A stretch of 31,892 nucleotides of DNA, taken from a virus. Position 1 is the stretch's first letter; each line of letters begins with the position of its first letter. The position numbers and the translations under genes were made by a program. Shown in pieces: positions 1-31,892 of this stretch. The stretch spans positions 1 through 31,892 of the IMG/VR virus record IMGVR_UViG_3300029951_000085. The stretch is one strand, 5' to 3'. Under the pieces are notes generated by a model. It saw only the letters and a list, made by a program, of their open reading frames with translations, was not told the origin of the DNA and searched no databases.

Positions 1-37
1 GAGGCAGAATGGTATAAGCCTTTATTTTGCAAGGCGC

Positions 38-126
38 GCCCGGATGGTGAAATCGGCAGACACAGCGGACTTAAAATCCGCAGACCAGAAACGGTCGTGG
101 GGGTTCAAGTCCCCCTCCGGGCACCA
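38..126 (+). tRNA. tRNA-Leu (anticodon UAA)
   Basis: Acceptor stem GCCCGGA (38-44) pairs with TCCGGGC (116-122), followed by discriminator A and an encoded CCA (124-126). The anticodon arm is GCGGA-CTTAAAA-TCCGC, giving anticodon UAA. The long variable arm between the anticodon and T arms is typical of a class II tRNA such as tRNA-Leu, and the T arm contains GGGGGTTCAAGTCCCCC. The integrase gene starts 77 bases downstream in the same orientation, so this tRNA is the probable integration target. Confidence 0.96.
97..126 (+). other. probable attachment-site core in the 3' end of tRNA-Leu
   Basis: Tyrosine integrases next to a tRNA usually recombine within the 3' half of that tRNA, and the phage copy restores the gene. 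Here the integrase lies immediately downstream of the tRNA 3' end, so the T arm plus acceptor strand is the likely core. The second copy was not seen in this window and should lie beyond the right edge. This is inferred from gene position only. Confidence 0.35.
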
Positions 127-202
127 ATCAAACAGTCAATCACCATCAGCACGATACGCACGCCTATAGACTCGTGTACCTGATTTGTCCCATAGTAGGG
201 GC

Positions 203-1267
203 ATGTTGACGGCATATCGGAGGCATCGCGCAGACTGTAAGCACCGTTCCCGGCGCTACAAGGCGTGTTCCTGCCCGATATGGGCGCAAGGCGTCCTCCA
301 CGGTGCTCCGCTGCGCCGGTCGCTCGATCTCACAAGCTGGGAAGCGGCGGCGAAGAAAATCCGTGATCTCGAAATCCACGGGGACGTTCGCGTGTACTCC
401 GTAGCGGAGGCGGTCAAGCGGTTCCTCGCTGATCGCGAAGCGATGAAATTGAGCCGCGCGATGATGAGCAAATACAAGAATGTCGCGGCAGAACTCACGG
501 AAGAATTGGGTGAATTACCCGTCCGTTCCGTCCTCGCTGACGACGTTCGGAAGCTCCGGGAATCGTGGAAACTCGCGCCAGTCACCTCGCAAAAGCGTCT
601 TGAGATGGTGCGGAAATTCTTCTCGTTCTGCCTGGACTCGGATTGGATCGGCAAGAATCCCACGAAAGCGGTGAAATCTCCGGTCGTAAATTACGAGCCG
701 ACGATGCCATATTCGGATGAGGAGATGGAGAAAATCGTGTGGGCGGCGGAGTCAATTCGCATCGCCCATCCGAAAATGCCGGACGATTCGCCGAAGCGAT
801 TGCTGGCCCTGATTCTCCTCATGCGCTACTCCGGTCTGCGGATTTCGGACGCCGTGATGTTCAAACAAGGAACATTGAAGGACGGGAATCTGCTCGTCCG
901 GCAACGCAAGACAAAGCAGCCAGTGTGGGTTCCCCTGCCGCAAAAAGTTCTCGATGCGCTGAAGGAATGCGAGATGACGAACGGCTATTACTTCTACGCT
1001 GGGACTGGCAAGCCAGAAACGTGCGTCAAGGAATGGGGCGACCGGTTCAAGAAGGTGTATATCATGGCCGGGATTCCTGACGGCCATTCGCACCGGCTAC
1101 GGGATACATTCGCAGTTGATCTCCTCGTCCATAACGTACCGCTTGAAATCGTCTCAATCCTCCTTGGACATGCCTCAATCAAGACCACTGAGAAGCATTA
1201 CGCGCCGTGGATCAAGTCCCGCCAGATCGCTTTAGAGACTGCTGTGCGCCTCACCTGGGCTGCTTAG
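203..1267 (+). CDS. int: phage tyrosine recombinase (integrase), Cys/His-rich N-terminus
   Basis: A 354-residue site-specific recombinase expected to integrate and excise the element at the tRNA-Leu. The C-terminal catalytic domain shows the family residues: Arg213 in SGLRISD, His297-x-x-Arg300 in HSHRLRDTF, His323 in LGHASIKTTEKHY, and the nucleophile Tyr333. A core-binding SAM-like domain spans roughly residues 65-155. The first 30 residues carry C12, H14, C22 and C24 in a basic context, a possible zinc-binding arm that I associate with acidobacterial integrases (from memory). The ATG at 203 was chosen; a TTG at 185 is in frame and would add six residues. The stop codon overlaps by three bases the stop of the convergent gene at 1264-2109. 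No excisionase is recognisable nearby. Confidence 0.93.
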   Translation: MLTAYRRHRADCKHRSRRYKACSCPIWAQGVLHGAPLRRSLDLTSWEAAAKKIRDLEIHGDVRVYSVAEAVKRFLADREAMKLSRAMMSKYKNVAAELTEELGELPVRSVLADDVRKLRESWKLAPVTSQKRLEMVRKFFSFCLDSDWIGKNPTKAVKSPVVNYEPTMPYSDEEMEKIVWAAESIRIAHPKMPDDSPKRLLALILLMRYSGLRISDAVMFKQGTLKDGNLLVRQRKTKQPVWVPLPQKVLDALKECEMTNGYYFYAGTGKPETCVKEWGDRFKKVYIMAGIPDGHSHRLRDTFAVDLLVHNVPLEIVSILLGHASIKTTEKHYAPWIKSRQIALETAVRLTWAA

Positions 1268-2109
1268 TGGTGTGGGTGAAAGGACTGGAGAACATGCGTA
1301 ATGTCCTGCGCGATCTCAGCAGTTATCGCAGTTCTGGCCGCTGCTGTGAGAGTCGTCTTCATTGAATTAAGACAGGCCGAGACGATTCCGGGCTTCGGTT
1401 TTGTGGCAACAAGCTGCGGCTCGATGGTTTGAATATCGGTCCTAAGTTCTTCCCGCTCTCCCTCCGTAAGCTGAAGTTCGTCCATATTGCTCTTGATTTT
1501 TTCGACTATAGCTCTCACGTCCTGGGCATTGAATGTCACCGTCGCTTGGGAGTGGGATGTGCCAACTTGTATGACGGAGCCTGTCACGTCGCCAAAACTC
1601 ATGCTCGATGGCGTCGCGTGATTCATTGCTTGATCGCGTTTCACGAGTGCATTGATGATGACGGTCCGGTCTATACCGTGAGCGTCGCCGTAGCCGCCGA
1701 TTTTATATTCATGAGCGAGTGCTTCCAATTCGCCGTCTGTAAGTTTCCAATAATCAACTGGCACGGTCGTCGCCTTCCCTGAATTCATCTTTGACTGGAG
1801 GGCTTGGACATAGTGCCACAGCCCATCAATGGTTCGGTTGTATGTTGCGTCGTCGCAGTATGGCCTATCCGAATAGACTTTTTTCGGATTCGGATTTCGA
1901 TACGTTGCACGTTGGGAGCTGATTAGGCGGGGTTTCAGAGCTTGCCAAGGAATTTGAAACTCGCTGAATGATTCATTGGTCGCGCTCTCGAACGCCTCGA
2001 CGACCGCATGGTATTCATCCACATGTTCCAACTTGATCCAACCGGGATGATTGGCGCGGAGTCCTTGAAGGCGAGCGACCGCTTTTGCCCATTTCGTTTC
2101 GTCGAACAT
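1264..2109 (-). CDS. hypothetical protein with AbiTii-like C-terminal region
   Basis: A 281-residue protein next to the integrase, convergent with it and overlapping its stop by three bases. Residues from about 165 onward run GDVTGSVIQVGTSHSQATV, then a predicted long helix with ELQLTEGEREELRTDIQTIE, then PQLVATKPKPGIVSACLNSM. That order (Gly/Ser-rich strand, amphipathic helix, KPKPxIV segment, terminal helix) is what I recall from the C-termini of AbiTii-type abortive-infection proteins and relatives in Acidobacteriota. No catalytic motif is seen. The place, between the integrase and the rest of the phage, is typical for defence or conversion genes. The function is inference; the open reading frame itself is solid. 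Confidence 0.72.
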   Translation of the reverse strand: MFDETKWAKAVARLQGLRANHPGWIKLEHVDEYHAVVEAFESATNESFSEFQIPWQALKPRLISSQRATYRNPNPKKVYSDRPYCDDATYNRTIDGLWHYVQALQSKMNSGKATTVPVDYWKLTDGELEALAHEYKIGGYGDAHGIDRTVIINALVKRDQAMNHATPSSMSFGDVTGSVIQVGTSHSQATVTFNAQDVRAIVEKIKSNMDELQLTEGEREELRTDIQTIEPQLVATKPKPGIVSACLNSMKTTLTAAARTAITAEIAQDITHVLQSFHPHH

Positions 2110-2608
2110 TCCGCCATTCTACTGCTGACGAGATATTCGATTTGAGGTTCTTTATTTACGTTTTAGATTCGGATATGACCCCCCCTACCCCCCATTGATT
2201 TTCGAAAATTTCGAAATCGGAAATCGGGAAGGTCGGGAGGCCGGTCTTATCCACGTTTTGAGTTCGGACAGGGATTTAGCTCCCCTGCAAGCTGACCAGA
2301 ACGACTGTTTATAGCCTGTCGTTGGATACCCCTCGGCTGTTCGGATGATTCCCTGAAAGCTGGAGTGGATTGGTGTGGGTTTAGCGCGCTCGCCTCAATT
2401 CAGCCACCGATACTTTACTTCTCGCCATCACAGCGATATTCCCCGTTGACGCCTAGAGGACAATCCACCTTAGAAAAATGATTAGTCTTTCTTCCAGCTT
2501 TCAAAGAACCACCGCTGTGATTCGCTGGTGGCGGAGCGCACTACTTTCGCCTACTGATCTTCGGCGATGTTTCGAGCGTCCTCTTGCGCGCCCCCATCAA
2601 CGAACCAC
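2110..2608. other. gene-free, repeat-rich stretch
   Basis: No convincing coding sequence on either strand. Visible elements are: two overlapping palindromes sharing TTCGAA cores (ATTTTCGAAAAT at 2198-2209 and ATTTCGAAAT at 2208-2217); an imperfect direct repeat ACGTTTTAGATTCGGAT at 2158-2174 and ACGTTTTGAGTTCGGAC at 2253-2269; small hairpins CAGGG/CCCTG (2269-2287) and AACGAC/GTCGTT (2300-2323); and a G-rich leftward run near 2180-2193. These could be integrase arm sites, operators or part of a structured RNA; the sequence does not decide. Confidence 0.5.
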
Positions 2609-2609
2609 G

Positions 2610-2702
2610 AAAACAAAAACGCTTTCAACTTGCTACCAGTAGACCTCGCGGGAGAACTGACAGCAATGTGAAAGCGTGCGAGGTCTTTGCCGATATGAAG
2701 TT
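2610..2702 (-). ncRNA. candidate small RNA: long hairpin with a loop pseudoknot and U-rich end
   Basis: Read leftward from the promoter at 2709-2736. The 9-nt arm AGACCTCGC (2686-2678) is followed directly by ACGCTTTCA (2677-2669), which pairs perfectly with TGAAAGCGT (2627-2619). Inside that stem, TTGCTGTCAGT pairs over 11 positions (two G-U pairs) with ACTGGTAGCAA. The 15-nt loop holds GCGAGGTCT (2649-2641), the exact complement of the first arm, so the fold is a pseudoknot. The stem is followed by TTTTTGTTTT, like an intrinsic terminator. An alternative is the remnant of a small gene, since one leftward frame is open here for 49 codons without a start codon. Confidence 0.35.
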
Positions 2703-2708
2703 ATCCTA

Positions 2709-2736
2709 AGCATAGGAAACCTACAGCGGGCGTCAA
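2709..2736 (-). promoter_or_regulatory. sigma70-like promoter, leftward
   Basis: On the minus strand TTGACG (2736-2731), a 16-base spacer, then TATGCT (2714-2709). It fires into the structured gene-free stretch and its predicted start is near 2702. Seven bases upstream lies one of the four copies of the recurring 11-mer (2744-2754). Confidence 0.5.
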
Positions 2737-2743
2737 GGCGTTC

Positions 2744-2754
2744 TGGGGATAACT
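2744..2754 (-). promoter_or_regulatory. recurring 11-mer AGTTATCCCCA, copy 1
   Basis: Plus-strand TGGGGATAACT directly after the stop codon of the 2754-3041 gene and seven bases upstream of the leftward promoter TTGACG. Three more copies occur, all read in the same direction. One base away from the DnaA-box consensus TTATCCACA. Confidence 0.45.
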
Positions 2755-3041
2755 TAGCGGCGGTAGAGTCGCAAGAGGTCTCCAATGCGATTCACAACTA
2801 TCTGCTGATCGCCGTGTAACCGTACACGGGTGAGGCCGCCAAGTAATTCGTGAGTGGGATCGTCAGGGTCCGGCTCCCAGCTGACTTCTTCCTCCCATAG
2901 CCGATCTAGCAACTTCCTGTCACGCCATAGGTCAATTTGCTCGAATGCGTAGTATCCGCCAACTGCGATCAACATTTTCCACGTAGGCAGATGGAGAAAG
3001 AGCGCCGCTATGAAGATAAGGAAGTAGATGCGTAATTTCAT
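2754..3041 (-). CDS. small membrane-anchored protein
   Basis: A 95-residue protein not recognised from any family. Residues 3-32 are hydrophobic (one long or two short helices) and the rest is a charged cytoplasmic-type tail with an acidic run EEEVSWEPDPDDP near residues 50-62. A good Shine-Dalgarno site, AGAGGTG, lies five bases before the ATG. It is the last gene of a small leftward cluster with the 49-residue gene upstream. A role in lysis or superinfection control is possible from its position, but nothing in the sequence shows it. Confidence 0.7.
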   Translation of the reverse strand: MKLRIYFLIFIAALFLHLPTWKMLIAVGGYYAFEQIDLWRDRKLLDRLWEEEVSWEPDPDDPTHELLGGLTRVRLHGDQQIVVNRIGDLLRLYRR

Positions 3042-3081
3042 GGGACACCTCTGGCGGGATTTGGGTCGTTAGCCAGCGACC

Positions 3082-3231
3082 TCATTTGAAGAAGTGAGCG
3101 ACCGTGTGGGCGATGGAGGATGCGTGCGTCACGATCTGGTCAAGAGCGGCCAGAGCGACCCCACCTCCACTCAGGTAAGCAATAACACGATTGTCGTTGG
3201 GATTGCGCGGCGGCGCGGGAGTAGCGGACAT
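3082..3231 (-). CDS. 49-residue hydrophobic protein
   Basis: Short gene starting at an ATG (3231) preceded by AGGAG six bases upstream, the best ribosome-binding site in this part of the window, and ending in TGA at 3082. The first 14 residues are polar and Pro-rich; residues 16-48 (VIAYLSGGGVALAALDQIV and on, ending HFFK) are hydrophobic and could span the membrane once. The next gene leftward (2754-3041) begins 40 bases on, so the two are probably co-transcribed. Holin, antiholin or small inhibitor are all possible. Confidence 0.6.
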   Translation of the reverse strand: MSATPAPPRNPNDNRVIAYLSGGGVALAALDQIVTHASSIAHTVAHFFK

Positions 3232-3562
3232 GAAATCTCCTGTCTCTCCGGCCAGAGAAGAAGATCATGGGTGCTGCAAACGCGAGGTGATACGTTTTCG
3301 CCCTGCCGGTAAAATGGGCTCTTTCCTTGCCTTACGTGCCGGAGACGATCCGGCGCATTCGTCGTACTTGGCCTTACGGGTGGAACTGAGTCGCATATCA
3401 ATCCCGAGAGTGCTTCTCTAGGGGACTGCGTATCTCCGGAACAGTATATCGCGTCCGGCAAAACTGGATTGTGTGGGAATCTAGCTTGGTTCCCTTTACA
3501 GCTTTTCTATATGCCAGTATGTCCAGTGCGGCCCTATTTGATTGGTGGGGTGTTGCGATGCG
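3232..3562. other. intergenic stretch, no gene seen
   Basis: 331 bases between two leftward genes. Open frames here give low-complexity Arg/Pro/Ser translations and overlap the 49-residue gene out of frame, so they were not accepted. A perfect hairpin, GCCGGA-gacga-TCCGGC, sits at 3338-3354. It could form in the leader of the 49-residue gene. A TATACT at 3448-3453 (minus strand) lacks a good -35 partner. Confidence 0.45.
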
Positions 3563-4021
3563 TCATTCTCGGGGTTTCGGTAGAAGTCCAGTGATGAAGG
3601 CACATGACCAGTGCGATAAGAGTCCGTTACTGATTGCCCAATCTGCCATTTGGATTGCGTCGGCGGGATATATCGGACTGCCTTTTATACCGCTCGATTG
3701 GGAGAACGACTCCCACGTTCCGCCCTTCAACGTGTTCGCTGGCCCCCGATGAAATTGCAATATTCCATCCGAAAATATGTTGTCGGAGTCTACGCGCGAA
3801 ATATTTCTTCCCGAGCTTTCGCATTGAATGAGTTTTTCGATGTCGTTTACGTTGGTGACCTTGAAGGGGACGGTATATGCCCAGCCTTTGCCCTCTAGCG
3901 TCGTGCTAGAGGCGCTTATTTGAGCTGAGACGGCAATGACGCGGCTCGGCGCTAAAGCGAGCGTACAGGTCAAAATTAGGGCAATTGAGGGGTATGTAAT
4001 GCAAAGGAGGTAGTGTTTCAA
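3563..4021 (-). CDS. secreted lysozyme-like / transglycosylase-like protein
   Basis: A 152-residue protein with an N-terminal signal peptide (hydrophobic residues 4-24, then a small-residue region near 28-36). The second half has the arrangement of a transglycosylase-like fold: IEKLIQCESSGRN with the candidate catalytic Glu68, then SDGILQFH (84-91), TWESF, and DAIQMADWAISNGL. Such enzymes cleave peptidoglycan glycan strands. It could be the phage endolysin, exported by its signal peptide, or a virion muralytic enzyme. The start is TTG at 4021: an in-frame TAA lies two codons upstream and there is no clear Shine-Dalgarno site. Its leader holds three perfect hairpins. Confidence 0.78.
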   Translation of the reverse strand: MKHYLLCITYPSIALILTCTLALAPSRVIAVSAQISASSTTLEGKGWAYTVPFKVTNVNDIEKLIQCESSGRNISRVDSDNIFSDGILQFHRGPANTLKGGTWESFSQSSGIKGSPIYPADAIQMADWAISNGLLSHWSCAFITGLLPKPRE

Positions 4022-4026
4022 ATGTT

Positions 4027-4076
4027 AGGGGACAGCCCCTTGACCCTGATGCGGGTCTTCTCCGGTTTGACGGAGA
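4027..4076 (-). promoter_or_regulatory. three tandem stem-loops in the leader of the lysozyme-like gene
   Basis: Within 50 bases there are three perfect stem-loops: AGGGG-acag-CCCCT (4027-4040), GACCC-tgatgc-GGGTC (4042-4057) and TCTCCG-gtttga-CGGAGA (4059-4076). They lie directly upstream of the TTG start at 4021 with no Shine-Dalgarno site between. They could regulate translation or stability, or bind a protein. Confidence 0.5.
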
Positions 4077-4142
4077 GGTTGGTTTGACGACCCTCTAAGC
4101 GTAGCCCGTGGGCGCTAGGTGTCAATCCTGCCTGTCCACAAG

Positions 4143-4583
4143 CTAGTTGAGCGCAAAGCAGGTGAAGCCGTCGCTCTGCCGGGTACATTTCCATTGGAGC
4201 GTTGCGCGGCTTTCATGTGGCGCGTCGGGTCGTTCGACCTTGCCCCAAAATTTGATTGTGAGGTTATGCGGCGTCTCAAAGGCGTTCGCATCCTCTGGGC
4301 AAAACATAGATTTGACAGATAGCTTTGAATCCTCGGTGTACTGAAATGCCTGACACTCACGATTCTCCCCTACCAGCCAATCGCCTTTCATGTAGAGGTC
4401 AACGGCGCGGGTGTGTTGAATGTATCCTTGGTTGTCAATGAATTCATAGCCATTGACTATCCCGCTAATTATCAACCCTATGACGAGCAAGATTCCGTAA
4501 CCCAAAATCGTATCGCCGAAGCTCTTTCCGGCATCTTTCGCAGGCTTGGGTGAGGCATTTGGCATGATGGATAACAGTCTCAT
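4143..4583 (-). CDS. membrane-anchored hypothetical protein
   Basis: A 146-residue protein with one clear membrane helix (ILGYGILLVIGLIISGIV, residues 26-43) after a short basic N-terminus, then an extracytoplasmic-looking domain of about 100 residues with four cysteines (in ENRECQ, MFCPED, WKCTR and FTCFALN) that could form two disulfides. The family is not recognised. The ATG at 4583 gives the longest form; ATG at 4565 (MPNASPKP) is equally possible and neither has a Shine-Dalgarno site. A terminator hairpin ends only 18 bases upstream, so expression would depend on read-through. Confidence 0.68.
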   Translation of the reverse strand: MRLLSIMPNASPKPAKDAGKSFGDTILGYGILLVIGLIISGIVNGYEFIDNQGYIQHTRAVDLYMKGDWLVGENRECQAFQYTEDSKLSVKSMFCPEDANAFETPHNLTIKFWGKVERPDAPHESRATLQWKCTRQSDGFTCFALN

Positions 4584-4600
4584 TATTCATGCGATAAGGC

Positions 4601-4627
4601 AATAAAAAACCCGCTTGTCGGCGGGTT
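4601..4627 (-). terminator. intrinsic terminator after the coiled-coil gene
   Basis: Minus-strand AACCCGC-cgacaa-GCGGGTT followed by TTTTATT. It lies 23 bases after the stop of the 4651-4899 gene and 18 bases before the next leftward start codon, so it could also act as an attenuator for 4143-4583. Confidence 0.82.
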
Positions 4628-4650
4628 GGGCTTTGAGGGTGTTACTGAGG

Positions 4651-4899
4651 TTATGCCGCGCGTGGCGGGAGATTGAGGCGTCGCTCGATTTCGAGGAGAC
4701 GGGATTCAAGAGTCGTCATGCGAGTTTTCATTGATGACTCCGTTCCGTCCTGGCCCTTGAAACGATCTTGGATCGTTTGCGAAAAGCCGTAGAACGCTCC
4801 GAGGACTTCGGTCTGCATGTCCCGCATCGCTTCGGTCACGCGGCTCTCAAGTGCTGTGAGGTCGCCTTTCGTAGCGGGGAGGTTGCTTTCTTCGCTCAT
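4651..4899 (-). CDS. small coiled-coil protein
   Basis: An 82-residue, strongly helical protein: heptad-like runs LTALESRVTEAMRDMQTEV and RMTTLESRLLEIERRL flank a central GAFYGFSQTIQDRF segment. The same order is familiar from short proteins common in Acidobacteriota genomes (from memory). There is no membrane segment or catalytic motif. It has its own promoter (TTGCAA-16-TATGAT), a strong AAGGAG site five bases before the ATG, and its own terminator, so it is a single-gene unit that may be expressed in the lysogen. Confidence 0.8.
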   Translation of the reverse strand: MSEESNLPATKGDLTALESRVTEAMRDMQTEVLGAFYGFSQTIQDRFKGQDGTESSMKTRMTTLESRLLEIERRLNLPPRAA

Positions 4900-4925
4900 G
4901 GGACTCCTTGGGAGGTACTGCTCAA

Positions 4926-4953
4926 ATCATAGGACTCCTGCGGAATTTTGCAA
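4926..4953 (-). promoter_or_regulatory. sigma70-like promoter for the coiled-coil gene
   Basis: Minus strand TTGCAA (4953-4948), 16-base spacer, TATGAT (4931-4926), about 27 bases before the ATG at 4899. It lies downstream of the DUF932 terminator, which separates the two units. Confidence 0.6.
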
Positions 4954-5002
4954 CCGGGAAATGTCACTCCGCGAATCATGCGTATTCTGCGATTCCTGAG
5001 TA

Positions 5003-5030
5003 AATAAAAGCCCCGCTGGTTGGCGGGGTT
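5003..5030 (-). terminator. intrinsic terminator after the DUF932 gene
   Basis: Minus-strand GCGGGG (5023-5028 on plus: GCGGGG) pairs with CCCCGC (5011-5016) around a six-base loop, followed leftward by TTTTATTTA. It ends the leftward unit 5954-5072. Confidence 0.82.
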
Positions 5031-5071
5031 GGCAGGCTGTTCAGGCCGCCGATAGATGCGATCACCTCCTC

Positions 5072-5794
5072 TCAGGATCGGACAGCGGTGAGGAATTCTC
5101 CTAGCTTGGCCGTCGCCTTGAATTGAGGTATCGGGTCAAGCTCCTTGAACGCTGATGTGAAGGCGTTCGATAGGCTCCAAAACGTCCGCTCCCGGAACTC
5201 GTCGTACTGAGGCTGGAAGTAGAGGTCGTTCACATGCCGTGCGAGGTGCTTCGGGGCTTCAAGGCCGTCCTCGATGAACGCGTGGTAGATGATGAGCTTC
5301 GCGGCGGCGTCCGAAAGTTGGAATTGCCGCCAGCTCTCCACCTGCTTCTGCATCGGTGCGAAGTTGCGTTGCATCCGGTCAATGCCGATGGACAACGCAT
5401 CTTGGAGGTTGAAGTGCTTGGAATGCTTGGCGAGGACCGGCGTAAAGTCGCCGTGGAACGCCATGTTGTCGCATACGAAAACCCGGTAGCCGACCGTGAG
5501 CGCAAGCCGCATGGACTTGTCGTTCGCGTTCCTGATGCCGAGTGCGAACGATGCGCCGTCGAAACCCGATGCAAGCTCCAAGATCCCAAAGAGCTTCATG
5601 CCGTCTTCTGAAACGGCATACTCGTCGCGGACGACGTTGATATGCCGGTAGGACAGTCCCTCGATAAGACTCTCGATGAGCTGTGCGTGAGGGATGGGCT
5701 TGTGGGTGTCTGTCGCCTCGGGTGGCAGGATCGTCACAAGCTTTTCACGAGTGAGCTTCGATGCTCCCGTGTGTGCCATGAGTGTTGCTTCCAT
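5072..5794 (-). CDS. DUF932 (phage/plasmid-like) protein
   Basis: A 240-residue protein with the features of the DUF932 phage/plasmid-like family: HINVVRDEYAVSEDGMKLFG near the N-terminus, then SFALGIRNANDKSMRLALT, then VFVCDNMAFHGDF, then a helical C-terminal half. The molecular function of the family is unknown; members occur on plasmids and phages and in host chromosomes. AGGAG lies six bases before the ATG at 5794. The start overlaps the end of the 5745-5954 gene by 50 bases, which implies translational coupling, and a terminator follows. The match is by remembered motifs. Confidence 0.85.
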   Translation of the reverse strand: MEATLMAHTGASKLTREKLVTILPPEATDTHKPIPHAQLIESLIEGLSYRHINVVRDEYAVSEDGMKLFGILELASGFDGASFALGIRNANDKSMRLALTVGYRVFVCDNMAFHGDFTPVLAKHSKHFNLQDALSIGIDRMQRNFAPMQKQVESWRQFQLSDAAAKLIIYHAFIEDGLEAPKHLARHVNDLYFQPQYDEFRERTFWSLSNAFTSAFKELDPIPQFKATAKLGEFLTAVRS

Positions 5795-5954
5795 CGTTAT
5801 TCTCCTGTTCTTTTTCGATAAGGAATGTGAGAGTCTCGGTGCAATTGGCTTCGTAGATGTAGCCGTTCCATTCGAGAATCTTTGCCGGTGATGGGTCGCG
5901 CAGTTCCGCGAATGCGGTGAGCGCGGCCCATGTCTCGTCAGAGATACGTTTCAT
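5745..5954 (-). CDS. small hypothetical protein, coupled to the DUF932 gene
   Basis: A 69-residue protein, not recognised. The first 48 residues look globular (RISDETWAALTAFAELRDP, then ILEWNGYIYEANCTETLTF); the tail is hydrophilic with His and Gly. AAAGGA lies about five bases before the ATG. It overlaps the DUF932 gene by 50 bases in a different frame, so the last 16 residues are encoded by bases that also encode the DUF932 N-terminus. Confidence 0.68.
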   Translation of the reverse strand: MKRISDETWAALTAFAELRDPSPAKILEWNGYIYEANCTETLTFLIEKEQENNDGSNTHGTHGSIEAHS

Positions 5955-6077
5955 GGGGTTCCTTTCTGGTTGTAAAGGTGCAAGCAGGGCGCTGTAGATG
6001 CCCTCAACTGCCCGTGGGTCGAATCACGAGCATGTGAGGACATCCAAGCAGGTGAGGTCTGCGAGGATGGCCGGTCG

Positions 6078-6266
6078 TTAGACAGTCGGTGCTTTTGCGG
6101 CGGCAACTGCGTTGTTCACGTCTGAGACGTGGAAAATGCCAGCTACGGCAAGCAAGATCGTTGTTATGATCGCGCCGATTCCTGCTGACATGAACGGGAC
6201 AATCGCGTTGCCGATTGCGATGACGACGGTAACGATAAGCGTCCAATTCGTCTTTGAGATATTCAT
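6078..6266 (-). CDS. holin-like small membrane protein
   Basis: A 62-residue protein with two predicted membrane helices, WTLIVTVVIAIGNAIVPFM (8-26) and IGAIITTILLAVAGIFH (30-46), and an Ala/Asp-rich tail. Size and layout fit small phage holins, but also many other small membrane proteins. There is no normal Shine-Dalgarno site. The 16-base element TAAAGGTCGAAACCAA stands exactly 12 bases before the ATG, the same distance as in front of the opposite-strand gene at 7293. It follows the papain-like peptidase gene by 25 bases. Confidence 0.68.
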   Translation of the reverse strand: MNISKTNWTLIVTVVIAIGNAIVPFMSAGIGAIITTILLAVAGIFHVSDVNNAVAAAKAPTV

Positions 6267-6278
6267 TTTTATGATGTC

Positions 6279-6294
6279 TTGGTTTCGACCTTTA
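6279..6294 (-). promoter_or_regulatory. 16-bp leader element TAAAGGTCGAAACCAA, copy 1
   Basis: Ends exactly 12 bases before the ATG of the holin-like gene. Its identical partner at 7265-7280 ends exactly 12 bases before another ATG on the other strand. Related sequences precede the genes at 21061-21186 and 18599-19096. Confidence 0.5.
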
Positions 6295-7170
6295 GACTTC
6301 TTGCTTTATCAGGGTAAGAGCCGCCTCGATGTCGTTGAGAATCTGCTCCGCAAGATTGAGCTGGCCGCTCGTGAGTGCCTGTTGAACACTCGGGACAAGT
6401 GGCGTGGTCGTTGATGATATGAGAGCTTGCTTCACGGCTGGCGGAAGATCAATCGCTGTGCCTGATTCGAGGAAGAATGTCGGCGTTACAAACTGTGCAT
6501 GAATCGTTTTGAGTGCATAAGCATTGTTCGGGTCTGCCGAATCAATGATACGGATGCTGTCGGCGTCATAGCCGTAAGCGCAAACGAAGTGTCCATAGGT
6601 TGGGGTCGTAAACGTCGGTGTTGATGTTCCCCAAAAGCCATCGTCGCACTTGATGAGAAGCAATACGGCTTTGTACTGATTGATGTACTGGCAGAGCGAA
6701 GCGAAGTCGGTCGCGCCGAATGCATACGAATTGATCGTCTTGGTAGCGGCATTCGCTGTCATCTCTGGAGTGATCGCGCTCACTTCGGAGTAGGTCGCAA
6801 GCGGAAGCGTTACGTCATTTTCCAGCGGCTCGAAGTCATCCGCTCCATCAGTTGTGAGGGACTTGAAGATGGAGCGCATATCCGTACCCGCCGAAAGCGG
6901 GTAGCCGTCAAACGTCTTTATCCTGATCCATGAAAAGCGAGGGGTATAGCGTGGCACTGATCCGGGCGTGAGTTCATGCTCAAGGATCGCCTGGAAGTGT
7001 GAAGCCGCGTGAGCGCCGCACGCCGGGGTATCACCTTGATAGTTTCTCGTGAGCCACGACATGTCGGGAATGTATGAGGCTGGGATTGGTCCGAACGCTG
7101 GAACTGAGGCGAGTTGGATGTCGCGTTCGTCTTTGGGTCGTTCGATTGCTCCGAGATTCTTTGGTTCCAT
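6292..7170 (-). CDS. papain-like cysteine peptidase (C1 family fold)
   Basis: A 292-residue protein with the papain-fold signature: oxyanion Gln45 and nucleophile Cys51 in YQGDTPACGAHAASHF, general-base His194 in TYGHFVCAYGYD, and Asp210 in RIIDSADPNN where papain has Asn. There is no signal peptide or propeptide. In a phage it may process virion proteins, cut host cell-wall peptides, or act in the infected cell. Start ATG at 7170 has GAGGT only two bases upstream. The recurring 11-mer lies 46 bases upstream. It leads the leftward group that continues with the holin-like gene. Confidence 0.83.
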   Translation of the reverse strand: MEPKNLGAIERPKDERDIQLASVPAFGPIPASYIPDMSWLTRNYQGDTPACGAHAASHFQAILEHELTPGSVPRYTPRFSWIRIKTFDGYPLSAGTDMRSIFKSLTTDGADDFEPLENDVTLPLATYSEVSAITPEMTANAATKTINSYAFGATDFASLCQYINQYKAVLLLIKCDDGFWGTSTPTFTTPTYGHFVCAYGYDADSIRIIDSADPNNAYALKTIHAQFVTPTFFLESGTAIDLPPAVKQALISSTTTPLVPSVQQALTSGQLNLAEQILNDIEAALTLIKQEV

Positions 7171-7215
7171 TACCTCAAGTGTGAGAGATTCCCGGATATT
7201 GTCCAGCCGCCATCA

Positions 7216-7226
7216 TGGGGATAACT
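7216..7226 (-). promoter_or_regulatory. recurring 11-mer AGTTATCCCCA, copy 2
   Basis: Plus-strand TGGGGATAACT 46 bases upstream of the peptidase ATG. Its TTATCC is 17 bases from a CAATAT that could serve as a -10, so the motif may overlap the -35 position here. Confidence 0.45.
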
Positions 7227-7264
7227 GGCTTGCGGTATTCCAAGGAAGTGCTAGGGTGATGGGA

Positions 7265-7280
7265 TAAAGGTCGAAACCAA
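7265..7280 (+). promoter_or_regulatory. 16-bp leader element TAAAGGTCGAAACCAA, copy 2
   Basis: Identical to the element at 6279-6294 on the other strand and also exactly 12 bases before an ATG (7293). The 12 bases between are A/T-rich (CTTTATAAAAAT). With copy 1 it forms an inverted repeat around the peptidase gene. Confidence 0.5.
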
Positions 7281-7292
7281 CTTTATAAAAAT

Positions 7293-7907
7293 ATGAATCA
7301 CCAACTAGCAGTCCTCGCCGTGATAAAGGCTTTGACAGCAGAAGTGAATCTCCTCGAATCAGAATTGGCACAATTGCAATCGAGCACTGTAATCGCGGCA
7401 ACGAGTACCTACATTCCTCCGATACAAACCTTTACACCACCAACCATGAATGATGAAAACAACGTTGGATCGGCTGACGCGCCGGTCGCTACAACGACGA
7501 TCTCAGTAACGTTTCAAGCAACAAGCACTGGTGATGGATATGTGACGATCAACAATACGTCGGACGTTGCGGTGCGCGTAACCAATCTCGATGTGGACGG
7601 CACACTCGCCGGAATAACGGATGGCCCTGTCTACGGCGAAGGGTTCGTTTATGCTCCGGCAGTCAAGGACGCATCGGGAAATGAACACAGCGTTCTTAGT
7701 TGTACCGGCGTCGGGTCGGATGGAATGGTGCAATTGCCTGGAGGCGGGACAATTGATCCCTGCCGAAGACGCGATGCGAACCTCGCAAAGAACGAATTGC
7801 AACCGGGCGAGACAATGGTGCTGAGATATACCGGCCAGCCGACGGCAGTAACCTATCAACCGGGAAGCATCATCGAATTGAATTCAGGAGCCGACGTACA
7901 GTTCTAA
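7293..7907 (+). CDS. hypothetical protein with N-terminal coiled coil and beta-rich domain
   Basis: A 204-residue protein and the only rightward gene of the left half after the integrase. Residues 5-30 form a short coiled coil (VIKALTAEVNLLESELAQLQ), then a Thr/Pro-rich linker to about 65, then a beta-rich domain with ISVTFQATSTGDGYVTINN, two Cys (LSCTGV, IDPCRR) and GETMVLRYTG. It looks like a small virion or surface-attached accessory protein, but no family is recognised. The start carries the duplicated 16-base leader, not a Shine-Dalgarno site. A bidirectional terminator follows immediately. Confidence 0.74.
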   Translation: MNHQLAVLAVIKALTAEVNLLESELAQLQSSTVIAATSTYIPPIQTFTPPTMNDENNVGSADAPVATTTISVTFQATSTGDGYVTINNTSDVAVRVTNLDVDGTLAGITDGPVYGEGFVYAPAVKDASGNEHSVLSCTGVGSDGMVQLPGGGTIDPCRRRDANLAKNELQPGETMVLRYTGQPTAVTYQPGSIIELNSGADVQF

Positions 7908-7908
7908 T

Positions 7909-7936
7909 AAAACGCCCTCGCAAGAGGGTGTTTTTT
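7909..7936. terminator. bidirectional intrinsic terminator with GCAA tetraloop
   Basis: CGCCCTC-GCAA-GAGGGTG with flanking A/T tracts (AATAAAA on the left, TTTTTTG on the right). It ends the rightward 204-residue gene and also the leftward virion module, whose last gene stops at 7942. Confidence 0.88.
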
Positions 7937-7941
7937 GTTGC

Positions 7942-9672
7942 CTACTTCTTCGTGGACTTGGGTGGTGCGGGAGCATCTGATTCCATCGAAACTCCGAAGA
8001 TGGCGGATAGCGATGGCAGGATCGCGGCGGTGTTCTTCGGGTCGTTCTTGAACATGTTGATATAATCCTGCAACACAAGAGGCGTGAGGTTGTTGTAAAG
8101 CTCTGACTTCACGGTCACTGGCTGGCCCACAGCATTTGTTCCGGCCATCCAATCTGCGACCGTGCTAGCAATTGGTGATAAGTGATCTCTGAGGTAGCTC
8201 AACGCTTCATCTGCCCGTGTCGGTGCGTTATAGGGAGTCGTTACGGGCTTCCCTGTCTTTGATGTGCTGACAATCGGAGCGCCGAGCTTTGTGACCTTCC
8301 CGGTAGAGCTTTTCTCTTTGCCTGAGATGAGCCGTGCAACCAACCGCGCATAAGCAGCATTGCCGCCCGTCATGTCGAACGTCGTGTTGCCGAGTTTCAC
8401 CTTTCCGAAGTTCGTGCTGACGGGGTTCACGTCTACGCCCGCTCCTGCGAGACGCGCTAATCCAAGAACGGAGCCGGTGACCAACAAACTTCCCGTGAGC
8501 TGGCGGAGTGCCGCGATACGGGCTGTCGGGCTTGTCTTGGGGTCAAGGTAGGTCGTTGGATTGAACATATCGAACGTCGCCATCATTTTGCGTGGGGAGA
8601 AAAATGTCGTATTGAGCGCGGCTGTCGCCTTGTCGAGTCCTAATGGCAAACTTCCCCTGCCGGTGAAATCATTGACGACTTTCGCAAGGTCTTTGGTGAC
8701 CTGTGATCCCTTACTCACGTCCTCGCCGTTCAAACGCGCGGCGTTCAACAAGTCTTCAAAGCGATAGAAGCGCGTATAGTTCAAGAATCCGGTGAAGGCG
8801 CGAGACGATGCGCGGATGACATCCGGTAAGCCGGTCTTTTCGCTCAAGAGCTTGCTTCCTTTCTGGATGAGGCTCGATTGGATCGCTTCTTCGCGATCAT
8901 TCAACTTGCCGTCAATGCTCGTGATGCCAAGGCCAGCGGTCTTTGCAATCTCAAAGTCGGGATGTCCAGAAATCATCGCCTGGGCATTCTTGTAATTGTC
9001 TTCATTGGCGAAATACTTGAACTGATCTCCTGCGGCTTCCCAAAAGCGTCCCGTGCTTATCATTCCCCATCCCTGCACTCCCATTGCCGAAAAATGGAGA
9101 ACGGAAGTCAGCGCGGATTTCGGAATGTTGAGCACATTGACGATGGCGTTCTTGATACCGCCCTGTGGATCGGGTTTGAGCGAGTCGAGGTAATCTCCGA
9201 ACGCCTGTTTTGATTTGCCGTAGTTGAGGATCGTCTCGTTGTTGGTATTCGCGTCACGGGCAGCATTGGTGTCAGCCGATTGCTTCGCAAGCTCGGAGAT
9301 ATGTGCTGCTTCTTCCATCGTGACGGTTGCGTTCAACTTATGCGCGGCAAGGTCTTTGAGGAACATGTCCTGCGTCTTCGGATTCAATACCTCATCCATC
9401 TTGTTTACGCGGGCGATGATGTCACGCTGGGCCTCCGGGCTGATGCCTGATACTTTCTTTGCCCAATTGATGATGCCTTGCTGCTGGTTCTTCAAGAGAA
9501 GCTTGCTCTCAAATTGAGCATTCGTCTGCTTGGCACTTTCTTTGCTCATGAACTCCTCGAAGAATTCGCGGCGTTCATCGCTTGTCATCTCGGATAGCTT
9601 CTCCGGGTTCAATGAACCGTCCTTTATCTTCGCAAGGAAGGCGTCGCTTTCAGTTTTGGGTAGGCAGAACAT
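7942..9672 (-). CDS. large virion internal (ejection-type) protein, second part
   Basis: A 576-residue protein, mainly helical. The middle (about residues 280-375: SSRAFTGFLNYTRFYRFEDLL, then GRGSLPLG and LNTTFFSPRKMMATFDMFNP) resembles the conserved domain of very large phage internal or polyvalent proteins. Residues around 395-415 are hydrophobic. It is last in the virion module, where podoviruses encode ejection proteins. It is in the same frame as the gene before it, separated only by TAA-AAC, with no Shine-Dalgarno site before its ATG, so it is either reinitiated after the upstream stop or the two are a broken single gene. Function is inferred from order and the domain resemblance. Confidence 0.78.
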   Translation of the reverse strand: MFCLPKTESDAFLAKIKDGSLNPEKLSEMTSDERREFFEEFMSKESAKQTNAQFESKLLLKNQQQGIINWAKKVSGISPEAQRDIIARVNKMDEVLNPKTQDMFLKDLAAHKLNATVTMEEAAHISELAKQSADTNAARDANTNNETILNYGKSKQAFGDYLDSLKPDPQGGIKNAIVNVLNIPKSALTSVLHFSAMGVQGWGMISTGRFWEAAGDQFKYFANEDNYKNAQAMISGHPDFEIAKTAGLGITSIDGKLNDREEAIQSSLIQKGSKLLSEKTGLPDVIRASSRAFTGFLNYTRFYRFEDLLNAARLNGEDVSKGSQVTKDLAKVVNDFTGRGSLPLGLDKATAALNTTFFSPRKMMATFDMFNPTTYLDPKTSPTARIAALRQLTGSLLVTGSVLGLARLAGAGVDVNPVSTNFGKVKLGNTTFDMTGGNAAYARLVARLISGKEKSSTGKVTKLGAPIVSTSKTGKPVTTPYNAPTRADEALSYLRDHLSPIASTVADWMAGTNAVGQPVTVKSELYNNLTPLVLQDYINMFKNDPKNTAAILPSLSAIFGVSMESDAPAPPKSTKK

Positions 9673-9675
9673 GTT

Positions 9676-11340
9676 TTAGCATTGGATACTCTTTACGAAG
9701 GATGACCAATCCTCCTTTTTCGGTGAAGCTTTCTTTATCTCGCTCTTGATCTGATCGGCAATGTCGCCTTTGGCTTTTTCAAGATCACCACCCTTGCCGA
9801 GCTTTTCAGTGGCCGCTTTCTCGCGTGCAGTCTGCACATCGCGGATAGCTTCAACGGGAGATTCCGGGTCGCGATTCTGCAAATACCCGATTCTCTGTCC
9901 CATTTTTGACGCTTCGCCGGTCAAGCTCGATTGAGTGCCAAGGTCGCGGAGCGTGTCGATGTCATTTTCAGCGTGAGCTTTGTCTTCAACGGCCACAAAT
10001 AAACTTTCAGGCAATAATCCTACCGGCGGGGCCTCTTGCCCCATGGCGATCCGCTTGGCTCTTTCATAGTCACTTGAGACAAGCTCGGTGGCTTTTGTGG
10101 CCTGATCCTTCCAATTCACTGTCTTGTACTCGGGAAGATCGCCGAATCCTCTTGTGAGGTTAGCTTGGACTGCCTTCGCTTCGACGCCCTGGGCGAGTCC
10201 GCTGATTTTTGTTTCGGAAGTTTCTTCGATGGGTTCGGTCGGTTGCGTTTGGGTCGGGGCCACTTCGGTTGCAGGGCCGGTCTTTTCTGCCGGCGCTGCT
10301 GGGGTTTCAACGGCTTTTGCGGCTGGCGAGTTTGGATTCTCCTTTGCTTCTTGTGCCACTTCCTGCGCTTTCGACACGATAGTGTCTGCATCAGTCTTGC
10401 CGAACTGCTGTGTGAGAGTTTCAACGACATCCGGCGCGACATATTTCCCGGCAATGAGCTGTCCAGCGAGGGTTGAAACCGCGCGGATGCCCGGTTCAAG
10501 ATTTTGCTTCGCCTGGGCAGAAATAGGAAGCATGTTGAGCGCTTTCACGCCAGCATCACCGCTCACGTCGCCCAAAGCGGCAAATGGAACGTTGAAAAGG
10601 AGCTTGGAGATGTCGCCAATGACAGGGATCTTATTTGCGACGTTGAACCATGTCGTGATCGGCGTGAGCATCCCTCCTGCGAGTGATGTTGCCGCCTCAA
10701 GGCCGTTATTGATGTCCTCTGACGCCGGTGCGCCGCTCTTGATGCCGGTCGCAAGGTTCGTGACCGCTGTATCGAAGGCATCACTAGCCTGTTTTACGTC
10801 CGTGTACGGCGTGGAGACGATGGCTTTGACTGAATTGCCGAGATTCAAGGGGTTCGTTTGGAGGTCGGCAAGCGTTTGGGTAAGCGATGGGAACGCCGAA
10901 GCGAAGCTAGAACCGACCTTGTTGATGCCTTTTTCGATGGTATCCGTGACGTTATCGAACGCTGATTGTGGCTTTTCGAGTGTCGGAGCCGGGGTGAGCG
11001 AAGGTGGAGGGAGCGTTTCAGGCTTCGGAAGGGTTTCAGCCGTGGGCGTTGATGATCCTGAGTTCATAGGAGCCGCAAGCGGGACTAATGGTGTCAATTT
11101 TGGAGTTGGTGCTGGCGCCGTCGTAGGGGTCGGCATCGTCGTAACTGGCGCAATCGTCGGGCTTGGGGTCTTCAAGGGCGCTACGGGCGTTATAGGGGCA
11201 ACCGGAGCCGCTACAGTGGGTGCTTTGCCGGTGAGGAGTCCTGCAAACGGGCTGTTCTGCTGGGGCGTGGCAGAAACGACGGGTTTAGCCGCCGTTCCTT
11301 GGTTACCGCCTGTGAGAAGCCCTGCGAATGGATCAGCCAT
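9676..11340 (-). CDS. virion internal (ejection-type) protein, first part, Pro/Thr-rich
   Basis: A 554-residue protein. The N-terminus repeats PFAGLLTG at residues 4-11 and 31-38, followed by a Pro/Thr/Ala-rich linker to about residue 130, a helical region with Ala/Gly-rich amphipathic stretches (150-330), a second Pro/Thr/Glu-rich linker (335-385) and a helical C-terminus. The Ala/Gly-rich helices suit membrane-interacting ejection proteins. The ATG overlaps the stop of the preceding gene (TAATG). It ends in TAA, one codon before the in-frame ATG of the 576-residue gene. Function is inferred from position and composition. Confidence 0.75.
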   Translation of the reverse strand: MADPFAGLLTGGNQGTAAKPVVSATPQQNSPFAGLLTGKAPTVAAPVAPITPVAPLKTPSPTIAPVTTMPTPTTAPAPTPKLTPLVPLAAPMNSGSSTPTAETLPKPETLPPPSLTPAPTLEKPQSAFDNVTDTIEKGINKVGSSFASAFPSLTQTLADLQTNPLNLGNSVKAIVSTPYTDVKQASDAFDTAVTNLATGIKSGAPASEDINNGLEAATSLAGGMLTPITTWFNVANKIPVIGDISKLLFNVPFAALGDVSGDAGVKALNMLPISAQAKQNLEPGIRAVSTLAGQLIAGKYVAPDVVETLTQQFGKTDADTIVSKAQEVAQEAKENPNSPAAKAVETPAAPAEKTGPATEVAPTQTQPTEPIEETSETKISGLAQGVEAKAVQANLTRGFGDLPEYKTVNWKDQATKATELVSSDYERAKRIAMGQEAPPVGLLPESLFVAVEDKAHAENDIDTLRDLGTQSSLTGEASKMGQRIGYLQNRDPESPVEAIRDVQTAREKAATEKLGKGGDLEKAKGDIADQIKSEIKKASPKKEDWSSFVKSIQC

Positions 11341-12332
11341 TAGAGTCCGGCGTAATTATTACTTGGGTCTTTGGTGTTCGCGTAGCCTTTGAACTCGGAT
11401 ACGAAGGATGTGGTGCTGTATCCCGCTGCCGTCCATTCACTGAGCGCCTGAGCCCACGTTTGCGGGCTGACGAACCCATCTGATCCGGCAAGCGACTGCA
11501 TTGTTGAACCTATCGTAGAGATGTCGTTCTTGGAAGGTGCGGCAGTTGTCGTTGACGCTTTACCCGGAAGCACTTGATCGAACGTATTCGTGTTCGGATT
11601 CCATGTGTACGTCGCGCCGGATGCGCTTTTGACTGTCTTCGGAGCCGCGGTTGCGGCCTTCGTGGTGGCTGCGGCCTGAGTCGCCAACGCCTTTGCTTGG
11701 GTTTCGAGTGCCGCGAGCTTCGCTTTATTCGCATTTGTCGTCGCTGTGCCATCGGCAGTCTCACGCGTAACAAGATCGTTCACCTCTGCAAGCTTTGAGG
11801 TGTATTCGTCTTGGAGATTCTTGATGTCGGCGTTTGCAAGGGTCGTGACGGTGCTATTACGTCCTACCCGGTCAGCTTCATCAAGCCAAGGATTGTCATT
11901 GATGTTGTTCTGTGCGGTTGCAAGGTCATTTTGTCGTCCGGTGATCTGGCTTTGAAGCTGGTCCAACCCTGCGGCGCTATAGGCGCTGTTGTAGAGACTC
12001 GTTTCGCTGTCTGTGGGTGTCGCGGTGAGGTTTGTGAGCGCATCCGCATAGGATTTGTAGCCAAGACTCTGTGCAACCTGATCCTCTGCACTCTGCGTGT
12101 CGGTAGGAACGCCGGTAACGGTCGGTTCTCCTGCATTTGCGCGAAGCCCCGCGATGCGGGTGTCATATGCTCCAACACTTTCACCTGGTTGCAACGCAAA
12201 TTGGTTTGGCGTGATGCCGTCCGTCGAATTGCCCGTGTTGCCATTCGGAAGAGAGACGGAAGGTGCTGGCGTGCTGGTCGTCGTCGTTGATAGTGGTGCG
12301 GCTGTCGGTGTTGTGGTTACTCCTGGGGGCAT
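11340..12332 (-). CDS. structural protein, probable internal virion protein
   Basis: A 330-residue protein rich in Thr, Ala and Asn. The first 45 residues are low-complexity Thr/Pro/Ser; residues 105-230 are predicted helical coiled coil (LDQLQSQITGRQNDLATAQ, then NADIKNLQDEYTSKLAEVND); the end is globular. No family is named. It sits between the adaptor and the two large ejection-type proteins, overlapping the next start as TAATG, and starts three bases after the adaptor stop, so the four genes are translationally linked. Confidence 0.75.
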   Translation of the reverse strand: MPPGVTTTPTAAPLSTTTTSTPAPSVSLPNGNTGNSTDGITPNQFALQPGESVGAYDTRIAGLRANAGEPTVTGVPTDTQSAEDQVAQSLGYKSYADALTNLTATPTDSETSLYNSAYSAAGLDQLQSQITGRQNDLATAQNNINDNPWLDEADRVGRNSTVTTLANADIKNLQDEYTSKLAEVNDLVTRETADGTATTNANKAKLAALETQAKALATQAAATTKAATAAPKTVKSASGATYTWNPNTNTFDQVLPGKASTTTAAPSKNDISTIGSTMQSLAGSDGFVSPQTWAQALSEWTAAGYSTTSFVSEFKGYANTKDPSNNYAGL

Positions 12333-12335
12333 GGT

Positions 12336-13073
12336 TTATGGGAAATTACCTATGTTTGTATCGAAGCGCGTCGAGCGCCTATCGGGGAAAAGATTCTGTG
12401 TGTTGAAAAATGGTCGGTTCTGCGAGTTCTTCTGTGCGCGAAGCTCTCCAATCGGTGCCCAAAGAGTATCCAAGATGCTGAGGGCGCGGCCCTCTTGATC
12501 GCGAGCGCCGGGGGTGTTCTGTTTCTTGTCACTCGCAAGAGCTTCGGCGTAGGCAAACAGTACGATCGCATCGTTGCCTGAGTTCTCTTGGTTGTCGCTT
12601 GTCGGTGAAAACGGAAGCAGGTCGGTCGAATTTACAAGGAACGGGGCGCGGAGCTTGCCGGAGATGTCCACTTCCTGCCCTGCGGTGACGGCAAGCGGGT
12701 TGATGAAGATGAAGCGTTCATGCTCAGTCCAGATGCGGTCGGTAGAGGTCGGATAGTCCGCAAACCATTTCTGGTAGTCGGCGAAGACCTTCTTTTTGAA
12801 CTCGCCAATAGCCGGAACCTCAAGACGGAATGCGCTCTCATCCTCGAAGGTGTTCGGGTAGTCAATATACCCGATGAAACCGGCTTGGATCGTGAGCATA
12901 TAGGTCTTTTCGGTGAACGTCCACGGCTTGTAAGACCATGCGCGTTTCGTGCCGGTGTTGATGTAGCTGTCAATGTCGGCCTGAGAAAAGAGCGTGTTTG
13001 TTCCGGCAAGTACGTCGGTTACGTCTATGCCAAGCTGTCTGCAAACTGCTGCTTCGGCTTCTGATAATTGCAT
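12336..13073 (-). CDS. probable head-tail adaptor protein
   Basis: A 245-residue protein. The opening EAEAAVCRQLGI..., then the segment DIDSYINTGTKRAWSYKPWTFTEKTYM, and a later helical stretch with NDAIVLFAYAEALASDKKQ fit the adaptor (gp6/gp11-like) proteins that sit under podovirus portals. The match is by general pattern, not by a signature motif. No Shine-Dalgarno site: the ATG is preceded by AACTTAAATCAACACC, an A/C-rich leader like those of several neighbours. Confidence 0.62.
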   Translation of the reverse strand: MQLSEAEAAVCRQLGIDVTDVLAGTNTLFSQADIDSYINTGTKRAWSYKPWTFTEKTYMLTIQAGFIGYIDYPNTFEDESAFRLEVPAIGEFKKKVFADYQKWFADYPTSTDRIWTEHERFIFINPLAVTAGQEVDISGKLRAPFLVNSTDLLPFSPTSDNQENSGNDAIVLFAYAEALASDKKQNTPGARDQEGRALSILDTLWAPIGELRAQKNSQNRPFFNTQNLFPDRRSTRFDTNIGNFP

Positions 13074-13116
13074 GGTGTTGATTTAAGTTTAGGGGTTTGT
13101 TGGCTGATGTCCAGTG

Positions 13117-13857
13117 CTAGGTCTTGATGAAGAAATTTATCGTGAGAGATGGCTGTATGTTGTTGTGCGCTCCGCCGCCGCCGGTGCTGCTCGTTGTCGA
13201 GGTTTCACCCGTCCCGTGGGCCGCGTCACCGTTCCAAAGAATGTCGCTGGAGAAAGTGCTTTGCGTGTGCGATCCAACGGTGTGGGTATGCGCTGGCATC
13301 TCGGTTGACGTGAGGACGTGCGCTGCTTCGCCGACCGTTGTTCCAAGCGTGCCAAAGTTCGCGTCACTCGTTTTGAATCCTGCCAACACCTTGCCGCGCC
13401 CATCGGGAATATTGAAGGTCGTCGTACCATTGCCGCTGCCGAATGTGGTTCCTATCGCCGCGAAGAGCGCGGCATACGTCGTACGCGATACCGCGCTCCC
13501 GTCGCAGAGAAGCCATCCGGTCGGCGCGGTACTGTATCCGGCAGTTTTGATGTCTCCCGGAAGATCACTACTGCCAAGTTTCAGGCTGTTCCACTGGTTG
13601 TTGAAATAGAGATAGAGAAAGTAATTCGCCCCATCGTAGACAAATTGGAACTGGTCTTGAAACGTCTGCGGGATGTTTGTCGGCGGAGTCGAGACAAACT
13701 GCTGGACGCTTTGGAGCTGGATGAGAAGCGGCAAGAATTGAGACAATGACATTCCCGTTGATGCTGGAAGTCCACCCGCTTCATGGGTATCTGATTCCGG
13801 CGTTTCAAAGCTGACTGCACCGCTCTTGTTTGCGGCGACGAATTCTTCTTGCGTCAT
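13117..13857 (-). CDS. phage tail-collar domain protein
   Basis: A 246-residue protein whose second half is a typical tail-collar domain: GDIKTAGYSTAPTGWLLCDG, SRTTYAALFAAIGTTFG, FNIPDGRGKVLAGF, and the metal-binding type HTHTVGSHTQ. Such domains occur on short tail fibres and collars near receptor-binding tips. The ATG at 13857 was chosen because it overlaps the upstream stop as ATGA; a longer form would run into the upstream gene. The sequence ends TINFFIKT, a usual end for the family. Confidence 0.9.
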   Translation of the reverse strand: MTQEEFVAANKSGAVSFETPESDTHEAGGLPASTGMSLSQFLPLLIQLQSVQQFVSTPPTNIPQTFQDQFQFVYDGANYFLYLYFNNQWNSLKLGSSDLPGDIKTAGYSTAPTGWLLCDGSAVSRTTYAALFAAIGTTFGSGNGTTTFNIPDGRGKVLAGFKTSDANFGTLGTTVGEAAHVLTSTEMPAHTHTVGSHTQSTFSSDILWNGDAAHGTGETSTTSSTGGGGAHNNIQPSLTINFFIKT

Positions 13858-15545
13858 GTTTGTGTGTAACCAAGATCGTTGAATACCCAATAGCACATGA
13901 GGAGTTCAAGGTTGAGCGTTGGTTCGATGCCGTCGAGGACAACTTTGATGAGGAACTGTTTGCCCTTTATGCTGTTCACGCTAAAGAAGACGTTCTTGAG
14001 TTCGCTAAGGTTGGTGAATGTCTGTCGCTTGACGAGGGTGAACGGCTGGACCTGGACGTTGATACCCTCCGCCGTCTGATTCGCAAAAGTCGTGTCGAGT
14101 GTCCACGTCTCGTTGCTTGCGCCATTGTTCGCAATGACGGTGATGTGACCGATGCTTCCCGCGTTGTTGCCTTCAAGGATCGTCACCTCATCGCCTACCT
14201 GCGCGTTGTAAGTGCCGGTGACCGTCGCATCCACCTGCAACTGGTTCATATTCGTAAGCTGTCCGCTTGTCACGGCATGGCCCCAGAGCTGCCGCTTGAA
14301 GTTGTAGACCTTTACGGAGGCGCTGAAACTGAGTGATTGAGCCTGCGTCATCGAATTCAAGATGCCGAGATTCAAGACCACCGCTTCTAGCGTCTTGTCA
14401 GTTGGGCCAAAAAATGTGCGCTGGTATTTAATCCTGCCTAAGCCAAGCTCTTCCGAGATGAACTGTGCGCGCGTCGGTCCCTGTGGAATGAACGCAGAGA
14501 CATAATTGACGCCTCCTGCGCTGTATCCAACGACAATCCGGTTGTTGGTGGTATCCACATAGAGCGCGTTTACCCGGACGTTGAACGTCGCACCTGATCC
14601 AACTGGTAGGTAGCTCCATCCTTTGCGAGACAGCGAATAGAGATAGACTCCCGGCTTCATCTTGCCGTACTGTGCGACGTTGCCACTTTGGGACGTTATG
14701 CAAAATATAAGAACATCATTTACAAGCGCCATCTGCTGAGGTAGTACATTGGAATTGTCGTAGTTGTTGAACGATAACGGGTCATCGAATACGCCGAACA
14801 TCTCACTGATCGTCGTACCGTTTGTGATGAGGGCTTCGCGCTGGGTCTTGACGATCCAATTCTCTCCATAGGTATCAATTGCGAGAATTTGTCCTGCTGT
14901 CCACTTCCAAGGCACTTTAGAGCGGAGGGCGTTGCCGTCCCAAAGGATGATCGCACCTTGATTGTTCAAGTTCGCGCCTATGAGGATGCCGGTTGGCCCC
15001 GACTTGATGGCGGTTATGTTCATCTGGGTCGGCAGTGAAAAAGCGGTATTGCTCCATGTGCCGTCTGAGAAAAGACAATCCACGTTATAGCCGTCCACAA
15101 CAAGTACAAGGTCTTCGTACCATGTCATCGGGTGCTGACCGCTCGTGAGGGTCTGGAAGGTGTCGTTCCACGTCGTACCGTCGTATTTGCCGAGTTGGTT
15201 GTTGCTTGCTCCGCAGGCATAGAAGAGATTGCCATACTGGTCGGCCATCAACCCTGCTCCATTGCCGCCCGGATTACGGACAAGCGTGAAATTGTACGCA
15301 CCACGCGTCGTCTCCATCCATATCTGGCCGCTGTCGTCCTGGACTACGAGGTAGCCGTTGAAGACCGTGAAATGCAGTGGTGATCCGAGTCCGGGGATTC
15401 CGGCGCTCGTCACCTTGTCGAGTATTGAATACTGCGTGCCTAACCCAAAGAGAGATGGGATGAAGCCCTGGGAATAAAAATGTGTCCCGGTGACTGGAAG
15501 GTCAGAGAATCCGTCGAACGCTCCAAATGGGACAACGCGTGGCAT
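13854..15545 (-). CDS. probable tail nozzle / stabilisation protein (beta-propeller-like)
   Basis: A 563-residue beta-rich protein. Repeated short segments such as LFYACGASNNQLGKYDGTTW, GAIILWDGNAL and NVRVNALYVDTTNNRIVVGY suggest propeller blades, as in the podovirus tail nozzle (T7 gp12 type) or P22 stabilisation proteins. The C-terminal part has an inserted beta domain with GDEVTILEGNNAGSIGHITV. The gene order (fibre, nozzle, collar, adaptor, ejection proteins) agrees. Stop TGA overlaps the next start. Function is inference from fold pattern and place. Confidence 0.68.
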   Translation of the reverse strand: MPRVVPFGAFDGFSDLPVTGTHFYSQGFIPSLFGLGTQYSILDKVTSAGIPGLGSPLHFTVFNGYLVVQDDSGQIWMETTRGAYNFTLVRNPGGNGAGLMADQYGNLFYACGASNNQLGKYDGTTWNDTFQTLTSGQHPMTWYEDLVLVVDGYNVDCLFSDGTWSNTAFSLPTQMNITAIKSGPTGILIGANLNNQGAIILWDGNALRSKVPWKWTAGQILAIDTYGENWIVKTQREALITNGTTISEMFGVFDDPLSFNNYDNSNVLPQQMALVNDVLIFCITSQSGNVAQYGKMKPGVYLYSLSRKGWSYLPVGSGATFNVRVNALYVDTTNNRIVVGYSAGGVNYVSAFIPQGPTRAQFISEELGLGRIKYQRTFFGPTDKTLEAVVLNLGILNSMTQAQSLSFSASVKVYNFKRQLWGHAVTSGQLTNMNQLQVDATVTGTYNAQVGDEVTILEGNNAGSIGHITVIANNGASNETWTLDTTFANQTAEGINVQVQPFTLVKRQTFTNLSELKNVFFSVNSIKGKQFLIKVVLDGIEPTLNLELLMCYWVFNDLGYTQT

Positions 15546-15546
15546 T

Positions 15547-15876
15547 TTATCGTTTGAGATTGGTATAGACCTGGATTGCGAACTCGATCACACCAAGTGC
15601 GCCGAGTCCCATGAGGACGTAGGAGTAAACCCGGTCAAGTTTCTTGCCCTGCTTCTCGAACATATCGAGCGTGGCTTTTTTGAACTCTTCGAAATCGGCA
15701 GAGTTGACCTTTTCTTCTTCAAGAGCGGTGACGCGGGCGGTGGTGTTGTCCTTGATCTCCTTGATGTCAGAGATGGCACGATCCATCTTTGTTGCAATCT
15801 GAATCAACAAGTCGTGATCGCCGCTCGGCTGCTGGCCGTTCTGTATTGAGATGGTGGGTTGTGATTGGCCTTCCAT
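15547..15876 (-). CDS. coiled-coil protein with C-terminal membrane helix
   Basis: A 109-residue protein: a polar start, a coiled coil from about residue 20 (DHDLLIQIATKMDRAISDI, then VTALEEEKVNSADFEEFKK) and one membrane helix (YVLMGLGALGVIEFAIQVY) near the end. This layout recalls XhlA-like lysis-associated proteins and conserved small phage proteins found in tail modules. The start ATG at 15876 follows the upstream stop by a single base (TAA-C-ATG); an upstream ATG at 15981 would overlap the fibre gene and was rejected. Confidence 0.72.
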   Translation of the reverse strand: MEGQSQPTISIQNGQQPSGDHDLLIQIATKMDRAISDIKEIKDNTTARVTALEEEKVNSADFEEFKKATLDMFEKQGKKLDRVYSYVLMGLGALGVIEFAIQVYTNLKR

Positions 15877-15877
15877 G

Positions 15878-17779
15878 TTATTGATATTTGTCGTCGAATA
15901 CGGTGTTTTGTTTTTCGTACTTGTCTTGGTAGGTCGTGCTTTGGGTCTTGTATTTAGAGAGGTACTGGATGAGCAGGCCATTTACATACGCTTTCGTGAT
16001 GGCAAGCCTGCCTCGTGCGTTCATGATCGAATCCGAGAGATAGGCATGGATCGAACGGAGACTTGTCACGGTCGCGAGACGGGATGCTGAGTTCATGATT
16101 GAAGCACTTATCGTTCGCGTCGTCGAGTACATCTTGCTCACGGTCGCAAGGCGTGACGCGGAGTTCATCACTGAGTCGGCCATTCTTCGGGTAAGTGACT
16201 GGATTGCCGTGACACTCACGAATCGTGATACCGAATTCATGATGGAATCGCTCATCGTCCGGAACAATCCTTTGCCTACCGTCGCAAGCCGTGGTGATGT
16301 GCTGGTGTATAGCGCGAGGAGTTCCGCTGAACTGAGAGCGCGGTTGTAGACGCGAACATCGTCAAGGAGGCCGGCAAAAGTAGAACCACTTATCAGGTCG
16401 CCACGCTCACCGAGTGTCAGATTGTTAGCGCTGTTCCCAATATTATTTCCGAGCGATGTGCTTCCGACCTGAACGCCGTTGACATAGAGGTACATTGTGC
16501 TGCCGTTCATGACGCCTGCAATGTGATACCACGTCCCCAGATTGAATGTACCGGTAGTGTAGCTAATGCGGTAATTGTTCGGATAGACATAGAATTCCGC
16601 CGTGGTTGCGTTGTCTATTCTGAGTGTCATGCCAACCGCATTCGTACCGTAATCGCTAATGAGATACGCCTGATTGGTGAAATTGCTTACATTTGCCCAA
16701 ACCGCGTAGGTGGCTTGATTCGTTATTCCTAAGCCGACTGAATTCTTGGTTGAAACAACATAATTGGTGCTTCCGTCGAACGCTCCGGCCCAGCTTCCTA
16801 TTTTGCCGGGAGCATAATATCCAAGTGTTCCTGATGGTGTGCCGTTCCAAGTGCCGGTTGTGCCGCCGCCGGACGAATCAAATGCTGTGCTGCCGCCGCC
16901 TTCTCCGAGTTTCCACCATGCAACGAGGCCATTCATCGCGCCCCAGCCTGCGCTATTCATCACTGCATCGCCCATGGTCCGGGTGAATGTCCCACTACGG
17001 GTGAGAGTCGCGAGTCTCGATGCGGCGTTCATGATCGAAGCGCTGACGGTGCGAAGGAATCCTGCTGTGCGGGTCACGGTTGCGAGTCGTGGCGTTCCAG
17101 CGCTGTTCATGATCGCATCGGACATCGTTCGGGTGTACCCCGTAGATGCCGTCGGCGAAATCGAGATCACGCTGTCGAGCCAATAGCCCGATGCACCCGC
17201 TGTAGCATTCAAGGTCGCGCTTCCTGCGGGCGTTTGTGGCCCGTTGGAGTCAGCGAGCATATTAGCGATGATGTACGCTACGCCGCTTACTGAAACGCGT
17301 GAGGTCGTCCCGCTTCCTGCACTGATCGTCGTTCCTTGATTATTTACAAAGTAGCCAATAACCCAGGAATTGTTCGCGACGGTCGTTGTGCTGTCGGAAT
17401 ACGTTGTACCGGTCGAATTGGAACTCGCATGGTAGCTGTCTGGCTGGCTGGTCTGACTCGCGCCCGTGTATGAGGCCGATACTCCAGAGATGGTGTCACT
17501 CGATCCAAGCGTGACTGCGACCGTATGCGATCCGGTAGGAGGGTTTATGAGATACCAGAAAACGGTGTTACCGCATTGGGAGCTATAGCCACTCGAACCG
17601 GTGATCTTCGTCATGGCAACGCCGTTGTAGGTTACGCCTGATACGTTTCCATTCGAGCCTGAAACGGTGCCTACGATAAGGATGAGGTTACTGCCGGTGC
17701 AGGTGTGCGACCACGAAATCGAAGTCGTGAGTCCTCCACCGTCATTGCCGTATGCCGATGCGTCGTAGGCGATTGCCAT
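15878..17779 (-). CDS. LamG-containing receptor-binding / tail-fibre protein with seven internal repeats
   Basis: A 633-residue protein. Residues 1-210 are a beta-rich head-proximal region. A repeat of the type RTMSDSIMNSASRLATV occurs seven times: near 216-236, 243-262, 267-279, 507-525, 530-548, 555-573 and 579-596. Between repeats three and four lies a laminin-G/concanavalin-like domain (about 283-491) with LVAWWKLGEGGGSTAFDSSG, AGAFDGSTNYV and LDDVRVYNRALSSAEL. LamG domains bind carbohydrate, so this is the best receptor-binding candidate. The C-terminus is Tyr/Gln/Lys-rich (YQDKYEKQNTVFDDKYQ). It starts six bases after the preceding stop. Confidence 0.82.
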   Translation of the reverse strand: MAIAYDASAYGNDGGGLTTSISWSHTCTGSNLILIVGTVSGSNGNVSGVTYNGVAMTKITGSSGYSSQCGNTVFWYLINPPTGSHTVAVTLGSSDTISGVSASYTGASQTSQPDSYHASSNSTGTTYSDSTTTVANNSWVIGYFVNNQGTTISAGSGTTSRVSVSGVAYIIANMLADSNGPQTPAGSATLNATAGASGYWLDSVISISPTASTGYTRTMSDAIMNSAGTPRLATVTRTAGFLRTVSASIMNAASRLATLTRSGTFTRTMGDAVMNSAGWGAMNGLVAWWKLGEGGGSTAFDSSGGGTTGTWNGTPSGTLGYYAPGKIGSWAGAFDGSTNYVVSTKNSVGLGITNQATYAVWANVSNFTNQAYLISDYGTNAVGMTLRIDNATTAEFYVYPNNYRISYTTGTFNLGTWYHIAGVMNGSTMYLYVNGVQVGSTSLGNNIGNSANNLTLGERGDLISGSTFAGLLDDVRVYNRALSSAELLALYTSTSPRLATVGKGLFRTMSDSIMNSVSRFVSVTAIQSLTRRMADSVMNSASRLATVSKMYSTTRTISASIMNSASRLATVTSLRSIHAYLSDSIMNARGRLAITKAYVNGLLIQYLSKYKTQSTTYQDKYEKQNTVFDDKYQ

Positions 17780-17785
17780 TGAGTT

Positions 17786-18364
17786 CTAGTTGTTGACCGT
17801 CCAGACGACTTGAAGCGTGTCGCCAGAGTTGAGGGATGCGGATGTTGCGAGGTTGCCTTCAACGAAGAGATTGCCTCCGGTTGCGGCATCGAAGAGCGCG
17901 GCTGATGCCACGGTCTGCGTGCCGGTCGCGGTGAAGGTATGGCTCTGCGTGAACGATGCGCCAGCGTCGAGAGACGCCGGGGCCGTGTAGCCTCCTGCGG
18001 TCGCTGCGGCACGGGTGAAGCCGTTCGTGCTGAGTTCTCCGGTGAGCGTTGTGTCGGTGTGAGCCGGGGTGAGCGTGCTCGATGACACAGCGAGATACTT
18101 GGGCGCTGCCGGCGATGTGAGGCTTCCAAGCGTGGTGCCTGACATGAGTGTTGATGTGAGCGCGGCTCCAACGTCGGTGCGCGAGTTATAGGAACGGAGG
18201 ATTTCAACCTTGCCGTTACTGCGGGTGACGATGGCCTGAATCTGGTTGAAGCCTTGCAAGCCGAGAGTGAAGCCGATGAACGCTCCCACCTTTGTGTGCA
18301 AGAACTTCTTCACCGCACGGCCGATTGGAGAATATTGAATTGGGGTTCGTGTGTTGAGGTTCAT
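17786..18364 (-). CDS. structural protein, beta-rich (tail/fibre-associated)
   Basis: A 192-residue protein. The C-terminal half, TLTGELSTNGFTRAAATAGG, then FTQSHTFTATGTQTVASAALFDAATGG and SLNSGDTLQVVWTV, is a pattern frequent in phage tail and fibre-associated proteins. The N-terminus is basic and helical. It lies directly before the LamG fibre gene and overlaps the 60-residue gene start as TAATG. The exact role is unknown. Confidence 0.72.
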   Translation of the reverse strand: MNLNTRTPIQYSPIGRAVKKFLHTKVGAFIGFTLGLQGFNQIQAIVTRSNGKVEILRSYNSRTDVGAALTSTLMSGTTLGSLTSPAAPKYLAVSSSTLTPAHTDTTLTGELSTNGFTRAAATAGGYTAPASLDAGASFTQSHTFTATGTQTVASAALFDAATGGNLFVEGNLATSASLNSGDTLQVVWTVNN

Positions 18365-18546
18365 TATTTTGATTTGCGGAAGACAAGAGCGAGACGCGCT
18401 CGCTGGCCCTCTTTACCGGGCTTATTGGCGGCGGCTTTGAGTGTTGCGAGTGGTATGGTCTTGTTCTTCTTTATGTTGAGTGTGGATCGCAGGGAGCCGG
18501 GTTTGCCGACGGCATCTTGCATCCAATCTTTCTTTTGTTTCTTCAT
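18364..18546 (-). CDS. small basic protein
   Basis: A 60-residue, very basic protein (about 18 Lys/Arg) containing DAVGKPGSLRSTLNIKKNK and a Lys/Arg-rich tail. It is unrecognised and might bind nucleic acid inside the capsid or act as a minor virion protein. The ATG overlaps the next gene as TAATG, so it is translationally linked to the 192-residue structural gene. A strong hairpin (18559-18592) stands 12 bases before the start. Confidence 0.66.
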   Translation of the reverse strand: MKKQKKDWMQDAVGKPGSLRSTLNIKKNKTIPLATLKAAANKPGKEGQRARLALVFRKSK

Positions 18547-18558
18547 TGGGTAGGGTCT

Positions 18559-18592
18559 GGTTCCCGCCCCGCGTTATTGCGAGGCAGAAACC
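18559..18592 (-). promoter_or_regulatory. two-part hairpin before the 60-residue gene
   Basis: GGTTCC/GAAACC outer stem (one G-U) and CCCCGC/GCGAGG inner stem (one G-U) separated by a 2x2 internal loop, six-base apical loop. No U-run, so an RNA processing site or translational element is likelier than a terminator. Confidence 0.5.
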
Positions 18593-18598
18593 AAACGG

Positions 18599-19096
18599 TT
18601 AGAGATTCTGGAAGAACGGGAAGAAGTCGCCAAGGGTGTTGACGTACACCGCGCCTGGGACAACGGTTCCATCGTCGAGGTTCGTAGTACCTCCAACGAA
18701 TGAGCCGGTGCCGGTTGGGTTGATGATGACGAAGCCGATGGTGATGTTGCCGTCTGCTACAGTCGGGAAGACGACTCCGCCGAGCGTTGTAGCTCCGGTT
18801 CCCATCTGGGTCGTAAGCGTTCCTGCCGAGTTTACGGAGAACACGAAGACGTTGAACGTCGCGTTCGCAACAGTGCCAGAAAGTGCGGCCATATCGGATG
18901 CTGCTTTCGAGTACACCTGTCCGTCTACCATGAAGTAGATCGTGTTCGCGGTCTTCGCAAGCGGCGAGGATGCGCCGTGGATCGCAAGTGCGCCTGAGAG
19001 CAGAAGCTCTTGGACGGTCGAACGTTGCAGCTTGTCGAACAATGTCGAAAGCTCGGTTTCAGTGTTCGGGAAGTTGATTGATTTTGTGCGTGCCAT
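18599..19096 (-). CDS. structural protein downstream of the capsid gene (decoration-like)
   Basis: A 165-residue protein: a helical start (TETELSTLFDKLQRSTVQELL) then a beta-rich body with Gly, Thr and Val repeats (AALSGTVANATFNVFVFSVN; ADGNITIGFVIINPTGTGSFVGG). The position directly after the capsid gene and the beta-rich nature fit a head decoration or fibre protein. Start ATG at 19096 was chosen because a longer form would overlap the post-capsid hairpin. The related leader element CAAAGGTCGCTACAAA stands 15 bases upstream; there is no Shine-Dalgarno site. Confidence 0.72.
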   Translation of the reverse strand: MARTKSINFPNTETELSTLFDKLQRSTVQELLLSGALAIHGASSPLAKTANTIYFMVDGQVYSKAASDMAALSGTVANATFNVFVFSVNSAGTLTTQMGTGATTLGGVVFPTVADGNITIGFVIINPTGTGSFVGGTTNLDDGTVVPGAVYVNTLGDFFPFFQNL

Positions 19097-19135
19097 GAGA
19101 GAAAGATTTGATTTGTAGCGACCTTTGAATGTAGC

Positions 19136-19164
19136 GAAGGGGCCGTTCACAAGACGACCCCTTC
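19136..19164 (-). promoter_or_regulatory. 11-bp hairpin after the capsid gene
   Basis: GAAGGGGCCGT (19136-19146) and ACGACCCCTTC (19154-19164) form an 11-bp stem (one G-U on the minus RNA) around a seven-base loop, ten bases after the capsid stop. There is no U-tract, so it is a partial terminator or a 3'-end stabiliser for the capsid message. Confidence 0.55.
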
Positions 19165-19173
19165 ACGGTTTGA

Positions 19174-20262
19174 CTAGCCTGTGCAGTAGAATTCTGCTGC
19201 GAACTTCAAACGGTTGTCCGTAACTTTCGCGCCGTAGACGTAGAGGTCTTTGAAAGCGACACCGAAGTTACCAATCTGGTCTTCTTCGATTCCTGCTTCC
19301 AAAACCTTGTCTGCGAACGTGAGCCAGTTGCGGTTCGCTGCGATGCAGTGATAGCCGTTGACGTTATCGCCGAGAACGCGCGGTGACTTGATAATCATGA
19401 AGCCCAAGAGTTCGGTCATGAACCCTTTGACAATCAAATCTTGGTAAGCCGCCGGTACGTTCAATGCGATACCAGTTCCTTGCGGAATGTACTGGGCAAT
19501 CGTCGGATGCAAGATGAGGAAGCGATCCGTTTCAGGGACTTCTTGGTTGTCCAAGATGACGCCTAACGCGATGATCTCCTGCATGATGTTGTTCTTCGTG
19601 ATGGCGATGGCAGTATTCGCCTGGAGCGTGTAGGTCGCGCCAGTGATTACGCCGCCGTCATACGTTGTGGTCGGGTCGTCATAGACATCGAGCTGCACCA
19701 CGATGGACGTAGCTGATGCGTATGAAGCGACACGATACCACTTCGAGTTACCGGTAGCCTTGAAGCCTTTACCGACCATCGCGGCGGTGAACGTGGTGCC
19801 AGAGCCGGTTACATTGCCGTTCACGTCAATTGAGACGGTGCCGGTCGTGTAATCAGTTCCAACGCGGTTACCTGCGGCGAGATAGGTGTAAAAGCCAAGA
19901 ACATACGCGTCAACGTTTTTCTTGCGCTCAAGGGCGAGCTGTTGCACGACGACCGGGCGAGGTTCCTTGATGTAGGACTTCCACTTGTCAATCGTGTTTT
20001 CTTTCCAGTAGAAGGATTTCCAGATGGAAAGTTTGAGCTGCCCGTTGATCTCCTGAAGCGATGCCGGAGACAAGTTTGCGCCGGTGTAGACCTGTTCTGA
20101 AATCCTCTGGATGTTGAGGATGTTCACAATGGAGCCTACGGCGTTGATGTCGCCTTCGTAATCGCGGTTTGTGATGAGGTCGTATACGCTGTTCGCATAC
20201 ATTTCCTTCATCACTTTGGCTGAAAATGCTTCAGCCAACTTGGTAGCAAATGGGGATGGCAT
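19174..20262 (-). CDS. major capsid protein
   Basis: A 362-residue protein. The N-terminal part (residues 1-130) with DLITNRDYEGDINAVGSIVNIL, TGANLSPASLQEI and KWKSYIKEPRPVVVQQLALER, and the C-terminal part with RFLILHPTIAQYIPQG, GFMIIKSPRVL and HCIAANRNWLTFA, are typical of HK97-fold capsid proteins. Residues about 137-213 look like an inserted beta domain (GTVSIDVNGNVTGSGTTFTA to GATYTL). It lies directly after the scaffold gene. No Shine-Dalgarno site: leader TAACAACACAAAATCCCC. A hairpin follows the stop, consistent with high expression. Confidence 0.92.
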   Translation of the reverse strand: MPSPFATKLAEAFSAKVMKEMYANSVYDLITNRDYEGDINAVGSIVNILNIQRISEQVYTGANLSPASLQEINGQLKLSIWKSFYWKENTIDKWKSYIKEPRPVVVQQLALERKKNVDAYVLGFYTYLAAGNRVGTDYTTGTVSIDVNGNVTGSGTTFTAAMVGKGFKATGNSKWYRVASYASATSIVVQLDVYDDPTTTYDGGVITGATYTLQANTAIAITKNNIMQEIIALGVILDNQEVPETDRFLILHPTIAQYIPQGTGIALNVPAAYQDLIVKGFMTELLGFMIIKSPRVLGDNVNGYHCIAANRNWLTFADKVLEAGIEEDQIGNFGVAFKDLYVYGAKVTDNRLKFAAEFYCTG

Positions 20263-20302
20263 GGGGATTTTGTGTTGTTATAACCCCAACCGTCGCTATG
20301 CC

Positions 20303-20977
20303 CTATATCTCAAGATCAATCGGGTGCTTAGTGATGTACTCGACGTAGGCTTTGTAGTCCGACGTGCGAAGTGCTGCGAGCTGATCGGCGGTGAGAGATG
20401 TAGGCTTCGGTGCCTGTCGTGGACCACCGCTGCCGGGTTCAAGACCTGGCTTTGGCGTCGTCGTGGGCGCTGGTGCGCTACCGTTTTTTTGGAGGAAGGC
20501 TCCGACTAAAACGTCCATAGGGACATTCTTGTACTGCGGCTTCGATGCGAACTGCCTGAATGCTTGTTCTTTACCTTGTAAGGCAGGATCGGAGGTAATG
20601 ACGAGTTCAATGCTCGTATTCCATGCCCGTTCGTCTTGTATCGCTTGTGACAAGCGCGAAGCATTTCCCGCAGCTCGTTCCGCGCCGAGTGTGCGCCGTG
20701 CCAACTCCTTTTCGGTATCACTCATAGCCTCCCATAACGGGAATGCTGTCCGTAGCTCCGAATCGGTTGGTTCTTTTGTCTGTTCCTGTTGAGCAGCTTG
20801 GCGAACCCTTTCGGCTTCGGCAAGCAATTGGGCCTCCCGGGAAGAATCTGAGAATTTCTGTTTCCAGAAATCAACGGTATCTTCGGGCTTGACCACAACC
20901 GGCTCAACTATCGGCTGTTCCGGTGTTGTGACCGGAGGCACTGTATCCGTCTCTGGTGTGAGGTTTGGATCGGGCAT
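20303..20977 (-). CDS. capsid scaffolding protein
   Basis: A 224-residue acidic, helical protein between portal and capsid genes, the usual place for a scaffold. The N-terminus is Pro/Thr/Glu-rich and disordered, the centre helical (FWKQKFSDSSREAQLLAEAERV, then SELRTAFPLWEAMSDTEKE), followed by a Pro/Gly linker (159-190) and a C-terminal helical end (LTADQLAALRTSDYKAYVEYI) that could contact the capsid. The leader is GGCACAAAAAACAA with no Shine-Dalgarno site. Copy 3 of the recurring 11-mer lies about 75 bases upstream. Confidence 0.85.
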   Translation of the reverse strand: MPDPNLTPETDTVPPVTTPEQPIVEPVVVKPEDTVDFWKQKFSDSSREAQLLAEAERVRQAAQQEQTKEPTDSELRTAFPLWEAMSDTEKELARRTLGAERAAGNASRLSQAIQDERAWNTSIELVITSDPALQGKEQAFRQFASKPQYKNVPMDVLVGAFLQKNGSAPAPTTTPKPGLEPGSGGPRQAPKPTSLTADQLAALRTSDYKAYVEYITKHPIDLEI

Positions 20978-21051
20978 TTGTTTTTTGTGCCGTGTCGTTT
21001 AGACGTTAGGCATTAGTTTTATTCTGCGTGCCTATTCGATAGTAGGCAAGG

Positions 21052-21062
21052 TGGGGATAACT
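21052..21062 (-). promoter_or_regulatory. recurring 11-mer AGTTATCCCCA, copy 3
   Basis: Overlaps the stop codon of the 41-residue gene and lies upstream of the scaffold and capsid genes. A TTGCCT follows two bases downstream on the minus strand. Confidence 0.45.
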
Positions 21063-21186
21063 ACGCGGTCGAATCTGCGGCTGCTGGTATTGGCTCTGTC
21101 GCCTCTATCAAGACGGCCTGTTCGCTGACCTGTAGCTTTGCTTGGCAGTTTGGGCAAATGAGAGTCTGTTCCTTTGTGATGTCCAT
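21061..21186 (-). CDS. 41-residue protein with a CxxC pair
   Basis: ATG at 21186 to TAG at 21061. The N-terminal half, TKEQTLICPNCQAKLQVSEQ, looks like half of a zinc ribbon with a single CPNC knuckle; the C-terminal half is Ala/Pro/Glu-rich. One knuckle alone would need a partner or dimer to bind zinc. The leader element TAAAGGTCGCTAACCA stands 14 bases before the ATG and overlaps the stop of the preceding gene; there is no Shine-Dalgarno site. It lies between the portal-proximal gene and the scaffold. Confidence 0.6.
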   Translation of the reverse strand: MDITKEQTLICPNCQAKLQVSEQAVLIEATEPIPAAADSTA

Positions 21187-21200
21187 GTATGTGTTGTGAA

Positions 21201-21216
21201 TGGTTAGCGACCTTTA
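21201..21216 (-). promoter_or_regulatory. leader element TAAAGGTCGCTAACCA (variant of the 16-mer)
   Basis: Shares TAAAGGTCG with the exact pair at 6279-6294 and 7265-7280 and stands 14 bases before the ATG at 21186. It overlaps the end of the 21214-21531 gene. Confidence 0.4.
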
Positions 21217-21531
21217 TTCAAGTCCATACTTTTGTTTCAGCATGGCTTTCAATGACTCGCGTTCCTGCTCCGGGGTGACAACGATCTTCGTGATCGTGGT
21301 GAGAGCGGTGATGTATGCCTTTTGGAAAAGATCTTTCTGCGGTGAGTTGTCGTACTTCAGGAGTTCGGCTTCGGCCCGTGCGATCTCAACCGGCAGAATC
21401 TTCTTGAGGTCTTCAATCGTCACGTCACGCTTGCCAAGGATTGCCGTCCATTGTTGCCACGTCGCACGTTCGGCTGGCGTGAGGTCGTCAATGCTCGTGA
21501 GTCCTAGTTTTTGGAGAATTTGGTCAATCAT
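21214..21531 (-). CDS. small helical phage protein
   Basis: A 105-residue protein that appears entirely helical and charged (SIDDLTPAERATWQQWTAIL, then DLKKILPVEIARAEAELLKY, then PEQERESLKAMLKQKYGLE). It starts three bases after the portal stop and so is coupled to it. Small helical proteins here are often minor head or assembly factors; none is recognised. Confidence 0.75.
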   Translation of the reverse strand: MIDQILQKLGLTSIDDLTPAERATWQQWTAILGKRDVTIEDLKKILPVEIARAEAELLKYDNSPQKDLFQKAYITALTTITKIVVTPEQERESLKAMLKQKYGLE

Positions 21532-21534
21532 GGG

Positions 21535-23256
21535 TTATGCGGCAATGGGTTGAGGGATAGGACTCGGTGTCGGTAAAGACGGCATAGCGGGCTTTATAGC
21601 GCCATTGGGGGGCATACCAGAAGGGTTCGGCGGCAATGCTGGCGCTGGGTTCTGATCTTCAAACTCCATAACCTCGTTTGTCTCTTCCGGCGTAAGGCCA
21701 AGCCAATCGAGCGTCTTCTGTTTTGCGATCTTGTTGAGCGGGATATTGTTCGGGAACTGCGCCTGGGCGACGTTCAACTTCTGGATCATGTCGAGGCTGT
21801 TTGATTCCTTGTCAGCCTTTGAGCCAACCTTCACCTTGTAGCCTTCTTTGGAATACGTCTGTGCGAGGTCAATGGTCTTGCCGTAATACTTTCCCTTTTG
21901 CGATTTCTTATAAAGCTTCGGTTGGGTCATCGTCTTGCCGTTAGCCATGACGATTGCACACGATATTTCGCCGATGTCCTGCCAATAGCGTTTGTGGTAT
22001 TTAGATACATTCTGTGCGCGTTCCTTGGCCTTGGCTGCGAGTATCTGAATCTCCTGGGCGGTTTGCTGTGCGCCGCCAGCATTCGGGTCGGGATCACCGG
22101 ACTCAACTGCCGTCGCGCCAGTGACGCCTTGAATCTCGCCGTCAATCCAATCCATTTCGTTGAACACGTCCGCCATCGGCGCGATAGTGACAGTCTGGAG
22201 AACGTCTTTCGGCGGTCCCGGCAACGGGTAAAAGCCGAACGGTGCTGGGTCATACCCAACGGGTACCCAGCCTTCTTTCGCTGTCGAGTCATAGAACTGC
22301 ATACCGTAGTTCGCGAGCTGGCCGTTCTCAACTTTCTGGCTCCAACGGGCATTCGCGACAAGGTTCAAGCCGCGAACGGAGTCAGCGCCGCCGTCGCTCC
22401 AACAATCGGTGCGTTCGGTATCACCTGCCCAGCTTGCCCAGCTCAACATGTTGATACCAAGGATTTCATCAAGCGGCTTCTGCATGATGATCTGATTTGC
22501 ATTTGCTGTGACGATCACCATAACCACGTCCTTCTGGTTATCCTCATCCCATACCTTTTGTTGAATCTCGTTCAATTCAACATACGTTTCGCCAACGATG
22601 GGATTCTGGACATCAGGAACGCCCATATCGAGCATTCGCTGTGCGCGGTCTGCGACGATCTGCGCGTTCTGTCCGGCAATGATGAGTCCTGCTTTGGTGG
22701 CAAAGAATGTACGGAGTTCGTTGATTGCGGCTTTGTCGTAAAGCGGATTCAATTCGATCTCTGAGATGGAGCGATAGATGCCGATATGAGAAATCCTGCG
22801 GCCTGATTGCAAGTCCCACGGATTCATATAGCGGTCAAGCAATACGTCCTGGGGGTCAATAACCTCAAGATGTAACCAGCCGTCGAGAATATTGATCTTC
22901 ATGAATGAACGGCCATAAAGCCATTCCTGTTTGCGATCAACTTCCTCAAGGATGTCGAGGCGGTCGCGGTCGGCGACCTCAGTCCAGTAGGCGTTCAAGA
23001 AAAGCTCGGCCTTCTGGTCGTTGCCCTTATCCTCGAACTCGATGTCTACCGGCCAATTGGTCTGCGTGAGATACGTTTTGAGCGTCTTCTTCATGTACGG
23101 TACGTTCACGGACTGCCGTTGCGTGAGCCGGTTGATGATGACGGTATCGCGATAGAGTTCGTAATTGAGCGTCCATTGCGGGTGACGCCTCATGCGCCAA
23201 TACAAGTCAGCGACTTGGTTCTTGGCGATTTGGTCTATGGTGAGCGGTTCAACCAT
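21535..23256 (-). CDS. portal protein
   Basis: A 573-residue protein forming the dodecameric DNA channel at the capsid vertex. Typical podovirus portal features include an N-terminal helical region (VADLYWRMRRHPQW), NPWDLQSGRRISHIG, GADSVRGLNLVANARW, a wing/clip region with IAPMADVFNEMDWIDGEIQG and VTGATAVESGDPDPNAGG, then the long stem helix and a Pro-rich tail. The start at 23256 (MVEPLTIDQ) was chosen over an ATG at 23334, which would precede the promoter and include a Pro/His/Cys-rich, unlikely extension. It has its own promoter just upstream. Confidence 0.9.
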   Translation of the reverse strand: MVEPLTIDQIAKNQVADLYWRMRRHPQWTLNYELYRDTVIINRLTQRQSVNVPYMKKTLKTYLTQTNWPVDIEFEDKGNDQKAELFLNAYWTEVADRDRLDILEEVDRKQEWLYGRSFMKINILDGWLHLEVIDPQDVLLDRYMNPWDLQSGRRISHIGIYRSISEIELNPLYDKAAINELRTFFATKAGLIIAGQNAQIVADRAQRMLDMGVPDVQNPIVGETYVELNEIQQKVWDEDNQKDVVMVIVTANANQIIMQKPLDEILGINMLSWASWAGDTERTDCWSDGGADSVRGLNLVANARWSQKVENGQLANYGMQFYDSTAKEGWVPVGYDPAPFGFYPLPGPPKDVLQTVTIAPMADVFNEMDWIDGEIQGVTGATAVESGDPDPNAGGAQQTAQEIQILAAKAKERAQNVSKYHKRYWQDIGEISCAIVMANGKTMTQPKLYKKSQKGKYYGKTIDLAQTYSKEGYKVKVGSKADKESNSLDMIQKLNVAQAQFPNNIPLNKIAKQKTLDWLGLTPEETNEVMEFEDQNPAPALPPNPSGMPPNGAIKPAMPSLPTPSPIPQPIAA

Positions 23257-23268
23257 GGGTATACGCTG

Positions 23269-23296
23269 AGTATGATTGCCACACGGGAGAGCGCAA
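23269..23296 (-). promoter_or_regulatory. sigma70-like promoter for portal and downstream genes
   Basis: Minus strand TTGCGC (23296-23291), 16-base spacer, CATACT (23274-23269). The predicted start is only a few bases before the ATG at 23256. Copy 4 of the 11-mer lies 12 bases upstream. Confidence 0.45.
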
Positions 23297-23308
23297 GAGC
23301 TATGAGGG

Positions 23309-23319
23309 TGGGGATAAGT
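23309..23319 (-). promoter_or_regulatory. recurring 11-mer ACTTATCCCCA, copy 4
   Basis: One base different from the other copies. It lies 12 bases upstream of the TTGCGC -35 of the portal promoter. Confidence 0.45.
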
Positions 23320-23361
23320 CAGGGAAGGAGACACACGCGAATGCGCGAATCCCCATATCCC

Positions 23362-24369
23362 TTACCACTTGTTCACGGGTTTCGGAAGCAGGTTCATTCG
23401 TACGAAATCCCTTTCGAAGCTGATCTCTTCCACGATCATCGCAACCGGAAAAGGTGAAGTAGTGTCGATTTGTACATTGCTGCTTGATGATGGGCAGACA
23501 CTGATGCTCGGAGCAATATCTTTGAAGATGTTGGCGATCAGGGGACTCGTACTACTTGAACTTCCACCCTTGGTGCCTGAGCTGTTGCCGGAAGCACCTG
23601 ATCCCGAACCGCTCTTGCCATCGACCGCGTTGATGATGCTCGTTGTCTGAGTGCCAACAGCATTGACGTCACTCGCGATGGGGTTTGAATCCGACGAATT
23701 GGTCTTTGTGTTTTTCCCTTGTTGACCGGCTGTATTGGTTGAAGGCGTACTCGCGTTTTTGTTCTTGGTGTCAGACGCACTATCGGTCGTTTTGCTCTTG
23801 TCGCAGTTATTGTCACCGAAACTGATGCCAGTTGAGTTTGACGATGAGACCTTGACGTGCGATGTGGTGTAGACAGCTTTGATGACGTATAGTTTCCAGT
23901 TCTTCCAGCCGAGCTTGTTATTCCAAAGGTCTTCGGCCTTCTTGAACGTCGGCGAATTAGGATCGGTGATTGCTGCGAGTGCTTCCGGTGATAGCTCCCA
24001 TCCCTGTAGCTGCATTGGGTCCGTCGTCAACGTTGTTCCGTGTGAAACCGAGGGTTTTACCGGAACGCCGAATAGCGTCGCCGCAAGTGAAAACTCATTA
24101 TCGGTCTTCATGGTGAAGCCAGTAATCGTTAGCTGCGCGGGTTGCGCAGTCATGTTTGCAATCGCCTTGTCTAGAAAATTAGGGTCAGGACTTGCACCAC
24201 TCCTGAAAACAACAAGAGTGCCAGGCTTATAGTCTGGGTTTCCGGCTGGTACCGGTGTCAGGTTTTCGGCGTTGAGCACTTTGTTGAGTGCGCTGTTCTT
24301 TTGCGCATGGATAGTCGAAATGCTCATAAATGCGCACACAAAAACGGTAAGGGATTGCCTAAAAACCAT
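23362..24369 (-). CDS. secreted Ser/Asn/Thr-rich protein inserted between terminase and portal
   Basis: A 335-residue protein with a clear signal peptide (basic MVFR, hydrophobic 5-20, AxA-like site at IHAQ). Residues 25-170 look globular and contain several WN/WK segments (ELSPEALAAI, LGWKNWKLYVIKAVYTT); residues about 180-290 are low-complexity Ser/Asn/Thr/Gly; the end returns to folded sequence (PFPVAMIVEEISFERDFV). Two Cys (CDKSK, SVCPSS). It has what its virion neighbours lack: a strong GAGGAG site and its own promoter inside the end of the terminase gene. That fits an independently expressed cargo gene (moron), possibly made in the lysogen. Confidence 0.8.
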   Translation of the reverse strand: MVFRQSLTVFVCAFMSISTIHAQKNSALNKVLNAENLTPVPAGNPDYKPGTLVVFRSGASPDPNFLDKAIANMTAQPAQLTITGFTMKTDNEFSLAATLFGVPVKPSVSHGTTLTTDPMQLQGWELSPEALAAITDPNSPTFKKAEDLWNNKLGWKNWKLYVIKAVYTTSHVKVSSSNSTGISFGDNNCDKSKTTDSASDTKNKNASTPSTNTAGQQGKNTKTNSSDSNPIASDVNAVGTQTTSIINAVDGKSGSGSGASGNSSGTKGGSSSSTSPLIANIFKDIAPSISVCPSSSSNVQIDTTSPFPVAMIVEEISFERDFVRMNLLPKPVNKW

Positions 24370-24427
24370 GACTTCTCCTCGATGATGATTTTCAAAGCTA
24401 AATCTGATGCTGGGGGCCGGTTGTCCG

Positions 24428-24456
24428 ATAATACCCTAAGCCGTCATCCCCGGAAA
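24428..24456 (-). promoter_or_regulatory. candidate promoter for the secreted cargo gene
   Basis: Minus strand TTTCCG (24456-24451), 17-base spacer, TATTAT (24433-24428), overlapping the last codons of the large terminase. The ATG of the cargo gene is about 59 bases downstream. Confidence 0.4.
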
Positions 24457-25650
24457 CGGCTTTACAAGCCCCGTCGTCGGTGCTGGCACGAATGAAACCG
24501 TGTGCGTGAGCGATACGATGGCATACCGGATCGCATCCATCGAATGGCTGTATTCGTGCTCCGGTACATTCGTCACCTTGCCGTCTCGGTCAATGATCCA
24601 CAGGTAGTTGCGATATTCCTTGATGATGTTGAGCGACCGGCTGGTAACTGATACTGCTTGCGCCTGGACAAGCTGGATGCCGTTGTTGACCGAATCTTTG
24701 CCCTTTTGAGCGCCGATGATGTTCAAGCCATATCCCTTGATCTCGTCAATGGATTTTGGCTCGGCAGAATCGGCGATAACCAACGCACGCGGGAGATTGA
24801 GCAACGTGTCGGCGATCTGCTTGTTGCTCATGCGCTTTGCATAGAGGATTTCATCAACAATGTAGCCGCCGTTATAGCGGTAGATCGCAACGAGCGAGCT
24901 TGGATCGTTTGAATAGCCGAAGTCGAGGCCGTAGCGTTCTAACCGTGCTTCGTGCGGGATGGCATCAATGATCTGCCAGTCCTTGTAGATTTTCCCTTCA
25001 ACTTCGCCGAGCTGTCCTAATCCATAGACCGGCCACCACGACTTGTTATTCTTGTGGGATTCGATCTCGTTGATCGTCGTTTGGCCCAACGCTTCGTTGT
25101 CGAGGTAAGTGAGCGTGATGAAGTCAATGTCATCGCGCCGTCCTTGCATCTCCGTGTAGAACCAAAACTCATTCGTCGGGTTCCAATCCATCCACACGAT
25201 CTCGCGGGTACGGATGATGAGCTGGTCAGCGATCTTGTAATCAAGGTTGTTGGCCTCGTTGATGAAGAGAACATCGCGGCGTGGGCCGTGTGCTTTGCCA
25301 TAGGTGTCCGGCGCATAGAACTCAAGCCTGCATCCTGTCTCGAACGTGTAGGTGTGCTTGGTCTGGTTCCAGCGATCATCGTTCCAATAGCCGCGATCCT
25401 TCATGATGCCTTCAAAGTCGAGCATCGCTCCTTTTTCGAGGTGCGGATACGACTCAGAAACAACCGATGCGGTCTTGCCCCGGTTCGTTTGGCAATAGTC
25501 AATAAGCCATATCAGGATGGATATGGTCTTCGATGCTGAGGTTCCACCGGCAACCGCGCGGATTCGCTTACGAAGGGCGAATACCTTTTTGGTCGCGGTC
25601 GTATTGGAGAAACTAAACGGCTTCGCTTGGAGGGGTAGTGCTTGTTGCAT
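24436..25650 (-). CDS. terL: terminase large subunit
   Basis: A 404-residue packaging ATPase and nuclease. The ATPase half has a Walker A-like GGTSASKT (35-42), Walker B DVLFINEA (126-133) and the DWNPT coupling motif near 155-159. The nuclease half has acidic residues in LDFGYSNDPS (Asp243), VIADSAEP (Asp294) and SHSMDAIRYA (Asp372), as in the RNase H-like nuclease of the Terminase_3/PBSX type. The ATG overlaps the small terminase by 38 bases, so the two are coupled. Confidence 0.95.
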   Translation of the reverse strand: MQQALPLQAKPFSFSNTTATKKVFALRKRIRAVAGGTSASKTISILIWLIDYCQTNRGKTASVVSESYPHLEKGAMLDFEGIMKDRGYWNDDRWNQTKHTYTFETGCRLEFYAPDTYGKAHGPRRDVLFINEANNLDYKIADQLIIRTREIVWMDWNPTNEFWFYTEMQGRRDDIDFITLTYLDNEALGQTTINEIESHKNNKSWWPVYGLGQLGEVEGKIYKDWQIIDAIPHEARLERYGLDFGYSNDPSSLVAIYRYNGGYIVDEILYAKRMSNKQIADTLLNLPRALVIADSAEPKSIDEIKGYGLNIIGAQKGKDSVNNGIQLVQAQAVSVTSRSLNIIKEYRNYLWIIDRDGKVTNVPEHEYSHSMDAIRYAIVSLTHTVSFVPAPTTGLVKPFPGMTA

Positions 25651-26101
25651 TTGCGTCGGTGCTTAGTCCGCCATAGATCGGGGCTGGTAGCGTTTTACCG
25701 TCGCTTGTAAGGTCGAGCTTATCGCCGAATTTCTTCGGCAGAACCTTGGAGAGATACCATTTTCGAGTATCAACGCGGAGGCGGGAGCGGGTAGTGAACT
25801 CGCGATTCTCAACGACCTGATCGTGGCCGTTCAACTTCACAACCATGTGATCGTCAGTGCTGTCGTCGGCGATCTCTAGGAGTTCATCGAACATCAGTTC
25901 AGCTTGTGATGCCCGTGCGCGCGCGTAATGCTCTGAAAACAGCTTCTTGGCCGGATCAACTTCGTCAATGAGCCAAAGGAAGACCGTTGATGCCGCTGGC
26001 ATTTCTTCTTCTCCGCATATCGTCCGTAAGCTCTCACCCTCGGATATTCGTAAACAAATCTGATCTCCTAGCTCTGTGGTGAATGTGGATGGTCGTGCCA
26101 T
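25613..26101 (-). CDS. terS: terminase small subunit
   Basis: A 162-residue protein directly upstream of and overlapping terL. The N-terminal helix-turn-helix-like region (GDQICLRISEGESLRTICGE, then PAASTVFLWLIDE) and the following HYARARASQAELMFDELLEIAD, VDTRKWYLSKVLPKKFGDK are typical of small terminases that recognise phage DNA. The start overlaps the previous stop as TAATG. The C-terminus is Thr/Pro-rich. Confidence 0.9.
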   Translation of the reverse strand: MARPSTFTTELGDQICLRISEGESLRTICGEEEMPAASTVFLWLIDEVDPAKKLFSEHYARARASQAELMFDELLEIADDSTDDHMVVKLNGHDQVVENREFTTRSRLRVDTRKWYLSKVLPKKFGDKLDLTSDGKTLPAPIYGGLSTDANATSTTPPSEAV

Positions 26102-26346
26102 TAGCTCTTGAATTGATAGCTTTTCGCGTCTTCGATGACGGCTTTCCCCATCTTCTTGAAGTCTTTCGCCTTCACAGTGAAGAGCAACATCTTTGCTCCC
26201 TTCTTCATGGTCTTCGTCCGTTTGTTGTAATCCGTGGGCTGGGCGACAACGTAATGCCGGTCAATGCACGGCAGTTTGCACGGGTCGCATGGAATGTTCG
26301 TGTCCGCAAGCTCTAGGACGAGGTTAGGCAGTTGTTTCGGGGGCAT
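26101..26346 (-). CDS. small basic protein with Cys cluster
   Basis: An 81-residue protein with C-x2-C-x3-C (IPCDPCKLPCIDRHY) in the N-terminal half, a possible metal site with the His, and a basic C-terminal half (KKGAKMLLFTVKAKDFKKMG). Unrecognised. It overlaps the 71-residue gene by 23 bases and touches terS as TAATG, so it belongs to the packaging operon. Confidence 0.7.
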   Translation of the reverse strand: MPPKQLPNLVLELADTNIPCDPCKLPCIDRHYVVAQPTDYNKRTKTMKKGAKMLLFTVKAKDFKKMGKAVIEDAKSYQFKS

Positions 26347-26539
26347 TTGGTATGCGCATAGGTTTCTTAGCGAACGGGGTAAGCACGAGCGAGAGTGCCG
26401 CTTTCCAGATAAACCACGGCAGGTACTTTGGTTTGCGTCGGATGATCTTCCCAGCGAGGTATAGAAATGTCTGCGGGTCCTGGAGGATGTCCGCGACTTG
26501 CTGGTTAATCTTCATTTGTCGGTCGTATTTGCGGCTCAT
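26324..26539 (-). CDS. small basic membrane-associated protein
   Basis: A 71-residue protein with a basic start (MSRKYDRQMKI), a helical region with KIIRRKPKYL, and one hydrophobic segment PWFIWKAALSLVLTPFA. Unrecognised. It overlaps the next gene by 23 bases and follows the 36-residue gene by 12 bases in the terminase operon. Confidence 0.66.
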   Translation of the reverse strand: MSRKYDRQMKINQQVADILQDPQTFLYLAGKIIRRKPKYLPWFIWKAALSLVLTPFAKKPMRIPNAPETTA

Positions 26540-26551
26540 TGGGATGGGTGG

Positions 26552-26662
26552 TTATTTCGCGAGGATTCCCCTCACGATCTGGATGGCTGCGGCAATCTCA
26601 AGGCAGGTGATGAGAATAATGAAATGCACACGGAGTGCGGCCTTGAAACGCTGGTGAGTCAT
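26552..26662 (-). CDS. 36-residue membrane protein, first gene of the terminase operon
   Basis: ATG at 26662 to TAA at 26552: MTHQRFKAALR, then one hydrophobic helix (VHFIILITCLEIAAAIQIV). It is the first gene after the TTGACA-16-TACGAT promoter. A longer form starting at 26794 would read through that promoter and the divergent gene and was rejected. Function unknown. Confidence 0.55.
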   Translation of the reverse strand: MTHQRFKAALRVHFIILITCLEIAAAIQIVRGILAK

Positions 26663-26676
26663 GAGGGGATGATCTA

Positions 26677-26704
26677 ATCGTACAATTACCCTCGAAACTG
26701 TCAA
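26677..26704 (-). promoter_or_regulatory. strong sigma70-like promoter for the terminase operon
   Basis: Minus strand TTGACA (26704-26699), 16-base spacer, TACGAT (26682-26677). It overlaps the leader of the divergent gene at 26721, whose TACAAT element starts at 26681, so the two directions may interfere. Confidence 0.62.
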
Positions 26705-26720
26705 TGCACAGGGAGAATGT

Positions 26721-27221
26721 ATGCAACCGAGCACAACTGCACTCGTCGTGGCAGGCGTGGGAGTCGCTGGAATCCTCGTCGGCCATCTCTTCACCCGGTC
26801 GTGGCAGCATGAACAGTGGCTACGGGATAAGCGTTATCAGGATTATCAAGATGTCTTGAGCGCCGTGACCACCGCGTATATGGCGATCATTCGAGTAGAC
26901 AGGATGGAAGGGACATCCCTCTACAACGAAGATATGGTGAAAGAGCTGGAGGTCATCAAGGTTGAAGCATTCCGGGTGCTGCGTGATCGCATCTTCATTG
27001 CTTATGAGCTTGCAGAGGCCGACATACTTGGCGAATGGGATTCCGCTGTCACTAATTTTGAAAAGTTGAACATTGACGATGTGACCTTTGCTAAACGGTT
27101 CAACGTGGTGAATGACAAGCTGGTGCGCATGGCACTCAACCCTGCGAAGCGTCCGTGGTGGCCCAAGCGTTGTTGGAATCGTCGCAATGTGGCGAAGTTC
27201 CGCGCCGAGCATCCTCAATAA
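26721..27221 (+). CDS. membrane-anchored protein, paralogue 1 of a tandem pair
   Basis: A 166-residue protein with one N-terminal membrane helix (ALVVAGVGVAGILVGHLF) followed by TRSWQHEQWLRDKRYQDYQDVL and a helical cytoplasmic domain (VLRDRIFIAYELAEADILGEW). The order matches proteins common in Acidobacteriota (memory). The Shine-Dalgarno site GGGAG lies five bases before the ATG. It is 34-39 bases downstream of TACAATT, which is also found before its paralogue. It points against the phage operons, so it is probably lysogenic cargo. Confidence 0.82.
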   Translation: MQPSTTALVVAGVGVAGILVGHLFTRSWQHEQWLRDKRYQDYQDVLSAVTTAYMAIIRVDRMEGTSLYNEDMVKELEVIKVEAFRVLRDRIFIAYELAEADILGEWDSAVTNFEKLNIDDVTFAKRFNVVNDKLVRMALNPAKRPWWPKRCWNRRNVAKFRAEHPQ

Positions 27222-27269
27222 GATCGCGGGTACAATTGCAGCGCAAACCAATACCAAAGACGGAGAGAT

Positions 27270-27782
27270 ATGCAACCGCCTGATCCGCATCCACATATAA
27301 CGCTCGTGCTGGCATGTTGGGCGGCGATTGGCCCGCTACTCGGCATCGCTATCGGTCAATATCTTACGAAATCGTGGCAACGCGAGCAATGGACACTCGA
27401 TAATAAGAAACAAGAATACCGCGAACTCCTAGCTATTCTGACCCGATCGTACGGAACGATCATTCGTCTTCAAGCGCCTGGAGCAGTGCGAAGTGGTGAC
27501 GAAGAGAAAGAGCTTCACACAGCACACCTTGACGCTTTGGCTGTGATGCGCGACCGCTTGTTCATCGGGCGAAGTCCGATGCTCCTAACAATATTTAAAC
27601 TGTGGACGGATGCAACAGAGGAATACGGCAATACGGGTGAGTTTCTGCCTTTTCGAAATAACTATAACAATATCCATGCATCCGTCTTGGGCGCGGCGGA
27701 TCGCGAACTCCAAATCTCAAAAGCGCGACAGAACATCTTCCAGCGAATACGCCAGTATATAAAGCCCTCCCGCAGCTTCTAG
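27270..27782 (+). CDS. membrane-anchored protein, paralogue 2 of a tandem pair
   Basis: A 170-residue protein with the same layout as its upstream neighbour: N-terminal helix (LVLACWAAIGPLLGIAIG), then LTKSWQREQWTLDNKKQEYREL and VMRDRLFIGRSPMLLTIFKLW. Shared anchors are SWQxEQW, YxxLL, MRDR/LRDR and IFI. GGAGAG lies close to the ATG and TACAATT again 32 bases upstream of it. The two genes are diverged, so the duplication is old. The 3' end overlaps the convergent VRR-NUC gene by 66 bases. Confidence 0.82.
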   Translation: MQPPDPHPHITLVLACWAAIGPLLGIAIGQYLTKSWQREQWTLDNKKQEYRELLAILTRSYGTIIRLQAPGAVRSGDEEKELHTAHLDALAVMRDRLFIGRSPMLLTIFKLWTDATEEYGNTGEFLPFRNNYNNIHASVLGAADRELQISKARQNIFQRIRQYIKPSRSF

Positions 27783-28028
27783 CTGGCGCTGGAACTCCTT
27801 CTGGTTGTCGTTCTGGCGTCCTTTTGGTGCTTTGACCTCAATGCCGACGAACTGCCCTTTTACAACACACACGATGTCAGGCGCTCCAACCACGCCGGCA
27901 CGGAAGAACCTGCGACTATGGGTCGCCGTTTCCGGCATTACGAACGCGCCGCTGTTGTTCCGGTAATGAAAAATCCGTTTGAGGGTTAGGTAATCGAGGA
28001 TCGTCCTCTGTATTTCCGATTCCTTCAA
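27717..28028 (-). CDS. VRR-NUC domain nuclease
   Basis: A 103-residue single-domain nuclease of the PD-(D/E)xK type: an N-terminal ESEIQRTILDYL, RNNSG, then GVVGAPDIVCVVKGQFVGIEVKAPKGRQ with catalytic-type Asp51, Glu64, Lys66 and Gln72. Stand-alone VRR-NUC proteins are common in phages and thought to cut branched DNA such as replication or packaging intermediates. The start is TTG at 28028 without a Shine-Dalgarno site; the preceding gene's stop is in the same frame five codons upstream, so no longer start is possible. Confidence 0.88.
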   Translation of the reverse strand: MKESEIQRTILDYLTLKRIFHYRNNSGAFVMPETATHSRRFFRAGVVGAPDIVCVVKGQFVGIEVKAPKGRQNDNQKEFQRQLEAAGGLYILAYSLEDVLSRF

Positions 28029-28040
28029 TGGGGTGGTGCG

Positions 28041-28211
28041 TTAGTGTTTCTTATGACTGATCTGCATTCCCCGGCTCGTAATAAACCGACTGTGACAAAC
28101 ACAGTCACAGGGCTTGTATTTTCCGTCATGCTCAGTCGGTAGGACGGACGTATCGCAATCGTCGTGGCGCTCCTCAGCGCACTCGATGCTGATGTTGATT
28201 TGGCGTTTCAT
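28041..28211 (-). CDS. 56-residue Cys/His-rich protein
   Basis: ATG at 28211. Residues show ECAEERHDDCD, then KPCDCVCHSRF: five cysteines with two or more histidines, likely binding a zinc ion. It is upstream of the VRR-NUC gene and in the same frame. Its ATG is only nine bases from the ATG of the divergent gene at 28221. Unrecognised family; a small regulatory or nuclease-accessory protein is possible. Confidence 0.66.
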   Translation of the reverse strand: MKRQINISIECAEERHDDCDTSVLPTEHDGKYKPCDCVCHSRFITSRGMQISHKKH

Positions 28212-28220
28212 GGAGAAAGT

Positions 28221-28655
28221 ATGGATATTCGTTTTTGGAGAACATGGTCGGTGGATCGGCGCAAGAAGTATGTGAGGCATATCGCTGATCTCATCCTGAA
28301 AGCGACTGCTGGCGGTCTAGTCACTCTCTCTATTCATAAAATATCGCCACACATGCCCGCGATCTATGCTGCGATGGCGCGAGTCCTGGGCGCTCATCTT
28401 AGCCAATTCATCATCGGATTGTTCATAGCGACAATGGGATTCGTGGCCCATAGATTCAAGCAGAGGAATCAGCGTTGGTATGGAATGGTTGAGGTGATGA
28501 TCGGGATAGTCTCAGGCTTCTCTATCGCCTTTGGCATGGTTCCGAGTCATGTTGTCTTGGCACAGTGGGCATCCTTGATCGGCTGCTCGTACGTTATCGC
28601 GCGTGGCTTGAACAACGTCTCTGATGCCAAAGCAAGGGTGCTATTGGCTCCGTAG
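28221..28655 (+). CDS. three-helix integral membrane protein
   Basis: A 144-residue protein: a basic start (RFWRTWSVDRRKKYVRHI), then about three hydrophobic segments (around 20-35 weak, LGAHLSQFIIGLFIATMGFVAH and MVEVMIGIVSGFSIAFGMV, then VVLAQWASLIGCSYVIARGL). GGAGAAAGT directly precedes the ATG, a strong site, so this start was preferred to one at 28164. It is the third rightward gene of the probable cargo group and ends inside the 3' end of a leftward gene (15-base overlap). Not recognised. Confidence 0.74.
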   Translation: MDIRFWRTWSVDRRKKYVRHIADLILKATAGGLVTLSIHKISPHMPAIYAAMARVLGAHLSQFIIGLFIATMGFVAHRFKQRNQRWYGMVEVMIGIVSGFSIAFGMVPSHVVLAQWASLIGCSYVIARGLNNVSDAKARVLLAP

Positions 28656-28796
28656 ATCGCTTGAAATCTGCTTCCTGATCTCAACGGTTGCCGTCCCGTT
28701 CTCATCGGTAATTTCCGCTTCGTACCACGCGTGTTTGCCGGCAGCCGTCTTGCGGAGGAATCGCTTGATGGTCACTTTGCCTTTCTTTTGCTTCAT
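28641..28796 (-). CDS. 51-residue basic protein
   Basis: ATG at 28796 to TAG at 28641. The sequence opens MKQKKGKVTIKRFLRKTAAG and continues with HAWYEAEITDENGTATVEI, which looks like a small beta-containing domain. The ATG overlaps the stop of the winged-helix gene as ATGA, a mark of a real gene. The end overlaps the convergent membrane-protein gene by 15 bases. Unknown function. Confidence 0.66.
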   Translation of the reverse strand: MKQKKGKVTIKRFLRKTAAGKHAWYEAEITDENGTATVEIRKQISSDLRSQ

Positions 28797-29116
28797 GCGA
28801 ATAGTGATGATTGATTTGGTTCGGCCTTTGGGGTTTGCGGGAACGCCTCCGGTAGCACCGGATGTTTAGCTTTCCATGAATGAGCAGTGCTGCCGGTGAC
28901 TTTGCAAGTGCGCTTCCCAGCGTCAAGGATCAAGCCCATCTTGCGTATCTCTAAAACGCGCGGCGTGACACGGTTCACGGGCCAGCCGAGATGCTGTCCA
29001 AGCTCGGCGTTCGTCACATTCGGGAAGTAGCGCAGGGCGTCGAGGACTGTTTTCTGTTTGGCTCCAAGGTTCTGTGTAGCGACCTTGTAAGCGAAGAATG
29101 ATGTGTCTTGTTGCAT
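28793..29116 (-). CDS. winged-helix DNA-binding protein
   Basis: A 107-residue protein. Residues about 18-70 (LGAKQKTVLDALRYFPNVTN, then AELGQHLGWPVNRVTPRVLE, then IRKMGLILDAGKRTCKVTG) form a typical winged helix-turn-helix with recognition helix and wing. Phages use such proteins as regulators or replication initiators. The ATG at 29116 was preferred to one at 29212, which would run through a promoter. The stop overlaps the next ATG (ATGA). Confidence 0.83.
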   Translation of the reverse strand: MQQDTSFFAYKVATQNLGAKQKTVLDALRYFPNVTNAELGQHLGWPVNRVTPRVLEIRKMGLILDAGKRTCKVTGSTAHSWKAKHPVLPEAFPQTPKAEPNQSSLFA

Positions 29117-29149
29117 GGCTAAATTGGAATCGTTAGTTAGTGAGTTTTT

Positions 29150-29179
29150 AGCGTACGGATGTAGGTCTTTTGATGTCAA
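29150..29179 (-). promoter_or_regulatory. candidate promoter for the winged-helix gene
   Basis: Minus strand TTGACA (29179-29174), 18-base spacer, TACGCT (29155-29150), 34 bases before the ATG. The -35 is consensus, the -10 weak. Confidence 0.45.
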
Positions 29180-29278
29180 CGACTTACGAGGATATTGGAG
29201 GAAAGCACCCAATAAACAAACTTTGAAACACCATCTTTAGGAAAAGCTGAACGCATGGCTTGCCCGGAAAAGGTTGTT

Positions 29279-29386
29279 ATGTTTGGTCGCATCAAGTTGT
29301 TCGTTATTGAAGTTGCTGTTCTGGTGGTGTTCGTGGCTTTTGTCTATACGGTGACTATCCATGAGCTAATGCTCCTCTTTCGCTAG
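29279..29386 (+). CDS. 35-residue membrane protein
   Basis: ATG at 29279 to TAG at 29386: FGRIKLFVIEVAVLVVFVAF and VYTVTIHELMLLFR, a single hydrophobic helix with a basic start. AAAGG lies five bases before the ATG; an in-frame ATG eight codons upstream is also possible. A 13-bp inverted repeat follows the stop. It is short, so the call is tentative. Confidence 0.45.
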   Translation: MFGRIKLFVIEVAVLVVFVAFVYTVTIHELMLLFR

Positions 29387-29397
29387 ACTCTAACCCG

Positions 29398-29431
29398 GAG
29401 GACTGGCGAGGTAACATTCTCGCCAGTCCTC
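29398..29431. repeat. 13-bp perfect inverted repeat
   Basis: GAGGACTGGCGAG (29398-29410), eight-base spacer, CTCGCCAGTCCTC (29419-29431). It follows the 35-residue rightward gene. No T-tract on either side, so it is either a terminator without a U-run or a protein-binding or processing site. Confidence 0.75.
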
Positions 29432-29448
29432 ACCGAACTCTTATCGGG

Positions 29449-29509
29449 AAGGCACGCCATAAACGGTGACCCGGTTCTTGCCCCGCGCTTATGTGTCGGA
29501 GCGTGCCTT
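29449..29509. repeat. 9-bp perfect inverted repeat with 43-base loop
   Basis: AAGGCACGC (29449-29457) and GCGTGCCTT (29501-29509). It sits between the 13-bp repeat and the end of the interrupted gene at 29524, adding to a structured gene-free stretch of 137 bases. Confidence 0.55.
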
Positions 29510-29523
29510 GCGACTGGTTAGCT

Positions 29524-30054
29524 TTACTTTGACTGCTCTGCGACGATCTCGTTCGCTGATGCGGTGAATGCCGTCTGCGCCGCTGGGGTTGCGTCGAGCA
29601 ATGCCTCGATAGCGGCGTTCTGTCCTGCCGGGGTAAGATTCAAACCGTCGTCGCGGTATCCCGCTTTGACTGCGGCTTGGAGGTCTGCTGAGAGGAACTT
29701 TTTGAATGCGTTGGTGATTTTCATTGTGATTGTTTGTTGGGGTTTGTATTGGTATCCGGCCATCTGAGCAAGGAGTTCCGTTGTTGTGGGGCCTAAGTTC
29801 CACCCCCAGACATCCTTGAACATATCTATAGTCGCTCGGCGATCAAGCTCGGCGTGATACGACGTCTTTGGCTCAATGAGTTCAAGATGGTTGTACTTAT
29901 AGGCGTTCGTATAGCCTCCACTCTCGACCTACATCCAACCATCAGAATCAATTCTCGTGATCGTTCCAATGCTGTCCTTCCATTTGGTTCGTTGATGCTC
30001 ATACTCGCCCTTTCTAAGCCTTACCTTGTCTCCCACTTTGGCTTCGAATGTCAT
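29524..30054 (-). pseudogene. SH3/KOW-like protein gene interrupted by an in-frame TAG
   Basis: ATG at 30054 opens a frame that reads AKVGDKVRLRKGEYEHQR, then WKDSIGTITRIDSDGWM, stop TAG at 29929-29931, then continues in the same frame with VESGGYTNAYKYNHLELIEP and on to TAA at 29524. The two sides join into one SH3/KOW-like barrel (GDxVRL, GTI, Y, LELIEP), so the stop breaks a domain. Downstream, an ATG at 29823 (MFKDVWGWNL) or at 29727 (MKITNAFKKF, after an A/C-rich leader) could restart translation and make a real second protein of 99 or 66 residues. Options are pseudogene, amber readthrough or sequence error. Confidence 0.55.
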
Positions 30055-30072
30055 GTTGTGTTTGGTGTTCGT

Positions 30073-30522
30073 TTAGAAGCCGTCGCCGTCATGGTCAATG
30101 CTCGGCAGTTCTTCCGGCGCTGCGACCTTTGAACCTATCTTGACGATCACGGTGTATCCGTTGTCATCATCCACGCGCTCGTAGCCATCCGGCACGAGGT
30201 AGATGGCCGTCACCGCTTTACCGGCGACGCGCACCTTCTCGGTTTCAAGAACGAGGACGTGTCCCTGCCATGCCGTCGAGTCTTCGCCGTAAGCGTCAAC
30301 GAGGCCATTGATGGTCGCCCGATTGAGGCTGATATTCTTTGGCTCGGCGTCGCCGCTAAAAAGGATCTTCGCTACGTCCTGCATCTTGACTGAACCGTCT
30401 TTGTTTTGGAACTGGCTCGGCATCGGCTTCGTCTCGCTTGCGAGCTTACACCGCGTACCTGACTGCACTTCACTGCCTTTCACCCACTCGCCACCAATGT
30501 TCTCTTTCTTGGGATAATTCAT
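30073..30522 (-). CDS. conserved phage protein, early region
   Basis: A 149-residue protein. Residues 60-125 (NISLNRATINGLVDAYGEDS, then WQGHVLVLETEKVRVAGKAV, then TAIYLVPDGYERV) look like a compact beta-rich domain seen repeatedly in phage and plasmid early regions; a nucleic-acid or OB-fold role is plausible but not shown. The C-terminus is acidic (SIDHDGDGF), as in single-strand binding proteins. It starts four bases after the previous gene's stop, with leader CATTCTAAAAAC and no Shine-Dalgarno site. Confidence 0.78.
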   Translation of the reverse strand: MNYPKKENIGGEWVKGSEVQSGTRCKLASETKPMPSQFQNKDGSVKMQDVAKILFSGDAEPKNISLNRATINGLVDAYGEDSTAWQGHVLVLETEKVRVAGKAVTAIYLVPDGYERVDDDNGYTVIVKIGSKVAAPEELPSIDHDGDGF

Positions 30523-30526
30523 GTTT

Positions 30527-30763
30527 TTAGAATGTTATGTTTTTGGTTACCGCTTCGACCTCGACGGCGTGTTTCGATATTTCAGATTTGATCGTCTTCT
30601 CGACTTCTTCGCGGCACTGGCGGTCAAGCTCCATAAGATGCACGGTGATGTTCACCGGCTCCGTGTCATCGAACTCCTGAGAGATGCTGCAAAACGAATT
30701 GACCGGCTCATAAGCACCGAGCTGCTTTGTCTTGCTGAAACTGCGTGTGATGGTTGTTTTCAT
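30527..30763 (-). CDS. small conserved-looking early protein
   Basis: A 78-residue protein: beta-like start (KTTITRSFSKTKQLGAYEPV), NSFCSISQEFDD, then a helical half (LMELDRQCREEVEKTIKSEI). Unrecognised. Its ATG overlaps the stop of the zinc-finger-like gene as ATGA and it sits four bases before the next gene, so it is part of a tightly packed leftward operon. Confidence 0.72.
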   Translation of the reverse strand: MKTTITRSFSKTKQLGAYEPVNSFCSISQEFDDTEPVNITVHLMELDRQCREEVEKTIKSEISKHAVEVEAVTKNITF

Positions 30764-30945
30764 TGGTTCGTTGTGTTTACGTTTGTTTGCTCAACAGGTG
30801 GCTTGCAATGCTCGTGCCGCACCGCCCACTTCGTTGCGCCCCAGCCGGAGTCTCCTGGCTTGCGAGGCAACTGGACAGCCATGCCCTTTTCCTCTTCAAC
30901 GACTTCACCGCACACATAGCAATAGCCTTCAAACTTATTCTTCAT
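30760..30945 (-). CDS. 61-residue zinc-finger-like protein
   Basis: ATG at 30945. It contains CYVCGEVVEEEKGMAVQLP and, about 30 residues later, RHEHC: a C-x2-C ... H-x2-C pair that should bind one zinc. The start overlaps the preceding stop as ATGA and its own stop overlaps the next start as ATGA. A longer form from 31104 would lie over the neighbouring gene in another frame and was rejected. Role unknown. Confidence 0.72.
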   Translation of the reverse strand: MKNKFEGYCYVCGEVVEEEKGMAVQLPRKPGDSGWGATKWAVRHEHCKPPVEQTNVNTTNQ

Positions 30946-31211
30946 GAGTGTGCTGTGCGGAAAGCCGCTGATTCCGTTTGGGCGACTGCATACATAGCGT
31001 TGATCTCTTCGTCTGACGGAAGCGGAAGGTGTGCAAACTGGCCGTGGCCGGTCGCAAGATGCTCTATGCGGTCTTTTTCGCGGACGTAATCGCCGCAGGC
31101 ACATTTGGATTTTGAGAGCGGATGCACGATGGGCTGGAGATTGCCCTCATCATCGAAACTGCTGTTGCCTCCGAAGATGATGGCGTTCATGATGCGATCT
31201 GTGATGTTCAT
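30942..31211 (-). CDS. 89-residue protein with CxC...HxxxxH zinc-finger-like motif
   Basis: The centre reads KCACGDYVREKDRIEHLATGH, a C-x-C ... H-x4-H arrangement like a classical C2H2 finger with shortened Cys spacing. The C-terminal third is Ala/Glu-rich and helical. It follows the pentapeptide-repeat gene by 12 bases with leader CAGCACCAACC and no Shine-Dalgarno site, and overlaps the next gene as ATGA. Unrecognised. Confidence 0.72.
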   Translation of the reverse strand: MNITDRIMNAIIFGGNSSFDDEGNLQPIVHPLSKSKCACGDYVREKDRIEHLATGHGQFAHLPLPSDEEINAMYAVAQTESAAFRTAHS

Positions 31212-31223
31212 GGTTGGTGCTGG

Positions 31224-31892
31224 TTACTTGGTTTGAGCGACGAACGTATCGAGCCATTCAAGAACGATCTTTGATACCGGGTTATTATCCGGCGTATCTC
31301 CGGGCTTGATGCCCATAAAGAAGCGCTCTGCCGGTCGGCTGGAGTTCGGGCGCAAGTTTCCTTCAAGGCTGTCTACGGCGCATTTGCGAGCCTTGGCAAT
31401 GGTGCCAACGAGACACGCACAATCACCGGCGTAGACAGAGCCGTTTATCTTGCCGTCAACGATAGCCATCCGGAGTGCTTTGATCTCCCGGTGTGCAAAG
31501 AGAAGCACGGACCAGAAATCGTTACGGATGTCATTGAGGTCGGCGGAACGGAGGTCGGCGGAACGGAGGTCGGCGGAACGGAGGTGGGCGGAACGGAGGT
31601 TGGCGGAACTGAGGTTGGCGGAACTGAGGTCGGCGTAACTGAGGTCGGCGTAACTGAGGTCGGCGGAACGGAGGTCGGCGGAACTGAGGTCGGCGTAACT
31701 GAGGTCGGCGGAACGGAGGTCGGCGGAACGGAGGTCGGCGGAACGGAGGTCGGCGGAACGGAGGTCGGCGGAACGGAGGTTGGCGGAACTGAGGTCGGCG
31801 GAACGGAGGTCGGCGGAACTGAGGTCGGCGGAACTGAGGTCGGCGGACGCCTTGATCGCCGCTTCGACTGCAATCTTCCAACTCTCTGCTTC
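31224..31892 (-). CDS. pentapeptide-repeat protein (start beyond the window)
   Basis: The leftward frame with codons at positions divisible by three is open from the window edge to TAA at 31224. It encodes ESWKIAVEAAIKA, then 21 tandem pentapeptides of the type (R/S/T)SADL or SANL (31536-31850), then NDIRNDFWSVLLFAHREIKA and a globular C-terminal domain of about 90 residues with three Cys (DCACL, KCAV). A(D/N)LxX repeats fold into a right-handed quadrilateral helix, often a DNA mimic or targeting element. Other leftward frames give Pro/Thr/Ser/Val or Phe/Arg/Pro repeats and are artefacts of the 15-bp repeat. The N-terminus is missing. Confidence 0.87.
   Translation of the reverse strand, partial: EAESWKIAVEAAIKASADLSSADLSSADLRSADLSSANLRSADLRSADLRSADLRSADLRSADLSYADLSSADLRSADLSYADLSYADLSSANLSSANLRSAHLRSADLRSADLRSADLNDIRNDFWSVLLFAHREIKALRMAIVDGKINGSVYAGDCACLVGTIAKARKCAVDSLEGNLRPNSSRPAERFFMGIKPGDTPDNNPVSKIVLEWLDTFVAQTK
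31536..31850 (-). repeat. 21 tandem copies of a 15-bp unit
   Basis: Plus-strand unit GAGGTCGGCGGAACG with variants at positions 6, 11 and 15, repeated 21 times without interruption. It encodes the pentapeptides of the gene above. The near identity at DNA level shows recent expansion or homogenisation. Confidence 0.95.

Follow-up and report, generated by a model that had tools for sequence, protein, structure and literature searches.

In the window, the complete 31,892-base IMG/VR virus record IMGVR_UViG_3300029951_000085 from an uncultivated phage, we identified a minus-strand element reaching from a promoter to a U tract, which we named P1. It probably works as a built-in genetic switch; to the reading that it would act in cis as a transcription attenuator we assign a probability of roughly 0.6. 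This reading was chosen because transcripts ending before the 3' arm b' of the stem are predicted to fold mostly as an antiterminator and full-length transcripts mostly as a terminator beside the U tract. Both pairings, their covariation, their incompatibility through shared bases, the recurrence of the promoter and the synteny were all obtained by computation.

The window encodes a tRNA-Leu (38-126), a tyrosine integrase (185-1267) and, on the minus strand, terminase, capsid and tail genes. P1 lies in the 644-base gap between the minus-strand genes 2754-3041 and 1264-2109, directly 3' of the former, which is the last late gene. P1 may play a role in the lysis-lysogeny decision or in integration, as suggested in a preliminary description of this DNA; it is located between the late genes and the convergent integrase. 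For the two neighbouring genes no relatives were found in IMG/VR, and blastn of the whole region against phages and plasmids gave nothing useful. At the right end of the record a gene for a pentapeptide-repeat protein is open (31224-31892, minus strand). This record probably lacks the early region and attR.

Two perfect 9-bp inverted repeats, 2619-2627/2669-2677 (ACGCTTTCA/TGAAAGCGT) and 2641-2649/2678-2686 (AGACCTCGC/GCGAGGTCT), interleave within 68 bases, as the preliminary description had stated. The inner helix of 11 bp named there (2656-2666/2630-2640) includes two G-U pairs. Pairing of the loop with the sequence 5' of the stem, also described there with the strand left unclear, holds for the 9 nt immediately 5' of the stem and on the minus-strand reading only. 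On this strand the promoter is followed by the segments a, b, a' and b' and by the U tract (TTTTGTTTT, 2618-2610), which adjoins the 3' side of the stem; the promoter, the U-rich tract and the predicted transcript of about 93 nt were thus recovered as described before. The putative antiterminator is composed of the outer 5' strand d (UAUCGG, 2690-2695), the 5' strand a (AGACCUCGC, 2678-2686) and their partners d' (CUGGUA, 2634-2639) and a' (GCGAGGUCU, 2641-2649), the latter being a perfect complement of a within the terminator loop. The terminator stem is built from the lower arms b1 (2669-2677) and b1' (2619-2627) and the upper arms b2 (2656-2666) and b2' (2630-2640). Compared with shuffled sequences, P1 folds better on the minus strand (z=-3.8) than on the plus strand (z=-2.2), and the same was observed for the whole 644-base gap (z -4.75 and -2.53).

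The promoter (TTGACG-16-TATGCT, 2736-2709) matches the consensus at 9/12 positions, and from its sequence a start near 2702 is expected. A spacing of 16 nt scored best in 12 of 13 homologues, with modest scores of 7-10 of 12 in the individual phages; in L261 the best-scoring site is out of register with the others. Upstream of it the box GTTATCCCCAG (2743-2753, minus strand) was found, which we take to resemble a DnaA box. Its consensus [GC]TT[ATG]TCC[CA]CA recurs in 12 of 13 homologues, in most of them 17-21 nt before the -35 region. This box and the nearby integrase would fit a recombination or replication site with repeats acting as DNA, but the G-U pairs, the strand-specific U tract, the orientation of the promoter and the better fold of the minus strand make such an element hardly probable at all. 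A late-operon intrinsic terminator and nothing more, its flank being complementary by chance, would explain the stem and U tract directly after the last late gene. It is very unlikely, however, as gene 2754-3041 and the stem are separated by a recurring promoter and box, and as the complementarity of flank and loop is conserved and covarying.

Taken on its own, the pattern in the window is only moderately unlikely by chance. Per 298 terminator hairpins 0.11 flank:loop matches of at least 9 nt are expected, and one promoter match of 9/12 was observed against 0.6 expected. Counts of flank:loop matches of at least 8 nt showed no clear enrichment over shifted flanks; only longer matches combined with homology did. 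The pattern becomes convincing through its conservation, with covariation, at this position in 12 more phages.

A terminase search yielded 80 IMG/VR loci, and a search with the whole record gave a single relative, G004, which has the promoter region and the downstream hairpin H2 in common with the window. Further relatives were obtained with a degenerate H2 pattern. In L137 and L227 the neighbourhood agrees with that of the window (integrase, DUF932 gene, gene 3563-4021), and L137 carries P1 with both strands of each helix changed. P1 was found again in a blind scan for the structure a, b, complement of a and complement of b, and alignment of DUF932 provided 18 loci. Altogether P1 was detected in 13 phages, the window and 12 other IMG/VR contigs, 2-6 kb downstream of the DUF932 gene. 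Since several of them are near relatives (e.g. L262 and L264), they do not represent 13 independent events. The order d-a-b-a'-d'-b'-U tract is common to all 13, and a U-rich tract follows the stem in every homologue. Two subtypes were distinguished. In subtype 1 (window, L260=L137, L253, L255, L261) a' lies inside the loop of a stem of 20-22 bp. In subtype 2 (L252, L254, L256, L258, L259, L262, L264=L227, L267) a short hairpin a:a' has b as its loop, and b' is preceded by an additional hairpin. L257 has a variant form. A translated gene across this stretch, named in the preliminary description as evidence against an RNA, was not seen: there is no conserved reading frame across the homologues, the core of 68-75 nt differs in length by non-multiples of 3 and the changes are compensatory.

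A search for the exact motif AGACCTCGCACGCTTTCA gave no matches. Matches of the motif TTCGTTGATGGGGGC were mostly due to chance, and six of them were permuted tmRNAs of other phages, unrelated to P1. Permuted tmRNA genes with tags ending in ALAA are located on the IMG/VR contigs L099, L104, L106, L108, L114 and L126. Two distant terminase relatives, L033 (about 1213-1305, minus strand) and L071 (453-530, plus strand), possess an independent a-b-a'-b' terminator with a U tract leading directly into the ATG of the next gene. These could be attenuators of the same kind as P1.

Compensatory changes in both helices, which the preliminary description had proposed to look for, were found in the five closest forms. 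In a hand alignment of the five subtype-1 sequences, where the counts depend on anchoring the segments at the point at which they meet b, 45/45 cells pair in a:a' with double changes at all nine positions, and 45/45 cells pair in b1:b1' with double changes at 5/9 positions. For b2:b2' (four sequences) 43/44 cells pair and 5/11 positions are doubly changed; the whole stem thus has 88/89 standard pairs. For d:d' (three sequences) the values are 18/18 and 1/6. The subtype-1 pairing statistics are partly circular, because the scan for this subtype demanded matches of a:a' and b:b'; subtype 2 was found by hairpin and U tract alone.

The hand-set segments and an alignment-free partner-swap test were used because MAFFT misaligns the variable loop. 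With 12 phages, none of 200,000 permutations reached the cognate energy total for flank and loop, and for the stem arms likewise none of 200,000 was at or below the cognate energy; in an upstream control region 19,360 of 200,000 did so. Subtype 1 alone gave the smallest value possible with five sequences, all five flanks favouring their own loop. For subtype 2 alone, 902 of 200,000 permutations were counted, a weaker antiterminator signal. Against shuffled flanks, each subtype-1 flank was significant (p 0.001-0.007); in subtype 2, p<0.05 was obtained for 2/8 members, and the flanks of L252, L254, L256, L259, L262 and L264 were not significant one by one. The mean z of 122 other terminator-like control hairpins was -0.22, and P1 differed from them in the Mann-Whitney test (p 1.5e-5), as did subtype 2 (p 0.004).

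Folding with RNAfold points to two alternative states. Transcripts cut before b' adopt the antiterminator with d:d' and a:a' in the window, L260, L253, L255 and most of subtype 2, including L254, L256 and L258; the truncated transcript of L261 does not. The full-length fold is the long b:b' hairpin (>20 bp) beside the U tract in the window, L260, L255, L261, L252, L256, L259, L262, L264 and L267, and in L253, L254 and L258 its minimum remains the antiterminator. In the window the terminator likewise draws on d' (2634-2639), as a stretch of its upper arm b2'. Antiterminator and terminator therefore compete, since the bases of d' are common to both.

The preliminary description had combined both helices into one pseudoknot, and this part was not supported as it had been put: segment a touches the base of the 22-bp stem with a linker of 0 nt, and the predicted folds of truncated and full-length transcripts are two different states. 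As no linker separates a from the stem, the full pseudoknot presumably cannot form in one molecule. A discrete small RNA acting as a pseudoknotted structure would account for the promoter, the U tract, the length of about 93 nt and the covariation of both helices. We regard it as unlikely, given the missing linker and the use of d' in both folds, which is expected of alternatives and not of one structure. That the RNA is discrete holds insofar as the U tract ends it; conservation and structure also extend into the sequence past it. In agreement with the preliminary description, no known RNA was recognized: covariance models of Rfam gave only chance-level matches for P1 in the window, L137, L253 and L255, so that P1 is absent from Rfam 15, and with ARAGORN and Rfam no tRNA or tmRNA was detected over P1, the tRNA-Leu at 38-126 being the only one in the window.

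Three features of an attenuator are present in P1. A GC-containing stem is followed by a U tract, an alternative pairing upstream is incompatible with the terminator and uses some of its bases (weaker in subtype 2), and a promoter, judged from its sequence only, lies upstream at leader distance. Accepting the attenuator reading, RNA polymerase would initiate near 2702 on the minus strand. The antiterminator would form first, when a' and d' emerge, by pairing of d and a (2695-2678) with a' and d' (2649-2634). After synthesis of b1' the long terminator hairpin b1b2:b2'b1' could arise against the U tract, sharing d' and excluding the antiterminator. Either an RNA of about 93 nt would be released, or transcription would read through into an array of H2, the hairpin H3 and conserved blocks, heading to gene 1264-2109 and antisense to the integrase. 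A protein, an RNA or the speed of the polymerase are candidate triggers, and the direction of switching we infer from the folds. Effects on the integrase or on lysogeny may follow. No conserved sensor domain was seen and no leader peptide was recognized.

The leading rival is a trans-acting immunity RNA similar to P4 CI, which could coexist with an attenuator in cis. The released RNA of about 93 nt would capture nascent a via a', block the antiterminator and force termination, with self-limitation and immunity to like phages as the outcome. In P4, CI RNA pairs with complements upstream and downstream of its own coding segment, and transcription ends prematurely as a result (PMC4825925). Consistent with such a role, the released terminator form leaves most of a and of a' unpaired, a:a' varies between phages and is perfect in five, P1 is situated in the integrase-side control region, and the loop of the short RNA is complementary to leader sequence in the window and the other subtype-1 phages. 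On the other hand, pairing in cis suffices to explain the covariation, and in subtype 2 the terminator form hides a' and d'. We consider this rival rather unlikely and prefer the attenuator in cis.

Downstream of P1 a largely non-coding stretch was observed in several phages. The convergent integrase comes next in 11 of 14 contigs compared, with its far end at a distance of 0.5-3 kb. Blocks of 80-97% identity, common to subsets of the phages, alternate with unrelated stretches and with long hairpins having constant arms (GUUCUUUGAA.../...UCAGAGAGC and the H2 arms) around inserts that match nothing else compared. The window contains one H2, one H3 and one conserved block (2242-2338, minus strand; 89% identity to L259 over 98 nt). 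H2 (2518-2607, minus strand; fold z=-5.4) has the constant arms TGGTTCGTTGATGGGGG and CCACCAGCGAATCA and a variable insert; its arms are identical in L116, L137, L138, L206, L222, L227 and L245. In L116 (4107-4183), L138, L206, L222 and L245, H2 stands directly after a promoter as an early-operon leader, and a AAAGGTCG box follows it in each of these five. The box found upstream of the P1 promoter also precedes the H2-leader promoter in four of them (L116, L138, L222, L245). A tRNA-like nature of H2 was considered, as L137 has a T-arm-like hairpin and ...CCCCCACCA, and was rejected: ARAGORN and Rfam reported no tRNA and the other inserts do not fit. H3 (2346-2521, minus strand) has arms of the GUUCUUUGAAAGCUGGA family at 2493-2511 and 2346-2364 and a second 9-bp pairing (2513-2521/2427-2435). 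Hairpins of the H3 family (GUUCUUUGAA.../...UCAGAGAGC) with unique inserts occur in L253 (two), L254, L258, L259, L260 and L267 (two), where they alternate with four kinds of conserved non-coding block. We know of no obvious counterpart of such hairpins, and their constant arms and unique inserts need explaining. That P1 governs a phage-borne non-coding RNA array serving as an RNA weapon, decoy or immunity system that diversifies, with the attenuator as the on/off control setting its specificity, perhaps through a:a' in trans, is a doubtful proposal. Equally tentative is the corresponding view of the array as conserved scaffold blocks holding constant-arm hairpins with hypervariable inserts of about 40-290 nt.

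The host was approached with the DUF932 protein. Its best relatives from bacterial genomes belong to Acidobacteriota (55-59% identity, 3 of 297 genomes); in the phylum of an Opitutaceae genome identity was at most 34%. P1 was not found around the relatives in Acidobacteriota. This phylum is a candidate host only. The scaffold block was not present in 396 Acidobacteriota genomes, and no convincing bacterial copy of the H2 arms was detected in GTDB contigs. At the integrase end of relatives a tmRNA fragment or a tRNA-Sec gene was observed (L137 9476-9609; L138 13435-13525), which suggests that attachment sites vary among them.

If the attenuator reading is true, an uncultivated family of integrase-bearing phages decides on transcription of a non-coding region by a two-state RNA terminator beside the integrase. 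Control at this point would then be exerted by RNA, in a manner known best from P4-like elements. There are 13 examples of P1, five of them with both states well supported by compensatory changes. Attenuators as such are already known (PMC2965389); P1 matches no described family among those tested, and the downstream array may be more novel than the switch. The ornate RNAs GOLLD and ROOL (PMC12286853) are likewise large structured non-coding RNAs, found in part in phages; from these, P1 and its array differ by the lack of an Rfam match and by modular hairpins with unique inserts instead of one conserved large fold. The put RNA of the temperate phage HK022 (PMC9378689), compared by description only, is likewise promoter-proximal and structured, as is H2 right after the early promoter in related phages; unlike P1, put suppresses termination via RNA polymerase and has no two-state terminator. 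With P4 CI and the c4 immunity RNAs of P1 and P7 (PMC4825925, PMC12197685), the element P1 has in common a short leader RNA in a control region and a loop complementary to a flank. In contrast to these, a strong intrinsic terminator is predicted and the partner is the directly adjacent 5' flank. Bacterial attenuators and riboswitch expression platforms are terminator-antiterminator pairs, surveyed in PMC2965389. P1 deviates from them in that the terminator's 5' arm in the window lies inside the antiterminator loop, in the lack of a recognized sensor domain or leader peptide, in the largely non-coding downstream region and in its position in a phage integrase region. It resembles them in being a leader RNA whose antiterminator and intrinsic terminator have bases in common and exclude each other, and in a sequence that drifts fast while the pairing is kept.
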